Shown here: positions 1-64,000 of the stretch, one piece after another
How positions within the stretch are numbered: the first letter of the stretch is position 1
Layout of the letters: each line of letters opens with the position of its first letter
Assembly (NCBI RefSeq): GCF_001889605.1
Contig: NZ_CP018171.1
Coordinates: 3,618,501-3,682,500, forward strand
DNA length: 64,000 nucleotides
Origin: Aquibium oceanicum
Lineage (GTDB): Bacteria; Pseudomonadota; Alphaproteobacteria; Rhizobiales; Rhizobiaceae
Direction of reading: 5' to 3'
Program-made: the position numbers and the translations under genes
Notes under the pieces: model-generated
Database searches by the model: none
Told to the model about the DNA's origin: nothing
What the model saw: the letters and a program-made list of their open reading frames with translations, nothing else

Positions 1-1567
1 GCACATCAATGCATTCAATTTCCCGGTCTGGGGCATGCTGGAAAAGCTTGCGCCGACGCTGCTTGCCGGCGTGCCCGCAATCGTCAAGCCGGCCTCGGCC
101 ACCGCGTGGCTCGCCGAGGCCGCCTTCCGCATGATGATCGAGTCCGGCGTGCTGCCGGACGGCGCGGTGCAGTTCGTCGCCGGCTCCACCGGCGACCTGC
201 TTGATCGCCTGGGCTCGCAGGACGTGGTCTCCTTCACCGGTTCGGCGGCGACGGCCGGCATGCTGCGCTCCAACGAAAACCTGCTCGGCAATGCGGTTCG
301 CTTCGTTGCCGAACAGGATTCGCTCAACGCCACCATTCTGGGGCCCGACGCCGCACCCGGAACGCCGGAGTTCGACATTTTCGTGCGCGAGGTGCACCGC
401 GAGATGACCGCCAAGGCCGGCCAGAAATGCACCGCCATCCGCCGCGTGCTGGTTCCGGCCGAACACCAGGAGGCCGTCATCGAGGCGATCTCGGAACGTC
501 TGGCGAAGACCGTGGTTGGCGACCCTCGCGCGGAGGCCACGAAGATGGGGGCGCTGGCGAGCCTTGGCCAGCGCGAGGATGTGCTTGAGAAGGCGCGGCT
601 CATCGGCTCGGAGGCACGGCTCGTCTTCGGCAGCACGGACGGTTCGCGGCCAGATGGCGTGGATGCTGAGGGCGCTTTCGTCTCGCCGATGCTGTTTTCC
701 TGCGACGATCCGGACAGAGCCGAGAACGTGCACTCGGTCGAGGCGTTCGGGCCGGTCTCGACCGTCATGGCCTATCGCGATCTCGATCATGCGACCGCGC
801 TCGCCAACCGGGGCGCGGGCTCGCTGGTCGCCTCGGTGTTCACCCACGATCCGCAGGTCGCCCGCAAGGTCGTGCTGGCCTCCGGCGCCTGGCACGGGCG
901 CCTCTATTTCGCCAACCGCGACACCGGCAAGGAGGCGACCGGCCACGGCTCTCCCCTGCCCCATCTCGTCCATGGCGGACCGGGGCGCGCCGGCGGCGGC
1001 GAGGAGATGGGCGGCATCCGCGGCGTCATGCACTACATGCAGCGCACCGCGATCCAGGCGAGCCCGGATTTGCTTACCGGCATCACGCGGAGCTGGGTAA
1101 AAGGTGCGAGGACAAGGACCGGGGACGCGCATCCCTTCCGGATGACCTTCGGGGAACTTGAGATCGGGGACGCCATTGGCACTCCTTGGCGCGACGTGAC
1201 GCTGGCCGACGTCGAGCACTTCGCCGAGTTCACGGGGGATAACTTCTATGCCCACATGGACGAGGAAGCAGCGAAGGCGAACCCGTTCTTTCCGGGCCGC
1301 GTCGCCCACGGCTACCTGATCCTGTCCTTCGCAGCCGGCCTCTTCGTCGATCCGGCGCCCGGCCCGGTGCTCGCAAACTACGGCCTCGACAATCTGCGCT
1401 TCATGAAGCCGGTCTCGCCGGGCGATCGTATCACGGTGAACCTCATCGTGAAGGAGAAGACACCCCGCAATGCGGAATACGGAGAAGTTCGTTGGGTCGT
1501 CGCGGTCACCAACCAGGATGGAGAACAGGTCGCGGGCTACGAACTGCTTACGATGAACGCGATGTAG
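1..1567 (+). CDS. paaZ: PaaZ, oxepin-CoA hydrolase / 3-oxo-5,6-dehydrosuberyl-CoA semialdehyde dehydrogenase (5' end missing)
   Basis: This bifunctional ring-opening enzyme of the phenylacetyl-CoA pathway hydrolyses oxepin-CoA with its C-terminal MaoC domain and oxidises the resulting aldehyde with its N-terminal ALDH domain. The frame is already open at base 2, upstream of the first internal ATG at 35, so about 160 residues are missing relative to the roughly 680-residue family length. The ALDH part shows the general-base segment VAEQDSLN and the catalytic cysteine in AGQKCTA (Cys codon near 428). The MaoC hydratase part carries the D-x4-H pair in GDNFYAHMD near 1230-1262, followed by the family segment [10 protein letters not shown]. 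The gene ends at TAG 1565-1567 and converges on the minus-strand MFS gene 5 bp away. Other paa genes are presumably upstream of the window. Confidence 0.95.
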
Positions 1568-1572
1568 GAGCG

Positions 1573-2757
1573 CTATCGGGCGCCGCCTTCACCTCCTCGG
1601 CGCCATCCCAGCAGCCCGAAGAGGCACAGCGTGCAGATGGCGAGCAGCGTCCAGCAGAACGCGGTGACGCTGTCGCCCGTCAGCACGACCAGAACCGCGA
1701 CGATCGTCGCCGAGCCGATCTGGCTGACGAAGCCGTAGAAGGCGGCCGTGAAGCCGGCGATGTCGCCGTGCGGGTCGAGCACCATCGCGGCGGCGTTGGA
1801 ATAGAGAATGAGGTAGCTGGTCGCGAAGAGCACGAGCAGCGCCGTCATGACGAATGCGCTCATGAAGCCGGCCCAGATTGCGGCCAACATGAGAAGCACT
1901 GAAACGATCAGCACCGCCGTGCCCGCGAGCATCGCGTTGACGATGCCGACGCGCCGGATCAGCTGCCTGTTCGCCGCCTGGCCGATGATGATCCCAAAGC
2001 CGTGGAAGGCGAAGTAGAGCGCGAACGTCGTCCCGGTCAGTCCGAACGCGTGCTCGTAGATGCGCGGCGTCGCGGCGAGGATCAGCAGCATCGACGACAT
2101 GATGACTGCCGACAGGAACAGGAAGTGCCGCGATTGCGGATGGCGCAAGAGCCGTTGCACCCTCTGCAGGAACACGCGCGGCCGCATGGCATCGGGCGAC
2201 GGCGTCCGCAGCGTCTCCGGCAGCCGCATCAGGACCACCAGCAGGCCGCCGGCGAAGATCGCGAGCCCCAGGAAGATGAAGCGCCAGCCCGCCAGAGCCC
2301 CGACGGCGGCGCCGATCAGCGGCGCGAGGATCGGCCCGATGGCGAAGATCGCGGTGGCGAGCGCGAGGTTGCGGGCGAGCTCCTCGCCCGAGTGCCGGTC
2401 GCGGATGATGGCCCGCGACGCCGCGATCGCGGCCGCCGCGCCAAGCCCCTGGAGGATGCGGCTTGCGAGCAGCAGGGTGATCGACGGGGAAAGGGCGGCG
2501 ACGAGGCATCCGAGCAGGAAGATGCCGAGCCCCGCGCCGAGCGCCGGGCGGCGGCCGAAGCGGTCGGACACCGAGCCCCAGAAGAGCTGTCCGAAGCCCG
2601 CGCCGATCATGTAGAGCGAGATGGTCCACTGGACCTGTTCGAAGGGCGCGCCGAAATCGCGCGCCATCGCGCCGAACGACGGCAGCGTGATGTCGACCGA
2701 AAAGGACGAGATCGACATCAGCATGCCGCAATAGAAGACGATGGCGCGTTCCTTCAC
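1573..2757 (-). CDS. MFS transporter, Bcr/CflA-like drug-efflux family
   Basis: This is a 394-residue major facilitator of the 12-TM DHA1 (Bcr/CflA) type. The motif-A loop between TM2 and TM3 reads SDRFGRRPALG and the N-terminus has the typical Bcr segment SISSFSVDITLPS. I start it at the GTG at 2757 because this GTG overlaps the pcaB stop (GTGA), a usual sign of translational coupling. A longer reading frame that runs back into pcaB is only a shadow. It is the last gene of the pcaC-H-G-B operon, so export or uptake of an aromatic acid or pathway intermediate is plausible, but family membership alone points to proton-driven efflux of an unknown compound. Confidence 0.88.
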   Translation of the reverse strand: MKERAIVFYCGMLMSISSFSVDITLPSFGAMARDFGAPFEQVQWTISLYMIGAGFGQLFWGSVSDRFGRRPALGAGLGIFLLGCLVAALSPSITLLLASRILQGLGAAAAIAASRAIIRDRHSGEELARNLALATAIFAIGPILAPLIGAAVGALAGWRFIFLGLAIFAGGLLVVLMRLPETLRTPSPDAMRPRVFLQRVQRLLRHPQSRHFLFLSAVIMSSMLLILAATPRIYEHAFGLTGTTFALYFAFHGFGIIIGQAANRQLIRRVGIVNAMLAGTAVLIVSVLLMLAAIWAGFMSAFVMTALLVLFATSYLILYSNAAAMVLDPHGDIAGFTAAFYGFVSQIGSATIVAVLVVLTGDSVTAFCWTLLAICTLCLFGLLGWRRGGEGGAR

Positions 2758-3824
2758 GCGGACGCGTCTCGCGCCTTGAAGGAGATGTTGGCGACGAGCT
2801 TCGCCGCGGTGGAGAGCGCCGCCCCGCAGGCGATGGTCATCTGCGGCAGCAGCATCCACTCGAGCGTCCAGGCCGCGCCCGAGCGCTCGTTCTCGTGCAC
2901 CATCGCGTGGTGCATGCCCGAAACCAGAGTGGCGTTGAAGCGCGCCAGCGTCACCAGCGCCTCGGCGCCGACGGGATTGACCTTGTGCGGCATGGCCGAG
3001 GAGCCGCCGCCCGAGCCGAGCCTGATCTCGCCCACCTCGCTCTGCGCGGCGAGCGCGATGTCCTGACCCATCTTGCCGAGGCTCCCCGTCACCACCGACA
3101 GCCATGACGCGAATTCGGCGATGCCGTCGCGCTCGGAATGGCGGGGATGATCGATAGCGGTAAGATGCAGCGCCTCGGCCAGCCGGGTCGATACCGCCTC
3201 ACCCTTGCCGCCGAGCTTTTCCAGTGTTCCGGCCGCGCCCGCGAAATGAAGCACCGCCACGCCGTCGCGAACGGCCGGAAGCCGCTCGCGGTGGCGTTCC
3301 AGCGGATCGCGCCAGCTCCGGATCTTGCGCGCGGCGGTGACGGGGATCGCCGCCTGCATGCGCGTATGCGCCATGACCTCAGTGCCGCCGTCGCGGCGCT
3401 CCAGCGCGGTGAGGTCTTCGACGAGGCCTGAAAGCCTGCGGTCGAAGATATCGCAGACCCCGACGAGGCGGATCGCGAGGCTTGTGTCGATGACGTCCTG
3501 GCTGGTCGCGCCGAAATGGACGTGCACGGCATCGTCGCCGCCAACGGCCTTGCGCAACTGCCTGACCAGTTCGGGAATGACGAGACCGTCCTGCGCGACA
3601 CCCGCCTTCAGCCCCTCGGCATCAGGCGAGAAGCCGGCGAGCACCTCGCCGATCCGCTCCGCCGCTTCCGCGGGAATGACCCCTTCAGCGGATTCCGCCC
3701 GCGCCAGTTCCGTCTCGAAGCGGAGCATCTCGCGCATCTCCGCCTCGGCCGAGAACAACGCGGCGATTTCCGCGTCGCCCAGGAGACCGGAAAGATGGGG
3801 ATGGTCGAACGGCGATGCGGGCAT
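2754..3824 (-). CDS. pcaB: 3-carboxy-cis,cis-muconate cycloisomerase
   Basis: This 356-residue member of the fumarase/aspartase superfamily converts 3-carboxy-cis,cis-muconate to 4-carboxymuconolactone, the second step of protocatechuate ortho-cleavage. The superfamily signature GGGSSAMPHKVNP is intact, and HVHFGATSQDVIDT is the conserved block holding the catalytic His/Thr region. The length matches the short alphaproteobacterial PcaB form; many others are about 450 residues because of a longer C-terminus. The ATG at 3824 lies 15 bp after the pcaG stop, and the stop overlaps the start of the MFS gene, so it is part of the pca operon. Confidence 0.95.
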   Translation of the reverse strand: MPASPFDHPHLSGLLGDAEIAALFSAEAEMREMLRFETELARAESAEGVIPAEAAERIGEVLAGFSPDAEGLKAGVAQDGLVIPELVRQLRKAVGGDDAVHVHFGATSQDVIDTSLAIRLVGVCDIFDRRLSGLVEDLTALERRDGGTEVMAHTRMQAAIPVTAARKIRSWRDPLERHRERLPAVRDGVAVLHFAGAAGTLEKLGGKGEAVSTRLAEALHLTAIDHPRHSERDGIAEFASWLSVVTGSLGKMGQDIALAAQSEVGEIRLGSGGGSSAMPHKVNPVGAEALVTLARFNATLVSGMHHAMVHENERSGAAWTLEWMLLPQMTIACGAALSTAAKLVANISFKARDASA

Positions 3825-3839
3825 GAAGTCGGGCAGTTC

Positions 3840-4451
3840 TCAGATGTCGAAGAAGACGGTTTCCTTCTCCCCCTGGAGATGGATGTCGAACGTGTAGACG
3901 TTGCCTTCCCGCTTCGCAATCAGGGTCGGCACCCGCACCTTGTGCTCGATCCGCTGCAGGACCGGGTCCTCGGCGTTCGCCTTCTCCTCGTCGCCGAAAT
4001 ACATCCGTGTATGGAGGCCGAGATTGATGCCGCGGGCGACGATCCAGAATGAGATGTGCGGCGCCTGCGGGCGGCCGTCGCGGAACGGCACCCGGCCTGG
4101 CTTGATGGTCTCGAAGACGAACTCGCCCGTATCCATGTCGGCCGGGCAGCGGGCCCATCCCGAGAAATTCGGATCGGCCGAGCCGCGCATTTCCGAGGGA
4201 GAATTGTAGAGCCCGTCGGCATCGGCCTGCCAGATCTCGACCAGCGCATCGCGCAACGCCGTGCCGGTGCCGTCGAGCACGCGCGCCTTCACCGTGACGC
4301 GCTCGCCCTTGGTCTTGTCATTGATCATCTGGGTGCCGAGGTCGGTTTCGTAGACCCCGCCGATATCGCAGAAATTCGGCGTCAGCCCGATGTGAACGTA
4401 GGGACCCGCGGTCTGCGAGGGCGTTTCCTTATAGCGGTCAAGCGACTGCAT
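3840..4451 (-). CDS. pcaG: Protocatechuate 3,4-dioxygenase, alpha subunit
   Basis: This 203-residue protein is the non-iron-binding partner of PcaH in intradiol cleavage of protocatechuate. It has the family start LDRYKETPSQTAGPYVHIG, the beta-sandwich core with VEIWQADADGLYNSP, and the segment FETIKPGRVPFRDG that aligns with the substrate-binding wall. The ATG at 4451 is preceded by GGGAGAGAAGCC, a good ribosome-binding site. In most bacteria pcaG follows pcaH within a few bases. Here 457 bp separate the pcaH stop from the pcaG start, and the gap is filled by the antitoxin gene and toxin remnant described below. The subunit itself looks intact. Confidence 0.95.
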   Translation of the reverse strand: MQSLDRYKETPSQTAGPYVHIGLTPNFCDIGGVYETDLGTQMINDKTKGERVTVKARVLDGTGTALRDALVEIWQADADGLYNSPSEMRGSADPNFSGWARCPADMDTGEFVFETIKPGRVPFRDGRPQAPHISFWIVARGINLGLHTRMYFGDEEKANAEDPVLQRIEHKVRVPTLIAKREGNVYTFDIHLQGEKETVFFDI

Positions 4452-4465
4452 GGCTTCTCTCCCGA

Positions 4466-4618
4466 TTAGCGATAGATGTCCGATCGATGGCCGATATCCA
4501 CGACCAGGACGACGAGTTTCTGGTCCTTTATCTCGCAGATGAGGCGGTAGTCGCCCACGCGGTAGGACCAGTAGTTTTCAAGCGAGGCGTGAAGCGCCGC
4601 CGCCACGACTCTGAGCTC
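4466..4618 (-). pseudogene. RelE/ParE-type toxin remnant (N-terminal half lost)
   Basis: Immediately after the antitoxin stop the same frame stays open for 50 codons and encodes the C-terminal half of a RelE/StbE-like mRNA interferase: YWSYRVGDYRLICEIK followed by a beta-strand-rich end, VGHR-type HRSDIYR, and TAA at 4466-4468. Family members are about 85-95 residues and begin with a strand-helix hairpin that is absent here. No ATG is present; a GTG near the join could at most give about 47 residues. The simplest reading is an internal deletion that removed the toxin start and first half while leaving the antitoxin gene intact. The remnant ends 14 bp before pcaG, so it now forms the pcaG leader. 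Confidence 0.75.
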
Positions 4619-4846
4619 TCAATCGTCCCAGCCGAGGTCGCGTCTTACTTCATCCAGAGTGTAGGTCCTCTCTTCTCCGCGACGGATGCGTTCTGACACC
4701 TCTACCGCGGTGTAGTAGGCCTCCAAGTCATCCAGCCCGTTCGCGACCAGCTCGCGCAGGTGGTAGGCCTTGGAGTAACCGGTCCTGGCAGCCAGCGCGT
4801 CCAGTCGGGCTTCGATTCCGGGCTTGAGTCGAATGCTGTACGGCAT
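4619..4846 (-). CDS. RelB-like ribbon-helix-helix antitoxin (orphan)
   Basis: This 75-residue protein is of the RelB/DUF6290 antitoxin type. The N-terminus MPYSIRLKPGIEARLDALA is the ribbon-helix-helix DNA-binding strand and first helix, and the acidic C-terminus (YTLDEVRRDLGWDD) is the usual toxin-wrapping tail. I start it at the ATG at 4846 because GGAGG lies 8 nt upstream; a longer frame to 4885 has no better support. It is embedded in the pca operon, 62 bp after pcaH. Its toxin partner is truncated, so the protein is either a silent relic or an autoregulator whose operator would now sit inside the pca operon. Confidence 0.8.
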   Translation of the reverse strand: MPYSIRLKPGIEARLDALAARTGYSKAYHLRELVANGLDDLEAYYTAVEVSERIRRGEERTYTLDEVRRDLGWDD

Positions 4847-4908
4847 TGAGACGACCTCCGCGTCGAATACATGCAGTGATGGCATTCAACGCAACCTTCG
4901 CTTCCAGA

Positions 4909-5667
4909 TCAATTCCCCTCCAGCCGGTTCTCGAACAGGGTCGAGCGGCGCCCGCGCAGCACGATGTCGAACTTGTAGGCCATGGCGTCCATCGGGATGG
5001 TCGCTTCCATGTCGAGCGGCGCGATGAGCGCCTCGATCGCTTCCTTGCTCGGGATGGTAGAGACGATCGGGCACTTCCAGATCAGCGGATCGCCCTCGAA
5101 ATACATCTGCGTGATCAGCCGCTGGCCGAAACCGTTGCCGAAGACGGCGAAATGGATGTGGCGCGGACGCCAGTCGTTGACGCCGTTCGGCCAGGGATAG
5201 GGACCAGGCTTGATGGTGCGGAAAGTGTAGAAGCCGTCCTCGCCGGTGATCGTGCGGCCGCAGCCGCCGAAGTTCGGGTCGAGCGGGGCCAGGTAGCCGT
5301 CCTTCTTGTGCCGGTAGCGGCCGCCGGCATTGGCCTGCCAGAATTCGACCAGCACGTTGGGAACGCCCTTGCCGCGCTCGTCGAGCACGCGCCCGTAGAC
5401 GATGATGCGCTCGCCGATGGCGCTCTCGCCCGGCTTGGCGAAATTGAGGATCAGGTCGTTGTCGAGTTCGCCCAGGATGTTGTGGCCGAAGGTCGGGCCG
5501 GTGATCTCGCTGATCGTGTTGTCGAGCGAAAGCAGCGCCTTCTGCGGCGAGCGCAGCACCGAGGTCTTGTACTGCGGCGTGTAGGCCGGCGGATGCCAGG
5601 CGCGGTCGCGCTGGAAGAAGGATCCCGTTTCCGGTCCGCGGTTGGAAAGGTCGACCCTCTCGTTCAT
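4909..5667 (-). CDS. pcaH: Protocatechuate 3,4-dioxygenase, beta subunit
   Basis: This 252-residue Fe(III)-binding catalytic subunit cleaves protocatechuate between the two hydroxyls to give 3-carboxy-cis,cis-muconate. The four iron ligands of the family are present as Tyr118 (GGRYRHKK), Tyr157 (GPYPWP), His170 and His172 (RPRHIHF). The ATG at 5667 overlaps the pcaC stop (ATGA), and a GGAGAAGAC-like ribosome site precedes it within pcaC. A longer upstream frame runs inside pcaC and is not used. Downstream, the toxin-antitoxin remnant separates it from its obligate partner pcaG. Confidence 0.96.
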
Positions 5668-6065
5668 GACGTCTTCTCCTCCATTTCGGCAAGCGTCTGC
5701 TTGACGATCTTGATGGCATGGTTGGCGGCGGGAACGCCGGCATAGATGGCCACGTGCAGCATGGCTTCGCGGATGTCGCCGGGGGTGGCGCCCGTGTTGG
5801 CCGTGGCGCGCACGTGCATGGCGACCTCCTCGTCGTGGCCGAGTGCCGCCAGCAGCGCCAGCGTCACGATCGAGCGCTCGCGCTTGGTCCACTCCGGCCG
5901 AGACCACACGTGACCCCATGCCGCCTCGGTGATCAGGTCCTGAAACGGCTCGTCGAAACCGGTCTTCTTCGCCTCGGCCCTGTCGACATGATCGGCGCCG
6001 AGGACGCTCCGCCGCGTCGCCATTCCCTGGACATACCGCGGAGATCTGGCGTTTTCGTCGGTCAA
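5664..6065 (-). CDS. pcaC: 4-carboxymuconolactone decarboxylase
   Basis: This 133-residue AhpD-fold decarboxylase converts 4-carboxymuconolactone to 3-oxoadipate enol-lactone. The family pattern is clear: [51 protein letters not shown], and [14 protein letters not shown] near the C-terminus. No ATG lies at the conserved N-terminus. A TTG at 6065 preceded by AGGGAGGG gives the expected start (M)TDENARSP. It is the first gene of the operon. Related rhizobial operons begin with pcaD, which is absent here. The FNR-like palindrome at 6165-6178 lies upstream. Confidence 0.93.
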
Positions 6066-6086
6066 ATGAACCCTCCCTGATCGGTC

Positions 6087-6178
6087 TTTGTATACATAGC
6101 CGGGAAGCGCCGTCGCGGGAAAGGTCATTTCCGGAAGCATTCGTGACTTTTCCGGCGTGCTTCCTTGATGCAGATCAA
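6087..6178 (-). promoter_or_regulatory. pca operon leader with perfect FNR/FixK-type box
   Basis: The 145-bp gap between the pobA stop and the pcaC start holds TTGATGCAGATCAA at 6165-6178, a perfect TTGAT-N4-ATCAA palindrome, the consensus of FNR/FnrN/FixK regulators. Its centre is about 106 bp upstream of the pcaC start codon. A possible -10 element (TATGTA, complement of 6093-6098) lies closer to the gene; I see no convincing -35. The box is seen directly. Its use as a regulatory site, and the direction it controls, are inferred. Confidence 0.5.
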
Positions 6179-6210
6179 GGCCCGCCCCGCAACCGCTTGT
6201 GCGCCTCGCC

Positions 6211-7498
<1,288 letters not shown>

Positions 7499-8380
7499 AT
7501 GAACCGCCCCGTCCCGAACTACCAGCTCTACGGCGAGACGCCCGACCGGGGCGGCGAATTCTGGTTACACTGCGAGACGATACCGGAGCGCAGCCGCCTG
7601 CACGAATGGGAAATCCGGCCGCACCGCCACCCGGCCTTCTTCCAGATGTTGTACATTTCGGACGGAAGCGGCGAGGTACTGGCCGACGGCGGCTACCTTC
7701 CCATGGCACGGTCGACGGCGGTGTTGATGCCGCCGGGCGCGGTGCACGGCTTCCGCTTCTCGCGCGACATTGGCGGGCTGGTGGTCACCGTGCTGCGCGA
7801 ACGGCTCGACGCATTGTGCGCGGCAAGCAGCGACGTCGCAGCCTTCGCCGCGAGCCCCCGCGTCATCGCGCAGGCCGACGCGCGGGCGCCGGAGGCTGTC
7901 ACTAGCCTGCGCCGCATCGAGGCGGAACTGGCCGGCCGCGGCATCGCGCGCATGGTCCTGCTCGACGCGCTGGTCACCTCGGCCGTCATCGAACTCGCGC
8001 GCACCGGCGGCAGCGCGGACGTCACGTCCGGGGAGCAGGACCGCGACCAGGCGCGGCTCGACGAACTCGCCGCGCTGATCGGCGCCCACTACCGCGAGCA
8101 CCGCCCGGTGGCGTTCTATGCGGAGAAAATCGGTGTCTCGGCGACGCATCTCAACCGCATCGCGCGGGCGCGCACCGGCCACAGCCTGCAAGGCCTGGTC
8201 GACCTGCGCCTGATGGAGGAGGCCAGGCGCAACCTCGTCTTCACCTTCCTGCCGGCGCAGACCATCGCGCTCGACCTCGGTTTTTCGGACCCAGCCTATT
8301 TCAGCCGCTTCTTCCGCAGACAGGCAGGCGAGACCCCTGCGGCGTTCCGGGCGAGGGAAAGGGCGAGGCTGAGGTTTTGA
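7499..8380 (+). CDS. pobR: AraC-family transcriptional regulator, probable PobR
   Basis: This 293-residue regulator has an N-terminal cupin-type effector domain (WEIRPHRHPAFFQMLYISDG, then LMPPGAVHGF) and a C-terminal double helix-turn-helix. The first HTH covers FYAEKIGVSATHLNRIARARTG and the second covers AQTIALDLGFSDPAYFSRFFRR, the AraC signature. I choose the ATG at 7499 because the protein then begins like other PobR-type regulators; the frame continues upstream to 7277 with no good start. Divergence from pobA suggests it activates pobA in response to 4-hydroxybenzoate, as AraC-type PobR does in related bacteria. The specific assignment rests on context. Confidence 0.82.
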   Translation: MNRPVPNYQLYGETPDRGGEFWLHCETIPERSRLHEWEIRPHRHPAFFQMLYISDGSGEVLADGGYLPMARSTAVLMPPGAVHGFRFSRDIGGLVVTVLRERLDALCAASSDVAAFAASPRVIAQADARAPEAVTSLRRIEAELAGRGIARMVLLDALVTSAVIELARTGGSADVTSGEQDRDQARLDELAALIGAHYREHRPVAFYAEKIGVSATHLNRIARARTGHSLQGLVDLRLMEEARRNLVFTFLPAQTIALDLGFSDPAYFSRFFRRQAGETPAAFRARERARLRF

Positions 8381-8432
8381 GAGTCTGGTGTCGGGAACGA
8401 GGCGCCGGTTCCAGCCATACGTTCGGGCGGTT

Positions 8433-8450
8433 GGGGCGGTCGCCCGCCCC
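8433..8450. terminator. GC-rich hairpin between convergent genes
   Basis: A GGGGCGG / CCGCCCC hairpin with a 4-nt loop lies in the 104-bp gap between the convergent pobR and desaturase genes. It could terminate transcription from either side, but there is no T-run, so it may only stabilise 3' ends. A very similar hairpin recurs at 13312-13335. Confidence 0.35.
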
Positions 8451-8484
8451 TTCCTCAACAATCGTCCGCTCCGTCAGCGCCGTC

Positions 8485-9522
8485 TCAGGCCGCCGCTCGG
8501 GCCTCGCGGAAGGAGACCAGCCGACGGGCGTTTTCGTCCCACAGGACGAGTTTGACGCATTTCAGGCTTTCCAGAAGCGTGATGCGGCCGACGTTGCGCA
8601 GGTCGGGATGGTCGCGCAGCACTTCCGGGAGGCGGTAGAACGGGATCTTCGCCGAAAGATGGTGGACGTGATGGATGCCGATATTGCCGGTGATCCAGGC
8701 GAGCGGCCATGGCAGGTCGTAGTGCGATGAGCCGTGAAGCGCGGCGTGCTGGAAGCTCCATTCGCCCTCGCCCGACCAGTGCGTTTCCTCGAACTGGTGC
8801 TGGACGTAGAACAGCCACACGCCGATGGTGGCGGCGAGAAGGGTGATCGGCACCTGCACCAGGAGGAAAGGCCACAGCCCCACCAGCCAGATCATGGCGG
8901 CGACCGGCAGGACGATGGCCAGATTGGTGGCGATGGTCGAGACCCAGGGCTGGGCGCCGGCACGCATCAGCCCGATGGGCAGGCGGTACTGGCACAGGAA
9001 CAGCCAGGCAGGGCCGAGGCCGAACATGACGATCGGGTGGCGGTAGAGCCGGTAGCGCGCGCGGCCGAGCCAGGGGAGCGCACGGTATTCGCGCACCGTC
9101 AGCGTGTTGACGTCGCCGATGCCGCGCTTGTCGAGATTGCCCGCGGTGGCGTGGTGGACGGCATGGGTGCGGCGCCAGTAATCGTAGGGGGTGAGCGTGA
9201 AGACGCCGAGGACCCGGCCGGTCCAGTCGTTGAGGCCGCGTCGGGCAAACAGCGTACCGTGGCCGCAATCGTGCTGGAGGGCGAACAGGCGCACCAGGAA
9301 TCCGGCCGCGGGAATGGTCAGGACGAGGCCCACCCAGTATCCGTTGAGTACCGCGACGGCCGCCAGGGCCCATAACGCGATGAAGGGCACCGCGGTCACC
9401 AAGATCTCGAACGTGCTTCGGACCGTACTCGGCTCCCGGTATTGCGCGAGGAGAGCGGACCACGACGGCGACTTCCGTTCGGCGGGGGCGGCGGCGAAGC
9501 TGATTTCCAACGAGTTCTCCAA
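8485..9522 (-). CDS. Membrane fatty acid desaturase
   Basis: This 345-residue integral-membrane di-iron desaturase of the DesA/omega-type family introduces a double bond into membrane acyl chains. All three histidine boxes are present: HDCGH near residue 90, HAVHH near residue 125 and GIHHVHHL near residue 280. Hydrophobic pairs flank them as expected for four TM helices. No ATG is available at the N-terminus. The longest frame starts at a TTG at 9522, and a second TTG at 9510 has a GGAG at better spacing and may be the true start. It converges with pobR. The cold-shock gene further upstream hints at membrane adaptation, but they are separate units. Confidence 0.85.
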   Translation of the reverse strand: MENSLEISFAAAPAERKSPSWSALLAQYREPSTVRSTFEILVTAVPFIALWALAAVAVLNGYWVGLVLTIPAAGFLVRLFALQHDCGHGTLFARRGLNDWTGRVLGVFTLTPYDYWRRTHAVHHATAGNLDKRGIGDVNTLTVREYRALPWLGRARYRLYRHPIVMFGLGPAWLFLCQYRLPIGLMRAGAQPWVSTIATNLAIVLPVAAMIWLVGLWPFLLVQVPITLLAATIGVWLFYVQHQFEETHWSGEGEWSFQHAALHGSSHYDLPWPLAWITGNIGIHHVHHLSAKIPFYRLPEVLRDHPDLRNVGRITLLESLKCVKLVLWDENARRLVSFREARAAA

Positions 9523-9678
9523 ATCGGGGCGGCGGCACCAGAGGTCCAGCTCGCAGGGGTGGGCCGTTCTCGAGAAGACTCTCGCTTCGTCGCACGATCC
9601 GTATGATATCCAACGCCGGCCGGAGGTAAATGGCTCCGGCTAATCGACGGCCCTATCGGGAAACCATCGTAGGCGTCA

Positions 9679-9706
9679 TAAAAAAAGGCCGGGCGAAGGC
9701 CCGACC
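9679..9706 (-). terminator. Rho-independent terminator of the cold-shock gene
   Basis: On the minus strand an 8-bp stem (GGTCGGGC / GCCCGGCC, one G-T pair) with a CTTC loop is followed directly by seven T residues. It lies 64 bp past the csp stop codon in the right orientation and is the clearest intrinsic terminator in the window. Confidence 0.85.
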
Positions 9707-9769
9707 TCTCCTTGTCGTCTCGTCGCGCCGTGCCGGTACATCCGCGGTCACGGCGCCAAGACGAATGCC

Positions 9770-9979
9770 TTACGCGGCCTGCAGGTTTTCCGCGGCGTTC
9801 TTGCCCGAGCGGTTGTCCCTGACGACGTCGAAGGTCAGCTTCTGGCCTTCCACGATGGTGCGCATTCCGGCGCGCTCGACGGCGGAAACGTGAACGAACA
9901 CGTCGGTCGAGCCGTCCTCAGGCTGGATGAAGCCGAAACCTTTGGTGGCGTTGAAGAACTTTACGGTTCCAGTGGTCAT
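9770..9979 (-). CDS. Cold-shock protein, CspA family
   Basis: This 69-residue single cold-shock domain binds single-stranded RNA/DNA and melts RNA secondary structure. The RNP1 motif (KGFGFIQP) and RNP2 motif (VFVHVSAV) are both intact, and the length is standard. The ATG at 9979 has AAAGGAAAT upstream. The 236-bp region up to the TadG-like gene holds no other gene, so a long 5' leader typical of csp mRNAs is possible. A clear intrinsic terminator follows at 9679-9706, so the gene is monocistronic. Several csp paralogues are usual in such genomes, so I give no specific letter. Confidence 0.95.
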
Positions 9980-10215
9980 GACGATTTCCTTTCAATCGGT
10001 CACGGAAGACGCCTGCCACGCCGAATGCGCGACAGTGCGTTTGAGTCGACGTTGAAACGGAAGATCGTCGTGCTCGCGGACATGCCGCGCGAAACAAAGT
10101 TCAATTCGCAATATCGATGTTGGTTACATAGAACGTCGAGGTGGCGGAAACAAGGCGCCCATTGGAATAGATTGCCCCGCACCGCCCGCGGGCCGGGGGG
10201 CGGCCATTCCGGCGC

Positions 10216-12105
10216 CTATCCGACGATGCGCAGGTTCGACAATTCGTCCGCGATTTCCTTGAACTTGTCGGAAAGATTGGCGCCGGTCGCGTTCCAGTAG
10301 AGCTTCGCGGGACTTCCCGAACTGTCGTTGCGGAAGCGGGAGTTGGACGAGCACGCCTTGAGCGCGTCGATCTGCGCCTTTTCGTCGGACTTGGACGTGC
10401 TCAGATCGAGCGACACGGTCATGACGATGATGCCCTTGGCCTTGGCGCTTTCGCAAAGGGCGTTCATCTGCTGCGTCATGGCGCTGGTGTAGTTGTCGTT
10501 CGAATAGGTCGTCTTCCCGACCGTGGTGCCCATGAACATGCGGGTGTAGGATTCGCCCGGCTGCTTCAGGCCGGTGTAGCCGTAGGCCGAGTAGGTCGAT
10601 TTGTTGGCCGCCGCGTCGGCATACCCCAGCGAGCTGGGCGTATAGTAGGTGTTGGCGCCGTCGGTGAGCACGATGACGACCTTGTCGTTGCCCTTCTCGG
10701 TCTCCACCCTGCCCTCGGTGAAGGGAGCATCGTGGGAAACGGTCCGCCATCCCCAGGCCAGGCCTTCGGGAACGTTCGTCGCCCCCAGCGGGGTCATCGC
10801 GTCGATCGCGTCCTCGATCTTCTTCTTACCGGCCGCGACGCTGACGTCGACGAGCGCCGTGATCGGCTTGGTGGTGCAGGAATCGTTCGGCCCGCTGCTG
10901 GCTGCCGCGGCGGACGTGCCCTCCCCGGCCGGCGTGAAGTACTTGGGCATGTATTTCTGCCGCGTCGAGGCGTTGCTGGAGGTCGTCACGTCGACCCACC
11001 AGCTGTTGGGTGCCGAACCGCCCGAGGTCTGGTCTGTCTCGTCGGGGGCGAACATCGGCACGAAGAGCGTCGCCGGCGTCGCCGTGAGCGGGGCGGCATC
11101 GTTGAGGTTGTAGGGATAGGGGCGCGCCTCGACGCATCCCTGCCAGCCGGCGAAGGCGCCGTAGGAATACTGGTACGCGCCGTTGTCGACCCAGCCATAG
11201 GTCCGGCACGATCCGCTCGACCTGTACGAGGTGCACACATACTGCATGTCCGCGACCCAGGACTTGCCGGTGACCCGCTTGACGTCGTTGAACATCGTGA
11301 AGCGGGTGACCTTCTGGTTCTCCTCCGCGCCCCAGTCCGCACCCTTCTTGTAGTAGATGCCGCCCGACAGCTGCACCTTCTTGGTCGAAGGCATGGTCGT
11401 CCAGTCGAAATCCTCGTGATGGATCGGCGAACGGCCATCGACGTCCATCCACGCGGCGGTGGCGTTGGAGGGACCCACATTCACGGAAGCGGCAAAGGGG
11501 ACGAGCGAGAACTGCACCGGCTTGTCGACCTGCTTGAGCTGGTCGGCCTGCGCGGCGAGCGTGGAAACGAGTTGCTTGGCGGCGTCGCGCAGAAGCACGA
11601 TCCGCTTCTTCCCCGATCCCGAACCCGTGTAGTCCATCGAGCCGGAGTTATCGAGGACGAGCGCGACCTCGAGCGTGTTCTTCAATCTCACCTTCGTCTC
11701 GGCCTGAAAATCCAGCACCGCCTTGTCGCTGCCGATGAGGCTGGTGAACCCGTCGAGGAAGAAGGGCTTGAAACTATGTGTCGCCGAGATCGTCAGCACA
11801 CCGCCGCCGGTCCCCTCGTTGGGAAGGACGAGCGTGAACTTCGCGCCACCACCATCGATCCCGTTCAGGTTGGCGAGGAAGAAGTCCTTCGCGTAGGCGG
11901 TGGTCGCATCCTTGCTGGCGCCTTCGACGTAGTAGCGCGCAGCGGCGATGCCGGCCGCATCGAGGGCGTTCTGGACGATCGCCCGCTCTCTCGAAAGCTC
12001 GGTGTAGTCCACCGCCAGGGCGAGCGAGCCCAGGATCGGGATGATCGCCACCGCCGTGGCGATCGCATAATCGCCACGCACATCACGCAAGAATTTTCGG
12101 AACAT
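10216..12105 (-). CDS. TadG-like pilus-assembly protein with von Willebrand factor A domain
   Basis: This 629-residue protein has an N-terminal TadE/TadG-like segment (DVRGDYAIATAVAIIPI, a single TM helix at about residues 14-35, then the AVDYTELSRER motif). A vWA domain begins near residue 145, with the metal-binding DNSGS at residues 152-156 and VIVLTDGANTYY later. A long insertion rich in Ser, Thr, Gly and Asn occupies the middle of the domain. It is probably anchored in the inner membrane with the vWA domain in the periplasm. I use the ATG at 12105; a TTG at 12138 is the alternative. No tad/flp genes are nearby, so it is an orphan and its role in pilus assembly is unproven. Confidence 0.82.
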   Translation of the reverse strand: MFRKFLRDVRGDYAIATAVAIIPILGSLALAVDYTELSRERAIVQNALDAAGIAAARYYVEGASKDATTAYAKDFFLANLNGIDGGGAKFTLVLPNEGTGGGVLTISATHSFKPFFLDGFTSLIGSDKAVLDFQAETKVRLKNTLEVALVLDNSGSMDYTGSGSGKKRIVLLRDAAKQLVSTLAAQADQLKQVDKPVQFSLVPFAASVNVGPSNATAAWMDVDGRSPIHHEDFDWTTMPSTKKVQLSGGIYYKKGADWGAEENQKVTRFTMFNDVKRVTGKSWVADMQYVCTSYRSSGSCRTYGWVDNGAYQYSYGAFAGWQGCVEARPYPYNLNDAAPLTATPATLFVPMFAPDETDQTSGGSAPNSWWVDVTTSSNASTRQKYMPKYFTPAGEGTSAAAASSGPNDSCTTKPITALVDVSVAAGKKKIEDAIDAMTPLGATNVPEGLAWGWRTVSHDAPFTEGRVETEKGNDKVVIVLTDGANTYYTPSSLGYADAAANKSTYSAYGYTGLKQPGESYTRMFMGTTVGKTTYSNDNYTSAMTQQMNALCESAKAKGIIVMTVSLDLSTSKSDEKAQIDALKACSSNSRFRNDSSGSPAKLYWNATGANLSDKFKEIADELSNLRIVG

Positions 12106-12486
12106 CTGCCTGCACCCGCAAGAAACGAGCCCAACCAACGCGATCCTTAGGGATCATGTGTTAAAAATCCTTGCTGGGATTCCGCGGTATTCTTCGAATC
12201 GGGAGGAGATCGTCGGCGCGGCGCGATGGGACGTCAGAGATTGCCGGCAGATGGCCGGCGCCGTGTTTATTCCGGCCGACCGCTTGTCAATCGTCCAAAT
12301 CAGGTGATCTATGATCATGCTGCCGCTGCACATACGCGGGGGGCGCGACATCGTCGGGGCGCACGCAGGCTGCCGGCAAGGAGTAGCCAGCATGACCGTC
12401 CGTACCCCAGAGACACCCCGGGAAGGGCCCGGCCATTCCGTTTCGCGCGATTTCGCCCTGCCCATCCTCGCGGCGGGGCTGGGTAA
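12106..12486. other. 381-bp divergent intergenic region
   Basis: This stretch separates the TadG-like gene (minus) from the transglutaminase-like gene (plus) and must contain both promoters. Short open frames here (for example 12311-12493) have no ribosome site or family resemblance. I see an AT-richer patch near 12160-12175 but no convincing promoter, RNA gene or repeat. Confidence 0.4.
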
Positions 12487-13305
12487 ATGCTGATCCGCTA
12501 CGGCTACGAGATCACGCTGACCTGCCAGCAGCCGACCGCGCTGGTGTGTCTCCTGTCGGTGCACCAGGACCGTGCGGCCGACATCAGGGTGCCGGAAGCC
12601 ACCTTTACCGCGCCCGAAGTGCCCGTGACCAGCTATCGCGACCTGTTCGGCAATCTGTGCCGCCGTCTCGTCGCGCCGGCCGGCGACCTGACGATGTGGG
12701 GCGATGCAACGATCGAGGACGATGGCCAGCTCGACCCGGTTGTGCCTAGCGCCCGCGAGCGCACCGTGCCTGAACTGCCGGACGATTGCCTGGTCTACCT
12801 CATGGGCAGCCGCTACTGCGAGACCGATCGCCTGAGCCAGATCGCCTGGGATCTGTTCGGCTCACTGCCGCCGGGCTGGAGCCGGGTGCAGGCGATCTGC
12901 GACTTCGTCCACGACCATATCCGCTTCGATTACCAGCAGGCGCGCTCGACCCGCACCGCATTCGACGCCTACCACGAGCGGGTCGGCGTGTGCCGCGACT
13001 TCGCGCATCTCGCCGTCGCGTTCTGCCGCTGCCTCAACATTCCCGCCCGCTACGTGAACGGCCATCTCGGCGACATCGGCGTGCCCGTCGTAGACCCGAT
13101 GGATTTCAGCGCCTGGATCGAGGTCTTCCTCGACGACACCTGGTACACGTTCGACCCGCGAAACAACGTGCCGCGCATCGGCCGGATCGTCGTGGCGCGC
13201 GGTCGCGACGCGGCGGACATTCCGCTCGTCAATTCGTTCGGGCCGCACGTGCTCAAGGGATTTCGCGTGTGGACCTACGAGGTCGCCGAGGCGACGCCCC
13301 GCTGA
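12487..13305 (+). CDS. Transglutaminase-like superfamily protein lacking the canonical His
   Basis: This 272-residue protein has a transglutaminase N-terminal beta region (residues 1-90) and a papain-like transglutaminase core (120-225). The nucleophile is Cys169 in RVGVCRDFAHL and the acid is Asp223 in YTFDPRNN. At the position where the family normally has HAW, this protein reads DFSAW (Ser208). This DFSAW form is one I recall from a COG1305 subfamily, so it is probably not a random mutation, but the catalytic mechanism must differ or be lost. There are no TM segments or signal peptide. A GC hairpin follows the stop. It is the fourth transglutaminase-like protein in the window, well away from the cluster at 46-52 kb. 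Confidence 0.82.
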   Translation: MLIRYGYEITLTCQQPTALVCLLSVHQDRAADIRVPEATFTAPEVPVTSYRDLFGNLCRRLVAPAGDLTMWGDATIEDDGQLDPVVPSARERTVPELPDDCLVYLMGSRYCETDRLSQIAWDLFGSLPPGWSRVQAICDFVHDHIRFDYQQARSTRTAFDAYHERVGVCRDFAHLAVAFCRCLNIPARYVNGHLGDIGVPVVDPMDFSAWIEVFLDDTWYTFDPRNNVPRIGRIVVARGRDAADIPLVNSFGPHVLKGFRVWTYEVAEATPR

Positions 13306-13311
13306 AACGCA

Positions 13312-13335
13312 GAAGGGGCGGACGCCCGCCCCTTC
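13312..13335. terminator. Bidirectional GC-rich hairpin
   Basis: A 10-bp perfect inverted repeat (GAAGGGGCGG and CCGCCCCTTC) with a 4-nt loop sits in the 54-bp gap between two convergent stop codons. It has the position and symmetry of a bidirectional terminator but lacks a clear T-run. Confidence 0.5.
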
Positions 13336-13359
13336 CGAAGATCCCGTTGCCGGAAATCC

Positions 13360-14325
13360 TTACATCGCGTCGGTGATGTCCGCCGTCCATGCGCCTTCCG
13401 GCTTTTCCTTGATGATGCCCTGGTTGACCAGCGCGTCGGCGGTGCGCTCGTAGGCATCCTCGCGCAGCTTGGCGTCCGGCTCGCCGATCAGCTTGGCGAC
13501 CTCGCCCATCATGCGCACCTGGTGGTTCTCGTCCTGGCCGCCATTGTCCATGACGATACCGGCCGCCTCTTCCGGGTTGGCGATGGCGTATTCCCAGCCC
13601 TTCATCGAAGCGCGCACGAAACGGACCATCTTGTCCTTGAAAGCCTCGTCCTCAAGGTTCTCCTCAAGAACGTAGAGCCCGTCCTCCAGAAGGTCGTTGC
13701 CCATCTCGGTGTAGTTGAAGACGATCAGGTCCTCGGGCTTGTAGCCGGCGTCGATCAGCTGCCAGTACTCGTTGTAGGTCATGACCGAGATGCAGTCGGC
13801 CTGCTTCTGGATCAGCGGCTGCACGTCGAAGCTCTGCTTCAGCACCGTCACGCCCTCGGGGCCGCCTTCGGTCGAATAGCCGAGCTTGTTCATCCAGGCA
13901 TAGAACGGATATTCGTTGCCGAAGAACCAGACGCCGAGCGTGTGGCCGGGGAAATCCGCCTCGGACTTGATCGGGCCGTCGGCCGGGCAGACGAGCTGCA
14001 TGCCGGCGTTTTTGTACGGCTGGGCGATGTTGACCAGGTCGACGCCCTTCTCGCGCGCCGAGAGAGCCGCCGCCATCCAGGTGACGATGACGTCCGCGCC
14101 GCCGCCGGCGATCACCTGTTCGGGCGCGATGTCGGGGCCGCCCGGCTTGATGGTGACGTCGAGGTCCTCTTCTTCATAGAAGCCCTTCTCCTTGGCGACG
14201 AAATAACCCGCGAACTGGGCCTGGGCGACCCATTTCAGCTGCAGCGTCACCTCGTCGGCGGCCAGCGCCGGCAGGGCGGCGAGCGACATGGCGCCCGCGA
14301 GCATCGAAACGATCATTTTTTTCAT
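13360..14325 (-). CDS. ABC transporter substrate-binding protein, NMT1/THI5-like (pyrimidine uptake)
   Basis: This 321-residue periplasmic binding protein has a Sec signal peptide (MKKMIVSMLAGAMSLAALPALA) and the NMT1/THI5 fold: LQLKWVAQAQFAGYFVAKEKGFYEEE, then GGPDIAPEQVIAGGGADV. This family binds pyrimidine-like or sulfonate-type ligands. It is the last gene of a ten-gene operon that also encodes dihydropyrimidinase and a ureidopropionase-type hydrolase, so uracil, thymine or a dihydropyrimidine is the likely ligand. It starts at the ATG at 14325, 24 bp after the upstream permease gene. The specific ligand is inferred from context only. Confidence 0.88.
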   Translation of the reverse strand: MKKMIVSMLAGAMSLAALPALAADEVTLQLKWVAQAQFAGYFVAKEKGFYEEEDLDVTIKPGGPDIAPEQVIAGGGADVIVTWMAAALSAREKGVDLVNIAQPYKNAGMQLVCPADGPIKSEADFPGHTLGVWFFGNEYPFYAWMNKLGYSTEGGPEGVTVLKQSFDVQPLIQKQADCISVMTYNEYWQLIDAGYKPEDLIVFNYTEMGNDLLEDGLYVLEENLEDEAFKDKMVRFVRASMKGWEYAIANPEEAAGIVMDNGGQDENHQVRMMGEVAKLIGEPDAKLREDAYERTADALVNQGIIKEKPEGAWTADITDAM

Positions 14326-14349
14326 GTCTTTTTCCCTCTGAAGTTGTGT

Positions 14350-15480
14350 CTATCCACCGCGGACAGACGGATGCCAGAACGTCACGGCCCGCTCGAGGAG
14401 GGCCAGGACACCGTAGAAGATCGACCCCGCCAGCGCCGCGACGGCGATTTCCGCCCACACCATGTCGACGTTCATCCTGCCGACTTCGGTGGAGATGCGA
14501 AAACCCATGCCGACCACGGGCGTGCCGAAGAACTCGGCCACGATAGCGCCTATGAGCGCCAAAGTGGAGTTGATTTTCAATGCGTTGAAGATGAAGGGCG
14601 CCGCGGCCGGAAGCCGCAGCTTCGCCAGCGTCTGCCAGTAGCCGGCGGCATAGGTGCGCATCAGGTCGCGCTCCATGGCGCCAGAGGCCGCCAGCCCCGC
14701 GACCGTATTCACCAGCATCGGGAAGAAGGTCATCACCACGACCACCGCCGCCTTTGACGGCCAGTCAAAGCCGAACCACATGACCATGATGGGCGCGATG
14801 CCGATGATGGGGAGCGCCGAGACCATGTTGCCGATGGGCATCAGCCCGCGGCGCAGGAAAAGGAACCGGTCGGCCAGCACCGCGACGGCGAAGCCCGTAC
14901 CGCAGCCGATCGCATAGCCGATGACAACCGCCTTGAAGATCGTCTGGTTCACGTCCGCCGCCAGCACCGGCCAGGACTGCGCGATGCGCAGGCCGACCGC
15001 GCTCGGGGGCGGCAGGAGGACGAACGGGATGCCGGCGCCGCGTGTGATGGTTTCCCACAGGATCAGAAGCCAGGCGCCGAATATCGCCGGTACCAAAAGC
15101 CGCAGCAGCGCATCGATCTGGCGCGAGGACGATCGTATGTCGGACAGCACGGTCACCAGCCGCCACGCGAGCAGCCATGCCGCGGCGACCAGCACGAAGT
15201 AGGCGAGCGTCGCGGTGCCCTCGTTGCCGGCGATCATGGCGATCAGGAGCCATGCGGCGCCATGCACGCAGACGAAGAGGAACGCGGCTTCTGCAGGTCT
15301 GGACGGTCCGGTGACGGGGAACACCGCGCCCGCGACAATCAGCGCGAAGACGAGCACGGTCGGTCCCGCGCTGCCTTCCGCCACGATCAGCGGCAGGCCG
15401 AACAGCGCCGCGACGCACAGCAGGAGCGCCGGGATCGACTGCCAGGGGAGACGGGTTCCGAGCGCGGTCATGGATGGCAC
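14350..15480 (-). CDS. ABC transporter permease with extended N-terminal membrane domain
   Basis: This 376-residue permease has the BPD_transp_1 core in its C-terminal two-thirds (from LVPAIFGAWLLILWE near residue 135). The EAA-like coupling loop is around YAAGYWQTLAKLRLPAAAPFIFNALK. The first 130 residues add about four further hydrophobic segments, for example IPALLLCVAALFGLPLIVA and GPTVLVFALIVAGAVFPV, which ordinary permeases of this family lack at about 250-290 residues. It pairs with the permease upstream to form a heterodimeric channel. The gene starts at 15480 after a 79-bp gap containing a palindromic repeat. Confidence 0.87.
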   Translation of the reverse strand: MPSMTALGTRLPWQSIPALLLCVAALFGLPLIVAEGSAGPTVLVFALIVAGAVFPVTGPSRPAEAAFLFVCVHGAAWLLIAMIAGNEGTATLAYFVLVAAAWLLAWRLVTVLSDIRSSSRQIDALLRLLVPAIFGAWLLILWETITRGAGIPFVLLPPPSAVGLRIAQSWPVLAADVNQTIFKAVVIGYAIGCGTGFAVAVLADRFLFLRRGLMPIGNMVSALPIIGIAPIMVMWFGFDWPSKAAVVVVMTFFPMLVNTVAGLAASGAMERDLMRTYAAGYWQTLAKLRLPAAAPFIFNALKINSTLALIGAIVAEFFGTPVVGMGFRISTEVGRMNVDMVWAEIAVAALAGSIFYGVLALLERAVTFWHPSVRGG

Positions 15481-15500
15481 CGGGCGGTGGAGACATCGAG

Positions 15501-15538
15501 ACCCCCACCCCCTCGAGGGGAGGGGTTAGGGATGGGAA
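15501..15538. repeat. Short palindromic interspersed repeat
   Basis: A run of C-rich then G-rich sequence centred on CCCCTCGAGGGG (15509-15520) lies inside the 79-bp gap between the two permease genes. It resembles the G/C-run intergenic palindromes that are scattered through rhizobial genomes. In mRNA it would form a stable hairpin between two cotranscribed cistrons. Confidence 0.5.
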
Positions 15539-15559
15539 CAAATTCAGCCACAGGCACGA

Positions 15560-16426
15560 TCATCCAGCCCGCGCCCCCATCGCCCGTTCGGTGATGCGCC
15601 CGGCCAGCCCGACAAGGCTGACGAGCAGCACCGCAACGATCGAGCCGGCCACCAGCGCGGCGAACATGTCGATCGTCTGGCTGTAGTAGGAGCCGGAGAG
15701 CAGCTTGGCGCCGATGCCGGCCACCGCGCCGGTCGGCAGTTCGCCAACGATGGCGCCGACGAGGCTTGCCGCGACGGCGACCTTCATCGAGGCGAACAGG
15801 AACGGCACGGACGACGGCACCCGCAGCTTCCAGAAGGTCTGGGCCTGGCTGGCATTGTATGTATGCATGAGGTCGAGATGGGTGATCTCGGGCGAGCGCA
15901 AGCCCTTCACCATACCAACCGCGACGGGGAAGAAGGACAGATAGGTCGATATCAGCGCCTTGGGGATCAGCCCCGTCACGCCGATCGCCGCGAAGACGAC
16001 GACGATCATCGGCGCCAGCGCAAGGATCGGGATCGTCTGCGAGGTGATGATCCACGGCATCAGGCTGCGGTCGAGGCTGGTCACGTGGACGATGCCCACC
16101 GCGATCGCAATCCCGAGCGCTGTGCCGAAGGCGAAGCCGAGCACGGTCGAGGAGAGTGTCACCCAGGCGTGGTAGACGAGGCTGCGGGTCGAGGTGACCT
16201 TCCGCAGGAAGGTGTTCTCGAAGAAATTGACCGCCACCTGGTGCGGCGCCGGCAGCGTGGGCTTGGGTTGCGACATGGTCTTGACCACGAACTCCCACTG
16301 CCCCGGCGTCTCGCCCGCGCGCCGGTCGAGATCGCGCTGGAACGGGGCGTTCATGGCATAGGCGCCGACATACCAGACCGCCACGATCGCGGCGAGGATG
16401 ACGAGCACGGGAACGATCCGGTTCAT
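15560..16426 (-). CDS. ABC transporter permease (pyrimidine uptake)
   Basis: This 288-residue inner-membrane permease has an N-terminal TM helix, a periplasmic stretch of about 70 residues (NAPFQRDLDRRAGETPGQWEF and onward), and then a six-helix BPD_transp_1 core. The EAA-type loop is at MHTYNASQAQTFWKLRVPSSVPFLFASMK. The ATG at 16426 overlaps the stop of the upstream 187-residue gene (ATGA), which supports this start over longer frames. It is the partner of the extended permease downstream and of the ATPase at 16987-17817. Confidence 0.9.
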   Translation of the reverse strand: MNRIVPVLVILAAIVAVWYVGAYAMNAPFQRDLDRRAGETPGQWEFVVKTMSQPKPTLPAPHQVAVNFFENTFLRKVTSTRSLVYHAWVTLSSTVLGFAFGTALGIAIAVGIVHVTSLDRSLMPWIITSQTIPILALAPMIVVVFAAIGVTGLIPKALISTYLSFFPVAVGMVKGLRSPEITHLDLMHTYNASQAQTFWKLRVPSSVPFLFASMKVAVAASLVGAIVGELPTGAVAGIGAKLLSGSYYSQTIDMFAALVAGSIVAVLLVSLVGLAGRITERAMGARAG

Positions 16427-16986
16427 GCCGCCGCCCTCCCCCAGCGCGGAATCTCGGGCCCGCACGCCGCGATGATGGCTTCCGCGTCGTCTCGCGATAT
16501 CCTCCTTGCGACACTGACCTGACCGGAACCGGTCCTGATCTTCAGCGCCGATTGCGGAATGCGCTTGCCGTTGACTTTCACGGTGATGCCCGGGTCGTCC
16601 GAAACCCAGTGCATGTCGCCCATCGCGTCGATCGGCAGGCGGGTCGTCCCGCCCAGGCCGAGGATCTTGCGCGATACCGAAACCGCCGCGGGGGTGATGA
16701 CGAGGACCGTCCGCCCGAACAGCTTCCAGAGGATGTTGATCAGCGCGAAGGCTACGCCGATGACCCAGGCGACGAGCCACATGACGAAGAAGGCGCCCGA
16801 CTGACCCTTGTCCCGCTCGACCATGAGCAGCATCACGGCAAGCAGGCCGCCGAAGCTCCAGAAGACGAGAAAGAATACCGGGACGACGACGGCTCCGATT
16901 CCGCCCGCGGGCTTGATGGACACCGTGGTGACCCCCTGCCGGTTGCGGACGGAAATACGCCGCGACAGCCTCCTGTTCTCGCTCAC
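16423..16986 (-). CDS. Unknown two-helix membrane protein inside the pyrimidine ABC operon
   Basis: This is a 187-residue protein that I do not recognise. After a basic N-terminus (SENRRLSRRISVRNRQ) it has two long hydrophobic helices at about residues 28-56 and 68-92. A cytoplasmic C-terminal half follows that looks beta-rich (VLVITPAAVSVSRKIL, TRLPIDAMGDMHWV, GITVKVNGKRIPQSALKI), reminiscent of bacterial PH-like domains. It starts at a GTG that directly abuts the TGA of the ATPase gene, and its own stop overlaps the permease ATG. It is therefore tightly coupled between ATPase and permease and may be an accessory subunit of the importer. Function is unknown. Confidence 0.75.
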   Translation of the reverse strand: MSENRRLSRRISVRNRQGVTTVSIKPAGGIGAVVVPVFFLVFWSFGGLLAVMLLMVERDKGQSGAFFVMWLVAWVIGVAFALINILWKLFGRTVLVITPAAVSVSRKILGLGGTTRLPIDAMGDMHWVSDDPGITVKVNGKRIPQSALKIRTGSGQVSVARRISRDDAEAIIAACGPEIPRWGRAAA

Positions 16987-17817
16987 TCAGGCATCCTCAT
17001 AACTATGCCCCGCCCTCAGGCCCTCGCGCACGCGGTGGGCGATCGCCAGGAATTCGGGAGTCTCGCGGATGTCGAGCGGCCGCTCCTTCGGCAGCGTCGA
17101 GTGGATGACGTCGGTGACGCGGCCCGGCCGTGGGCTCATGACGACGATCTTGGTCGACAGGTAGACGGCCTCCGGGATCGAGTGGGTGACGAAGCAGATC
17201 GTCTTCGTCGTGCGGGTCCAGAGATCCAGGAGCTGTTCGTTCAGGTGGTCGCGCACGATCTCGTCGAGCGCCCCGAAGGGCTCGTCCATCAGGAGGAGGT
17301 CGGCGTCGAAGGCGAGCGCGCGGGCGATCGAGGCGCGCTGCTGCATGCCGCCGGAAAGCTGCCAGGGGAACTTCTTCTCGAAGCCGGACAGATTGACGAG
17401 GTCGAGCGTGCGCTTCACCCGCTCGCGCTGCTCGGCCGCGGGCATGCCCATGATCTCGAGCGGCAGGGCGACGTTCTTCTCGATGGTGCGCCAGGGATAG
17501 AGCGCCGCCGCCTGGAAGACGTAGCCGTAGGCACGGCGTTTGCGCGCCTCGTCGGGCGACATTTCGTTGACCGTGATCGTGCCGGCGGTGGGCTGCTCCA
17601 GGTCGGCGATCACGCGCAGGAAGGTGGTCTTGCCGCAGCCCGACGGGCCGATGAAGGAGACGAACTCGCCCTTGCCGATCTCCAGATTGACGTCCGAGAG
17701 CGCGTGTACCGGACCGTCCGCGGTTTCGAAGGTAAGCCCCAGACCCGACGCATGGATGATCGGCGCGAGCCCGGCGCCCGCCTCAGCAGTTCTGGTCCGA
17801 CTGTCGGAAGCGTTCAT
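16987..17817 (-). CDS. ABC transporter ATP-binding protein (pyrimidine uptake)
   Basis: This 276-residue SsuB/TauB-type ATPase has Walker A GPSGCGKTT, Q-loop YVFQAAALYPWR, signature LSGGMQQRASIARAL, Walker B LLLMDEPFGALDE and H-loop VTHS. It starts at the ATG at 17817; the 151-bp gap to the dihydropyrimidinase stop has no gene. It energises uptake through the two permeases downstream. Its NMT1-type binding protein is encoded at the end of the operon. Confidence 0.93.
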   Translation of the reverse strand: MNASDSRTRTAEAGAGLAPIIHASGLGLTFETADGPVHALSDVNLEIGKGEFVSFIGPSGCGKTTFLRVIADLEQPTAGTITVNEMSPDEARKRRAYGYVFQAAALYPWRTIEKNVALPLEIMGMPAAEQRERVKRTLDLVNLSGFEKKFPWQLSGGMQQRASIARALAFDADLLLMDEPFGALDEIVRDHLNEQLLDLWTRTTKTICFVTHSIPEAVYLSTKIVVMSPRPGRVTDVIHSTLPKERPLDIRETPEFLAIAHRVREGLRAGHSYEDA

Positions 17818-17968
17818 TCCTGCTCCTTTGCCATCCTCGATCGGACACCCATACGCCAAAAAACCCATCCGGCCAGCGCTCCGGAGACGGGCAGGTTTTC
17901 GCCCAGGTCCGGACAGGCGGACAGCATCGGCGCGACGGTGACGGCCGGGAACGGCCTCCCGATCAAGC

Positions 17969-19420
17969 TCACACCCCGCTGGCGGGGATGCCGGTGCGCT
18001 CGACCTTGCGCGGGGCGACAAGCTCCTTCCAGGTCGACAGCGCCTTGCTCACGGCCTGGTGCGGTTCGCGGGCGACGAACTGGCCGTGGCCAGGCTTGGC
18101 CTTGACTTCGAAATTCTCCACCGCGATCTCGCCGCGCGTCAGGACGTATCTCGGCAGGCCCTTCACCTCGATGCCCTCGAAGACGTTGTAGTCGATCGCC
18201 GACTGCTGCGCGCCCGACGTGATCGTCTTGGTCTTCTCGGGATCCCACACGATGATGTCGGCATCCGCGCCTTCCACGATCGCACCCTTCCTGGGGTACA
18301 TGTTGAGGATCTTGGCGATGTTGGTGGAGGTGACGGCGACGAACTCGTTCATCGTCAGACGCCCGGTGTTGACGCCCCTGGTCCATAGCACCGGGAGGCG
18401 ATCCTCCAGTCCTCCCGTGCCGTTGGGGATCTTCGTGAAATCGCCGACGCCATAGCGCTTCTGCTCGGTGGTGAAGGCGCAGTGGTCGGTCGCCACCACC
18501 TGCAGCGAACCGGCCGAAAGGCCTGCCCAGAGCGAATCCTGATGCTGCTTGTTGCGGAAGGGCGGGCTCATGACGCGGCGCGCGGAATGGTCCCAGTCCT
18601 TGTCGAAATACTCGCTCTCGTCGAGCACCAGGTGCTGGATGAGCGGCTCGCCGTAGACGCGCATGCCCTTCTGCCGCGCGCGGCGGATCGCCTCGTGGCT
18701 CTGCTCGCAGGAGGTGTGCACGACGTAGAGCGGCGCGCCCGCCATGTCGGCGATCATGATGGCGCGATTGGTCGCTTCGCCTTCCACCTCGGGCGGCCGC
18801 GAATAGGCGTGCGCCTCAGGCCCGTCATTGCCCTCGTCGAGCAGCTTCTGCTGCAGCTGCGCCACCACGTCGCCGTTCTCGGCATGGACAAGCGGCAGCG
18901 CGCCGAGCGCGGCGCAGCGCTGGAACGACGAATACATCTCGTCGTCGTTGACCATCAGCGCGCCTTTGTAGGCCATGAAGTGCTTGAACGAGGTGATGCC
19001 CTTGTCGACCACCTGCTGCATCTCGTCGAAGACTTGCTCGCTCCACCAGGTGATGGCCATGTGGTAGGAATAGTCGCAGCAGGCGCGGGTCGACTTGTTC
19101 GACCACATGTCGATCGCCTCGAGCAGCGACTGGCCCGGCGACGGCAGGCAGAAATCCACCACCATGGTGGTGCCGCCCGAAAGGGCTGCCCGCGTGCCGC
19201 TCTCGAAATCGTCCGTGGAATAGGTGCCCATGAAGGGCATCTCCAGATGCGTGTGAGGATCGATGCCGCCCGGCATGATGTAGCATCCGGTCGCGTCGAT
19301 CTCGTGGTCGGCATGCAGGTCGTGCCCGATGGCGACGATCTTGTCGTGCTTGATCAGCACATCCGCCTTCCAGCTCCGGTCGGCAGTGACGATGGTTCCG
19401 TTCTTGATGACTTTGGACAT
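17969..19420 (-). CDS. hydA: Dihydropyrimidinase (D-hydantoinase)
   Basis: This 483-residue cyclic amidohydrolase opens 5,6-dihydrouracil or dihydrothymine to N-carbamoyl-beta-amino acids, the second step of reductive pyrimidine catabolism. Metal ligands are visible as His56 and His58 (DPHTHLE), the carboxylated Lys152 (FMAYKG), the HAEN and VHTS segments, and Asp in ATDHCAF. The length is typical. It starts at the ATG at 19420 with a GGAGGTAC-type ribosome site, 18 bp after the LysE-family gene. It is in one operon with the enzyme for the next step and with the transporter. Confidence 0.95.
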   Translation of the reverse strand: MSKVIKNGTIVTADRSWKADVLIKHDKIVAIGHDLHADHEIDATGCYIMPGGIDPHTHLEMPFMGTYSTDDFESGTRAALSGGTTMVVDFCLPSPGQSLLEAIDMWSNKSTRACCDYSYHMAITWWSEQVFDEMQQVVDKGITSFKHFMAYKGALMVNDDEMYSSFQRCAALGALPLVHAENGDVVAQLQQKLLDEGNDGPEAHAYSRPPEVEGEATNRAIMIADMAGAPLYVVHTSCEQSHEAIRRARQKGMRVYGEPLIQHLVLDESEYFDKDWDHSARRVMSPPFRNKQHQDSLWAGLSAGSLQVVATDHCAFTTEQKRYGVGDFTKIPNGTGGLEDRLPVLWTRGVNTGRLTMNEFVAVTSTNIAKILNMYPRKGAIVEGADADIIVWDPEKTKTITSGAQQSAIDYNVFEGIEVKGLPRYVLTRGEIAVENFEVKAKPGHGQFVAREPHQAVSKALSTWKELVAPRKVERTGIPASGV

Positions 19421-19438
19421 TGTGTACCTCCGAAAATC

Positions 19439-20074
19439 TCAGTTTCGCAATGTGGCAAGTTTCAACCCAAAGCCGATGAAGACGAGGCCCGTCAAAGCCT
19501 TGACCCCGCGCTGAACACCCCCGCTGCGGGCTGCAGCGGACAGCCGATCGAACAGAAGTACGATCGGGCCGAACCATGCGACGTTCAGACAGGCATGGAC
19601 CATGACGAGCAGGTAGGCCGCGAGCGGCGAGCCGCCGTCATGGGGCATGAACTGCGGAAAGGCGGCAATATAGAACATCGCGACCTTCGGATTGAGCGCA
19701 TTGGTGAGGAACCCCTCGCCGAAGGCCTTGGCGAGCGTCCGCCGCCGCCGTGCCGGCGCGACCTGCGCGAGCTTCGCCGGACTGCCGCGCCCGGCTTCGA
19801 CGAGCGCCTTCACCCCGATCCAGATCAGATAGGCCGCGCCGAGGAGCTTGACCGCCGTGAACAGATTGGCCGACTGAAGAAGCAGCACCGACAGGCCGAA
19901 GATCGCGAACGTGCCGTGCACGAAAAACGCGACCACGAACCCCGCGATGTTGGCGAAACCGGCCGCCCTGCCCGACGTCGGCACCGTCTTCGCGATCAGT
20001 ACGCCGTTGGGACCGGGCGACATGATGAGCAGCGCGGCCATGGCAGCAAAGGCAAGGACGGTGGGAAGCGTCAT
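19439..20074 (-). CDS. LysE/RhtB-family exporter
   Basis: This 211-residue exporter has six predicted TM helices and the family N-terminus with MSPGPNGVLIAKT. The conserved FGEGFLTNALNPKVAMFYIAAFPQF block is also present. The family exports amino acids and similar small zwitterions. Located between the ureidopropionase-type hydrolase (13-bp gap) and dihydropyrimidinase (18-bp gap), it may export beta-alanine, 3-aminoisobutyrate or carbamoyl intermediates that accumulate during pyrimidine breakdown. This substrate is inferred from position only. Confidence 0.9.
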   Translation of the reverse strand: MTLPTVLAFAAMAALLIMSPGPNGVLIAKTVPTSGRAAGFANIAGFVVAFFVHGTFAIFGLSVLLLQSANLFTAVKLLGAAYLIWIGVKALVEAGRGSPAKLAQVAPARRRRTLAKAFGEGFLTNALNPKVAMFYIAAFPQFMPHDGGSPLAAYLLVMVHACLNVAWFGPIVLLFDRLSAAARSGGVQRGVKALTGLVFIGFGLKLATLRN

Positions 20075-20087
20075 GCGGGCAGATCCC

Positions 20088-21338
20088 CTACTCCACGATC
20101 CCCGCCGTTTCCACCACCGCGTGGAACAGCACGTCGGTCCCGGCCCGCGCCCACTCCTTCGAAATCTCCTCCGCCTCGTTGTGGCTGAGACCGTCGACGC
20201 AGGGGCACATCACCATGGCCGTCGGCGCTACGCGGTTGATCCAGCAGGCGTCATGGCCGGCGCCGGACACGATGTCGCGGTGCGAGTAGCCCAGCCGTTC
20301 GGCCGCGTCGCGCACGGCCTTCACGCAGCCTTCGTCGAAGGTGACGGGATCGAAATGGCCGACAGGCTCGACCTCGAAGCCGATGTCGAGCGCCTCGCAG
20401 ATGGTGGCGATGCCCTCTTCAATGCGCGCACGCATCTCGTCGAGGATGTCCTTGTCCGGACAGCGGATGTCGATGGTGAAGACCGCCTTGCCGGGGATGA
20501 CGTTGCGCGAATTGGGATAGACCTCGACATGACCGATCGCGCCGACGGCGTCGGGCTGGTAGTCCATCGCCACTTCGTGCACGAGTTCGGTGACCCGCGC
20601 CATGCCGAGCCCGGCGTTTCTGCGCTTGGGCATCGGCGTCGAGCCGGTGTGGGCATCCTTGCCCGTCAGCGTCACCTGCAGCCACCACAGCCCCTGGCCG
20701 TGGGTGACCACGCCGATGTCGACGTCCTCGTCCTCCAAGATCGGTCCCTGCTCGATATGCAGTTCGAAGAAGGCGTGCATCTTGCGCGCGCCGACCTCCT
20801 CCTCGCCCTTCCAGCCGATGCGCTCCAGTTCGTCGCCGAAGCGCTTGCCATCCCGGTCCTGGCGCGCGTAGGCCCAGTCCTGCTCGTGCTGGCCGGCGAA
20901 AACGCCCGAGGCGAGCATGGCCGGCGCGAAGCGCGTGCCTTCCTCGTTGGTCCAGTTGGTCACCACGATCGGGTGCCTCGTCTTGATGCCGAGATCGTTC
21001 AGCGTGCGGACCACCTCCAGTCCGCCGAGCACGCCCAGCACCCCGTCATACTTGCCGCCGGTCGGCTGCGTGTCGAGATGGCTGCCGACATAGACCGGCA
21101 GCGCGTCCGGGTCGGTGCCCTCGCGGCGGGCGAACATGGTGCCCATCTGGTCGACGCCCATGGTCAGGCCCGCCTCCTCGCACCAGCGCTTGAAGAGATG
21201 GCGCCCCTCGCCGTCGGCGTCGGTCAGGGTCTGGCGGTTGTTGCCGCCGGCGACGCCGGGCCCGATCTTCGCCATCTCCATGAGCGAATCCCACAAACGG
21301 TCTGGATTGATTCGCAGATTTTCGCCCGGTGCGGCCAT
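20088..21338 (-). CDS. Zn-dependent hydrolase, beta-ureidopropionase / N-carbamoyl amino acid hydrolase type
   Basis: This 416-residue M20/HyuC/AllC-type amidase would hydrolyse N-carbamoyl-beta-alanine to beta-alanine, CO2 and ammonia, the third step of the reductive pyrimidine route. Binuclear metal ligands are His87 (GSHLDTQ), Asp98 (KYDGVLG), Glu132/133 (NEEGTRF), the His in ELHIEQGP, and the His in DGLSHNEAEE near the C-terminus. Allantoate or L-carbamoyl amino acid activity occurs in the same family, but the neighbours (hydA, omega-aminotransferase) favour ureidopropionase. It starts at the ATG at 21338, 11 bp after the cupin gene. Confidence 0.92.
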   Translation of the reverse strand: MAAPGENLRINPDRLWDSLMEMAKIGPGVAGGNNRQTLTDADGEGRHLFKRWCEEAGLTMGVDQMGTMFARREGTDPDALPVYVGSHLDTQPTGGKYDGVLGVLGGLEVVRTLNDLGIKTRHPIVVTNWTNEEGTRFAPAMLASGVFAGQHEQDWAYARQDRDGKRFGDELERIGWKGEEEVGARKMHAFFELHIEQGPILEDEDVDIGVVTHGQGLWWLQVTLTGKDAHTGSTPMPKRRNAGLGMARVTELVHEVAMDYQPDAVGAIGHVEVYPNSRNVIPGKAVFTIDIRCPDKDILDEMRARIEEGIATICEALDIGFEVEPVGHFDPVTFDEGCVKAVRDAAERLGYSHRDIVSGAGHDACWINRVAPTAMVMCPCVDGLSHNEAEEISKEWARAGTDVLFHAVVETAGIVE

Positions 21339-21349
21339 GCGGCAGGTCC

Positions 21350-21640
21350 TCAGTTCTTCAGTTCGGTCTCCACGAAGGACATCGGCGCGGCCCCCGCGTT
21401 GACGACGTTGTGCTCCACGCCCTCGTCCCGACGGTAGGTCGCTCCCGCCTCCATGTCGACCCGGCGACTACCGCCGCCGGGCTCCTCCAGCAGGAAGGCG
21501 CAGGGCGTCAACGTGGTCACGACATAATCCATGCCGTGCCGGTGCCATCCCGTCTCCGCTCCGGGAGCGAAATCCCAGCGCGTGACGCGAACCTTCGCGT
21601 CGTCGACAAGAACCTCGTGCGTGGCCTGCGGACGCGACAT
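21350..21640 (-). CDS. Small cupin-domain protein
   Basis: This is a 96-residue single-domain cupin. Motif 1 is GAETGWHRHGMDYVV, which supplies the two histidines and tyrosine-side ligand positions, and motif 2 is EGVEHNVVNAG with a further His. The protein is soluble. It lies between the aminotransferase (4-bp gap) and the hydrolase (11-bp gap) in the pyrimidine operon and must be cotranscribed. It could be a small metal enzyme or a binding protein acting on an unstable pathway intermediate; I cannot assign a reaction. Confidence 0.85.
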   Translation of the reverse strand: MSRPQATHEVLVDDAKVRVTRWDFAPGAETGWHRHGMDYVVTTLTPCAFLLEEPGGGSRRVDMEAGATYRRDEGVEHNVVNAGAAPMSFVETELKN

Positions 21641-21644
21641 GAGG

Positions 21645-22973
21645 CTATTCCACCTCGTTCAGGACGGTGCGCACGCAATCGACCAGTTCGTCGATCTGGC
21701 CCTTTTCGATGATCAGCGGCGGCGAGAGCGCGATGATGTCGCCGGTGGTGCGGATCAGGCAGCCCTTCTCGAAGGCCTTCACGAAGGCCGAGAAGGCACG
21801 CTTGGTTGGCTGACCGGCGATCGGCTGAAGCTCGATGGCACCGACCAGCCCGATGTTGCGGATGTCGATGACGTTGGGCGCGTCCTTCAGCGAATGCAGC
21901 GCGTCGGCCCAGTAGGGCGCGAGTTCGGCGCCGCGCGTCAGCAGCCCCTCTTCCTTGTAGGTGTCGAGCGTGGCGAGCGCGGCGGCGCAGGCGATCGGGT
22001 TACCGGAATAGGTGTAGCCGTGGAAGAACTCGATCATGTGCTCCGGCCCGGCCATGAAAGCGTCGTGGATCTCCTTCTTGACGAACACCGCGCCCATGGG
22101 GATGACGCCGTTGGAGACGCCCTTGGCCGTGGTGATGATGTCGGGGATCACATCGAAATAGTCTGCCGCGAACGGCGTGCCGAGACGCCCGAAGCCGGTG
22201 ATGACCTCGTCGAAGATCAGAAGGATGCCGTGCTTCGTGCAAATGTCGCGCAGCTTCTTGAGGTACCCCTTCGGCGGGATGAGCACGCCGGTGGAACCCG
22301 CCACCGGCTCCACGATCACCGCCGCGATGGTCGATGCGTCGTGCAGGGTGACGATGCGTTCTAGTTCGTCCGCCAGTTCCGCGCCGTGCTCGGGCTCGCC
22401 TTTCGTGAAGGCATTCTTGCCCGGCAGGTGGGTGTGCGGCATGTGGTCGACGCCCGTCAGTAGCGTGCCGAACATCTTGCGGTTCGTGACGATGCCGCCG
22501 ACAGAGATGCCGCCGAAATTGACACCGTGATAGCCGCGCTCGCGGCCGATCAGGCGGGTGCGCGATCCCTCCCCCTTCACGCGCTGGTAGGCCAGCGCGA
22601 TCTTCAGGGCCGTCTCGACCGATTCGGAGCCCGAATTGGTGAAGAACACATGGTCCATGCCTTCCGGCGCGACGTCGACCAGGCGGTTCGCCAGTTCGAA
22701 GACGATCGGATGACCCATCTGGAAGGCCGGCGCGTAGTCGAGTTCGCCCGCCTGGTGCGTGATCGCCTCGGTGATCTTCGGCCGGCAGTGGCCGGCGTTG
22801 ACGCACCAAAGCCCGGCCGTGCCGTCGAGGATCTTGCGGCCGTCGGTCGTCGTGTAGTGCATGTCCTTGGCAGAGGCCAGCATGCGCGGCGACTGCTTGA
22901 ACTGCCGATTGGCGGTGAAAGGCATCCAGAACGCGGAAAGATCGTTCGGCGCCACATTGAGACGGTTCGACAT
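21645..22973 (-). CDS. Omega-amino acid (beta-alanine):pyruvate aminotransferase
   Basis: This 442-residue class III PLP aminotransferase most likely moves the amino group of beta-alanine or 3-aminoisobutyrate to pyruvate, giving malonate or methylmalonate semialdehyde. The PLP lysine is in IITTAKGVSNG, the PLP-binding Asp in LLIFDEVITGFGRLG, and the phosphate-binding segment in FTNSGSESVETALKIA. The N-terminus NDLSAFWMPFTANRQFK is characteristic of the omega-APT group. I start it at the ATG at 22973. It is the first gene of the pyrimidine operon, downstream of the RutR-like box at 23055-23070. Confidence 0.93.
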   Translation of the reverse strand: MSNRLNVAPNDLSAFWMPFTANRQFKQSPRMLASAKDMHYTTTDGRKILDGTAGLWCVNAGHCRPKITEAITHQAGELDYAPAFQMGHPIVFELANRLVDVAPEGMDHVFFTNSGSESVETALKIALAYQRVKGEGSRTRLIGRERGYHGVNFGGISVGGIVTNRKMFGTLLTGVDHMPHTHLPGKNAFTKGEPEHGAELADELERIVTLHDASTIAAVIVEPVAGSTGVLIPPKGYLKKLRDICTKHGILLIFDEVITGFGRLGTPFAADYFDVIPDIITTAKGVSNGVIPMGAVFVKKEIHDAFMAGPEHMIEFFHGYTYSGNPIACAAALATLDTYKEEGLLTRGAELAPYWADALHSLKDAPNVIDIRNIGLVGAIELQPIAGQPTKRAFSAFVKAFEKGCLIRTTGDIIALSPPLIIEKGQIDELVDCVRTVLNEVE

Positions 22974-23054
22974 ACCAAGCCTTTCTTGTTTTCTTGAGCC
23001 CCTCGCCCTCGCCGGCCGATGCTTGGTCTGTCCGCGCCGACGCGCTTGCAATTT

Positions 23055-23098
23055 TTGACCGGTTGGACAAACGTTAGCACCGCCACATGAGCGGTCAA
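23055..23098 (-). promoter_or_regulatory. Pyrimidine operon promoter with abutting RutR-like operator
   Basis: On the minus strand a -35 element TTGACC (23093-23098), a 16-nt spacer and a -10-like TAACGT (23071-23076) are followed directly by a 16-bp imperfect palindrome at 23055-23070. Read on the plus strand the palindrome is TTGACCGGTTGGACAA, which differs from the known RutR consensus TTGACCANNTGGTCAA at two positions. A repressor bound there would cover the transcription start. The site lies between the operon and the divergent TetR gene, so it may serve both. The match is seen; the function is inferred. Confidence 0.65.
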
Positions 23099-23201
23099 GG
23101 GAATACTAGCCCGAAGCCGCGCTCCGCAGCGCGCTCCACGGGCAGGCCACGAACTGGTCCAGTCCGTTGGGCCACCGGAGCAGCGAGGAAGGCGGCCGGT
23201 C

Positions 23202-23834
23202 ATGGACGAAAAGGTGCGCAAGCCGCGCACGCGCATTCAGGTCGAGAAGCGCGAGCTGATCCTCGAGGCAGCGCTCGAATGCTTCTCACAACACGGGTTT
23301 CGCGGCGCGACCATCGACCAGATCGCGGCGTCGGCCGGCATGTCGAAACCCAACCTGCTCTACTATTTCAAGAGCAAGGACGACATCCACCGCACCCTGA
23401 TCCAGCGCCTGCTCGACACCTGGCTGGCACCACTGCGCGAGATCGACGATATCGGCGATCCCGTCACGGAACTCAGGAGCTACATCCGCCGCAAGCTGGA
23501 GATGGCGCGCGATTATCCGCGCGAGAGCCGTCTTTTCGCGAACGAGATCCTGCAGGGCGCGCCGCGCATCCTGCCGATGCTGGAAGGCGAGCTGAAGTCG
23601 CTGGTGGACGAAAAAAGCGAGGTGATCCGGCGCTGGATGCGAACCGGCAAGATCGCCCGCACAGACCCTTACCACCTCATCTTCGCCATCTGGGCGACGA
23701 CCCAGCACTATGCCGACTTCGATGTGCAGGTGCGCGCCGTGCTCGGCCCCAAACGCGACGGCGAAGGCCGCTTCGAGGACGCGGCGCGGTTCCTGGAGCA
23801 GCTGTTTGTCGAGGGGCTGAAGCCGAAGGGATGA
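23202..23834 (+). CDS. rutR: TetR-family regulator, RutR-like
   Basis: This 210-residue TetR repressor has an N-terminal HTH at about residues 18-65 (ATIDQIAASAGMSKPNLLYYFKSKDDIH). Its C-terminal ligand domain matches the RutR family closely, for example YPRESRLFANEILQGAP, DPYHLIFAIWATTQHYADF and the VRAVLG end. In E. coli RutR senses uracil and represses pyrimidine genes. Divergence from the pyrimidine operon and RutR-like boxes in front of both this operon and preTA support the same job here. It starts at the ATG at 23202 with GGAAGG upstream. Confidence 0.9.
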   Translation: MDEKVRKPRTRIQVEKRELILEAALECFSQHGFRGATIDQIAASAGMSKPNLLYYFKSKDDIHRTLIQRLLDTWLAPLREIDDIGDPVTELRSYIRRKLEMARDYPRESRLFANEILQGAPRILPMLEGELKSLVDEKSEVIRRWMRTGKIARTDPYHLIFAIWATTQHYADFDVQVRAVLGPKRDGEGRFEDAARFLEQLFVEGLKPKG

Positions 23835-23982
23835 GAACCGCGGGGTGAAGCTTCCCAACGTGATTGGGGCGTTGGATCAGTCGCGGAAGGTTCGAGCCTA
23901 ACCGAGTTGGCGAAGCTATTCAGGATCGGCGGCCGCTTCGCGCCTGCTGCTGGACAAGAAGCCCGTCACAATCCACAGGCAG

Positions 23983-25209
23983 CTATGCCGATTCTCGCTG
24001 TCTGGAATCTCTCAGCAACTCCTGCGTGGCAGCCAAGTCCTGCGGCCGCCCCAGATAGTAGCCTTGAGCGAGCGGCACCCCCAATGCCCTCAGCGTATCC
24101 AGTTCGGCCTGCGTCTCGACGCCCTCGGCAATGATCACGCAATCCGTCTTGATGGCAAAGTATATGAGGGCCGCCGCCAAGGCTTGGCGCGCCTGGTCCG
24201 TATCGACGTCGCGGGTCAAGCTCATGTCGAGCTTGATGAGATCGGGGCTAAGGCTGAGAACGTGCTGCAGCCCCGAATACCCGGCCCCCGCGTCATCGAC
24301 GGCGATCCGGACACCCGCTTGGCGCAAAGGCGCTATCGCTGCAGCCAGGGCCGTATAGTCAGCGACGGGCGCATGCTCGGTAATCTCGAGCACAAGTCGG
24401 TCCTTGGGAACGTTGGCCAGCACACGAGGCAATTCGCCACTCAGGATCGTCTGGGGAGCGGCATTGAGGGAAAGATAGATGTCTCCCGGCAGATGCCGGA
24501 AGGCTTCGAAGGCCTTCTCCAAGACAGCGAGTTCGAGAGCAACGCCACAGCCGCTCTCGAAGGCGTCCTTGAACCACTGATCGGGCGAGCGGTAGGGTTC
24601 GACCGTGAAGCGGCACAAGGCTTCCAACCACGTGGGCCGCGATGAATTGAAAGCCACGATGGGCTGGTAGACGATTTTGAAGGCGTCCTGGGCGAGAACC
24701 TGCTCCACCAGCGCGCGTCTGTCTTGCGCCTCCCGTTCTCGTTCCTTCCGGTCATTGATCTGGCTCGCCGCCATGTCCGCGAATATCTTCATCATCTTCA
24801 GGTCGCGGTCGTTCAACGTCTTGTTCGGTGAAGGGCTGAGGCAACAGAACATCCCGAACGGAATGCCGTCCTTACCCTTGAGCGGCACGCTCATATGCGC
24901 ACCGATCGGCACATCCCTCGTTATCGGCATGGAACGCGCAAGCTCGTAGTCTGCCGTATCGGCCATCAGTTCGGGAAGCCTGCCTGCCAGGATGTGGCGG
25001 CAGTAGACATCGTCCAGCGAGCGGACGTCGCCCACCTTGATGAGCGCCTCAAGCCCTGGCGCGTCGACCTCCGCAAAAACGGAGTCGTTCCCGACAAACT
25101 CCGAGATGTAGGCCACCTCCATGCCGAGATGCTTCCTGATCGAAGCCAGAGCGAGCTTGACGGATTCGTCGGAACCAGCCCCGACGAGGGATGAAAGTGA
25201 CTTCTGCAC
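23983..25209 (-). CDS. GAF-EAL domain protein, probable cyclic-di-GMP phosphodiesterase
   Basis: This 408-residue cytoplasmic protein has an N-terminal GAF sensor domain (residues 10-160, with VPLKGKDGIPFGMFCCLS), a short helical linker (MAASQINDRKEREREAQDRR) and a C-terminal EAL domain (170-400). Key EAL residues are present: the Glu of WLEALCRF, the Asn of LSLNAAP, the Glu of LEITEH, the Asp pair in VDDAGAGYSG, the Lys of LIKLD, and the AEGVET and AQGYYLGRP segments, so it should be catalytically able. It starts at a GTG at 25209 behind GAGGTAAGG. It stands alone; the GAF ligand is unknown. Confidence 0.9.
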   Translation of the reverse strand: MQKSLSSLVGAGSDESVKLALASIRKHLGMEVAYISEFVGNDSVFAEVDAPGLEALIKVGDVRSLDDVYCRHILAGRLPELMADTADYELARSMPITRDVPIGAHMSVPLKGKDGIPFGMFCCLSPSPNKTLNDRDLKMMKIFADMAASQINDRKEREREAQDRRALVEQVLAQDAFKIVYQPIVAFNSSRPTWLEALCRFTVEPYRSPDQWFKDAFESGCGVALELAVLEKAFEAFRHLPGDIYLSLNAAPQTILSGELPRVLANVPKDRLVLEITEHAPVADYTALAAAIAPLRQAGVRIAVDDAGAGYSGLQHVLSLSPDLIKLDMSLTRDVDTDQARQALAAALIYFAIKTDCVIIAEGVETQAELDTLRALGVPLAQGYYLGRPQDLAATQELLRDSRQRESA

Positions 25210-25406
25210 GACCTTACCTCATTGCGGGGCTGACCATGGGGCAGAATTCTTTAGGGATCGTAACGCCCGACTGAACACATCGGCGAAAGCGCCTGTCCGG
25301 AAGGGCGGGAGGGAAAACCCGCCGAATTCGCCAAATTGCGCCGAATTGCGAAAGCGGAACTTCAAACCCGCGCCGTACCCTGACGGCTCCTGAGGAGCCA
25401 GCACCA

Positions 25407-26228
25407 GTGAGAGAGCTCATTGCCGTTCTGATCGACGGCGAGAATGTCGCTTCGAGCCATATCGCCGCGATCATGAAGAAAGCCGAGAGCATCGGAGAGC
25501 CGGTGACCGGCTGCGTGGTCGGCGATTTTTCGGCGAACAGACTGGGAGAATGGGCAAGAGCCGCGCCCCGGCACGCGCTCGAACTCGTCTATCAGCCGTC
25601 ATGCGGCAAGGGGATGAACTCGGCCGACATCGCCCTGACGATCCGCGCCATGGACCTGCTGGCCTCCGGCGCGTTCCGGGGCTTCCTGCTCGTCTCCAGC
25701 GATCGCGACTTCGCCCCGCTGGCCCTTCGCCTCCGCCGCGCGGGCGTGGCCGTCTACGGCATGGGCGAGGCGAAAGCCGGCGGCGCGTGGCGGAATGCCT
25801 GCACGCAATTCTTCGATCTCGTCGCCATCCCGACTGGCACGCCGGCTACCGCCACGGGTGCAAACCCGGCCACGATCGAGAAGCAAGCCGCGCCGCCGAA
25901 CACCGCATGGGGCCAGCAGGACAGGGAAGCGGTCAGGGGAATCCTCAGAAGTTCGGCTCGCGATGGAGCATCCTGGGTCAAGCTGTCGCAACTCGGCCAA
26001 TCCGTGCGCGACGTCTCGAAGGAACTCGGCGCACGCCTGGGAAACGGAAAACTCCTCAAGAACCTGCGGACGGACGCCTCGGTCGAAGTACGCGGGCAAG
26101 GCTCGGGAATCGTGGTGCGGCTGAAGCCGTGCGAAGAGAACGGACCGGCGACAATACGGGCGCCTGCTGCTGCGCGTGCGGCCGGGCCGAAGCGCTGTGC
26201 CGGCGTGACACTGGCAAGCGTCGAGTGA
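25407..26228 (+). CDS. NYN-domain (LabA-like) nuclease-type protein with OST-HTH/LOTUS-like C-terminus
   Basis: This is a 273-residue protein. The N-terminal NYN/PIN-like domain (residues 1-140) carries the acidic active-site pattern of the family: LIDGENV, the Asp of NSADIALTIRAMDLL, and SSDRDFAPLALRLR. After a Thr/Ala-rich linker, residues about 170-235 form a winged-helix-like segment (REAVRGILRSSARDGASWVKLSQLG) that fits an OST-HTH/LOTUS RNA-binding domain. The last 35 residues are Ala/Pro-rich. Such proteins are thought to cleave or bind RNA, but no specific substrate can be given. Confidence 0.85.
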   Translation: MRELIAVLIDGENVASSHIAAIMKKAESIGEPVTGCVVGDFSANRLGEWARAAPRHALELVYQPSCGKGMNSADIALTIRAMDLLASGAFRGFLLVSSDRDFAPLALRLRRAGVAVYGMGEAKAGGAWRNACTQFFDLVAIPTGTPATATGANPATIEKQAAPPNTAWGQQDREAVRGILRSSARDGASWVKLSQLGQSVRDVSKELGARLGNGKLLKNLRTDASVEVRGQGSGIVVRLKPCEENGPATIRAPAAARAAGPKRCAGVTLASVE

Positions 26229-26365
26229 GACACGTTATCCGAGCGTGCAACCATGAAGGGACGTACGAAGTTCGCAAGCTGAAGCGCAGGTGGTACATCT
26301 CAAAGATCGCGGCGCGCTTTGGCAGCGCGATGGATCCGGTTCCCCATGTACCGGATGTTACCCGG

Positions 26366-26569
26366 TCAGTATCCCAGCCAAACCACGCCGACAACGACGA
26401 GCGCGAATACGGTCATGAACGCGATACCAAGCCTGACGGTGCGGCTATCGGCATGGGTGAGGGATTTTTCGTAGGCTTCATCGCCGAGTTCCTCGCGCGC
26501 CAGCCTCTCCCGCAATGCCCGTGCAGCTTCGTTGTCGCCGCGCTGCATCTGCTTGTAATAGCCGGACAT
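26366..26569 (-). CDS. Small single-pass membrane protein, unknown
   Basis: This 67-residue protein has a charged helical N-terminal half (YYKQMQRGDNEAARALRERLAREELG) followed by one C-terminal TM helix (LGIAFMTVFALVVVGVVWLGY). The ATG at 26569 has GGGGGAACGAC directly upstream, a good ribosome site, and the amino-acid pattern is coherent, so I take it as real. It is flanked by convergent and divergent genes with no operon partner. I do not recognise the family. Confidence 0.7.
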   Translation of the reverse strand: MSGYYKQMQRGDNEAARALRERLAREELGDEAYEKSLTHADSRTVRLGIAFMTVFALVVVGVVWLGY

Positions 26570-26825
26570 GTCGTTCCCCCTCGTTTCGAGCAGTGTCGCG
26601 CAGGACCTGCACGGGGTGCAAGAGCGCGGCGGGATCGGATGGAGGATCCCGCCGCGTCATCGATATCTCGAAGCAGCCAGTCCGGCTCCTTTCCCCTGCT
26701 CCATTATCGTCCCGGTGCGCGCCCGCTGCGGACGGCTCCCTCCCGAGTTGCGCGTGGTGCGCGCGCGGCGCATTGTTGCGTGCGAGCAAGGCGCGTCGGC
26801 TCGCGCCGGATGAAGGAGGACAGTC

Positions 26826-27134
26826 ATGGCGCAGATGTTTGTGATGTACCGCACGCCGGCAGACCGGGCGGAATTCGACCGGTATTATTTCGGAACCCAC
26901 GTGCCGATCGCCAAGAAGATCCCCGGCCTGCGGCGCTACGAGGTCAGCGACGGCAGGATCGGCACGCCGGGCGGCGTGTCGGACTACCACCTGATCGCGA
27001 CGCTCACCTTCGACAGCCGCGCTGACATCGAGAAGGGACTGGAATCGGATGAGGGCAAAGCCGCCGCCGCCGACCTCGCCAATTTCGCCGGCGCGGGCGT
27101 GGAACTGTTCTTCTGCGATACGAAAGAGGTGTAG
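26826..27134 (+). CDS. EthD-domain protein
   Basis: This 102-residue dimeric alpha-beta barrel protein of the EthD family begins MAQMFVMYRTPADRAEFDRYY with the typical HVPIAKKIPGLRRYEV helix-strand turn. The ATG is preceded by GAAGGAGGACAGTC, a very strong ribosome site. Members accompany oxidative degradation pathways or act as small ligand-binding proteins. No pathway partner is adjacent here, so the role is open. Confidence 0.88.
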   Translation: MAQMFVMYRTPADRAEFDRYYFGTHVPIAKKIPGLRRYEVSDGRIGTPGGVSDYHLIATLTFDSRADIEKGLESDEGKAAAADLANFAGAGVELFFCDTKEV

Positions 27135-27190
27135 GGGCGTACAGCAATTGCGGCGGCGCGGCGGCGGCCCTGCCCTCGACCATCGCGCGG

Positions 27191-27248
27191 CCCCCCATCC
27201 GCCCCTTTGGGGCACCTTCTCCCCGTGAACGGGGAGAAGGAGGCAAGG
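27191..27248. repeat. Rhizobial-type intergenic palindromic repeat (double hairpin)
   Basis: Two hairpins lie side by side: GCCCC-TTT-GGGGC at 27201-27213, and a perfect 12-bp stem at 27215-27240 with arms CCTTCTCCCCGT and ACGGGGAGAAGG and a 2-nt loop. This layout matches the abundant intergenic repeats of Mesorhizobium and relatives. It sits 66 bp after the EthD gene and could also end its transcript. Confidence 0.7.
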
Positions 27249-27347
27249 CGTGCGATGGGCGCCCCATCCGCCAGCGCCATCAGATACCTCAGGCGGCCAG
27301 GATCGATCGTCCGCCGCGCGATAGCGGCAGTCCTGCCGCCTCCCCCT

Positions 27348-27542
27348 CCTTCGTCATCCTCGGCCGACCGGAGCGCAGCGCAGGGAGAGCCGAGGATCGA
27401 TGCCCGAGCGGTGGCGACGCGCAAGGTGGCGGAAGACGGGGGCGATTCTACACCGCCTCACGCTGCCGAAATTAACAGGCATAGATCCCAGGGTCGGCGC
27501 GATGCCGCTCCGCGGCTGCTCCGCCCTGGGATGACGAAGGTG
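27348..27542. repeat. Pair of inverted interspersed repeat units
   Basis: Two copies of a second palindromic element face each other. The first runs from CCTTCGTCATCC near 27348 with arms ATCCTCGGC (27356-27364) and GCCGAGGAT (27389-27397). The second has arms ATCCCAGGG (27486-27494) and CCCTGGGAT (27525-27533) and ends in the reverse complement of the same CCTTCGTCATCC edge. The whole 457-bp gap 27135-27591 contains only these repeats and no gene I can support. Confidence 0.65.
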
Positions 27543-27591
27543 GGGCGCCAACCGTGCGCCGCCTCCCTCCGCTTCGTTGCGTTCGTAGCAC

Positions 27592-28905
27592 CTACTCCGC
27601 CGCCACCCGCGTCGCCGGATTGTTCGGGTGCGTGGTCCAGTTGGCGTAGGTCGGCTTCACCACCTCGCCGGTGCGCTGGTCGAGCGCGCCGGCCGCTAGC
27701 GGCTGCATGGTGATGCAGTTCTCGACCGGGCAGACGTTGACGCAGAGATTGCAGCCGACGCACTCGTCGTCCATCACCTCGAAGTGGCGCTTGCCGTCGA
27801 CCATCGCGGTGATCGCCTGGTGCGAGGTGTCCTCGCAGGCGATGTGGCAGCGGCCGCACTTGATGCACAGGTCCTGGTCGATGCGCGCCTTGGTGACGTA
27901 GTTGAGGTTCAAGTACTGCCAGTCGGTGACGTTGGGCGTGGCGCGGCCAACGAAGTCGGAAAGCGTCCGGTGGCCCTTTTCGTCCATCCAGTTCTCCAGC
28001 CCCGCGATCATCTCCTGGACGATCTTGAAGCCGTAGGTCATGGCCGCCGTGCAGACCTGCGCGTTGCCGGCGCCGAGCGCCATGAACTCGGCCGCGTCGC
28101 GCCAGGTGGTGATGCCGCCGATGGCCGAGATCGGCAGGCCGGCGGTCTCGGGATCGCGCGCGATCTCGGCCACCATGTTCATGGCGATCGGCTTCACCGC
28201 CGGGCCGCAATAGCCGCCATGCGTGCCCTTGCCGTCGATCATCGGCTCGGGCGAAAAAGTGTCGAGATTGACGCCGGTGATCGAGTTGATGGTGTTGATG
28301 AGCGACACCGCGTCCGTTCCGCCGGCGTGGGCCGCGCGCGCCGGCTTGCGGATGTCGGAGATGTTGGGGGTGAGCTTGGTGATCACCGGCATGCGGGTGT
28401 TGGCCTTGCACCAGCGCACGACCATCTCGACATATTCGGGCACCTGACCGACCGCCGAGCCCATGCCGCGCTCGCTCATCCCGTGCGGGCAGCCGAAATT
28501 GAGCTCGATGCCGTCTGCCTCGGTCTCCTCGACCAGCGGGAGGATGGCCTTCCACGCCTCCTCCACGCAGGGCACCATGAGCGAGACGACCAGCGCCCGG
28601 TCCGGCCAGTTCTTCTTCACCTGCTTGATTTCGCGGAGGTTCACGTAGAGGTCGCGGTCGGTGATGAGCTCGATGTTGTTGAGGCCGAGCAGCCGCCGGT
28701 CCGCGCCCCAGATCGCGCCGTAGCGCGGTCCGTTGACGTTGACCACCGGCGGCCCCTCCTCGCCCAGCGTCTTCCAGACCACGCCGCCCCAGCCCGCCTT
28801 GAAGGCGCGCTCGACGTTGTAGGCCTTGTCGGTCGGCGGCGCGGATGCCAGCCAGAAGGGATTGGGCGACTTGATGCCGACGAAGTTGCTGGAAAGGTCT
28901 GCCAT
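27592..28905 (-). CDS. preA: NAD(P)-dependent dihydropyrimidine dehydrogenase, subunit PreA
   Basis: This 437-residue FMN subunit reduces uracil and thymine to the 5,6-dihydro forms, the first step of the reductive pathway. The TIM-barrel part holds ELNFGCPHGMSERGMGSAVGQ, including the active-site Cys loop, and IGGITTWRDAAEF near the FMN phosphate. The C-terminal ferredoxin domain has two 4Fe-4S clusters, CIKCGRCHIAC and CVGCNLCVNVCPVENC. It starts at the ATG at 28905, 3 bp after the preT stop. The products feed HydA, encoded 8 kb away in the RutR-linked operon. Confidence 0.95.
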   Translation of the reverse strand: MADLSSNFVGIKSPNPFWLASAPPTDKAYNVERAFKAGWGGVVWKTLGEEGPPVVNVNGPRYGAIWGADRRLLGLNNIELITDRDLYVNLREIKQVKKNWPDRALVVSLMVPCVEEAWKAILPLVEETEADGIELNFGCPHGMSERGMGSAVGQVPEYVEMVVRWCKANTRMPVITKLTPNISDIRKPARAAHAGGTDAVSLINTINSITGVNLDTFSPEPMIDGKGTHGGYCGPAVKPIAMNMVAEIARDPETAGLPISAIGGITTWRDAAEFMALGAGNAQVCTAAMTYGFKIVQEMIAGLENWMDEKGHRTLSDFVGRATPNVTDWQYLNLNYVTKARIDQDLCIKCGRCHIACEDTSHQAITAMVDGKRHFEVMDDECVGCNLCVNVCPVENCITMQPLAAGALDQRTGEVVKPTYANWTTHPNNPATRVAAE

Positions 28906-28908
28906 GGC

Positions 28909-30276
28909 TCATGCTCTCCCATTAGAGGTGAGTGTCCGATGCATGCTCTCCGCCGCATCCCTGCCCGCGGCGACGGCCGCCACCGTCAGATCCTCACGAG
29001 CATCCGCCACGCAGTCGCCGCCGGCCCAGACCTTGGCCATCGAGGTGCGGCCTTCCGCGTCGACCTTGATGCGGCCGCGCTCCAGCGCGATGGAATTGCC
29101 GCTGCCGTTGAGGGGTGCTGCGTCGAACGACTGGCCGATCGCCTTGAACACCTGGTCGGCCGCCAGCGTGATCGTTTCGCCGGTGCCGGCCAGCTTTCCG
29201 TCCTTGATCGCGGTGTATTCGAGCTCGATGCCCACCGTGCTGCCATTGACGCCGACGATGCGCTTGGGCTGCATCCAGTGCCGGATGGTGACGCCGTTGG
29301 CCGCGGCGAGGTCCTGCTCGTAGACCGACGCGTTCATGTTTTCCTTGCCGCGACGATAGCAGATGGTCACCTCTTCCGCACCGAGCAGACGCGCCTGCAC
29401 GGCGGCGTCGATCGCCGTCATGCCGCCGCCCAGAACCACCACCCTTCGCCCCACCGGCAAATCCGCAAGGTCGCTCGCCTGGCGCAGCTCGGCGATGAAG
29501 TCGACGGCGTCGCGCACGCCCTCCGCCTCCTCGCCCTCTCCGCCGAGCGCGTTCACGCCGGCAAGTCCCATGCCGAGGAACACCGCGTCGTAGCTGGCGG
29601 TGAGTTCAGCCAGCGAGAAATCGCGCCCCAGCGCCTTGCCGTTCTCGACAGTGATGCCGCCGACCGAAAGAATGTAGTCGACCTCGGCCTGGGCGAAACC
29701 ATCGACCGTCTTGTAGCTCGCGATGCCGTACTCGTTGAGGCCGCCCGATTTCGGCTTGGCCTCCAGGACCGTGACGTCGTGCCCCTTCACGGCCAGCCGG
29801 TGCGCGCAGGCGAGCCCGGCCGGGCCGGCACCGACGACCGCGACCTTCTTGCCCGTCGGCGCGGCGCGCGGGAAGAACTGCTTGTCCTGCGCCATCGCAG
29901 TGTCGGTCGCGTAGCGCTGCAGCATGCCGATCTTCACCGGCTTGCCTTCCGCGATTTCGCGCACACACACCTCTTCGCACAGCGTCTCGGTCGGGCAGAC
30001 GCGGGCGCACATGCCACCGAAGATGTTCTGTTCGAAAATCGTCTTGGCGGCGCCCAGCGGATTGCCGGTCGCGATCTCGCGGATGAACAGCGGAATGTCG
30101 ATCGCGGTCGGACACGCCTGCATGCAGGGAGCGTCGTAGCAGAAGTAGCAGCGGTCGGACTCGACCAGAGCCTCGTGCCGATCGAAGGGCGGATGGAGAT
30201 CGGAGAAGTTGTCCGCATACTGCCCGGACGGGAGCCTGCCCGGGACGATCCCTTCCTTGAAAAGACCTTCAGTCAT
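28909..30276 (-). CDS. preT: NAD(P)-dependent dihydropyrimidine dehydrogenase, subunit PreT
   Basis: This 455-residue GltD-like electron-transfer subunit passes electrons from NAD(P)H through FAD and Fe-S clusters to PreA. N-terminal cluster-binding cysteines occur in CYFCYDAPCMQACPTAIDIP and GGMCARVCPTETLCEEVC. The FAD-binding motif VVGAGPAGLACAHRLA and the NAD(P)-binding motif VVLGGGMTAIDAA follow in order. It begins at the ATG at 30276 and forms a two-gene operon with preA. The promoter at 30312-30340 carries a RutR-like box. Confidence 0.95.
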   Translation of the reverse strand: MTEGLFKEGIVPGRLPSGQYADNFSDLHPPFDRHEALVESDRCYFCYDAPCMQACPTAIDIPLFIREIATGNPLGAAKTIFEQNIFGGMCARVCPTETLCEEVCVREIAEGKPVKIGMLQRYATDTAMAQDKQFFPRAAPTGKKVAVVGAGPAGLACAHRLAVKGHDVTVLEAKPKSGGLNEYGIASYKTVDGFAQAEVDYILSVGGITVENGKALGRDFSLAELTASYDAVFLGMGLAGVNALGGEGEEAEGVRDAVDFIAELRQASDLADLPVGRRVVVLGGGMTAIDAAVQARLLGAEEVTICYRRGKENMNASVYEQDLAAANGVTIRHWMQPKRIVGVNGSTVGIELEYTAIKDGKLAGTGETITLAADQVFKAIGQSFDAAPLNGSGNSIALERGRIKVDAEGRTSMAKVWAGGDCVADAREDLTVAAVAAGRDAAESMHRTLTSNGRA

Positions 30277-30311
30277 GCCTGTTCCCCGTTCTCGTTTGGA
30301 GGAACGCTAGC

Positions 30312-30340
30312 GTAGAATCCTTTTTTTATCAATTGGTCAA
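30312..30340 (-). promoter_or_regulatory. preTA promoter overlapped by a RutR-like operator
   Basis: On the minus strand TTGACC (30335-30340) and TTCTAC (30312-30317) form a -35/-10 pair with a 17-nt spacer. The first 16 bases, TTGACCAATTGATAAA (30325-30340), match the left half of the RutR consensus TTGACCANNTGGTCAA fully and the right half with two mismatches. A bound repressor would cover the -35 element. The gene start is about 30 nt beyond the predicted transcription start. Confidence 0.65.
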
Positions 30341-30466
30341 TTTTTCAGGACGAGCGCTAAGCCTTTATTATCATGAGTGTTCTTGTCATGTTAATCGCCG
30401 CGACCTTCACTGGAAGATCGCGGCGCACTCGTCTAAAGCTGCGGCACCTGAATTCGGGAGGTCGAA

Positions 30467-31117
30467 ATGTCCGGTCTGGTCCTTCACAACTATTTCCGCT
30501 CCTCGACGTCTTACCGCGTCCGCATCGCTCTGAAGATGAAGGGGCTGGATTACGACTACGTTGCCCATCACCTTCGCCATGGCGGGCAGCGTTCCGCGGA
30601 GTTCCTGGCCGTCAACCCACAGGGGCTGGTGCCGGCGCTGGTGCTGGAGGACGGCACGATGTTGTCGCAGTCGCTGGCGATCTGCGAGTATCTGGACGAG
30701 ATCCATCCCGAGCCGCCGCTCCTGCCGGCGGATCCGCTCGGCCGCGCGCGTGTGCGCATGGTCGGCCAGATGATCGGCTGCGACATCCATCCGGTGAACA
30801 ACCTGCGCATCCTCACCATGCTGCGCAGCCGCTTCGGCGCCGACGACGCGGCCGTCGCCGAATGGTTCAGGCACTGGGTGGACGAAACCTTCCAACCGCT
30901 TGAAGCGATTCTGGCTTCGGACGGAAAGGCCGGCCGCTTCTGCCACGGCGACAGCCCGACGCTGGCCGACCTCTGCATCGTCGCCCAGGTCGCCAACAAC
31001 GGCCGCTTCGGCGTCGACATGAGCCGCTACCCGACGATCGGCCGGATTTACGAGGCCTGCATGGAAATCCCGGCGTTCGCGGAGGCCGCACCGGGGAAAC
31101 AGCCGGACGCGGAGTGA
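30467..31117 (+). CDS. maiA: Maleylacetoacetate isomerase / zeta-class glutathione S-transferase
   Basis: This 216-residue GST-fold enzyme isomerises maleylacetoacetate to fumarylacetoacetate with glutathione in tyrosine or homogentisate breakdown. The zeta-class active-site motif SSTSYRVRIAL is at residues 12-22, NPQGLVPALVLEDG gives the GSH-binding cis-Pro, and QSLAICEYLDE follows. The length is standard. It starts at the ATG at 30467 with GGGAGG upstream. No hmgA or fahA is adjacent, so maleylpyruvate isomerase activity is also possible. Confidence 0.9.
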   Translation: MSGLVLHNYFRSSTSYRVRIALKMKGLDYDYVAHHLRHGGQRSAEFLAVNPQGLVPALVLEDGTMLSQSLAICEYLDEIHPEPPLLPADPLGRARVRMVGQMIGCDIHPVNNLRILTMLRSRFGADDAAVAEWFRHWVDETFQPLEAILASDGKAGRFCHGDSPTLADLCIVAQVANNGRFGVDMSRYPTIGRIYEACMEIPAFAEAAPGKQPDAE

Positions 31118-31172
31118 GGGATGTGCTGTTTGGGAGCTGATTCCTGCCGGCGCTGAGGGCGGCCAGCGCTGC

Positions 31173-31592
31173 TCAAGGCGCCTGCTGGATGTCGGTCAGA
31201 GCGAAATCGTTGCCTTTGAAAAGAAGCGGCACTGCCAATCGTCTGGCCATCGCATACGAAAAGCAATCGCCGAAGTTAAGTCGGGCCGGGTGACCGGTGC
31301 CCTTACCGAACGCCTGATACGCTTGCATTACCTCAAGTGCCAGGTCGTCGGGTACTCCGACGATCTTGATGCCCATTTCCCTGATGACATCCTGCACCTG
31401 GGCTGTCCCGAAGGAGTAATCCTTGCCGAAGATGCGACCGGTCGCGATTGCTGCCTCGACCTGGCTCACGACCGACGTCACCAACCCTTCGATTGCAGCG
31501 CAACGAAACGCGAGTGCTTCGCTGTCCGGCTCTGCAGCTGCGAGCGAGACGAGAACGGAACTGTCAACGTAGCTCAATCGCTCCCTTCCCAC
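31173..31592 (-). CDS. vapC: VapC-type PIN-domain ribonuclease toxin
   Basis: This 139-residue PIN-domain toxin has acidic residues at the family positions: Asp in SYVDSSVL, Glu in SQVEAAIA, Asp in NFGDCFSYAMA and Asp in GNDFALTDI, so it appears active. VapC toxins cleave tRNA or other RNAs when not bound by antitoxin. I give the GTG at 31592 as start, which overlaps vapB by 19 bp. A TTG further in (overlapping the vapB TGA as TTGA) would start the protein at LSYVDSS and is a good alternative. Confidence 0.88.
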   Translation of the reverse strand: MGRERLSYVDSSVLVSLAAAEPDSEALAFRCAAIEGLVTSVVSQVEAAIATGRIFGKDYSFGTAQVQDVIREMGIKIVGVPDDLALEVMQAYQAFGKGTGHPARLNFGDCFSYAMARRLAVPLLFKGNDFALTDIQQAP

Positions 31593-31837
31593 ATCTCGTC
31601 GCGGAAATCCTTCAGGTCGAACTTCGCGTCGGCGGGAATGCCGAGTTCTTTCCTGCGGGCACGGGCGCGTTCGAGAATTGGCTCGATCTTCTGCGCCAGC
31701 TTCGCGCCGTTGCTCTTTGTCGCCGCCTCAGCCTCCTCGACGGCCACCTTGACCGCGGTCGAGACGTCGAGTCCCCGACGCTCTGCGAACGCGCGCAGCA
31801 CGCGCGCGGTCTCTTCGTCCTGGATGTGGATGCCCAT
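31574..31837 (-). CDS. vapB: VapB-type antitoxin
   Basis: This 87-residue antitoxin has an N-terminal DNA-binding strand-helix (MGIHIQDEETARVLRAFAERRGLD). Its C-terminal half is like that of PSK/VapB transcription-factor-type antitoxins (ERARARRKELGIPADAKFDLKDFRDEMWEGSD), which insert into the PIN domain. I use the ATG at 31837 because GAGGTGG lies just upstream. It overlaps vapC, the normal order for this module. It probably represses its own promoter together with VapC. Confidence 0.88.
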   Translation of the reverse strand: MGIHIQDEETARVLRAFAERRGLDVSTAVKVAVEEAEAATKSNGAKLAQKIEPILERARARRKELGIPADAKFDLKDFRDEMWEGSD

Positions 31838-31945
31838 CGCGGCCACCTCGTGCAAAGCGCGGAATACCGCTCGATGTTACAGCATCGCGGCGCCACGGTA
31901 CATAATCATGCGGGCTGCGCGCGCAAACCGGTCGGCTAGAGTCGC

Positions 31946-33487
31946 TCACGGCTCACCCACCCCGATCTCTTCCTTCCGCCGCTCGACATACGCGTCGAGT
32001 TCCTCGCGCACCGCCGCGTCCATCGGCGGCTGGCTGTATTCCGCGAGCGCCTTCTTCCAGATGCCGGTGGCGCGCGCGGTCGCGTCGAGGCTGCCTGCTT
32101 CCTGCCAGGCTTCGAAATTCTGCCAGTTGGAGAGGATCGGCTGGTAGAAGGCGGTCGAATAGCGCTCCAGCGTGTGCGGATCGCCGAAGAAGTGGCCGCC
32201 GGTCGGCACGCGGGCGAGCGCGTCGAGCGCCAGTTCGCCCTCGTCCACCGCGATCGGCTTCAGGAAGGCGATCATGTGCTGGATCATCTCGACGTCCATG
32301 ACGAACTTCTCGAACGAGGCCGTCAGCCCTCCCTCCTGCCAGCCTGCGGCATGGTAGACGAGGTTGCCATGGCCGAGCACGGCGCCCCACAGCGCCATCA
32401 TCGTCTCCCATGCCCCCTGCGCATCCGCGGCGTTGGAGGCCGAACCCGGCGTCGTGCGGTAGGACAGGCGGTAGCGGCGCGCGAGCTGGCCCGAAGCGAT
32501 GTTGGCCTTGGTGTTCTCCGGCGTTCCGAAGGCCGGCGCGCCAGAGCGCATGTCGACATTGGAGGTGAAGGCGCCGTAGATTACCGGCGCGCCGGGCCGC
32601 ACGAGTTGCGTCAACACGATGCCGAACAGCGCCTCGGCGTTCTGTTGCGCCAGCGCGCCGGCAAGCGTCACCGGGCTCATGGCGCCCATCAGCGTGAAGG
32701 GCGTGACGCAGACCGCCTGCCCGTGCTCGCTCATCGTCATCATGCCCTCCGCCATCTCGCCGTCGAAGCGGCGCGGCGAGTTGACGGAGATGATGGTGGT
32801 AAGCGCGGGATCTTCAGCGAGTTGTTCGACCGTCAGCCCGCGGGCGATGGCCGCCATGCGGATGCCGTCGAGCGCCCTGCCCCGGCCAATGGCCGAGACG
32901 TGGAAACTCTTGTCGGTCAGCGTCAGGTTGGCATGGTAGGTGTCGAGGTGGCGGCTGTTGGCGGGCAGCTCGACCGGCGCGCAGACCTGGTTGCCGAGCA
33001 TGGTGATGCAGTCGAAATGCTGCGCCATGCTCACCAGCTCGCCATAGTCGCGCATGTTGCCGGCGCGGCGGCCGCGCTCCATGTCGTGCACGTTGGGCGG
33101 CCCGGCGACCAGCGTGAAGTTGATCCGGTCGCCGCCGATCTCCACCCGGTTCCGCGGATTGCGCGGCGTCAGCGCGAAGCGCTCCGGCGTCGTCTTCAGC
33201 GCCTCGGCCACGAGGCCGCGGTCGAGCCGGACCGTCTGGCTCGCCCGATCGACGCTGGCGCCCGCGCGCGCGAAGAGATCGAGCCCGCGCGGGCTCATCA
33301 GCTCGATGCCAAGATTTTCCAGGATATCGAGCGAAGCCTCGTGGATCGCCTCGACCTGGTCGTCCGACAGGAGGCGCATCGGCGGATACGGGTTGCGCAC
33401 GCTGCGTTGGCCGAGCCGCGGGATGCGGCTTTCGCCCCTGGCGGCTGATCGGTCCGCGGAGCGGCGTCGGCGAGGTTCGGCGGTCAT
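31946..33487 (-). CDS. MttB-family (trimethylamine methyltransferase-like) protein, non-pyrrolysine type
   Basis: This 513-residue protein of the MttB superfamily has a TIM-barrel methyltransferase fold. Conserved family blocks are visible: SPRGLDLFARAGASVD, AGPPNVHDMERGRRAGNMRDY, PFTLMGAMSPVTLAGALAQQNAEAL and GGHFFGDPHTLERY. The frame is uninterrupted, with no in-frame TAG, so it is a non-pyrrolysine member; characterised members of that group demethylate glycine betaine or related quaternary amines. No corrinoid protein gene is adjacent. Residues 1-30 are Arg-rich and may be poorly conserved. The substrate is unknown. Confidence 0.88.
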   Translation of the reverse strand: MTAEPRRRRSADRSAARGESRIPRLGQRSVRNPYPPMRLLSDDQVEAIHEASLDILENLGIELMSPRGLDLFARAGASVDRASQTVRLDRGLVAEALKTTPERFALTPRNPRNRVEIGGDRINFTLVAGPPNVHDMERGRRAGNMRDYGELVSMAQHFDCITMLGNQVCAPVELPANSRHLDTYHANLTLTDKSFHVSAIGRGRALDGIRMAAIARGLTVEQLAEDPALTTIISVNSPRRFDGEMAEGMMTMSEHGQAVCVTPFTLMGAMSPVTLAGALAQQNAEALFGIVLTQLVRPGAPVIYGAFTSNVDMRSGAPAFGTPENTKANIASGQLARRYRLSYRTTPGSASNAADAQGAWETMMALWGAVLGHGNLVYHAAGWQEGGLTASFEKFVMDVEMIQHMIAFLKPIAVDEGELALDALARVPTGGHFFGDPHTLERYSTAFYQPILSNWQNFEAWQEAGSLDATARATGIWKKALAEYSQPPMDAAVREELDAYVERRKEEIGVGEP

Positions 33488-33661
33488 GGCCCATGAAAGA
33501 CCGATCCGGCCGCCCCGACTATCGGAAAAACGGCGCGCGCAGCCGTTGCTGTCGTCTTCCGGATCAACAATATCAGGAAAGCGACATCGCGCGGCGCTTT
33601 CGCATCAAGACGTCCTCGGCGGTTAACGGCGCCCTCAAGACTCCCTTCAGCATTTCCCGCT

Positions 33662-34267
33662 ATGCGTGAGCCGATGTATGCGTCCGTTTTTAATCGAGTT
33701 GTAGCGATCGCACTGGTCGCCTCGCTGGTCGGCTGCGCGAGCGCGCCGCGACACATCAACGACGTCTGCGCGGTGTTCGACCAGCGCGACGGCTGGTTCA
33801 ACAACTGGCATCGCGAGGCCAGGAAAACCGAGCGCAAGTACGGCATTCCGGTGCCGGTGCTGATGGCGACGCTGCGCAAGGAATCCGGCTTCAAGCAGCA
33901 CGCCCGCCCGCCACGGACGAAGCTCTTCGGCTTCATCCCCTGGAAGCGGCAGTCGAGCGCCTATGGCTATTCGCAGGCGCTGGACGGTACCTGGTCGCAG
34001 TATCGCCGCGAGAGCGGCAACATCACCGCGCGCAGGTCCAGCTTCTCCGACGCGGTCGATTTCGTCGGCTGGTACCACTCCAAGACCGCCGACACGCTCG
34101 GCGTCTCGAAGAACGACGCCTACAATCTCTATCTCGCCTACTACTTCGGGTGGGGCGGCTACAAGAACGGCTCCTGGCGCAGCAATTCCGGCGTCCAGCG
34201 CTACGCCCGCGACACCGACAAGATGGCCCGCACCTACGCCGCCCAGATGCAGAAGTGCGGGTCGTAG
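33662..34267 (+). CDS. Lytic transglycosylase-like lipoprotein
   Basis: This 201-residue cell-wall enzyme starts with a lipoprotein signal (VVAIALVASLVGCAS, acylated Cys about residue 25). The SLT-like domain has the catalytic Glu in ATLRKESGFKQHA and the family segment SSAYGYSQALDGTW. It ends in a helical AYYFGWGGYKNGSW region. It would cleave peptidoglycan glycan strands with formation of anhydro-muramic ends at the outer membrane. A second ATG at 33674 is an equally possible start. Three further envelope-type genes follow on the same strand. Confidence 0.88.
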   Translation: MREPMYASVFNRVVAIALVASLVGCASAPRHINDVCAVFDQRDGWFNNWHREARKTERKYGIPVPVLMATLRKESGFKQHARPPRTKLFGFIPWKRQSSAYGYSQALDGTWSQYRRESGNITARRSSFSDAVDFVGWYHSKTADTLGVSKNDAYNLYLAYYFGWGGYKNGSWRSNSGVQRYARDTDKMARTYAAQMQKCGS

Positions 34268-34367
34268 CCGGCCGCGGGACAAGCGGATGTGATCGGCATC
34301 GGACGATTGGCGATACCCGACGGCCGCGGCTTCGGCTAGGCTGACCTTTACGAACGGAGATTGGGCG

Positions 34368-34541
34368 ATGCGGTTCTATGCGATCCTTCTGGCACTCGGC
34401 CTCGCGACCCCGCTGGCCGCGACCCTGGCGACCGGCGCGGTGGCTCAGGAATGCAGCGGCAGCGACTGTCCGCCGCCGGACAGTGGCGGTTCGGGTGGAT
34501 CCGGCTGCCACGGCACGAAGAGCGATCCGATCACCTCATAG
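34368..34541 (+). CDS. Small secreted Cys/Gly/Ser-rich peptide
   Basis: This 57-residue open frame runs from ATG 34368 to TAG 34541 behind an ACGGAGA ribosome site. The first 26 residues form a clear Sec signal peptide (MRFYAILLALGLATPLAATL and onward to AVAQ). The mature part is about 30 residues, ECSGSDCPPPDSGGSGGSGC, then HGTKSDPITS, with three cysteines and a Gly/Ser run. It is too short for common gene callers. I do not know the family. It lies between two peptidoglycan-related genes. Confidence 0.6.
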   Translation: MRFYAILLALGLATPLAATLATGAVAQECSGSDCPPPDSGGSGGSGCHGTKSDPITS

Positions 34542-34698
34542 TCGCGCCGGGCCGACAACCGGAAGTTTATCGCCGCACCCGGATGCAAGGAGCGGGATCG
34601 GTCAGTCGAACATCGCCGACCTTGCGCGGATCGCGTGATGCAGGAGGATCCTCCTTCGGGGACTTAATATCTCCTCAATTCCGCTTAGACCGAAAGAG

Positions 34699-35037
34699 AT
34701 GTTCCGCCGCCTTTTCATTGCACTCCTGGTCGTTGCGCTCATGCCCGCAAGCTTCTCCGCGGCCGCCCGTCCGATTGCGGCGGCACAGCCGCTGTCGGTC
34801 GAACGCTCGACGGTGTTGTCGGCGTTGGGAGAGAGTTACGCCGCGATGACCGTGGCCACCTGGAAGCGCTGCAAGCGTGGTCCTTCCGGATTTTCGTCCT
34901 GCGGGCCGGACATCGGCCTGCCAGTGGCTTCCTGCGCAAAAGACGGTCCGGCCTGCCCTCCCGTCTTCGACGATGCCGGCTGCCCGATGGCGGGCCTGAC
35001 GCCCTCCTGTCTTGTCGGTCCTCCCCGGCTCGGTTGA
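34699..35037 (+). CDS. Secreted cysteine-containing hypothetical protein
   Basis: This 112-residue protein has an N-terminal signal peptide (MFRRLFIALLVVALMPASFSAAA) and a mature part containing six cysteines, spaced through KRCKRGPSGFSSCGPD, ASCAKDGPACPP and DAGCPMAGLTPSC, a pattern that suggests disulfides in the periplasm. The ribosome site is weak (GAAAGAG). It precedes the L,D-transpeptidase gene by 55 bp on the same strand. No family is recognised. Confidence 0.6.
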   Translation: MFRRLFIALLVVALMPASFSAAARPIAAAQPLSVERSTVLSALGESYAAMTVATWKRCKRGPSGFSSCGPDIGLPVASCAKDGPACPPVFDDAGCPMAGLTPSCLVGPPRLG

Positions 35038-35092
35038 TCGCCCTCCGCGGTGCCTGGCGCCGAACACCGATCGACCAACAAGGAAACTACCG

Positions 35093-35791
35093 ATGATCAC
35101 CCGCCGCTCACTTCTGGGCGCGGCCTCGATGGCCGCTTTGTCGGGCTGCACCAGCATGGGCAGCCGACCTTCCACAAATTCAGCCGTCGCGGTCGCCGCG
35201 CCGCCGCCGGCGCCCGATATGCCCGCCTTCTATGGCCCCATCCCCGACGAAACGTTCCCGGTTCCGGCGGTGCCGGCGGGGGTCGTGCCGCAGCGCTACT
35301 GGCGCCGGCGCGTCGCAAATCCCTTTCCCGATCACGCGGCCGGAACGATCATCGTCGATCCGAACGCCTTCTATCTTCATCTGGTCGAAGGGGATGGAAG
35401 CGCGATGCGCTACGGCATCGGCGTCGGCCGCCAGGGCTTCTCCTGGGCAGGCGACGCGGTCGTCCAGTACAGGCGCAAGTGGCCACGCTGGAAGGCGCCG
35501 GACGACATGGTGGCGCGCCAGCCCGAACTTGCTCCCTACTCGGTCGCCGCCGGCGGAATGGACCCCGGCCTGAAGAACCCGCTGGGTGCGCGCGCGCTCT
35601 ACCTCTTCCAGAACGGGGAGGACACGCTCTACCGCATCCACGGCAACCCGGAGGCGAATTCGATCGGCAGGGCCGTCTCCTCCGGCTGCATCCGGCTGCT
35701 CAATCACGACATCATCGACCTGCACGATCGCGTGCGGGACGGATCGAAGGTCGTGGTGCGTCCCTCTACCATGCCGGACGCGCTGGCCTGA
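35093..35791 (+). CDS. L,D-transpeptidase (YkuD domain) with Tat/lipoprotein signal
   Basis: This 232-residue peptidoglycan cross-linking enzyme has the N-terminus ITRRSLLGAASMAALSGCTS, which combines a twin-arginine motif with a lipobox Cys. The YkuD catalytic region is HGNPEANSIGRAVSSGCIRLLN, giving the conserved His and the Ser-x-Gly-Cys-Ile-Arg nucleophile motif. I start it at the ATG at 35093 behind AAGGAAAC; a longer frame to 35012 lacks a signal peptide. It forms 3-3 cross-links or attaches proteins to the wall, as in other alphaproteobacteria with many paralogues. Confidence 0.92.
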   Translation: MITRRSLLGAASMAALSGCTSMGSRPSTNSAVAVAAPPPAPDMPAFYGPIPDETFPVPAVPAGVVPQRYWRRRVANPFPDHAAGTIIVDPNAFYLHLVEGDGSAMRYGIGVGRQGFSWAGDAVVQYRRKWPRWKAPDDMVARQPELAPYSVAAGGMDPGLKNPLGARALYLFQNGEDTLYRIHGNPEANSIGRAVSSGCIRLLNHDIIDLHDRVRDGSKVVVRPSTMPDALA

Positions 35792-35937
35792 GCACGTGAA
35801 CAAGGGGGAGCGATGGCGCTCTCCTGCCCTCCGGTGCGACCTCGAGGGTGGGGATGCCTGCCGGGCTACTTCGGAGCGGGGCGGGACCTTATTTTTTTGC
35901 GATGATTGCGCAGGCCCCGTTCATCTGAGACTTTAGC

Positions 35938-36261
35938 ATGCATGCATCTATGATGGAGCCGCCCGTGCGCAGCCTGATCGCTCTTCTTCTCCTCGTCTCA
36001 TGCCAGATATTCGCGTCGGCCCCCGCTTTCGCTTCCAGCGACGACGCCTGGGCGGAATTCCATCAGGAGGTCGAGGACACCTGCCGCGCGCTTGTTCAGG
36101 GTGAGGTCGATACGGTCGATGTCAACGTTGTTCCGTTCGGATCGGAAAGCTACGGCGCGGCGGTCGTCACGGTCACTGCCAGCTGGGGCACGGAGCGCTC
36201 GGTCTGCATCTTCGACAAGGCAAGCCGCAAGGCGGAGCTGACCGGTCCGCTTGCGGAGTAG
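35938..36261 (+). CDS. Secreted hypothetical protein
   Basis: This 107-residue protein has a signal peptide (about residues 10-32, SLIALLLLVSCQIFASAPAFA). The mature part of about 75 residues is acidic and beta-rich, with two cysteines (DTCRALVQGE and RSVCIFDK) that could pair. Several ATGs occur at the start (35938, 35950, 35953), so the exact N-terminus is uncertain. I do not recognise the family. Confidence 0.65.
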   Translation: MHASMMEPPVRSLIALLLLVSCQIFASAPAFASSDDAWAEFHQEVEDTCRALVQGEVDTVDVNVVPFGSESYGAAVVTVTASWGTERSVCIFDKASRKAELTGPLAE

Positions 36262-36322
36262 GCGAGCCCCGAACGACGGAGGGCGACGAAAGTATCTCTC
36301 CGACCAAAACCCTTTTGCTACC

Positions 36323-37015
36323 CTACTGCACGCGCCTCGGCTCGTGCGCGAAGGGGCTGAGGCCGAGCCATTGCTGCATGGAGCCAGCCAACGAGGCGTC
36401 GCCCTCGATCTCCAGTTGGCCGCTTTCGGCTTCCTTACGGATGGTGGACAGCCCCATCCAGATCGCCGTCATCGTTCGCAGTGAACTCCTGACGAGGAGG
36501 TCGAGTTCGTGGCCCGGGTCGAAGCTGCACAGGTCCGCTGCTCCCCCCTCCACCACCAGCCACCAGCTCTTCTGCGGGGCGGGAAGTTCCGAGTACAGAA
36601 ATTGTATCGTGCAGCGCCTCTCCGGCAAAAGCTTCACGACGACGTGGCGGCGCATGTCCCACATGAGCAGTGACGGATCGAGGTTCTTCAGCGACAGACG
36701 CGATTCCATCCAGCGCTGTGCCCAGTTGCCGAGCCCCATGATCAGGGGCCGCAGGTCCTCGCCCGCTTCCGATAGGTGATAGTCGACGGAGCCGTTCGCG
36801 CGGCGCCTGACGACGACGATGCCGGATTGCTGCAGCTCCTTGAGCCGTTTGGACAGCAGCGCCGGCGACATCTTCGGCACGCCCCGCCGTAAATCGTTGA
36901 AGCGCGTGCTGCCGCAGAGCAGTTCGCGCACCACCAGCGTGGTCCAGCGGCTGCACAGTATTTCCGAAGCCATCGAGACCGGACAGAACTGACCGTAGCC
37001 GCCGCGCTCCTGCAT
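36323..37015 (-). CDS. HxlR-family transcriptional regulator with SCP2-like C-terminal domain
   Basis: This 230-residue regulator has an N-terminal HxlR winged helix (residues 10-100). Conserved blocks are CPVSMASEILCSRWTTLVVREL, RFNDLRRGVPKMSPALLSKRLKELQ and the wing VDYHLSEAGEDL. Residues 115-230 resemble the sterol-carrier (SCP2) domain found in a subgroup of these regulators and may bind a hydrophobic ligand. It is divergent from an acyl-CoA dehydrogenase-like gene, with a perfect palindrome at 37083-37096 between them, so it probably controls that gene and itself. Confidence 0.88.
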   Translation of the reverse strand: MQERGGYGQFCPVSMASEILCSRWTTLVVRELLCGSTRFNDLRRGVPKMSPALLSKRLKELQQSGIVVVRRRANGSVDYHLSEAGEDLRPLIMGLGNWAQRWMESRLSLKNLDPSLLMWDMRRHVVVKLLPERRCTIQFLYSELPAPQKSWWLVVEGGAADLCSFDPGHELDLLVRSSLRTMTAIWMGLSTIRKEAESGQLEIEGDASLAGSMQQWLGLSPFAHEPRRVQ

Positions 37016-37082
37016 GGTGCCCCCCCCTGCCTGCTCGCAGCCATGCTACTCCAAAATCCGCGCGCCGGATACGTCCGCAGTA

Positions 37083-37096
37083 CAGTTCCTGAACTG
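37083..37096. promoter_or_regulatory. Palindromic operator candidate in HxlR / flavoprotein gap
   Basis: CAGTTC-CT-GAACTG is a perfect 6-bp inverted repeat with a 2-nt spacer, located in the 138-bp region between the divergent HxlR regulator and the acyl-CoA dehydrogenase-like gene. Size and place fit a dimeric winged-helix repressor site. Confidence 0.5.
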
Positions 37097-37153
37097 GAAT
37101 GACGGCGCGGTTGGTGAGATCGTGGGATATCGAACCAAGCACAGGAGATTACC

Positions 37154-38323
37154 ATGTCTGCCCAGCCTGCCTTGAAGACCCTCGCCGGCCTGCCCTCTGC
37201 AAGCGAAGCCGCGCCGGATGTCGTCGAAATCGCCACCAGCCTTGCGCCGTCGCTTGCCGGACGATCAGCCGAGATCGACCAGAACGACCGTTTCGTGGCG
37301 GAGAACTACGCGCTTCTGAAGGAAGCCGGTCTCGTCGAGGCCGGCGTTCCAGCCGAACTCGGCGGCGGCGGGGCCGAGGTGCCCGAACTCGCCGAAATGC
37401 TGCGCATCCTGGGTCGCGCCTGCGGATCGACCGCGCTGGCCTTCTCCATGCACACGCACCAGGTGGCGATCCCCGCATGGCGCTGGCGCCACCAGAAGGT
37501 CGCCGCCGCCGAGCCTCTCCTGAAGCGCATCGCCGCCGAGCGGATCATCCTGCTCTCCTCCGGTGGCTCGGACTGGATCGGCGGTTCCGGCAAGGCCGAG
37601 AAAGTCGAGGGCGGCTATCGCGTCACGGCGCGAAAGGTCTTCACCTCCGGCGCGGAAGCCGGCAACGTCCTGATGACGGGCGCGATCCACGAGGCCGAGG
37701 ACGGGACGCGGTCCGTCATCCATTTCGGGGCGCCGATGAAGGCGCCGGAAGTGCGCATCGAGGACACCTGGCGCACGATGGGCATGCGCGGCACCGCCTC
37801 CAACGACGTCGTCATCGAGAACCTGCTCGTGCCTGACGCCGGCGTCGCTTTCTCGCGCAAGGCGGGCGAATGGCATCCGGTGTTCCAGATCATTGCCACG
37901 ATCGCCTTCCCGTTGATTTACGCCGTCTATCTCGGCGTGGCGGAAAGCGCCCGCGACATCGCAATCGACATCGCCAAGCGCAAACCCCAGCCGGACCTGT
38001 CGCTCGCAGGCCGCATGGACACGGAACTGCGCGCCGCGCAGATCGCGCATCGCTGGATGCTGGAGGCGGTCGCCCGCAACGCGCCGTCGGCCGACACGGT
38101 CAACGAGGTGATGATCGGCCGCACGCTGGTCGCACGTCACGCGATCGCGGCGGTGGAACTGGCGATGGAACTCGCCGGCGGAGCGTCCTTCTACCGCGCC
38201 AACGGCCTGGAGCGCCGCTTCCGTGACATCCAGGGCGCCCGGTTCCATCCGCTGCAGGCCGGCCCTCAGGCGGTCTATGCGGGTGCCACGGCGCTGGGGC
38301 TTTCGACGGCAACGGTGTTCTGA
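37154..38323 (+). CDS. Acyl-CoA dehydrogenase-like flavoprotein
   Basis: This 389-residue member of the acyl-CoA dehydrogenase superfamily has an N-terminal helical domain (ENYALLKEAGLVEAGVPAELGG), a middle beta domain with GRACGSTALAFSMHTH and TWRTMGMRGTASNDVVIENL, and a C-terminal four-helix domain ending FRDIQGARFHPLQAG. I see no obvious catalytic Glu at the usual C-terminal site, and the HPLQAG end resembles the flavin monooxygenase (DszC/SfnC-like) branch. It may therefore be an FMN/FAD oxygenase rather than a true dehydrogenase. The ribosome site is AGGAGATTACC. A strong hairpin follows the stop. Confidence 0.85.
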   Translation: MSAQPALKTLAGLPSASEAAPDVVEIATSLAPSLAGRSAEIDQNDRFVAENYALLKEAGLVEAGVPAELGGGGAEVPELAEMLRILGRACGSTALAFSMHTHQVAIPAWRWRHQKVAAAEPLLKRIAAERIILLSSGGSDWIGGSGKAEKVEGGYRVTARKVFTSGAEAGNVLMTGAIHEAEDGTRSVIHFGAPMKAPEVRIEDTWRTMGMRGTASNDVVIENLLVPDAGVAFSRKAGEWHPVFQIIATIAFPLIYAVYLGVAESARDIAIDIAKRKPQPDLSLAGRMDTELRAAQIAHRWMLEAVARNAPSADTVNEVMIGRTLVARHAIAAVELAMELAGGASFYRANGLERRFRDIQGARFHPLQAGPQAVYAGATALGLSTATVF

Positions 38324-38344
38324 GACCTTTGCTCAGAAACGGAA

Positions 38345-38381
38345 GAGCCGCCGCCCGCCCCGATGGGGCCGGTGGCGGCTC
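38345..38381. terminator. Hairpin after the acyl-CoA dehydrogenase-like gene
   Basis: Arms GAGCCGCC and GGCGGCTC enclose an inner CCCC/GGGG stem, 22 bp after the stop codon and 30 bp before the convergent Tudor-like gene ends. It has the position of a shared terminator but no T-run. Confidence 0.5.
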
Positions 38382-38410
38382 GAGCGTGGCGCTCTCGAAT
38401 GAGCGATCGG

Positions 38411-38779
38411 CTAGCGGCTGCGGCAACGGCCGGTCTTGGTCGTTTCCTTGTCTCCGTCGTCATAGGCGATGCCGATCGTCTCGCCAGCCAGGGCGGAGAT
38501 CGTGCCGGGATACCAGTTGCCTTGTCCCTGGAAGTTGCACTCGACCTTCATGCCGATCATCCAGTCATACGGCCGCACGGCCGTCAGACCGACGGTCTCG
38601 CGATCGCCGTCGTCGTAGACCACCGTGACCGTTCCATTCCCGGTCTTCTCGACGACGCCGGGAAACCAGTAGGCGCCGCCCTTGTAGTTGCCAAGCACCC
38701 AGTCTCCCACCGTCTGCGCGCTGGCGGAAGTGACGAGCGCGGCAAGAATGCCGGCCGCCAGGAAAATCTTCGACTTCAT
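38411..38779 (-). CDS. Secreted protein with two Tudor/agenet-like repeats
   Basis: This 122-residue protein has a signal peptide (MKSKIFLAAGILAALVTSASA). The mature part holds two copies of a Tudor/agenet-like unit: YWFPGVVEKTGNGTVTVVYDDG with DRET, and NWYPGTISALAGETIGIAYDDG with DKET. Each unit ends in the YDDGD(R/K)ET motif, so the protein is an internal duplication. I use the ATG at 38779; the TTG at 38800 gives no signal peptide advantage. In eukaryotes the fold binds modified peptides; the role of this secreted bacterial form is unknown. Confidence 0.78.
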   Translation of the reverse strand: MKSKIFLAAGILAALVTSASAQTVGDWVLGNYKGGAYWFPGVVEKTGNGTVTVVYDDGDRETVGLTAVRPYDWMIGMKVECNFQGQGNWYPGTISALAGETIGIAYDDGDKETTKTGRCRSR

Positions 38780-38988
38780 GAAAAACACCCGTGGGAGCAA
38801 GCCTCCCCAGCCTGCTCCGTGTGGGGAAGGCCGGCAGAACTATCCCGGCGGGTGCTTTGGTGGCAATAGCATAGCATCCGCCAAATTAGTGTACGCCTTC
38901 GCTTCCCGCGGAAAGATCCCGCTCGAGAAACGCGATCAGGTGTTCGTGGTGCTCGTTCTCCGCAGCACCTCCGGGACCATGATCCCTG

Positions 38989-41748
38989 CTACCGCGGCTT
39001 CCTGCCGAACACCCGCACGTATTCCTCGACGCCTCCCTTGGCGAGCGCCTCGGCCTGGCGGACCCATTCGTCGCGGTCGATGCGGCCGCGGAACTTCAGG
39101 AACCCGTCGACCCACTGGCGCTCGGTCTTCGTCCAGGCCGCGATCTGGGCGTAGGTGTAGATGCCGAGGCCGTTCAGCGTCGCCTCGATCTTGGGACCGA
39201 CGCCGGCGATCATCTTCAGGTCGTCCGGCCGGTCTGGGCGCTTCATGCCGGCGGGGCGGTTTTCGTCATCGGCGGTCACGCCGACCGCGGGCGAGGCTTC
39301 CGCATAGGGATGGATCGGCTCTTCCTCGGCGACGGCGGGCTTTCCGGCCGGTTTCGCCGTAGGCTCCGCCTCGCCGGGCACGACGTTCGGGTCGACGCCC
39401 TGCCGGCCGGAGCCCACTTCCTGGGCGCGGCGCTTCGGCGAGGATTCGCCGGGGATCGCCGAGCCGGCGCCGGTCTCGCGCGATTGCGCCGCCGCTTCCT
39501 CGGCCTGCGTGCCGTCCTCGTCGAGCGAACTGGCGCGTGGCAGCGCCCTCGCCTTTCTGGCGGGGGCGGCGGCCGGTTCCTTGGCGGCTGGAGCGGAGGG
39601 CGCCGGCTTCCGCGGCGTTACCTCCGGGGCACGCTCCACGGCCTCGTCCTTACGGCCGAGCGTGATGACCGGCTCCATCGAGGCCAGTTCCTCCTCGTCG
39701 AGCCAGCACAGGCTGCGATGGCCGTTGCCGAGTTCGCGGAAAGGCGGCACCTGCGTCTCGCAGAGATTGTCGGGCACGCGGCTCTTCCAGCGGCAGCGCG
39801 TCTGGAAAGGACAGCCGCTGGGCGGGTTCATGGCCGACGGGATGTCGCCTTCGAGCACGATGTGCTTCTTCACCACGCTGGTGTCGGCGATCGGGATCGC
39901 CGAGAGCAGCGCCTCGGTATAGGGGTGGTAGGGCGGCGCGAAGATCTGGTCCGTCGTGCCCTGCTCGACGATGTAGCCGAGATACATCACCACCACCCGG
40001 TCGGCGAGATATCGCACCACGGAGAGATCGTGGCTGATGAACAGCATCGTCGTGCGGTTGCGCCGCTGCACGTCCATCAGGAGTTCCGTCACCGCGGCCT
40101 GCACCGACACGTCGAGCGCCGAGACCGGCTCGTCGGCCACCACCACGCGGGCATTGCCGGCGAAGGCGCGCGCGACGCCGATGCGCTGCTTCTGGCCGCC
40201 CGATAGCTGGCGCGGCATGCGGGTGGCGAAAGCGCGCGGCAGCTTCACCAGGTCGAGCAGTTCCAGCATCCGGCCCTGCCGCTCGGACTGGCTCTTGCCG
40301 ACCTTGAACTTTTCGAGCGTGCGGATGATCTGCGATCCCACCGAATGGCTGGGGTTCAGCGTGTCGAACGGGTTCTGGAACACCATCTGGATCGACGAGA
40401 TCGTGTCGACGTCGCGCTCCTCGATCGGCGTGTTCTGGATTTCGGAATTGCCGAGCCGGATCGTGCCCGAGGTCGCGGTCTCCAGCCCCAGGAGCACTTT
40501 TGCCAACGTGGACTTGCCGCAGCCGGATTCGCCCACGATCGCGACCGTCTCGGATTCGCGCGCCTCGAAGGAGATGGACTCGTTGGCCTTGACCGTGCGC
40601 GCCTCGCCGCCGCCGAAGATCTCGTTGGCCGCGACGCGGTAGTATTTCTTCAGGTCCTCAATCCTGAGCACCGTCGGGCCGGGTGAGACCGGCTCGTTCT
40701 GCACGATGCCTTCCGGCAGCGCGCGCCAGTCGACGTCCTCGAAGCGCACGCAGCGCGACAGATGGTCCGGATGCCCCTTCACCGGATACATCGGGATCTC
40801 GCGCGCGTCGCACAGACCCTCGACGAAGTGCTGGCAGCGCGGTCCGAAATTGCAGCCCCTCGGGCGCTCGTGCGGCAGCGGCAGCTGGCCGGGGATGGCG
40901 ATCAGCGGGCGCGAGTTCTTGTCGGCGCCGGGCAGCGGGATCGAGCGGAACAGCCCCTGCGTATAGGGATGGCGCATGCGGTCGAAGACGTCGCGCACCG
41001 TGCCCTCCTCCACCGCCTCGCCGGAATACATCACCGTGATGCGGTCGCAGGTCTCCAGGATCAGGCCCAGATTGTGCGAGATGAAGAGCATGGAGGTGCC
41101 AAACTCCTTGCCGAGATCGCGCACGAGTTCGACGATGCCGGCCTCCACGGTCACGTCGAGCGCGGTCGTCGGCTCGTCTAGCAAGAGCAGTGCCGGCTTG
41201 GATAGCAGCGCCATGGCGATGACGACGCGCTGCTGCTGGCCGCCCGAGAGCTGGTGCGGATAGGAGCCCATCATGCGCTCCGGATCGGGCAGCCGCACGG
41301 CCTTCAGCATCTCCACGGAGCGCTTGTAGGCATCCTCCTTCGAGGCCTTCTCGTGCAGGATGGGCACTTCCATCAGCTGGCGGCCGACCTTCATGGCCGG
41401 GTTCAGGCTAGCCATCGGCTCCTGGTAGATCATGGCGATCTTGTTGCCGCGGATGGCGCGCAGCTCTGCGTCGCTCATCTCGCCCATGTCGCGGCCCATG
41501 AACTTGATGCGGCCGCCGACGATCCTGCCGCGGTTGCCCATGTCGCGCATGATGCCGAGCGCAACGGTGGACTTGCCGCAGCCGGATTCGCCGACCAGCC
41601 CCATGGATTCGCCCGCCATGACCTTGCAGGAGAAGTCCATGACGGCCGGAATCTCTCCTGCGCGGGTGAAGAAGGAGATCGACAGGTTCTCGATCTCGAG
41701 GATCGGCTGCGCATTGCCGCCGTTCGTGGTTGCGAGGGCCTGGTTCAT
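38989..41748 (-). CDS. Fused dual ABC ATPase (OppD-OppF type) with C-terminal helix-hairpin-like domain
   Basis: This 919-residue protein joins the two ATPases of a peptide-type ABC importer. ATPase 1 has Walker A GESGCGKST at about residues 53-61, signature LSGGQQQRVVIAMAL and Walker B LLLDEPTTALD. ATPase 2 begins near 365 with GESGCGKST and LSGGQKQRIGVARAF. Each has the oligopeptide-transporter Cys motif (GCNFGPRCQHF; GCPFQTRCRWKS). After a roughly 180-residue Pro/Ala/Glu-rich linker, the last 70 residues (MIAGVGPKIEATLNGLGIYTYAQIAAW, split here by me) form a helix-hairpin-helix-like domain also seen fused to NuoE or ribosomal L21 in alphaproteobacteria. It starts at the ATG at 41748, next to the permeases. 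Confidence 0.92.
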   Translation of the reverse strand: MNQALATTNGGNAQPILEIENLSISFFTRAGEIPAVMDFSCKVMAGESMGLVGESGCGKSTVALGIMRDMGNRGRIVGGRIKFMGRDMGEMSDAELRAIRGNKIAMIYQEPMASLNPAMKVGRQLMEVPILHEKASKEDAYKRSVEMLKAVRLPDPERMMGSYPHQLSGGQQQRVVIAMALLSKPALLLLDEPTTALDVTVEAGIVELVRDLGKEFGTSMLFISHNLGLILETCDRITVMYSGEAVEEGTVRDVFDRMRHPYTQGLFRSIPLPGADKNSRPLIAIPGQLPLPHERPRGCNFGPRCQHFVEGLCDAREIPMYPVKGHPDHLSRCVRFEDVDWRALPEGIVQNEPVSPGPTVLRIEDLKKYYRVAANEIFGGGEARTVKANESISFEARESETVAIVGESGCGKSTLAKVLLGLETATSGTIRLGNSEIQNTPIEERDVDTISSIQMVFQNPFDTLNPSHSVGSQIIRTLEKFKVGKSQSERQGRMLELLDLVKLPRAFATRMPRQLSGGQKQRIGVARAFAGNARVVVADEPVSALDVSVQAAVTELLMDVQRRNRTTMLFISHDLSVVRYLADRVVVMYLGYIVEQGTTDQIFAPPYHPYTEALLSAIPIADTSVVKKHIVLEGDIPSAMNPPSGCPFQTRCRWKSRVPDNLCETQVPPFRELGNGHRSLCWLDEEELASMEPVITLGRKDEAVERAPEVTPRKPAPSAPAAKEPAAAPARKARALPRASSLDEDGTQAEEAAAQSRETGAGSAIPGESSPKRRAQEVGSGRQGVDPNVVPGEAEPTAKPAGKPAVAEEEPIHPYAEASPAVGVTADDENRPAGMKRPDRPDDLKMIAGVGPKIEATLNGLGIYTYAQIAAWTKTERQWVDGFLKFRGRIDRDEWVRQAEALAKGGVEEYVRVFGRKPR

Positions 41749-41761
41749 CGTCAGTATCCCC

Positions 41762-42916
41762 TCAATCCTTGAGCGACTGTTCGCGCAGCGCATCGGCCAA
41801 AAGGTTGAGGCCGAGCACGAACGACATCAGCGCGATCACCGGCGGCAGCGCCGGGTGGATATAGGCGCGCAGGAGGCGGCTGGAATCCTTGATGGCCGTG
41901 CCCCAATCGGGACTTTCGGGCGCCAGACCGAGACCGAAATAGCCGAGCGTGCCAAGCAGGATGGTGGTGTAGCCGATCCTGAGGCACGCATCGACGATCA
42001 GCGGCCCGCGCGCATTGGGCAGGATTTCCCATAGCATGATGTACCAGGGGCTCTCGCCACGTGTCTGGGCAGCGGCGACGTAATCGCGCGTCTTGATGTC
42101 CATCACCAGCCCGCGCACGATGCGGAACACGCCAGGCGACGAGGCGAAGACCACGGCCACGAAGATGTTGAGCTCGTTCGGTCGGATCGAGATGATGCCG
42201 AGAGGATCGGCGTCGAACACCAGCCCGGCATAGATCCACAGGCCGAGGATCAGCGTGATGGCGATCTGCGGATAGAACCGTTCGGGACGGTTCTTGTAGC
42301 GGGTATAGAACAGCACCGAGAAGAAGATGATCGGGAACAGGAAGAAGACACCCGCCATCGAATAGGGGATCGGCGTGTCCATGATGCCGGGGGTGACCAG
42401 CAGGTAGAACAGCAAGATCACCGGGAAGGCCAGCACGAGGTTGGCGAGGAAGGACAGGAAGGAGTCGATCCGCCCGCCGTAGTAGCCCGCCGGCAGGCCG
42501 AGCGTGATACCGACCATCAGCGCGAAGGCGGTCGCGGCCGGGGCGATGATGAGCACGATGCGGCTGCCGTAGACCATGCGCGAGAAGATATCGCGGGCTA
42601 GCTTGTCGCCGCCGAACAAGTAGACCCCGCCGTCGCCGGTGATGGCGCCAGGCAGCGCGTCCTTCATCATGACGTCCTGCGCGAGCGGGTCGAAGGGCGA
42701 GATCGTGGCCGAGAAGATCGCGGTGAAGAGCCAGAACAGGCAGATCACGACGCCGGCGATGCCGACGCCGGTGTCGAAGAGCTGGCCGTAGAGGCCGAGC
42801 TTCTTCTTCCAGGTGATGCTGGCGAAAAGGACGATCGCCAGCGCGACCCAAACCGGCCAGAACCGGGCGATGACGCCCAGGATTATCTGGGCGGTCCCCA
42901 CATACTCGTGCTGCAT
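41762..42916 (-). CDS. Peptide-type ABC transporter permease (DppC/OppC-like)
   Basis: This 384-residue inner-membrane permease has a longer N-terminal part (two TM segments in residues 10-70, versus one in typical DppC) and the OppC core LARDIFSRMVYGSRIVL. The family C-terminus follows, with AAQTRGESPWYIMLWEILPNA as the coupling loop. A central stretch with two extra hydrophobic segments (FPIIFFSVLFYTRYKN; ITLILGLWIYAGLVF) makes it longer than the usual 300 residues. It starts at 42916 and is followed by the fused ATPase gene 13 bp on. Confidence 0.9.
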   Translation of the reverse strand: MQHEYVGTAQIILGVIARFWPVWVALAIVLFASITWKKKLGLYGQLFDTGVGIAGVVICLFWLFTAIFSATISPFDPLAQDVMMKDALPGAITGDGGVYLFGGDKLARDIFSRMVYGSRIVLIIAPAATAFALMVGITLGLPAGYYGGRIDSFLSFLANLVLAFPVILLFYLLVTPGIMDTPIPYSMAGVFFLFPIIFFSVLFYTRYKNRPERFYPQIAITLILGLWIYAGLVFDADPLGIISIRPNELNIFVAVVFASSPGVFRIVRGLVMDIKTRDYVAAAQTRGESPWYIMLWEILPNARGPLIVDACLRIGYTTILLGTLGYFGLGLAPESPDWGTAIKDSSRLLRAYIHPALPPVIALMSFVLGLNLLADALREQSLKD

Positions 42917-42928
42917 CCGCGTCCCCTC

Positions 42929-43966
42929 TTATTGAACTCTTATGCGCGGGTTGAGATAGGCATAGCCGACGTCCGAGATGAGCTGCGTGGACAGGACCAC
43001 GAAGACAGAGACCAGCGAGCAGCCGAGCAGGAGGTCGATGTCATTGTTGCCGGCCGCTTCCACGAGCGTGTAGCCGAAGCCCTGGTAGCGGAACATGACC
43101 TCGACGATGACGACGCCGGTGAGCAGCCACGGAAACTGCAGCATGATGACGGTGAAGGGCGCGATGAGCGCGTTGCGCAGCGCGTGCTTGACCACGACCG
43201 AGCTGAAGCTCAGGCCCTTGAGCCGCGCGGTGCGGATGTATTGCTGCGTCATGACCTCGACCATCGAGGCGCGGGTCATGCGGGCGATGTAGCCGATGCC
43301 GTAGATGGCCATCGTCATCACCGGCAGCGTGAAATTGGAAAACGAGATGCCCCCCGGCCCCGTCGCCGAAGCCGCCGATCCGTTCAGCCAGCCGAGCCAC
43401 GAGGCGAAGACGACCGTGAAGATGACGCCTGAGACGTATTCCGGCGTCGCAGTGGTGGTGATGGAGGCGACCGACAAGGATCGGTCCGTGCGCGTCCCCT
43501 CGCGCATGCCGGCGAGAATGCCGATCAGGAGCGCGATCGGCACCATGGTCGCCATGACCCAGAACATCAGGATGCCGGTGGCGCCGAGCGCGGGAAACAG
43601 CTTCTCCGCGACGGTGGTCTTGAACTTGGTGGAGCAGCCGAAATCGCCTTGCAGGATGCCGCCGTAATATGGCTCCGCCGGCTCGTTGCAGTATGAAAAG
43701 CGCGGGACCGGCTCGCCTTCCGCGTTGACGTTGGGCTGCTTCTGGACGACGCCCAGCCAGCGGCCGTAGCGGACGAAGAAATTGTCGCGGTATCCGTTGC
43801 GCTGGAGCCAGCTTTCGATGTGCTCGTCGGACGACCGCATGTCGAGCTGGCTGATCGACAGCTTGCGCAGGTTCGGTTCGAGATTGACCATGAAGAACAC
43901 GACGAGCGTGAGGCACAGCATCGTCAGCGCCATGGTGCCCAGTCGCCGCACTACGAATGCAAGCAT
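42929..43966 (-). CDS. Peptide-type ABC transporter permease (DppB/OppB-like)
   Basis: This 345-residue permease has the typical start MLAFVVRRLGTMALTMLCLTLVVFF, a long periplasmic loop (residues 30-110) and a C-terminal core. The core includes RMTRASMVEVMTQQYIRTARLKGLS, the EAA-type coupling loop. It forms the channel with the DppC-like protein encoded 12 bp downstream. The ATG at 43966 follows 90 bp after the substrate-binding protein gene. Confidence 0.92.
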   Translation of the reverse strand: MLAFVVRRLGTMALTMLCLTLVVFFMVNLEPNLRKLSISQLDMRSSDEHIESWLQRNGYRDNFFVRYGRWLGVVQKQPNVNAEGEPVPRFSYCNEPAEPYYGGILQGDFGCSTKFKTTVAEKLFPALGATGILMFWVMATMVPIALLIGILAGMREGTRTDRSLSVASITTTATPEYVSGVIFTVVFASWLGWLNGSAASATGPGGISFSNFTLPVMTMAIYGIGYIARMTRASMVEVMTQQYIRTARLKGLSFSSVVVKHALRNALIAPFTVIMLQFPWLLTGVVIVEVMFRYQGFGYTLVEAAGNNDIDLLLGCSLVSVFVVLSTQLISDVGYAYLNPRIRVQ

Positions 43967-44056
43967 CGATCCCCCTGCCGATTTGGGTTGGGGCGCCTAA
44001 CCCTCCGGAACGAACGGGAGGGGCTCGTGGCCCCTCCCGGTGGTCGCGTCAGCCGA

Positions 44057-45712
44057 TCAGGCTTCCTTGAGCCAGACCTTGCCGAAATCATGCTCGAAGG
44101 TCGGGTGCATGCCGTGGTTCTGCACCACCGGCATGGAGTGGTTGTAGAGCTTGCGCCAGTAGGGCTGGATGATGATGCCCGAGTCCTGGAGGATCTTTTC
44201 GATCTTGCCCATGACGTCCTTGCGCTTTTCGGCGTCGGCGATCGCGAGAGCCTCGCCCACCAGCGCGTCGAGCTCCGGATTGGAGTACGCCGCCTCGTTC
44301 CACGCCTCGCCGGTGCGGTAGGCGATCGCGATGACCTGGATGCCCAGCGGGCGCATGTTCCAGTTGGTCATCGAGTACGGATACTTGGTCCAGTCGTTCC
44401 AGAAGGTGGAGCCCGGCAGCACCGTGCGCTTGACCTTGATGCCGGCCTCGCGGATCTGCGCCGCGATCGCGTCGCCGGTGTTCTTGTGCCAGTCCTCGTC
44501 GACGGTGATGAGGTCGTGCTCGTAGTCCATCTGGCCGGCCTCTTCCATCATGGCCTTGGCCGCCTCGATGTCGCGCTCGACCTTCGGCATCTCGACGTAT
44601 TCGGGATGGATCGGGCAGACGTGGTGGTTTTCGGCGACCTCGCCGGCATTGCCGTAGCCGAGCGCCAGAACCACGCCGTTGTCCACGGCCAGCTGCAGGG
44701 CCTTGCGGACCTTCTGGTCGTCATAGGGCTTGTTGGCGACGTTGGTGCGCGCGACGATCGTCGAAGCGGTAACCGCTTCCGAGGTCTCGGCTCCGACCCC
44801 TTCCAGGATCTGGACGTAGTCGGCCGAGGTCTCGTGATTGGTGTGGACCTCGCCGGCCTCGAAGGCCGAGACCATCGCCGACGGATCGGTGCCGTAGTCG
44901 ATGAACTCGACGCCGTCGAGATAGACGTCGCCGTTCCACCACTTGCCGTCCTCGCGGCGCTTGTAGACCACGCGCTGGCCGACGTCGTAGGAGACGAGTT
45001 CGAACGGACCGGTGCCGATCGGGTTCTGCACGAAGTTCGCGCCGGTCTCGTCGAAAGAGCGGTGCACGACGAGCGCGGGATAGTCGCACAGGCTCGGGAT
45101 CAGCGCGATGTCGGCCTTGGTGAGCGAGATCTTGACGGTCATGTCGTCGACCTTGGTGACCGAGCCTTCGCGCAGCTTGCCCGTCCCCTCATCGACGATG
45201 GTGCCCAGGCGGCCCGGCATCGAGTTGCCCTCGGCGCTCTTGTCGGCCCAGCGGGTGAAGTTGAAGATGACGTCGTCGGCGTTGAAGGTGTCGCCGTTGG
45301 TCCAGGTCACGCCCGGACGCACGTGCAGCACATATTCGGTGGCGTCGTCGTTCACGTCCCAGCTCTCAACCAGGTAGGGCTCGAACGTGTATTCCTTGGT
45401 GTACTTGACCAGCGGCTCGAGCGTCTGGCGCTCGGCGTTGGCGATCTCCGACCAGTCGGCCGTGCGCGGATCCTTGGGATCCTTGACCCACATGGCGACC
45501 TTCAGCACGCCGCCCTTCTGCGGCTCTTCCTGCGCCATCGCCGGGGTCGGCGCGGCGATGCCGAGCATGCCGTAGGCCATCGCGGTCGATGCGCCGAACA
45601 CGCTGGCCATCGCGAGGAATTCGCGGCGGTCGATTTTGCCAGCCTTCGCCTCCTCGGCCATTTCCACGATGTGGGCAGGCACCCGATCACCGTTGCTCTT
45701 GTAGAAGCTCAT
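44057..45712 (-). CDS. Peptide/nickel-type ABC transporter substrate-binding protein
   Basis: This 551-residue family 5 periplasmic binding protein has a twin-arginine signal ([21 protein letters not shown]) after a roughly 30-residue N-terminal stretch. The mature protein shows the SBP_bac_5 pattern: [47 protein letters not shown] and [11 protein letters not shown]. Ligands of this family are peptides, opines, nickel chelates or sugars; none can be chosen here. I use the ATG at 45712 behind GGGAGATTGGA. It leads the operon with two permeases and the fused ATPase. Confidence 0.92.
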
Positions 45713-45750
45713 TCCAATCTCCCGTTTGTGTTTTTGGCTTTCCGCCAATT

Positions 45751-45779
45751 AGCATTCCCCATCCGGACCTTGATGTCAA
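45751..45779 (-). promoter_or_regulatory. Putative promoter of the peptide ABC operon
   Basis: On the minus strand a perfect -35 hexamer TTGACA (45774-45779) is followed after 17 nt by AATGCT (45751-45756), a weak -10. It lies 39 bp upstream of the binding-protein ATG. The rest of the 240-bp gap to the transglutaminase gene shows no other gene. Confidence 0.4.
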
Positions 45780-45952
45780 AGCGCGGCAAGGCGCCATCCG
45801 GCCGGTTCCGCTGCGGAATGTGCAACTTCATCGACGGTGGAGATGCCCCGAATGCGACAAGATTGACGCAAACGGGGCGCGATAGGCGAAATTGATGTTT
45901 CGGGACCGGGGCGGAAACGTCCCAATGCCGCGCGTCGACACCACCAGTCACG

Positions 45953-46846
45953 CTACTGTCCCGGGGGATCGGCGAGCGGAATAACGTCAACGGACTGCTC
46001 GGCTTCCTGGCTGCCGATGGTCCGCAGCACCCCGATGATAGGTGCGACGTCGGAATAGTCCCGGCCGTAGCCCACCGCGATGTGATCGCTGCCGGCGGCG
46101 ATCGCGTTGGTCGGGTCGAATTCCAGCCATCCCGCCTCTGCTCCGCACCACACCTTGACCCAGGCATGCATGGCATCCGCGCCCTCCAGCCGCTCACGGC
46201 CGGGAGGCGGGATGGTGCGCAGGTATCCGCTGACGTAACCGGCGGGTATGCCGAGGCTGCGAAGTCCGGAGATCATGACGTGGCTGAAGTCCTGGCAGAC
46301 CCCTCGCCTGAGCCGAAAGGCCTGGCGCGGCGGCGTGCGCACGTCGGTCGCCTTCGGATCGTAGGAGAAGTCCCGGTGGATGCCGAGGCAGAACGCCATC
46401 GCGGCGCCCGCCGCCGTAGATTGCCCGTGCGTGACCGCCGCCGCGTAGGCCGCGATCTCGGCATCGAGCGCCACGAGAGGGCTGGCGGCAAGGAAGTGGT
46501 GCGGCGAATCGGCCGCCAGCGACAGGCACCGTTCGAGCTCACGCGGCAGCTCCGCCAGGGTGGCCGAAAGCGACCCGTCGGACGGAGACCGGTCGACGGT
46601 GACGCGCGCCGACATGCGGATGTCGAGCGCGTCGTGCGCGTTGCGGTAGGTGATCGCGGAGACCTGGTTGCCGAAGAAATCGGTGGTGTCGGACCGCTCG
46701 GCGGGCTCCGGGTCGAAGCTCAGCGAGACCGCGACCACGCGCTGCTCGCCCGGCCGCGTCAGCGGCGCGACCCTGATCACGTGCCGCCCGCCCGCGACGG
46801 GGCTTTCGTAGCGGTAGCTCTGCAACAGGCGCACGTCGTAGATCAT
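45953..46846 (-). CDS. Transglutaminase-like protease-fold protein
   Basis: This 297-residue cytoplasmic protein has a transglutaminase N-terminal beta domain (IYDVRLLQSYRYESPVAGGRH and onward) and an intact transglutaminase core. The triad is Cys184 in RRGVCQDFSHV, His227 in DAMHAWVKVW and Asp244 in LEFDPTNA. It is the last gene of a three-gene run with the ATP-grasp/alpha-E fusion and the DUF2126 protein, a set conserved in many proteobacteria and predicted from comparative genomics to make or trim a peptide-like tag. The ATG at 46846 lies 10 bp after the preceding stop. Confidence 0.9.
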   Translation of the reverse strand: MIYDVRLLQSYRYESPVAGGRHVIRVAPLTRPGEQRVVAVSLSFDPEPAERSDTTDFFGNQVSAITYRNAHDALDIRMSARVTVDRSPSDGSLSATLAELPRELERCLSLAADSPHHFLAASPLVALDAEIAAYAAAVTHGQSTAAGAAMAFCLGIHRDFSYDPKATDVRTPPRQAFRLRRGVCQDFSHVMISGLRSLGIPAGYVSGYLRTIPPPGRERLEGADAMHAWVKVWCGAEAGWLEFDPTNAIAAGSDHIAVGYGRDYSDVAPIIGVLRTIGSQEAEQSVDVIPLADPPGQ

Positions 46847-46856
46847 GGCGCGCCGA

Positions 46857-49268
46857 TCATCCGAAATACGTCGCGTCGATGAGGCTTGCCAGTTCCCCGA
46901 GTTCATGACCGGCCAGCCGGAACAGGTCCGGCGTGAAATCCTGCGGTTCGCGGATGGCGAACTCCGTGTGGAGCCGCAGGATCTCCTTGGCGAGGTCCGA
47001 GCGCACCCCGTGCCGAATGGCGTTGGGCAGCAGTTCGATCTCCGCCTTCAGCACCTCGAGCTGGAACAGGACGGCGCGAGGATTGTAGGCATCGAGCGCC
47101 AGGAGGTCGATCGCCGTCAGGCGTCCGGCATGGACGGAATAGCGGCGACGGTGGGTGATGACGCTGTCGCCGACCTCAAGCAGCATCTCCAGCGCACCCT
47201 GGGGCGCGTCCGGGGCGGTCATGCCGCCGAGCAGATGCGACATCTGGATGCCGCGTTCGAGCCTGCGGCCGATTTCGAGAAAGCGCCATCCGGTGAAGCG
47301 GTACATGTTCTCGTGCACGAGCCCGGAAAAGCCCGCGATCTTGCGCAACAGCACGGACATGGCGCGCGCGGCGTCGTCGCCCGGCTGCACCGCCCCGGCG
47401 AAGCGGTGGACCGTCTTGGAGAGGTCCTTCAGCGCCGTCCAGCCGTCCGGCGAGAAGCGGTCGCGGATGCGCCCGGCGCTGGCGAAGGTGCTGTCGATGC
47501 CGGCGAGCAGGCCGGGCGGAACCGCCTGCGCGACGTCGATGCCGAGCCGGTCGGCGTGGTCGGCGACGAATTCCAGCAGCGGCGTTTCGGGATCGGCCGC
47601 TTCGGCCAGCCGCGAGTGATAGGCGCGCAGCACCCGCACGATGAACTCCGAGCGCTCCACGTAGCGGCCGAGCCACAGAAGGTTGTCGGCGGCGCGGCTG
47701 GGCAGGTTGCCGGGATCGGCGCGCCGCACGGCCTCGCCCTCCTGCGGCAAAAGGGAAAGCGGCTCCACCGGCTTGCTCTCCACCACCCACACGTCGGCCG
47801 CCCGCCCTCCCCGCTGCATGGCGATCGCGGCCGTATCGGCGCTGCTGCCGATCCGCGCGAACCCGCCGGGCATGACGCTCCATCCCTCCGGCGTGCGGCA
47901 GGCGAAGGCACGCAGGATGATCGGCCTCGGCTCCAGCTTGCCTTGATGGAAGAAAGGAGCTGTGGAGAGCCGCACGGCCTCCTGCCCCGCATAGCGGCTT
48001 CCTTCCGCTTCGAGCCGGCGACGGAGATCGGCCCGCGCCTCGCCGCCAAGCGCCTCGCCGTGGACCGTGGCAGCGCTGTCGTCATAGGGAAGCACGGTCG
48101 AGAGCGCCGGCCCGATCATCATCCGGTCGAGATTGTCCGCGACATGGCGACGCTCCGCCTCCCCGCCGCACCACCAGGTGGCGATGCCGGGAAGCTGAAG
48201 CTCCTCGCGGCGCAGATGGTGGCAGAGACGCGGCATGAAGGCGAGCAGCGCGCGCGTTTCCAGGATGCCGCTCCCCGGCGCGTTGACCATCGCCGCGGTG
48301 CCGCCGCGCAACGCGTCGACAAGCCCCGGCGTGCCGATGCGCGAGGTCTGATTCAGTTCCAGCGGATCGAGGAAGGCGGCATCGAAGCGCCGCCACAGAA
48401 CCTCGACCGGCTTCAGTCCCGAGACGGTGCGCACCATCACCGCGCCGTCGCTGATCGTCAGGTCCTCGCCTTCCAGCAAGAGCATACCCAGATAGCGCGC
48501 GATGTAGGCGTGCTCGAAATAGGTCTCGTTGTGGATGCCCGGCGTCAGGATCGCCACCCGGCCGTTCTCCTGCCGCACGAGACCGAAGAGCGAATCGCGG
48601 AAGGCGCGGAAGAAGCCGGCGAGTCGCGGGACCTCCATCGATGCGAAGGCTTCGGGCAGCGCGCGGGTCGTCGCGACCCGGTTCTCCAGCGCGAATCCGG
48701 CGCCGGACGGCGCCTGCGTCCGGTCGGCAAGCACCCACCACGTGCCGTCGGGACCGCGGCCAAGCTCGAAGGCGCAGAAATGCAGGTAGTTGCCGCTCGC
48801 CGGCACCACGCCGACCAGCGGTCGCAGGAATTCGGGGTTGGAGGCAATCAGCGATGGCGGAAGCAGGCCCTCGGCGACCAGCCGGTTGGCGCCGTAGATG
48901 TCGGCGACGATCTCTTCCAGGAGCTCCGCTCGCTGCGCCAGCGCGGAGGATATCTGCGCCCACTCGTCCTCGCCGATGAGCAGCGGAACGTGCGCCAGCG
49001 GCCAGGCGCGCTCCTGCTCGGCATCGTCGCCATAGACCCGGTAGTAGACGCCGGCGTCGCGAAGATACTGGTCGGCGCGACCGAAGCGCGAGATCAGGGC
49101 GTCCGGCCCGAGCGTTTCGAGACCGCCCACGAGCTTGCGCCACAGCGGCCTCACTTCGCCGGATGCATCCATCATCTCGTCGTGGATGCCGGGCACAGGG
49201 CGGTAGCCGGCCGCCAGCGGGCCGGGCGGCGCGCCGAATGGACCGGAACTGGTTCTGGCGGCTGTCAT
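46857..49268 (-). CDS. Fusion of circularly permuted ATP-grasp and alpha-E domains
   Basis: This is an 803-residue protein. Residues 1-480 are the circularly permuted ATP-grasp (type 2) family: PGIHDEMMDASGEVRPLW, GRADQYLRDAGVYYRVYG, LTPGIHNETYFEHAYIAR and NAPGSGILETRALLAFMP. Residues about 490-803 are the helical alpha-E domain (PSRAADNLLWLGRYVERSE and onward; final YRFTGWRFLEIGRRLERGIQ region). In most genomes these are two separate genes; here they are fused. ATP-grasp enzymes form carboxylate-amine bonds, so a peptide ligase role is likely. The ATG at 49268 follows the DUF2126 stop by 2 bp. Confidence 0.9.
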   Translation of the reverse strand: MTAARTSSGPFGAPPGPLAAGYRPVPGIHDEMMDASGEVRPLWRKLVGGLETLGPDALISRFGRADQYLRDAGVYYRVYGDDAEQERAWPLAHVPLLIGEDEWAQISSALAQRAELLEEIVADIYGANRLVAEGLLPPSLIASNPEFLRPLVGVVPASGNYLHFCAFELGRGPDGTWWVLADRTQAPSGAGFALENRVATTRALPEAFASMEVPRLAGFFRAFRDSLFGLVRQENGRVAILTPGIHNETYFEHAYIARYLGMLLLEGEDLTISDGAVMVRTVSGLKPVEVLWRRFDAAFLDPLELNQTSRIGTPGLVDALRGGTAAMVNAPGSGILETRALLAFMPRLCHHLRREELQLPGIATWWCGGEAERRHVADNLDRMMIGPALSTVLPYDDSAATVHGEALGGEARADLRRRLEAEGSRYAGQEAVRLSTAPFFHQGKLEPRPIILRAFACRTPEGWSVMPGGFARIGSSADTAAIAMQRGGRAADVWVVESKPVEPLSLLPQEGEAVRRADPGNLPSRAADNLLWLGRYVERSEFIVRVLRAYHSRLAEAADPETPLLEFVADHADRLGIDVAQAVPPGLLAGIDSTFASAGRIRDRFSPDGWTALKDLSKTVHRFAGAVQPGDDAARAMSVLLRKIAGFSGLVHENMYRFTGWRFLEIGRRLERGIQMSHLLGGMTAPDAPQGALEMLLEVGDSVITHRRRYSVHAGRLTAIDLLALDAYNPRAVLFQLEVLKAEIELLPNAIRHGVRSDLAKEILRLHTEFAIREPQDFTPDLFRLAGHELGELASLIDATYFG

Positions 49269-49270
49269 GG

Positions 49271-52200
49271 CTAGAGCAGCGGCGGACGCCGCAGGTCGAG
49301 GGTCATCGGGAATTCTCCGGACACCTCCTCGACGGGCGGCACGCGCGATCCGGGCGTGTGACCCGAGGCCTCGAAGCGGGCGAGCCGCCGCGATTCGGCC
49401 TCGTTGGAGTTGACCGGGAAGGTCTCGTAGTTGCGCCCGCCGGGATGGGCGGAATGGTAGACGCAGCCGCCGATCGAGCGCTTCGACCAGCGGTCGTAGA
49501 CGTCGAACACGAGCGGGCTGTCGACCGACAGCGCCGGATGCATGCCCGAGGCCGGCTGCCAGGCCTTGAAGCGCACGCCCGCCACAGCAGTACCCGCGCG
49601 CGAGGTCTTGGCGAGCGGCACGACGCGGCCGTTGCACAGCACCTGGTGGCGCTCCGGGTCGAGCCCGTCGGCCCTGACCTGCAGCCGCTCCACCGAGGAA
49701 TCCACGAAGCGCACCGTGCCCCCGATCGCTCCCTGCTCGCCCATCACGTGCCACGGCTCCAGCGCCTGGCGCAGTTCGAGGTCGATGCCTTCGTAGGAGA
49801 CCTGTCCGATGAAGGGAAAGCGGAATTCGAGCTGCGCCTCGAACCATTCGGGCGAAAAGTCGAAACCGTGCCGGCCGAGGTCGCCGAGCACGTCGAGGAA
49901 ATCCTGCCAGACGAACCATGGCAGCATGAAGCGGTCGTGCAGCGTGGTGCCCCAGCGCACGAACTTGCCGTCGAGCGGATCCTGCCAGAAGCGCGCGATC
50001 AACGCCCGCACAAGGAGCTGCTGGGCGAGACTCATGCGCGGATTTGGCGGCATCTCGAAGCCGCGGAACTCGACCAGTCCGAGCCGCCCCGTCGGACCGT
50101 CTGGCGAGAACAGCTTGTCGATGCAGATCTCCGCGCGGTGCGTGTTGCCGGTCACGTCGACGAGCAGGTTGCGGAACAGGCGGTCGACCAGCCATGGCAG
50201 CGGAGCGGCCCCCTTCCCGGGCGCCGGCACCTGCGAGAGCGCGATCTCCAGTTCGTAGAGCGAATCGTGCCGCGCCTCGTCGACGCGCGGGGCCTGGCTG
50301 GTCGGGCCGATGAACAGGCCGGAGAACATGTAGGACAGCGCAGGATGCCGCTGCCAGAACAGGACCAGGCTCTTCAGCAGATCCGGCCGGCGCAGGAACG
50401 GGCTGTCGCCGGGGGTGGCACCGCCGACAACGACGTGGTTGCCGCCGCCGGTGCCGGTGTGCTTGCCGTCGATCATGAACTTGTCGGCGCCGAGGCGGCT
50501 CTGGCGGGCCTCCTCGTAGACCGCCGTCGTGATCCCGACGCATTCGCGCCAGTTGGCGGCCGGATGCACGTTGACCTCGATCACGCCGGGGTCCGGCGCG
50601 ACGCGGATGACGTTAAGGCGCGGATCATGCGGCGGCGGATAGCCTTCGATGTGCACCGGCAGTCCGAGCGGTCGCGCCGCGTCCTCGGCTGCGGCCACCA
50701 GTTCCAGATAATCCTCCAGCGCCTCCACCGGGGGCATGAAGACGCACAGCCGCCCGTCGCGCGGCTCGACGGCAAGAGCGGTGCGCACCGCGCCCTCGAT
50801 GTCGGTCAGATGCTGCTCGACGCGGTCCTGCGTTTCGCCCGCTGCCGTGAAGGAGGCTTCCGGCTGGGCGCGGCCGTCGGCCGGCGCCGGCTGGTTTCGG
50901 GCCAGGAGTTCGGCGCCTTCGGGCAGCGGGCCGCGCGCGACCGAGGGGTCTACCTCGACGATGAAGGGATAGCTCGACGGGGGCACGTAGGGCAGCGCGC
51001 CGAGCGGCAGCCGGTAGCCCACCGGCGAATCGCCCGGAACCAGGAAGAGCTTGCCGCGCCGCGTCTTCCACCGCTCGCTTCGCCAGCGGTGCCCGGAGGC
51101 GGCGGCCTGCCACCGCTGCACGGGCAGGACGAAGCCGGAAGGCTTCGTCAGGCCACGCTCGAACACGCGCGCGATCCGGTTGCGCGCCTCCGCGTCGTCC
51201 AGCTTCGAGTTGGACGGGTCGACGTTCTCGGGCAGGTTGCCTTCCTTCAGCACCCACTCGGCCGGGTCCTCGTAGGCGGGCGCAACGTTCTCGCGCGGCA
51301 GTCCGAGGTTCTCGGCGATGCCGGAAAGCAGCGCCTCGGCGGTCTCGGCGCTGGCCCCTGTCTGCGCCTTCTCCTCGGCCACCAGCGAGGGATCGGTCCA
51401 GATCGGCTTGCCGTCCTTGCGCCAGTAGAGCGAGAAGGTCCAGCGCGGCAGGGTCTCGCCAGGATACCACTTGCCCTGCCCGTAATGCAGGAAGCCGCCC
51501 GGCGCGAAGCGCTCGCGCAGGCGCCGGATCAGCCCGTCGGCAAGCGCGCGCTTGGTCGGCCCGACGGCGTCTGCGTTCCATTCGCCGGCTTCGAAATCGT
51601 CAATCGACACGAAGGTCGGCTCGCCGCCCATGGTCAGCCGCACGTCGTTGCCGGCAAGCGCGGCATCGACCTTTTCGCCGAGCGCGTCCAGCGCCTCCCA
51701 GGCGTCGTCCGAGAACGGCTTGGAAATGCGCGGGTGTTCGGCCACCCGGCTCACCGACATGTCGAACTCGAAATCCACCTCGGCGTAGCTCGCCAGGCCC
51801 GAGATCGGCGCAGCGTTGCGGTAGTGCGGCGTCGCGGCCAGCGGAATGTGGCTCTCGCCGGTGAGCAGGCCCGAGGTCGGATCGAGGCCGATCCAGCCGG
51901 CGCCCGGCAGGTAGACCTCGCACCAGGCGTGCAGGTCGGTGAAGTCGTGGTCGGTGCCCGCCGGCCCGTCGAGCGCGGCGAGATCGGGCTTGAGCTGGAT
52001 CAGGTAGCCCGACACGAAGCGCGCCGCGATGCCCAGGTGCCGCAGCACGTTGACCAACAGCCAGGAGGAATCGCGGCACGAGCCTTTGGCGCTCGCCAGC
52101 GTCTCCTCGGGCGACTGCACGCCCGGCTCCATGCGGATGACGTAGCCGGTCTCGCGCTGGATGCGCGCATTGAGGTCGACGACGAAGTCGACCGTGTTCT

Positions 52201-52615
52201 TGGCGGAGCGATCGATGCTGTCGAGGAACGCCTGGAGCAGCGGCGTCACCGGCTCGGCCTTCAGGTAGATCGACAGGTCGTCGCGAAGATCCTCAGGATA
52301 GGAGAACGGCCAGGTCTCCGCCTCCGGCTCCACGAAGAAATCGAAGGGATTGTAGACCGTCATGTCCGCCACGAGGTCGACCTCGATGCGCAGCTCGCGC
52401 ACGGGTTCGGGGAAGACGAAGCGGGCGAGATAGTTGCCGTAGGGATCCTGCTGGATGTTGACGAAGTGATTCGACGGCTCGACCTTCAGCGAATGGCTGA
52501 TGACCCTGGTCTTGGAGTGCGGCGCCGGCTTCAGGCGTATCACCTGCGGGCCGAGCGTGACCGGGCGGTCGTAGCGGTAGTGCGTCAGATGGTGGACGGC
52601 TGCTTTGATGGACAT
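49271..52615 (-). CDS. Large transglutaminase-like protein with DUF2126 domain
   Basis: This is a 1114-residue protein. The first 290 residues are a transglutaminase unit: N-terminal beta region from [21 protein letters not shown], then Cys180 in [10 protein letters not shown], His229 in [11 protein letters not shown] and Asp245 in GLDPTSG, a complete triad. The remaining 800 residues are DUF2126, with [17 protein letters not shown] and [21 protein letters not shown], resembling glutamine-synthetase/ATP-grasp-like amidoligase cores in published predictions. No signal peptide is seen. It is the first gene of the cluster and is 119 bp downstream of the creatininase-family gene on the same strand. 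Confidence 0.93.
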
Positions 52616-52734
52616 GCTTGGTTTCGCGTTGCGGGCGGAGTGTCACAAATATCCGCGTCAGATACCACCGCTTTGTTGCAGCGCGGAAGGAGGCTGGCCA
52701 CCAGACCGCGCGCGGCGGGGCTGATCGGGTCCGC

Positions 52735-53532
52735 TCAGGTGATCCAGTCGTCGAGCCGCGCAGCGCGCACGTCGTGCAGCAGCCGCACGAAACCGGCGGC
52801 CTGATGTTCGGCCGTAGCCCTGCCCTTTTCGGCGGTCGCGATGGAGGCGTCGCCGGCGACGCCCGCCGGGTTGATGTCGCTGGCGATCCAGGCGAAGGCG
52901 TGCGTGCCCTGCGGCTTCAGGAGCGCGAAGGTTTCGTCGGCCCGTGTGGTGGCGGAGGAAAAATCCTGTGCCCTTTTCATGTCGACCAGGTCCGGCCGGA
53001 AGTGGAGCATGAGCGACGTCTCGACATCGCCGCCGTGGATGCCGAGCCGCTCCTCCGCCTCCGTGTACATGCCCTCGGGCCGACCGAAGCGCTGCCAGCT
53101 CGTCTTCACCGCCAGCATCCTGGCACGCACCCGGAGTTCGCGTGCGACGATGCCCATGATCTCTTCGTTGCCGCCATGCGAATTGACAAAGACTATCTTG
53201 CGCACGCCGGCGCGGGCCACCGACAGCCCGAGTTCAGTCCAGGCCTCGATCAGGAGCGGCGCCGGCAGGGTCAGCGTGCCCGGCGCGTGCAGGTGCTCGT
53301 TCGACTTGCCCACCGCCTGCACCGGCAGGAAACGGGCATCCAGATCCTCCGGCAGCAGCGGGAAGACGGTCTCCAGCATGCCCTGCATGATGGTCGTGTC
53401 GGTCGAGACGGGCAGGTGCGGCCCGTGCTGCTCGATGGCGGCGACCGGCAGGACGGCGATCGTCGATTCCGGATCGATCGCCGCGTAGTCCGTCGTCCGG
53501 TAATCGCCCCACCAGACCTTTCGTGCCGTCAT
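52735..53532 (-). CDS. Creatininase-family amidohydrolase
   Basis: This 265-residue metal-dependent amidase of the creatininase/ArfB/MftE superfamily has the metal ligands and surroundings AAIEQHGPHLPVSTDTTI, VFVNSHGGNEEI and GIHGGDVETSLML. Substrates in the family include creatinine, formamidopyrimidines and cyclic amides. I use the ATG at 53532. It is divergent from the sigma-54-driven N-heterocycle operon and upstream of the DUF2126 gene on the same strand, so it could belong functionally to either side. Confidence 0.9.
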   Translation of the reverse strand: MTARKVWWGDYRTTDYAAIDPESTIAVLPVAAIEQHGPHLPVSTDTTIMQGMLETVFPLLPEDLDARFLPVQAVGKSNEHLHAPGTLTLPAPLLIEAWTELGLSVARAGVRKIVFVNSHGGNEEIMGIVARELRVRARMLAVKTSWQRFGRPEGMYTEAEERLGIHGGDVETSLMLHFRPDLVDMKRAQDFSSATTRADETFALLKPQGTHAFAWIASDINPAGVAGDASIATAEKGRATAEHQAAGFVRLLHDVRAARLDDWIT

Positions 53533-53616
53533 CGATGCGTTCCTTTTCCGACACTGCGCGGAGCGGTGTCCCGCTGCCACTATCCCCGGATGACGCCACG
53601 CATCAAGCGGGCGGGT

Positions 53617-53672
53617 GCACGAAACCGATGCGCCATGGACTCGCGGTGAAAAAATGGGCACGCTGCATGTGC
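53617..53672 (+). promoter_or_regulatory. Two NtrC-like enhancer sites
   Basis: GCAC-N7-GTGC, the core of the NtrC consensus, occurs exactly at 53658-53672. A one-mismatch copy (GCAC-N7-ATGC) occurs at 53617-53631, 41 bp further upstream, about four helical turns. Both are upstream of the sigma-54 promoter at 53743-53757, at a distance normal for NtrC enhancers. Part of the upstream site overlaps sequence before the divergent creatininase gene. Confidence 0.5.
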
Positions 53673-53742
53673 GATCGGCAGCAGCCCGGCAGGCCGCCCG
53701 GTCGCCGGTCCGCGCGGCGGGCGCCCGCGCCGGTCCGGGCTC

Positions 53743-53757
53743 TGGCATGCGTCTTGC
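53743..53757 (+). promoter_or_regulatory. Sigma-54 (RpoN) promoter of the N-heterocycle operon
   Basis: TGGCATGCGTCTTGC fits the -24/-12 consensus TGGCACG-N4-TTGC with one mismatch. The GG and GC doublets are exactly 10 nt apart. The predicted start near 53769 gives a 56-nt leader to the binding-protein ATG at 53825. Confidence 0.7.
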
Positions 53758-53824
53758 GTCATGAAAATCCGGTTTCCGTCACCCGCCGCGCGATGGCGGG
53801 TTCGAAGAATAAAGGGGTCGTGTC

Positions 53825-54829
53825 ATGCATAGAAGGTTCCGTTCCGCCGTCGCCGCCATCGCCGTCCTGGCGCTCTCACCCGCGGTCGCGCATGCCGCAG
53901 AAAAGGTCGTCTTCGCCACCAACTGGCTCGCCCAGGCCGAGCATGGCGGCTATTACCAGGCCGTGGCCGACGGCACCTATGCCGAATGCGGGCTGGACGT
54001 AGAGATCATGCAGGGCGGGCCGCAGGTCTCCGGCCGGCCTCTGCTGCTCGCCGGCAAGATCGACTTCTACATGGGCGGCAACATGCTGCAGGCCTTCTCG
54101 GCCGTCGAGCAGGACATTCCGCTCAGGGTCGTCGCCGCGACCTTCCAGAAGGAGCCGCAGGTCCTGATGAGCCATCCGGGCCAGGGGCTCGACACCTGGG
54201 AGAGCCTGAAGGAGGCCGACCAGTACATCCTCGGCGACGAGGGCTTCCAGAGCTACTTCCAGTGGATGATCGCGGAGTTCGGCTTCGACGCGGCCAAGCG
54301 GGTGCCCTACACCTTCAACCCCGCGCCTTTCATCGCCAACCCGAAATCCGTGCAGCAGGGCTACGTGACCTCCGAGCCCTTCGCCATCGAGCGCGAGGGC
54401 GGCTTCGAGCCGAACCAGTTCCTGCTCGCCGATTTCGGCTTCACCACCTATGCGACCACCATCGAGACCATGCAGAAGACGATCGACGAGCGGCCCGAGG
54501 CCGTGCAGTGCTTCGTCGATGGCTCGGCCAAGGGCTGGTACAATTATCTCTACAACGACAACGCCGCCGCCAACGAGCTCATCAAGGCGGACAATCCGGA
54601 CATGACCGACGAGCAGATCGCCTTCTCCATCGACCAGATGAAGAAGTTCGGCATCGTCGATTCCGGCGAGGCGGAGGAAAAGGGCATCGGCGCCATGACC
54701 GACGAAAAGATCGCCGACTTCTACGCCAAGATGGTCAACGCCAAGGTCGTCGCCGACGGGCTCGACATCAAGAAGTCCTACACGCTCGACTTCGTCAACA
54801 AGGGCGTCGGGATGGACCTGAAGAAGTAG
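53825..54829 (+). CDS. ABC transporter substrate-binding protein, NMT1/THI5-like
   Basis: This 334-residue periplasmic protein has a Sec signal (RRFRSAVAAIAVLALSPAVAHA). The NMT1/THI5 pattern is FATNWLAQAEHGGYYQAVADGTY, then MQGGPQVSGRPLLLAGKIDFYMGG. It is related to, but clearly distinct from, the binding protein at 13360-14325. As the first gene of a seven-gene operon with a cytosine-deaminase-like enzyme, it probably binds a pyrimidine-like or other N-heterocycle. The ribosome site is AAAGGGGTC. It is controlled by the sigma-54 promoter upstream. Confidence 0.92.
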   Translation: MHRRFRSAVAAIAVLALSPAVAHAAEKVVFATNWLAQAEHGGYYQAVADGTYAECGLDVEIMQGGPQVSGRPLLLAGKIDFYMGGNMLQAFSAVEQDIPLRVVAATFQKEPQVLMSHPGQGLDTWESLKEADQYILGDEGFQSYFQWMIAEFGFDAAKRVPYTFNPAPFIANPKSVQQGYVTSEPFAIEREGGFEPNQFLLADFGFTTYATTIETMQKTIDERPEAVQCFVDGSAKGWYNYLYNDNAAANELIKADNPDMTDEQIAFSIDQMKKFGIVDSGEAEEKGIGAMTDEKIADFYAKMVNAKVVADGLDIKKSYTLDFVNKGVGMDLKK

Positions 54830-54872
54830 TGGCTTCGGCCAGCCTGCGCATCGACGACCCGAAGGACCGGCC

Positions 54873-55715
54873 GTGCCCGAGGTGATCGCCCGGATAGAAG
54901 AAGAGCGACCGTTGCCGGCGGAAGCACCCGACGCCCCGCTGCTTCGCCTGCGCGGCGTCGGCAAGTCCTTCTCGAACGGGGTCACGGCGCTGCGCGGCGT
55001 CGACCTCGCGATCCGCGAGGGGGATTTCGTGAGCCTGCTCGGGCCGTCCGGCTGCGGCAAGTCGACGGCGCTGCGGATCGTCGCTGGCCTCTCCTCGCCT
55101 ACCACCGGCCGGCTCGAATGGCAGCGCGAGGGCATCGGCCCCAACGACGTCGGCTTCGTCTTCCAGGAGCCGACGCTGATGCCCTGGGCGAGCGTCTTCG
55201 ACAATGTCTGGCTGCCGCTGCGATTGCGCGGCGTCTCGCGCCGCGAGGCGGCACCGGCGATCCGCGAGCTTCTGGAGCGCGTGCACCTGTCGGGCTTCGA
55301 GGAGGCCGTGCCCCGCGAACTCTCCGGCGGCATGAAGATGCGCGTCTCGATCGCCCGCGGACTGGTGACGAAGCCGCGCGTGCTCCTCATGGACGAGCCC
55401 TTCGCCGCGCTCGACGAGATCACCCGCTTCAAGCTCAACGACGACCTCCTGGACCTGTGGCGCGACCAGCGCTTCACCGTCGTCTTCGTCACCCACAGCG
55501 TCTTCGAGAGCGTGTTCCTGTCGAACCGCATCGTCGTCATGGCAGCCAGGCCCGGCCGGGTGCACGACGAACTGGAGGTCGGCGCGCCCTACCCCCGCGA
55601 CGAGCGCTTCCGCACCTCGCCGGAATACGCAGCCTTATGCCGGGAAGCCTCCGAGGCGCTTCTGTCCGCGATCAACGCCACCCACGAATCCGGAGCCGCG
55701 CATGGCGGCCGTTGA
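54873..55715 (+). CDS. ABC transporter ATP-binding protein
   Basis: This 280-residue SsuB/TauB-type ATPase has Walker A GPSGCGKST, Q-loop FVFQEPTLMPWAS, signature LSGGMKMRVSIARGL, Walker B VLLMDEPFAALDE and the H-loop VTHS. It starts at a GTG at 54873 behind GAAGGA. The last 14 bp overlap the permease gene, so the two are translationally coupled. Confidence 0.93.
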   Translation: MPEVIARIEEERPLPAEAPDAPLLRLRGVGKSFSNGVTALRGVDLAIREGDFVSLLGPSGCGKSTALRIVAGLSSPTTGRLEWQREGIGPNDVGFVFQEPTLMPWASVFDNVWLPLRLRGVSRREAAPAIRELLERVHLSGFEEAVPRELSGGMKMRVSIARGLVTKPRVLLMDEPFAALDEITRFKLNDDLLDLWRDQRFTVVFVTHSVFESVFLSNRIVVMAARPGRVHDELEVGAPYPRDERFRTSPEYAALCREASEALLSAINATHESGAAHGGR

Positions 55716-56559
55716 GGAGAGCCGTCCGGCCACGATGCTCGACGCGGAAGAGGCGCGCCGCGCCCGCACCGAGCGGCTGGAGCGCATCGGCAAATGGGTC
55801 CTGCCGCTGGCGATCATGCTCGCGGCCATCCTCGCCTGGGACCGCATCTGCGTCTGGAACGAGATCCCGCACTACATCCTGCCGCGACCGGGACTTGTGC
55901 TCCAGTCGCTGATCGACGACCGCGCGCTGTTGTTCTCCTCGCTGCTCGTCACGCTGCGCATCACCTTCCTCGGCCTGGCGCTCGCCGTCTTCGGCGGTGT
56001 CGGCCTCGCCGTGCTCTTCACGCAGTCGAAATGGGTGGAGATGTCCTTCTTCCCCTTCGCGGTGGTGCTGCAGGTGACGCCGATCGTCGCGATCTTCCCG
56101 CTGATCAACATCTACGTCGACAACCAGACCGCCAAGCTGCTGCTCTGCGCCTGGATAGTCGCCTTCTTCCCGATCCTGTCCAACACCACGCTGGGGCTGA
56201 ACTCCGCCGACCGCAATTTGCGCGACCTCTTCCGGCTCAACGGCGCCAGCCGCTGGCAGGAACTGTGGCTGCTCAGGCTCCCGTCCGCCATGCCCTACTT
56301 CCTCGGCGGCCTGAAGATCGCGGGCGGCCTGGCGCTCATCGGCGCGGTGGTGGCCGAGTTCGTCGCCGGTGCGGCAGGCCAGTCCTCGGGGCTCGCCTCG
56401 CGCATCATCGAGGCCGGCTACCGCCTGAACGCGCCGCGGCTTTTCGCGGCGTTGATCCTGATCTCGGCCACGGGCATCGTCATCTTCCTCGTCCTCTCGT
56501 GGATCTCCCACCTGATCCTGCGGCGCTGGCACGAGAGCGCGCTGAAGCAGGAGCGTTGA
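55702..56559 (+). CDS. ABC transporter permease
   Basis: This 285-residue inner-membrane permease has six TM helices of the BPD_transp_1 type. It carries TM1 at WVLPLAIMLAAILAWDRI and the EAA loop LFRLNGASRWQELWLLRLPSAMPYFLGGLK. It is the only permease of this operon and so probably forms a homodimer. The gene overlaps the ATPase by 14 bp and the amidohydrolase by one base (TGATG). Confidence 0.93.
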   Translation: MAAVEESRPATMLDAEEARRARTERLERIGKWVLPLAIMLAAILAWDRICVWNEIPHYILPRPGLVLQSLIDDRALLFSSLLVTLRITFLGLALAVFGGVGLAVLFTQSKWVEMSFFPFAVVLQVTPIVAIFPLINIYVDNQTAKLLLCAWIVAFFPILSNTTLGLNSADRNLRDLFRLNGASRWQELWLLRLPSAMPYFLGGLKIAGGLALIGAVVAEFVAGAAGQSSGLASRIIEAGYRLNAPRLFAALILISATGIVIFLVLSWISHLILRRWHESALKQER

Positions 56560-57872
56560 TGACATCGCAACTCGACCTCCCCTCCTCCGGTTGGTACGTG
56601 CTGGCCAATGCCCGCGTGCATTTCTCATTGACCACCGCCGACATCGGCGCGACCGACGAGGATGGCTTCGCTCTTGTCGATATCGCCATCGCCGACGGGA
56701 AGATCACCGGCATCGCGCCGCGACGGGACAAGCCGGTCCCGCCGCGCGCGGTCGATCTCGCCGGCCGCATCGTGTTCCCCTGCTTCGTCGACTGCCACAC
56801 CCATCTGGACAAGGGCCACATCTGGCCGCGCAGGCGCAATCCCGACGGCTCCTTCATGGGCGCGCTGGAGGCGGTCGGCGCCGACCGGGCGGCGAACTGG
56901 TCGGCGGCGGACGTCGAGGCGCGCATGGAGTTCGCCCTGAAATGCGCATTCGCGCACGGAACCAAGGCGATACGCACCCATCTTGATTCGATTTCTCCGC
57001 AGGAGACGATCTCCTGGCCGGTGTTCGAGTCGATGCGCGAGCGCTGGGCGGGCCGTATCGACCTCCAGGCCGTCTGCCTGCTCGGCATCGACGGGGTGCG
57101 CGAGACGGACTGGTTCGCGGATCTCGCCGGCCGCGTCGCCGCCGCGCGCGGCATGCTCGGCGCCGTGACCTACATGGTGCCCGAGCTAGAGCCGCTGCTC
57201 GACCGGGTCTTCGAGACCGCCATCGAACGCGGCCTAGACCTCGATTTCCACGCCGACGAGACCGACGACGTCTCGGCCATCTCCCTGAAGAAGATCGCCG
57301 AAAAGGCGCTGGAACATCGTTTCGAAGGAAAAATCCTCGTCGGCCACTGCTGCTCGCTGGCGCGCCAGCCGGATGCGGACGTGCTCGACACGCTGGACAA
57401 GGTCGCCCGGGCGGGCGTGGCCGTCGTGTCGCTGCCTATGTGCAACATGTATCTCCAGGACCGCCGCTTCGACGGCACGACGCCGCGCTGGCGCGGGGTG
57501 ACGCTGCTGCATGAGATGAAGGCCCGCGGCATCCCCGTCGCCGTCGCCTCGGACAACACGCGCGATCCGTTCTATGCCTATGGCGACCTCGACATGCTGG
57601 AGGTCTACCGCATGGCGACCCGCACCCTGCATTTCGATCATCCGGTCGCCGACTGGCCCAGGACGGTGGCGGCGACGCCGGCCGACATCATGCGGTTGCA
57701 GGATGCGGGAAGGCTCGCCGTGGGCGGCGCTGCCGATCTCGTCGTCTTCCGGGGGCGGAGCTGGACCGAACTGCTGTCGCGGCCCGAAAGTGGCCGCATC
57801 GTCGTGCGAGATGGCCGCGCGATCGAGGCCGCCGTGCCGGACTATTCCGAACTCGACACCGTCGTAGGTTAG
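56559..57872 (+). CDS. Cytosine-deaminase-like amidohydrolase
   Basis: This 437-residue TIM-barrel amidohydrolase is of the cytosine/creatinine/isocytosine deaminase group. Metal and catalytic residues are His80 and His82 (DCHTHLDKGH), His231 and Glu234 (DFHADETDD), His263 (VGHCCS) and Asp332 (ASDNTRDPF). E. coli CodA has two consecutive aspartates at the last site; here the second is Asn, so the substrate may not be cytosine itself. It starts at the ATG at 56559 overlapping the permease stop, which indicates coupling. It would release ammonia from the imported heterocycle. Confidence 0.88.
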   Translation: MTSQLDLPSSGWYVLANARVHFSLTTADIGATDEDGFALVDIAIADGKITGIAPRRDKPVPPRAVDLAGRIVFPCFVDCHTHLDKGHIWPRRRNPDGSFMGALEAVGADRAANWSAADVEARMEFALKCAFAHGTKAIRTHLDSISPQETISWPVFESMRERWAGRIDLQAVCLLGIDGVRETDWFADLAGRVAAARGMLGAVTYMVPELEPLLDRVFETAIERGLDLDFHADETDDVSAISLKKIAEKALEHRFEGKILVGHCCSLARQPDADVLDTLDKVARAGVAVVSLPMCNMYLQDRRFDGTTPRWRGVTLLHEMKARGIPVAVASDNTRDPFYAYGDLDMLEVYRMATRTLHFDHPVADWPRTVAATPADIMRLQDAGRLAVGGAADLVVFRGRSWTELLSRPESGRIVVRDGRAIEAAVPDYSELDTVVG

Positions 57873-57878
57873 GAACTG

Positions 57879-59282
57879 ATGGATATCGAAGCGCTCAAAA
57901 CCGAAATCGATGGCATCCGGATCGAGGAGAATCCGGCCGTCGTGAAGCAGAAGAGTCGGGATTTCTTCTGGTATTCGCCGGTCTTGAAGGAGCAACTCGA
58001 TCACATTACGGCCGACATCGTGGTCTCGCCAAACGACGAGGCCGAGGTGATCCGGGTGCTTTCGGCATGCTGCCGGCTCGGCATCCCGGTTACGCCGCGC
58101 GGCACCGGTACGGGCAACTACGGCCAGGCCATGCCGCTCTCGGGCGGCGTAATCCTGAACCTCGCTGAGATGAGCGCCGTCAGGGAGATCGCGCCGGGCC
58201 GGGTGGTCTGCGAGCCGGGGGCGGTGCTGGCCCAGATCGACCGCGCCACGCGCGCTCATTCGGGCCAGGAGCTTCGTCTGTCGCCCTCGACCTACCAGAC
58301 CGCCTCCATCGGCGGCTTCGTGGCCGGGGGGTCGGGCGGCATCGGCTCCATCCGCTGGGGTGGCCTGCGCGACCTCGGCAACATCCTGCGGCTGCGCGTG
58401 GTGACCATGGAGGAAGAGCCGCGCGTGCTCGAACTCACCGGCGAGGAACTGCACAAGGTCACCCATGCCTACGGCACCAACGGCATCATCACCGAAGTGG
58501 AGATGCCGCTGACCGCCGCCTACGAGTGGGTGGACGTGATCGTCGGCTTCGAGAGCTTCATGGACGCCGCCCGCTACGGCAACGCGCTGGCGCGTCAGGA
58601 CGGCATTCTCACCAAGCTGATCTCGCCCATCGCCGCCCCTGCCCCCTTCGACTATTTCAAGCGGCACCAGAAATTCCTGCGGGAGGGGCAGAGCGTCTGC
58701 CTGGTCATGGTCGCGCCGCAGTCGCTCGATGCCTTCCGCGCCTTCACCGAGCGCGCCGGCGGCGAAGTCGTCTTCGATGCCGCCGATGCGGGCCCGGAGG
58801 AGACCAAGGGCCTGCCGCCCGTGACGGAGCTCTCGTGGAACCACACGACGCTGAGGGCACTGCGGGTCGATTCGGCAATCACCTATCTCCAGGTGCTCTA
58901 CCCATTCCCCAATCAGATCGACCTCGTGGCGAAGATCCACGCCATGATCCCCGACGAGATGATCGGGCATCTGGAGTTCGTGCGCTTCGACGGCGACATC
59001 ACCTGCTTCGGCCTGCCGATGATCCGCTATTCGACGGCGGAGAGGCTGGAGGAGATCATCCGGCTGCACGAGGAGAACGGCTGCCCTATCTTCAATCCGC
59101 ACCGCTACACGCTGGAGGAAGGCGGCATGAAGCAGACCGACGAGGTCCAGCTCGCCTTCAAGCGCGAGGCCGACCCAAAAGGCCTGCTCAACCCAGGCAA
59201 GATGATAGCCTGGGAGAACCCCGACTACGACTACCGCTCCGACAAGCCGTTCCTCTTTCCCCGTCTGCAGAGGGCGTCCTGA
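57879..59282 (+). CDS. FAD-binding oxidase, GlcD/VAO-like
   Basis: This 467-residue flavoprotein of the vanillyl-alcohol-oxidase fold has its FAD-binding PP-loop in TPRGTGTGNYGQAMPLSGGV, the SPSTYQTASIGGFVAGGSGG loop, and a C-terminal substrate and cap domain ending KGLLNPGKMIAWENP. No covalent-flavin His is obvious. It follows the amidohydrolase by 6 bp. It would oxidise a hydroxy-acid or ring intermediate of the same pathway; I cannot name the substrate. Confidence 0.9.
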   Translation: MDIEALKTEIDGIRIEENPAVVKQKSRDFFWYSPVLKEQLDHITADIVVSPNDEAEVIRVLSACCRLGIPVTPRGTGTGNYGQAMPLSGGVILNLAEMSAVREIAPGRVVCEPGAVLAQIDRATRAHSGQELRLSPSTYQTASIGGFVAGGSGGIGSIRWGGLRDLGNILRLRVVTMEEEPRVLELTGEELHKVTHAYGTNGIITEVEMPLTAAYEWVDVIVGFESFMDAARYGNALARQDGILTKLISPIAAPAPFDYFKRHQKFLREGQSVCLVMVAPQSLDAFRAFTERAGGEVVFDAADAGPEETKGLPPVTELSWNHTTLRALRVDSAITYLQVLYPFPNQIDLVAKIHAMIPDEMIGHLEFVRFDGDITCFGLPMIRYSTAERLEEIIRLHEENGCPIFNPHRYTLEEGGMKQTDEVQLAFKREADPKGLLNPGKMIAWENPDYDYRSDKPFLFPRLQRAS

Positions 59283-59311
59283 GCCTTGATGGTCGCTCGT
59301 CCCTGATCGCC

Positions 59312-59893
59312 ATGAGAATCCTCCTCCTCCACGCCCACCCGGTGGAAACGAGCTTCAACGCCGCACTTCACCGGCTGATCGTCGAGCGGCTGGTGGCGAA
59401 GGGGCACGAGGTGGACGACTGCGACCTCTATGCCGAGGATTTCGACCCGCGCCTGTCGCGGGAGGAACGGCTCGACTATCACGACCTCGACCGCAACGTT
59501 TCGCGCGTGAGGCCGCACGTGGAGCGGTTGCGGTCCGCCAATGCGCTGGTCATGTGCTACCCGGTCTGGAACTTCGGCTATCCCGCGATCCTGAAAGGCT
59601 ATTTCGACCGCGTCTTCCTGCCCGGCGTCTCCTTCGCGATGGTGGACGGCAAGGCGCAGCCCTCGCTGCACAACATTTCCAAAGTTGCGGCCGTCACCAC
59701 CTATGGCGGCGACCGTCTGCGCGCCTGGCTGATGGGCGACCCGCCGCGCAAGCTCATCCGGCGCCACCTGCGCGTCACCGTGAGGCCCGGCGCGCCGGTC
59801 CAGTACCTCGCCCACTACGACATGAACCGTTCGACCGACGCCAGCCGCAAGCGCTTCATGGACAAGGTCGCAAGGGCGATGGACGCCTTCTGA
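59312..59893 (+). CDS. NAD(P)H:quinone oxidoreductase, flavodoxin fold (copy 1)
   Basis: This 193-residue protein of the WrbA/MdaB/NQO-like flavodoxin_2 family has the N-terminal strand-loop MRILLLHAHPVETSFNAALH, which binds the FMN or FAD phosphate. The segment MCYPVWNFGYPAILKGYFDRVF is the family flavin-binding strand. It starts at the ATG at 59312, 29 bp after the oxidase gene. It is a paralogue of the next gene, which it overlaps by one base. It may reduce flavin or a quinoid intermediate for the pathway. Confidence 0.9.
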   Translation: MRILLLHAHPVETSFNAALHRLIVERLVAKGHEVDDCDLYAEDFDPRLSREERLDYHDLDRNVSRVRPHVERLRSANALVMCYPVWNFGYPAILKGYFDRVFLPGVSFAMVDGKAQPSLHNISKVAAVTTYGGDRLRAWLMGDPPRKLIRRHLRVTVRPGAPVQYLAHYDMNRSTDASRKRFMDKVARAMDAF

Positions 59894-60480
59894 TGCGGGT
59901 GCTCGTCGTCCACTGCCATCCGGTTCCGGAGAGCTTCTGCGCGGCTTTGCGCGACACCGCTCTTCGGGCATTGAAGCGCGCGGGCCACGAGACGCGGCTG
60001 ATCGATCTCTACGCGGAAAAGTTCGATCCCGTCATGGGCTGCGAGGAGCGCCGCACCTACAACGACCGCGCCCCGACCGATCCCACACTCGGCCCCCACA
60101 TCGAGGCGCTCGGCTGGGCGGAAGCGATCGTCTTCGTCTATCCGACGTGGTGGTACGGGCTGCCGGCCATGCTGAAGGGCTGGCTCGACCGGGTCTGGGC
60201 GCTCGACGTCGTCTTCAAACTCGACAAGAAAGGCGGCAAGATCCGGCCGCTCCTCACCCATGTCCGCAAGATCGCGGTGGTCACGACCTGCGGCGCGCCG
60301 CTCTGGTGGTCGCATGTCGTCGGCCATCCCGGCCGGCGGACCATTCTGCGCGGCATCCGGGCGCTGTGCGGCTGGCGCTGCAAGACCCTGTTCCTTGCGC
60401 ACTACCGCATGGACCAGTCGACGCCCAGCTCCCGCGCGGCATACCTGAAGAAGGTCGAGGTCAAGCTCTCCGCATTTTAG
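59893..60480 (+). CDS. NAD(P)H:quinone oxidoreductase, flavodoxin fold (copy 2)
   Basis: This 195-residue paralogue of the preceding protein begins MRVLVVHCHPVPESFCAALR, with the flavin segment VYPTWWYGLPAMLKGWLDRVW, closer to the MdaB/Kef-ancillary type. The ATG overlaps the upstream TGA (TGATG), so the two are translated together and may form a heterodimer. It is the last gene of the sigma-54 operon. Confidence 0.9.
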   Translation: MRVLVVHCHPVPESFCAALRDTALRALKRAGHETRLIDLYAEKFDPVMGCEERRTYNDRAPTDPTLGPHIEALGWAEAIVFVYPTWWYGLPAMLKGWLDRVWALDVVFKLDKKGGKIRPLLTHVRKIAVVTTCGAPLWWSHVVGHPGRRTILRGIRALCGWRCKTLFLAHYRMDQSTPSSRAAYLKKVEVKLSAF

Positions 60481-60595
60481 GCGCAATCTCGCGCTTGCCT
60501 GCCCCTGGGTGAGGTTCGGCGCACATGCCGCAATCGGCTTTGGTGACATCGGCAGCACACGCGGCCGGAACCGTGTAGTGTCACGCGGGCAGGCA

Positions 60596-60613
60596 CAGGA
60601 CGCCACAGTCCTG
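60596..60613. promoter_or_regulatory. Perfect inverted repeat upstream of the alpha-2-macroglobulin gene
   Basis: CAGGAC-N6-GTCCTG lies 45 bp before the start codon in the 177-bp gap. It could be an operator or an mRNA hairpin; nothing else in the gap is recognisable. Confidence 0.3.
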
Positions 60614-60657
60614 AAACAGGCCCTTGCTACGGCAAAGGGCTCCGGAGGAACAATTTC

Positions 60658-63600
60658 ATGCGCGCATTCCGTGTCATCGCCGTCATCCTTGCCGCCCTGC
60701 TCGGCACGGCCACGGGCACCCTGGCCCAGGAGGCCCGCCAGATCGTCACCACTCAGGACGGCGACTATTTCGGCTTCGATCTCCGGACCGAGCAGAACAT
60801 GTCGCTCGACCAGTGCAAGTCGGCCTGCCTCGGCGACCCTTCCTGCCGCGCCTTCACCCACAACACCCGCGCGCAATGGTGCTTCCTCAAATCCGATTAC
60901 AACACGCTGAACACCTTCCCCGGCGCGGTCGCCGGCAAGGTGGTCGACCTGAGCGGCGAGCCGGACATCGGCGCTCCGCCGGAGCTGTCGTTCGTCGCGT
61001 CCTACGTTCTCGACGACGCCCGCTCCTGGCGCCAGGACCTCCTTTCCAAGGCCTCGGCCGGAGGTGCCGGCCTGGTGTCGCTGGTCGATGCCGCGCAGAA
61101 CGCGATGGACAACAACGACCCGCGCGCCGCGATGCTGAACTACACCAATGCGCTGACGATCCTGCCGGACGACACCGCTCTGTGGACCGGGCTCGCCGAG
61201 GCGGCGAACGCCGTGGTGCCCGGCGGCGGCGAGAGCAGCTACTATTTCCAGCGCGCCGGCACCAGCGCCGCGATCAACGGCTACCGTCTCTCGCGCACCG
61301 CCACGGAGCGCGCCAACGCGCTGAACGCGCTGGCCGAGGCGCTGGAAAAGCGCAGCATGCACCGGCCGGCGATCACCGCATTGGAACGCAGCATCGCCCT
61401 GGTGACCTCGGTAGAGACCTTGCAACGCTACGCCGACCTGAAGAGCCAGTGGGGCTTCCGCGTCATCGAGCACACGGTCGATTCCGATAATGCCAGCCCG
61501 CGCGTCTGCGTCCAGTTCTCCGAGGAACTGGCCAAGAGCGGCATCGACTACGCGCAGTTCGTCAGCGTCGACAACGCCCCCACCACCGCCGTCGAAAAGG
61601 GCGATCGCGAGCTCTGCGTCGAGGGACTGGAGCATGGCGGTCGCTACCGCATCGTCATCCGCCAGGGCCTTCCCGCCGCCATCGGCGAGGTAATCGGCGA
61701 GCCCGTCGCACTGGACATCTACATCCGGGACCGCTCGCCCTCGCTGCGCTTCACCGGCGATAATTTCGTGCTGCCCAACAGCGCCCGCCGCGGCATCCCC
61801 GTGGTCTCGGTGAACACCGACAAGGCCGACATCGCGCTCTACCGGATCGGCGACCGCTCGCTGTCGCGCCTGCTCACGCAGTCGCAGTTCCTGCGGCAAC
61901 TCGACGCCTACGAGATCGGCAGCATCGCCGACGACCTCGGCGAGCCCGTCTTCAAGGGCTCGCTCGACATCAAGTCCGAACTCAACGAGGAGGTGGTCAC
62001 CGCCTTCCCGGTCGACGAGGCGATCCCCGAGCGCAAGCCCGGCGTCTACGTGATGACCGCCACGCCCGAGGGCGACCGGCGCGAAAGCTGGGACTCCCGT
62101 GCCACGCAATGGTTCGTTATCTCCGACATCGGCCTCGTCACCTTTGCCGGCAATGACGGCCTGTCGGTCTTCGCCCGCTCGCTGGACACAGCGAAGCCGA
62201 AAGCCGGCCTCGAGCTGAAGCTCGTCGCCCGCAACAACGAGCTGCTCGGTACCGCGACCACCGACGTCGACGGACGCGCCGTGTTCGACGCCGGCCTGAT
62301 GCGCGGCGACAGCGGTCTCGCGCCCGCCGTGATCATGGCGAGCGGCGACGGCGACGATTTCGTCTTCCTCGACATGACGCGCTCCGGCTTCGACCTGTCC
62401 GACCGCGGCGTCGAGGGCCGCGCCTCCCCTGGTCCGCTGGACGTCTACGCCTGGACCGAGCGCGGCATCTACCGTGCCGGCGAGACGGTCCACGCCGCCG
62501 CGCTGAACCGCGACACGGAGGCCGAGGCCGTCGACGACCTGCCGCTGACCTTCATCTTCCAGCGCCCCGACGGCGTGGAGGATCGCCGCGTCGTCTCCTC
62601 CGGCGCCGAGCTCGGCGGACACGCGGTCGATCTCGACCTGTCGGCCAACGCCATGCGCGGCACCTGGATGGTCCGCATCCATGCCGACCCGAAAGCGGCG
62701 GCAATCGCGGAAAAGACCTTCCTGGTCGAGGACTTCGTTCCCGACCGGATCGAGTTCGACCTGACCAGCGACAAGGACGAGGTGGCCGTCGGCGAGCAGG
62801 CGACGCTCACCGTCGACGGGCGCTATCTATACGGCGCGCCGGCCGAGGGCCTGTCGCTCGAAGGCCAGCTCACCGTCTCTCGCACCCGCGAATGGGAAGA
62901 GTTCCCGGGCTACTATTTCGGGCTGGAGGACGAGGAGGACGTCGAGGACACGCGCACGACGCTCCAGGAGCTGCCGCAGACCGGCGCGGACGGCAAGGCA
63001 GAGTTCGAGGTCGCCGTCGACGCGGTGCCCTCCACGACCCAGTTCCTGATGGCCGAAGCCTCGGTGCGGCTGGTGGAAGCCGGCGGACGCGCGGTCGAGC
63101 GCTCCATCGACATCGAGATCACGCCCGAAAGCGACATGCTCGGCCTGAAGCCCGAATTCGAGGGCGGATCGGTGCCCGAAGGCGGCACGGCCAACTTCCG
63201 CGTCATCGCCGTCGATCCGGCCGGCGACCGCGTCGAGATGAAGGACGTCCGCTGGTCGCTGATCAAGCTGGAGCGGCACTACCAGTGGTATCGCAACGGC
63301 AACAGCTGGGACTACGAGCCGATCACCTCGACCACCATGGTCGAGGACGGCACGGTGGACGCTTCCGCGACCGCCGAACCGATGATCTCCGTGTCCGTCG
63401 ACTGGGGCCGCTACCGCATGGAGATCGAGACCGGAGATCCGAACGGACCGGCGACCAGCGTCGAGTTCGAGGCGGGCTGGTACGTCGAGGCGAGCTCCAC
63501 GGAGACGCCGGACGGGCTGGAGGTCGCGCTCGACAAGGATTCCTATTCCGTCGGCGAGACCGCCAAGCTGAAGATATCGCCGCGCTTCGCCGGCGAGGTG

Positions 63601-64000
63601 CTGGTGACGACCGGCGCTGAGAGCCTGCTATCGACCATCACCGCCACCGTGCCAGAGGGCGGCACGACCATCGACATCCCGGTGACCGAGGAGCTCGGTG
63701 CCGGCGCCTATGTCATGGCGACCGTGTTCCGCCCCGGCGAGGCGCAGGAATCGCGCCTGCCCATGCGCGCCATCGGGCTGAAATGGCTCAAGGTCGATCC
63801 CGGCGAGCGCAAGCTCTCGGTCTCGATCGAGGCGCCGGAAAAGACCGAGCCTCGGCAGCCGCTGGTGCTGCCCGTCTCCGTCAGCGGCCTGCAGCCGGGC
63901 GAGGAAGCCTATGTCACCATCGCCGCGGTCGACGTCGGCATCCTCAACCTCACCCGCTACGAGGCGCCGGACCCGACGAAGTGGTACTTTGGCCAGCGCC
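60658..64000 (+). CDS. Alpha-2-macroglobulin family protein with N-terminal PAN domain (3' end beyond window)
   Basis: The frame is open from the ATG at 60658 (GGAGG ribosome site 8 nt upstream) to the end of the window, giving 1114 residues. A Sec signal peptide (about residues 1-23, ending TGTLAQ) lacks a lipobox, unlike E. coli YfhM. Residues 30-80 form a PAN/apple-like domain with Cys53, Cys57, Cys63 and Cys75 (QCKSACLGDPSC). The rest shows the MG domains of bacterial alpha-2-macroglobulins: SDRGVEGRASPGPLDVYAWTERGIYRAGETV, then EAPDPTKWYFGQR at the edge. The thioester CLEQ-type site, if present, lies beyond the window. It is thought to trap proteases in the periplasm. Confidence 0.92.
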   Translation, partial: MRAFRVIAVILAALLGTATGTLAQEARQIVTTQDGDYFGFDLRTEQNMSLDQCKSACLGDPSCRAFTHNTRAQWCFLKSDYNTLNTFPGAVAGKVVDLSGEPDIGAPPELSFVASYVLDDARSWRQDLLSKASAGGAGLVSLVDAAQNAMDNNDPRAAMLNYTNALTILPDDTALWTGLAEAANAVVPGGGESSYYFQRAGTSAAINGYRLSRTATERANALNALAEALEKRSMHRPAITALERSIALVTSVETLQRYADLKSQWGFRVIEHTVDSDNASPRVCVQFSEELAKSGIDYAQFVSVDNAPTTAVEKGDRELCVEGLEHGGRYRIVIRQGLPAAIGEVIGEPVALDIYIRDRSPSLRFTGDNFVLPNSARRGIPVVSVNTDKADIALYRIGDRSLSRLLTQSQFLRQLDAYEIGSIADDLGEPVFKGSLDIKSELNEEVVTAFPVDEAIPERKPGVYVMTATPEGDRRESWDSRATQWFVISDIGLVTFAGNDGLSVFARSLDTAKPKAGLELKLVARNNELLGTATTDVDGRAVFDAGLMRGDSGLAPAVIMASGDGDDFVFLDMTRSGFDLSDRGVEGRASPGPLDVYAWTERGIYRAGETVHAAALNRDTEAEAVDDLPLTFIFQRPDGVEDRRVVSSGAELGGHAVDLDLSANAMRGTWMVRIHADPKAAAIAEKTFLVEDFVPDRIEFDLTSDKDEVAVGEQATLTVDGRYLYGAPAEGLSLEGQLTVSRTREWEEFPGYYFGLEDEEDVEDTRTTLQELPQTGADGKAEFEVAVDAVPSTTQFLMAEASVRLVEAGGRAVERSIDIEITPESDMLGLKPEFEGGSVPEGGTANFRVIAVDPAGDRVEMKDVRWSLIKLERHYQWYRNGNSWDYEPITSTTMVEDGTVDASATAEPMISVSVDWGRYRMEIETGDPNGPATSVEFEAGWYVEASSTETPDGLEVALDKDSYSVGETAKLKISPRFAGEVLVTTGAESLLSTITATVPEGGTTIDIPVTEELGAGAYVMATVFRPGEAQESRLPMRAIGLKWLKVDPGERKLSVSIEAPEKTEPRQPLVLPVSVSGLQPGEEAYVTIAAVDVGILNLTRYEAPDPTKWYFGQR

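Follow-up and report, generated by a model that had tools for sequence, protein, structure and literature searches.

Pterin deaminases of the amidohydrolase superfamily that act on folate are established in bacteria, among them the enzyme of Variovorax F1 and Arad3529, and an endoribonuclease gene lies downstream of the Variovorax-type pterin deaminase (PMC9513972, accessible part). This endoribonuclease is possibly of the RidA type. How soil bacteria dismantle folate is incompletely known, according to the accessible part of the same source. A crystal structure released in 2020 (PDB 6v42) bears the title “Crystal structure of the flavin oxygenase with cofactor bound involved in folate catabolism”. 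In the literature searched, we found no papers on 6v42, 6v43 or the operon considered here, and the accessible part of a flavin N5 review does not mention folate (PMC7662398).

Here, we describe a locus in Aquibium oceanicum, contained in a window of 64,000 nucleotides (the whole stretch of DNA that was analyzed), that we consider to be probably a nitrogen-regulated operon by which folate, or a pteridine derived from folate, is taken up and broken down. Seven genes, all on the forward strand, form one tight operon at positions 53825 to 60480, with gene-to-gene spacings of 43, -14, -1, 6, 29 and -1 bp in order (Table 1). A preliminary description of this DNA had reported a tightly coupled NMT1-type importer, deaminase-like enzyme, FAD protein and pair of flavodoxin-fold reductases; all are present where it placed them, and spacings of -14 to 43 bp bear out the coupling. 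The module also takes in a divergent creatininase-family gene outside the stretch covered by that description. At E values up to 0.001, the binding protein has a single PDB match (4nmy, E 6.5e-11), and it matches none of the NCBIfam models. The best PDB match of the second reductase is 3lcm (E 1.7e-20; putative oxidoreductase or NADPH quinone oxidoreductase), and the top NCBIfam model for the creatininase-family protein is MftE, at 114.8 bits, below the cut-off of 172.

Table 1. Features of the putative pteridine operon, in window coordinates
Feature	Position	Strand	Match or location
Creatininase-family amidohydrolase, divergent	52735..53532	-	PF02633, 235 bits
Sigma-54 (-24/-12) promoter-like site TGGCATGCGTCTTGC	53743..53757	+	82 bp upstream of binding-protein start
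NMT1/THI5-type substrate-binding protein	53825..54829	+	PF09084, 76.3 bits
ABC transporter ATPase	54873..55715	+	PF00005 (ABC_tran)
ABC transporter permease	55702..56559	+	PF00528 (BPD_transp_1)
Cytosine-deaminase-like amidohydrolase, 437 aa, putative pteridine deaminase	56559..57872	+	Amidohydro_3; NF005759/PRK07583
FAD_binding_4 (VAO/PCMH-type) protein, predicted flavin oxygenase	57879..59282	+	Orthologue-level match, PDB 6v42/6v43
Flavodoxin-fold NAD(P)H oxidoreductase 1, putative electron donor	59312..59893	+	PF02525 (Flavodoxin_2), 102 bits
Flavodoxin-fold NAD(P)H oxidoreductase 2, putative electron donor	59893..60480	+	PF02525 (Flavodoxin_2), 117.5 bits

The operon is a real conserved unit, common to many rhizobia and their relatives, and its genes occur together far beyond chance. 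The relatives fetched were the best 80 of 589, representing the closest loci, mostly from Mesorhizobium; 62 of these 80 had flanks of 6 kb or more to either side of the FAD gene and were kept for counting, while 18 with short flanks were left out, and neighbors were counted up to 8 kb from that gene. Of these 62 loci, drawn from the best 80 of 589, 61 keep the first five genes in the same order; the deaminase gene stands beside the FAD gene in all 62, a full ABC importer is in range in 61, at least one flavodoxin-fold reductase occurs in 62 (two in 51, one in 11), a creatininase-family gene is in range in 57, and a RidA gene is nearby in 60. The two exceptions for RidA are L003 and L014, the latter also lacking the importer genes and having a short left flank. 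Conservation of the flavoproteins with the amidohydrolase, on which the preliminary description had made its proposal depend, thus holds throughout these close relatives. The window contains no RidA gene, and the genus Aquibium is without one at this locus. RidA is encoded elsewhere in the A. oceanicum genome; judging by the opening residues of each reading frame, no gene next to the relocated copy was recognized as catabolic.

Over its full length, the FAD protein shares 74% identity with 6v42, and phmmer aligns its residues 1-467 with residues 3-467 of the 6v42 chain at E 2.9e-246. In a fold comparison based on a model with a pLDDT of 73.1, 6v42 ranks first (Z 34.8, rmsd 4.8, 431 aligned residues). 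Among the matches listed, six Hoeflea loci are nearest to the 6v42 sequence, at 85-88%, and the four that have flanking DNA (L045-L048) contain the complete operon, identical in content. It is mainly because of the 6v42 entry title that we favor a pteridine as the substrate. The preliminary description had proposed a candidate new route for a compound not yet defined; because the FAD protein matches, at orthologue level, a flavin oxygenase assigned to folate catabolism, we no longer take an undefined-heterocycle route as the lead reading. What survives is the outline, an imported N-heterocycle that is deaminated and then oxidized by the flavoproteins conserved alongside the deaminase. The former label of GlcD-like FAD oxidase is abandoned, as the protein scores 76.7 bits on the GlcD model TIGR00387, far below the cut-off of 567.9. 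FAD_binding_4 is its sole Pfam match, and it does not qualify as a RutA-type oxygenase. Sequence comparison makes an oxygenase more likely than a GlcD-type oxidase, and the adjoining reductases would fit an oxygenase that requires electrons.

A more diverse set, in which 20 of 27 loci were used and seven left out, places bounds on this reading. L140-L143 and L146 entered the set via a deaminase query, so co-occurrence with the deaminase was counted on the other 15 loci, found through the FAD protein: 12 also have the deaminase, and three (L103, L104 and L113) have the FAD protein without a recognizable one. A flavodoxin-fold reductase is nearby in only 10 of the 20 diverse loci, and several have no recognized electron donor. 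Where the flavodoxin-fold reductase is missing, a PDR/VanB-type reductase is nearby at a distant locus on a Pantoea plasmid, and a [2Fe-2S] ferredoxin gene at another on a plasmid labeled Roseateles. Because distant loci can lack the deaminase or the flavodoxin-fold reductase, the FAD family is wider than a single pathway, and support for the oxygenase reading is strongest among the close relatives. Distant FAD locus L108 contains genes for an AtzE amidase and a RutB/BiuH-like hydrolase. A PaoABC-type molybdenum hydroxylase adjoins the operon on two plasmids, one of Agrobacterium and one of Rhizobium.

In the amidohydrolase, the metal and catalytic residues are intact and Asp332-Asn333 falls opposite the Asp-Asp pair of the E. 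coli cytosine deaminase in the alignment. The preliminary description was right that this pair is altered and mistaken in treating it as a novelty: all 29 of the 29 orthologues aligned share it, and AtzC (4cqb), a triazine enzyme of solved structure, has Asp-Asn-x-Arg-Asp at the equivalent place, so we discarded it as a mark of new chemistry. The count refers to aligned sequences, as a plain motif search picked up unrelated sequence in L003 and L090. The equivalent residues are Asp-Gly in 6nbo, which is called an N-isopropylammelide enzyme.

An alternative that we regard as unlikely is a pyrimidine route analogous to Rut, in which 5-methylcytosine, isocytosine or a modified cytosine is the substrate of the deaminase and the resulting pyrimidine ring is opened by the FAD enzyme. 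The amidohydrolase belongs to an NCBIfam family named cytosine deaminase (NF005759, PRK07583; 649.3 bits, cut-off 403), yet it scores only 116.6 bits on the E. coli-type cytosine deaminase model (CodA, NF006685), for which the cut-off is 483. The nearest folds to its model (pLDDT 85.9) are CodA, AtzC and 5-methylcytosine deaminase (Z 34.7-36.4), and the presence among them of the cytosine deaminase of E. coli (Z 36.4) and the 5-methylcytosine deaminase of Klebsiella (Z 35.0) would suit a pyrimidine substrate, as would the two hydrolytic enzymes at L108. Against this, the Asp-Asp pair of the E. coli-type enzyme is lacking, all 29 of the 29 sequences aligned having Asn333 where that enzyme has its second Asp and Phe338 in place of the Trp of its D-P-W motif, and the 6v42 title names folate. 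In addition, because a separate PRK07572-type gene labeled cytosine deaminase is present elsewhere in the genome (765 bits, cut-off 438), the operon enzyme is unlikely to be the housekeeping cytosine deaminase.

Slightly less probable again is that the compound taken up, deaminated and oxidized is a different amino-substituted ring, either bicyclic or a triazine (isoguanine-, 8-oxoguanine- or ammelide-like), the folate label of 6v42 being incidental or too narrow. The Asp-Asn-x-Arg-Asp motif common to the amidohydrolase and AtzC fits such a substrate, as does the adjoining molybdenum hydroxylase, but the large subunit of the latter lies within 8 kb in only one of the 62 close loci (from the best 80 of 589 relatives) and one of the 20 diverse loci, and the 6v42 title is left unexplained. 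Salvage or degradation of the thiamine pyrimidine (an HMP-type 4-aminopyrimidine), suggested by the membership of the binding protein in Pfam NMT1/THI5, is very improbable. NMT1-type binding proteins handle a wide range of substrates, and this one has no NCBIfam match and a single, distant match in the PDB. An incidental view of the genes next to the operon revealed none for thiamine, and to our knowledge HMP salvage does not involve an oxygenase, RidA or creatininase.

The nitrogen control suggested in the preliminary description gains support from a recurrent sigma-54-like site. With the pattern fixed from the window's own site ahead of counting, the core is present in 65 of 77 upstream regions, counting that of the window, whereas mononucleotide shuffles would give about 0.14 such regions; the background of the pattern over all loci is 0.0225 per 400 bp. 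As 38 of the 77 regions form one cluster of similar DNA, we also counted by clusters, and found the core in 25 of 34. The -24/-12 element, with GG-N10-GC spacing, lies 65-92 bp upstream in 59 of the 65 regions and farther out in six. The operon is therefore probably under sigma-54/nitrogen control.

Under the folate or pteridine reading, the binding protein and ABC transporter would import the pteridine, and the amidohydrolase would strip the 2-amino group from the pterin ring as ammonia, leaving a lumazine-type ring. The two flavodoxin-fold enzymes could then supply the FAD enzyme with electrons taken from NAD(P)H; with oxygen, this enzyme may hydroxylate or cleave the deaminated ring, and RidA and the creatininase-family enzyme might hydrolyze the reactive imine or enamine and amide products, freeing more nitrogen. 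A general scan of neighboring genes revealed none that would deal with the remainder of folate, such as carboxypeptidase G or p-aminobenzoyl-glutamate hydrolase, which speaks against this reading, as does the activity of the nearest solved relatives of the deaminase on cytosines and a triazine. More tentatively, we propose that the locus is the entry module for destruction of the pteridine ring of folate as a nitrogen source, in which import, 2-deamination, a VAO-fold oxygenase with flavodoxin-fold reductases, RidA, a creatininase-like hydrolase and sigma-54 control make up a Rut-like system from unrelated enzymes, common to rhizobia and marine Alphaproteobacteria, with divergent forms on plasmids labeled Pantoea and Roseateles. 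No description of the ring-cleavage steps of such a module was found in the open literature searched. The operon offers a testable gene set for folate breakdown and hints at folate as a nitrogen source, and its deaminase, RidA and creatininase-family steps go beyond the oxygenase named in the 6v42 title. If this proposal is true, the names that these genes bear in public records, “cytosine deaminase” and “FAD-binding oxidoreductase”, would be corrected.

We looked for the Variovorax pterin deaminase with one published primer in 250 genomes of one family, assumed to be Burkholderiales, and did not identify it; a PRK05985-family route in 18 of those genomes did not identify it either. The top PRK05985 hits, L147 (first primer checked) and L148 (both checked), matched neither primer where looked, and the L147 protein is close to 6nbo.

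Among known systems, the 6v42/Hoeflea operon is alike in its FAD protein (74%) and gene set and shows no difference in kind, except that Aquibium lacks the RidA gene at the locus. The pterin deaminases Arad3529 and Variovorax F1 PDA are likewise of the amidohydrolase type, and the same kind of ring is the proposed target; the Variovorax enzyme has 399 aa compared to 437 in the operon amidohydrolase (PMC9513972, accessible part). CodA and AtzC have the same fold and catalytic residues as this amidohydrolase, and AtzC shares its Asp-Asn-x-Arg-Asp motif, but structure-aligned identity is only 20-23% and the operon enzyme falls below the cut-off of the CodA-type model. The Rut uracil pathway, which is under nitrogen control as proposed here, is similar in its logic of a flavin oxygenase, an amidohydrolase and a RidA-type protein, the gene for the last lying near the operon in 60 of the 62 close relatives but not in the window, whereas the operon has an unrelated FAD_binding_4 enzyme in place of RutA, an ABC importer, and a deaminase in front.

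The best-supported reading of this locus is an operon for the uptake and catabolism of folate or a pterin. Folate or a pterin would be imported, the 2-amino group would be lost by hydrolysis, and the resulting lumazine-type ring would undergo flavin-dependent oxidation; RidA and the creatininase-family hydrolase would carry out the clean-up. The seven-gene set claimed in the preliminary description was confirmed on the plus strand at 53825-60480, with gaps of at most 43 bp and overlaps at three junctions. The outline of import, deamination, flavin oxidation and nitrogen control proposed there is also supported. Downstream, a long open frame of at least 1114 aa (60658-63999) continues past the window end; it was taken, on its sequence alone, for a candidate alpha-2-macroglobulin-like protein.

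Features of the operon and its upstream region (window positions)
Feature	Position	Strand
Creatininase-family gene	52735-53532	divergent from operon
TGGCA-N6-TTGC element, sigma-54 spacing	53743-53757	
NMT1/THI5-type binding protein	within 53825-60480	+
ABC ATPase	within 53825-60480	+
Permease	within 53825-60480	+
Amidohydrolase (deaminase), 437 residues	within 53825-60480	+
FAD_binding_4 protein, 467 residues	within 53825-60480	+
Flavodoxin-fold oxidoreductases, two	within 53825-60480	+

The FAD protein matches PDB entries 6v42/6v43 over its full length (E 2.9e-246, 74% identity), and structural comparison places 6v42 first (Z 34.8; runner-up entry, Z 22.9). Entry 6v42, released 2020-12-02, is titled 'Crystal structure of the flavin oxygenase with cofactor bound involved in folate catabolism'. 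Its depositor had thus already linked the key enzyme to folate catabolism, and the earlier claim of novelty is not supported; the remaining interest lies in the complete set of genes, how it is regulated and how widely it is distributed. Among the loci listed, the nearest to the 6v42 sequence are six from Hoeflea (85-88%); flanking DNA was available for four of these, and each has the same operon in full. The window operon therefore belongs, in all likelihood, to the operon family that supplied the 6v42 enzyme. The GlcD-like identity first suggested for the FAD protein was rejected, as the GlcD model was missed by a wide margin. On balance, an electron-fed oxygenase fits better than an oxidase, because a flavodoxin-fold reductase is kept adjacent to the FAD gene in close relatives and, at two distant loci that lack it, another electron-transfer gene stands in the neighborhood: a PDR/VanB-type reductase gene in Pantoea and a [2Fe-2S] ferredoxin gene on a plasmid labelled Roseateles; near others, including Pseudosulfitobacter, no electron-transfer gene was recognized.

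The deaminase passed NCBIfam PRK07583 (649.3 bits, cut-off 403) and scored far under the cut-offs of the remaining cytosine deaminase models. In structural comparison, its model (pLDDT 85.9) scored nearly the same against CodA, AtzC and 5-methylcytosine deaminase (Z 34.7-36.4). We give lower weight to a monocyclic pyrimidine as the substrate, and likewise to another bicyclic or triazine ring or the thiamine pyrimidine. His80, His82, His231, Glu234, His263 and Asp332, as well as Asn333, Arg335 and Phe338, are invariant in all 29 aligned sequences; the Asp-Asn pair is therefore a family trait. A separate gene in the same genome, of a cytosine-deaminase-labelled subfamily, has Asp-Cys at this position. 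Some more distant operons (L086-L088, L109, L111) carry as a replacement a divergent relative, likewise Asp-Asn, for which the family search covered L086 and L088.

Related deaminases also occur in other settings. One on Aminobacter sp. MSH1 plasmid pAM01 (L089:9938-11302; 61% identical) neighbors RidA, amidase, isochorismatase and ABC genes, and the annotation shows no FAD oxygenase within 10 kb of it. At two other loci (L144, L090), a 45% identical deaminase accompanies an ABC importer, a 2-oxoglutarate/Fe oxygenase and a LysR regulator, perhaps as a sister pathway; no FAD oxygenase was seen in the stretch examined.

The genome that contains the window measures 5.3 Mb. The FAD protein was found in all five genomes of the genus, 13 of 41 in the relatives search (own genome counted) and 14 of 289 drawn from the class. 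Searching with the FAD protein gave 589 loci, of which the best 80, mainly Mesorhizobium, were fetched; neighborhoods were counted at the 62 of these with at least 6 kb on either side. Within 8 kb of the FAD gene lie the deaminase and a flavodoxin-fold reductase (62/62 each), a complete ABC importer (61/62), RidA (60/62) and the creatininase-family gene (57/62). The order binding protein-ATPase-permease-deaminase-FAD gene holds in 61 of these loci, and reductase genes number two in 51 and one in 11. Among 15 distant loci found via the FAD protein, a deaminase-like amidohydrolase lies nearby in 12 and was not found nearby in three; a flavodoxin-fold reductase is present in 10 of the 20 loci of the whole diverse set. 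Tandem FAD oxygenase copies stand beside the deaminase in distant Alphaproteobacteria (three in L106, two in L105). Genes for a PaoABC-type molybdenum hydroxylase and for a LysR regulator lie next to the operon on one Agrobacterium and one Rhizobium plasmid (L083, L084).

In 14 of 15 individually inspected relatives, RidA is located in the interval that separates the creatininase-family gene from the binding protein. It was not found in the window, including 53532-53825, nor at the locus in the three genus-mates with a complete locus; it is present there in another genus of the same family (G914). As RidA is absent from the locus and a 61% identical copy exists elsewhere in the genome (G000:C1:4306173-4306544), the pathway's need for it seems to be met from that other locus.

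Of 77 regions upstream of the binding protein, 65 contain the TGGCA-N6-TTGC core, against none on the other strand and about 0.14 regions expected in shuffles; when the upstream DNA is grouped by similarity, 25 of 34 groups have it. The 12 regions in which it was not found include those of a Rhizobium (L084) and a Paroceanicella (L085) plasmid. Such sigma-54 dependence would point to nitrogen control, short of proof.

Among known systems, Variovorax has established enzymes of the deaminase's superfamily that deaminate pterin and folate, and an endoribonuclease gene follows the deaminase gene of this type (PMC9513972). AtzC shares the Asp-Asn-x-Arg-Asp motif of the window's deaminase. At one further locus (L108:12963-19051), the genes close to that of the FAD oxygenase include an AtzE-family amidase (696 bits against a cut-off of 461) and a RutB/BiuH-like hydrolase that scores under both cut-offs, a downstream set resembling that of Rut.
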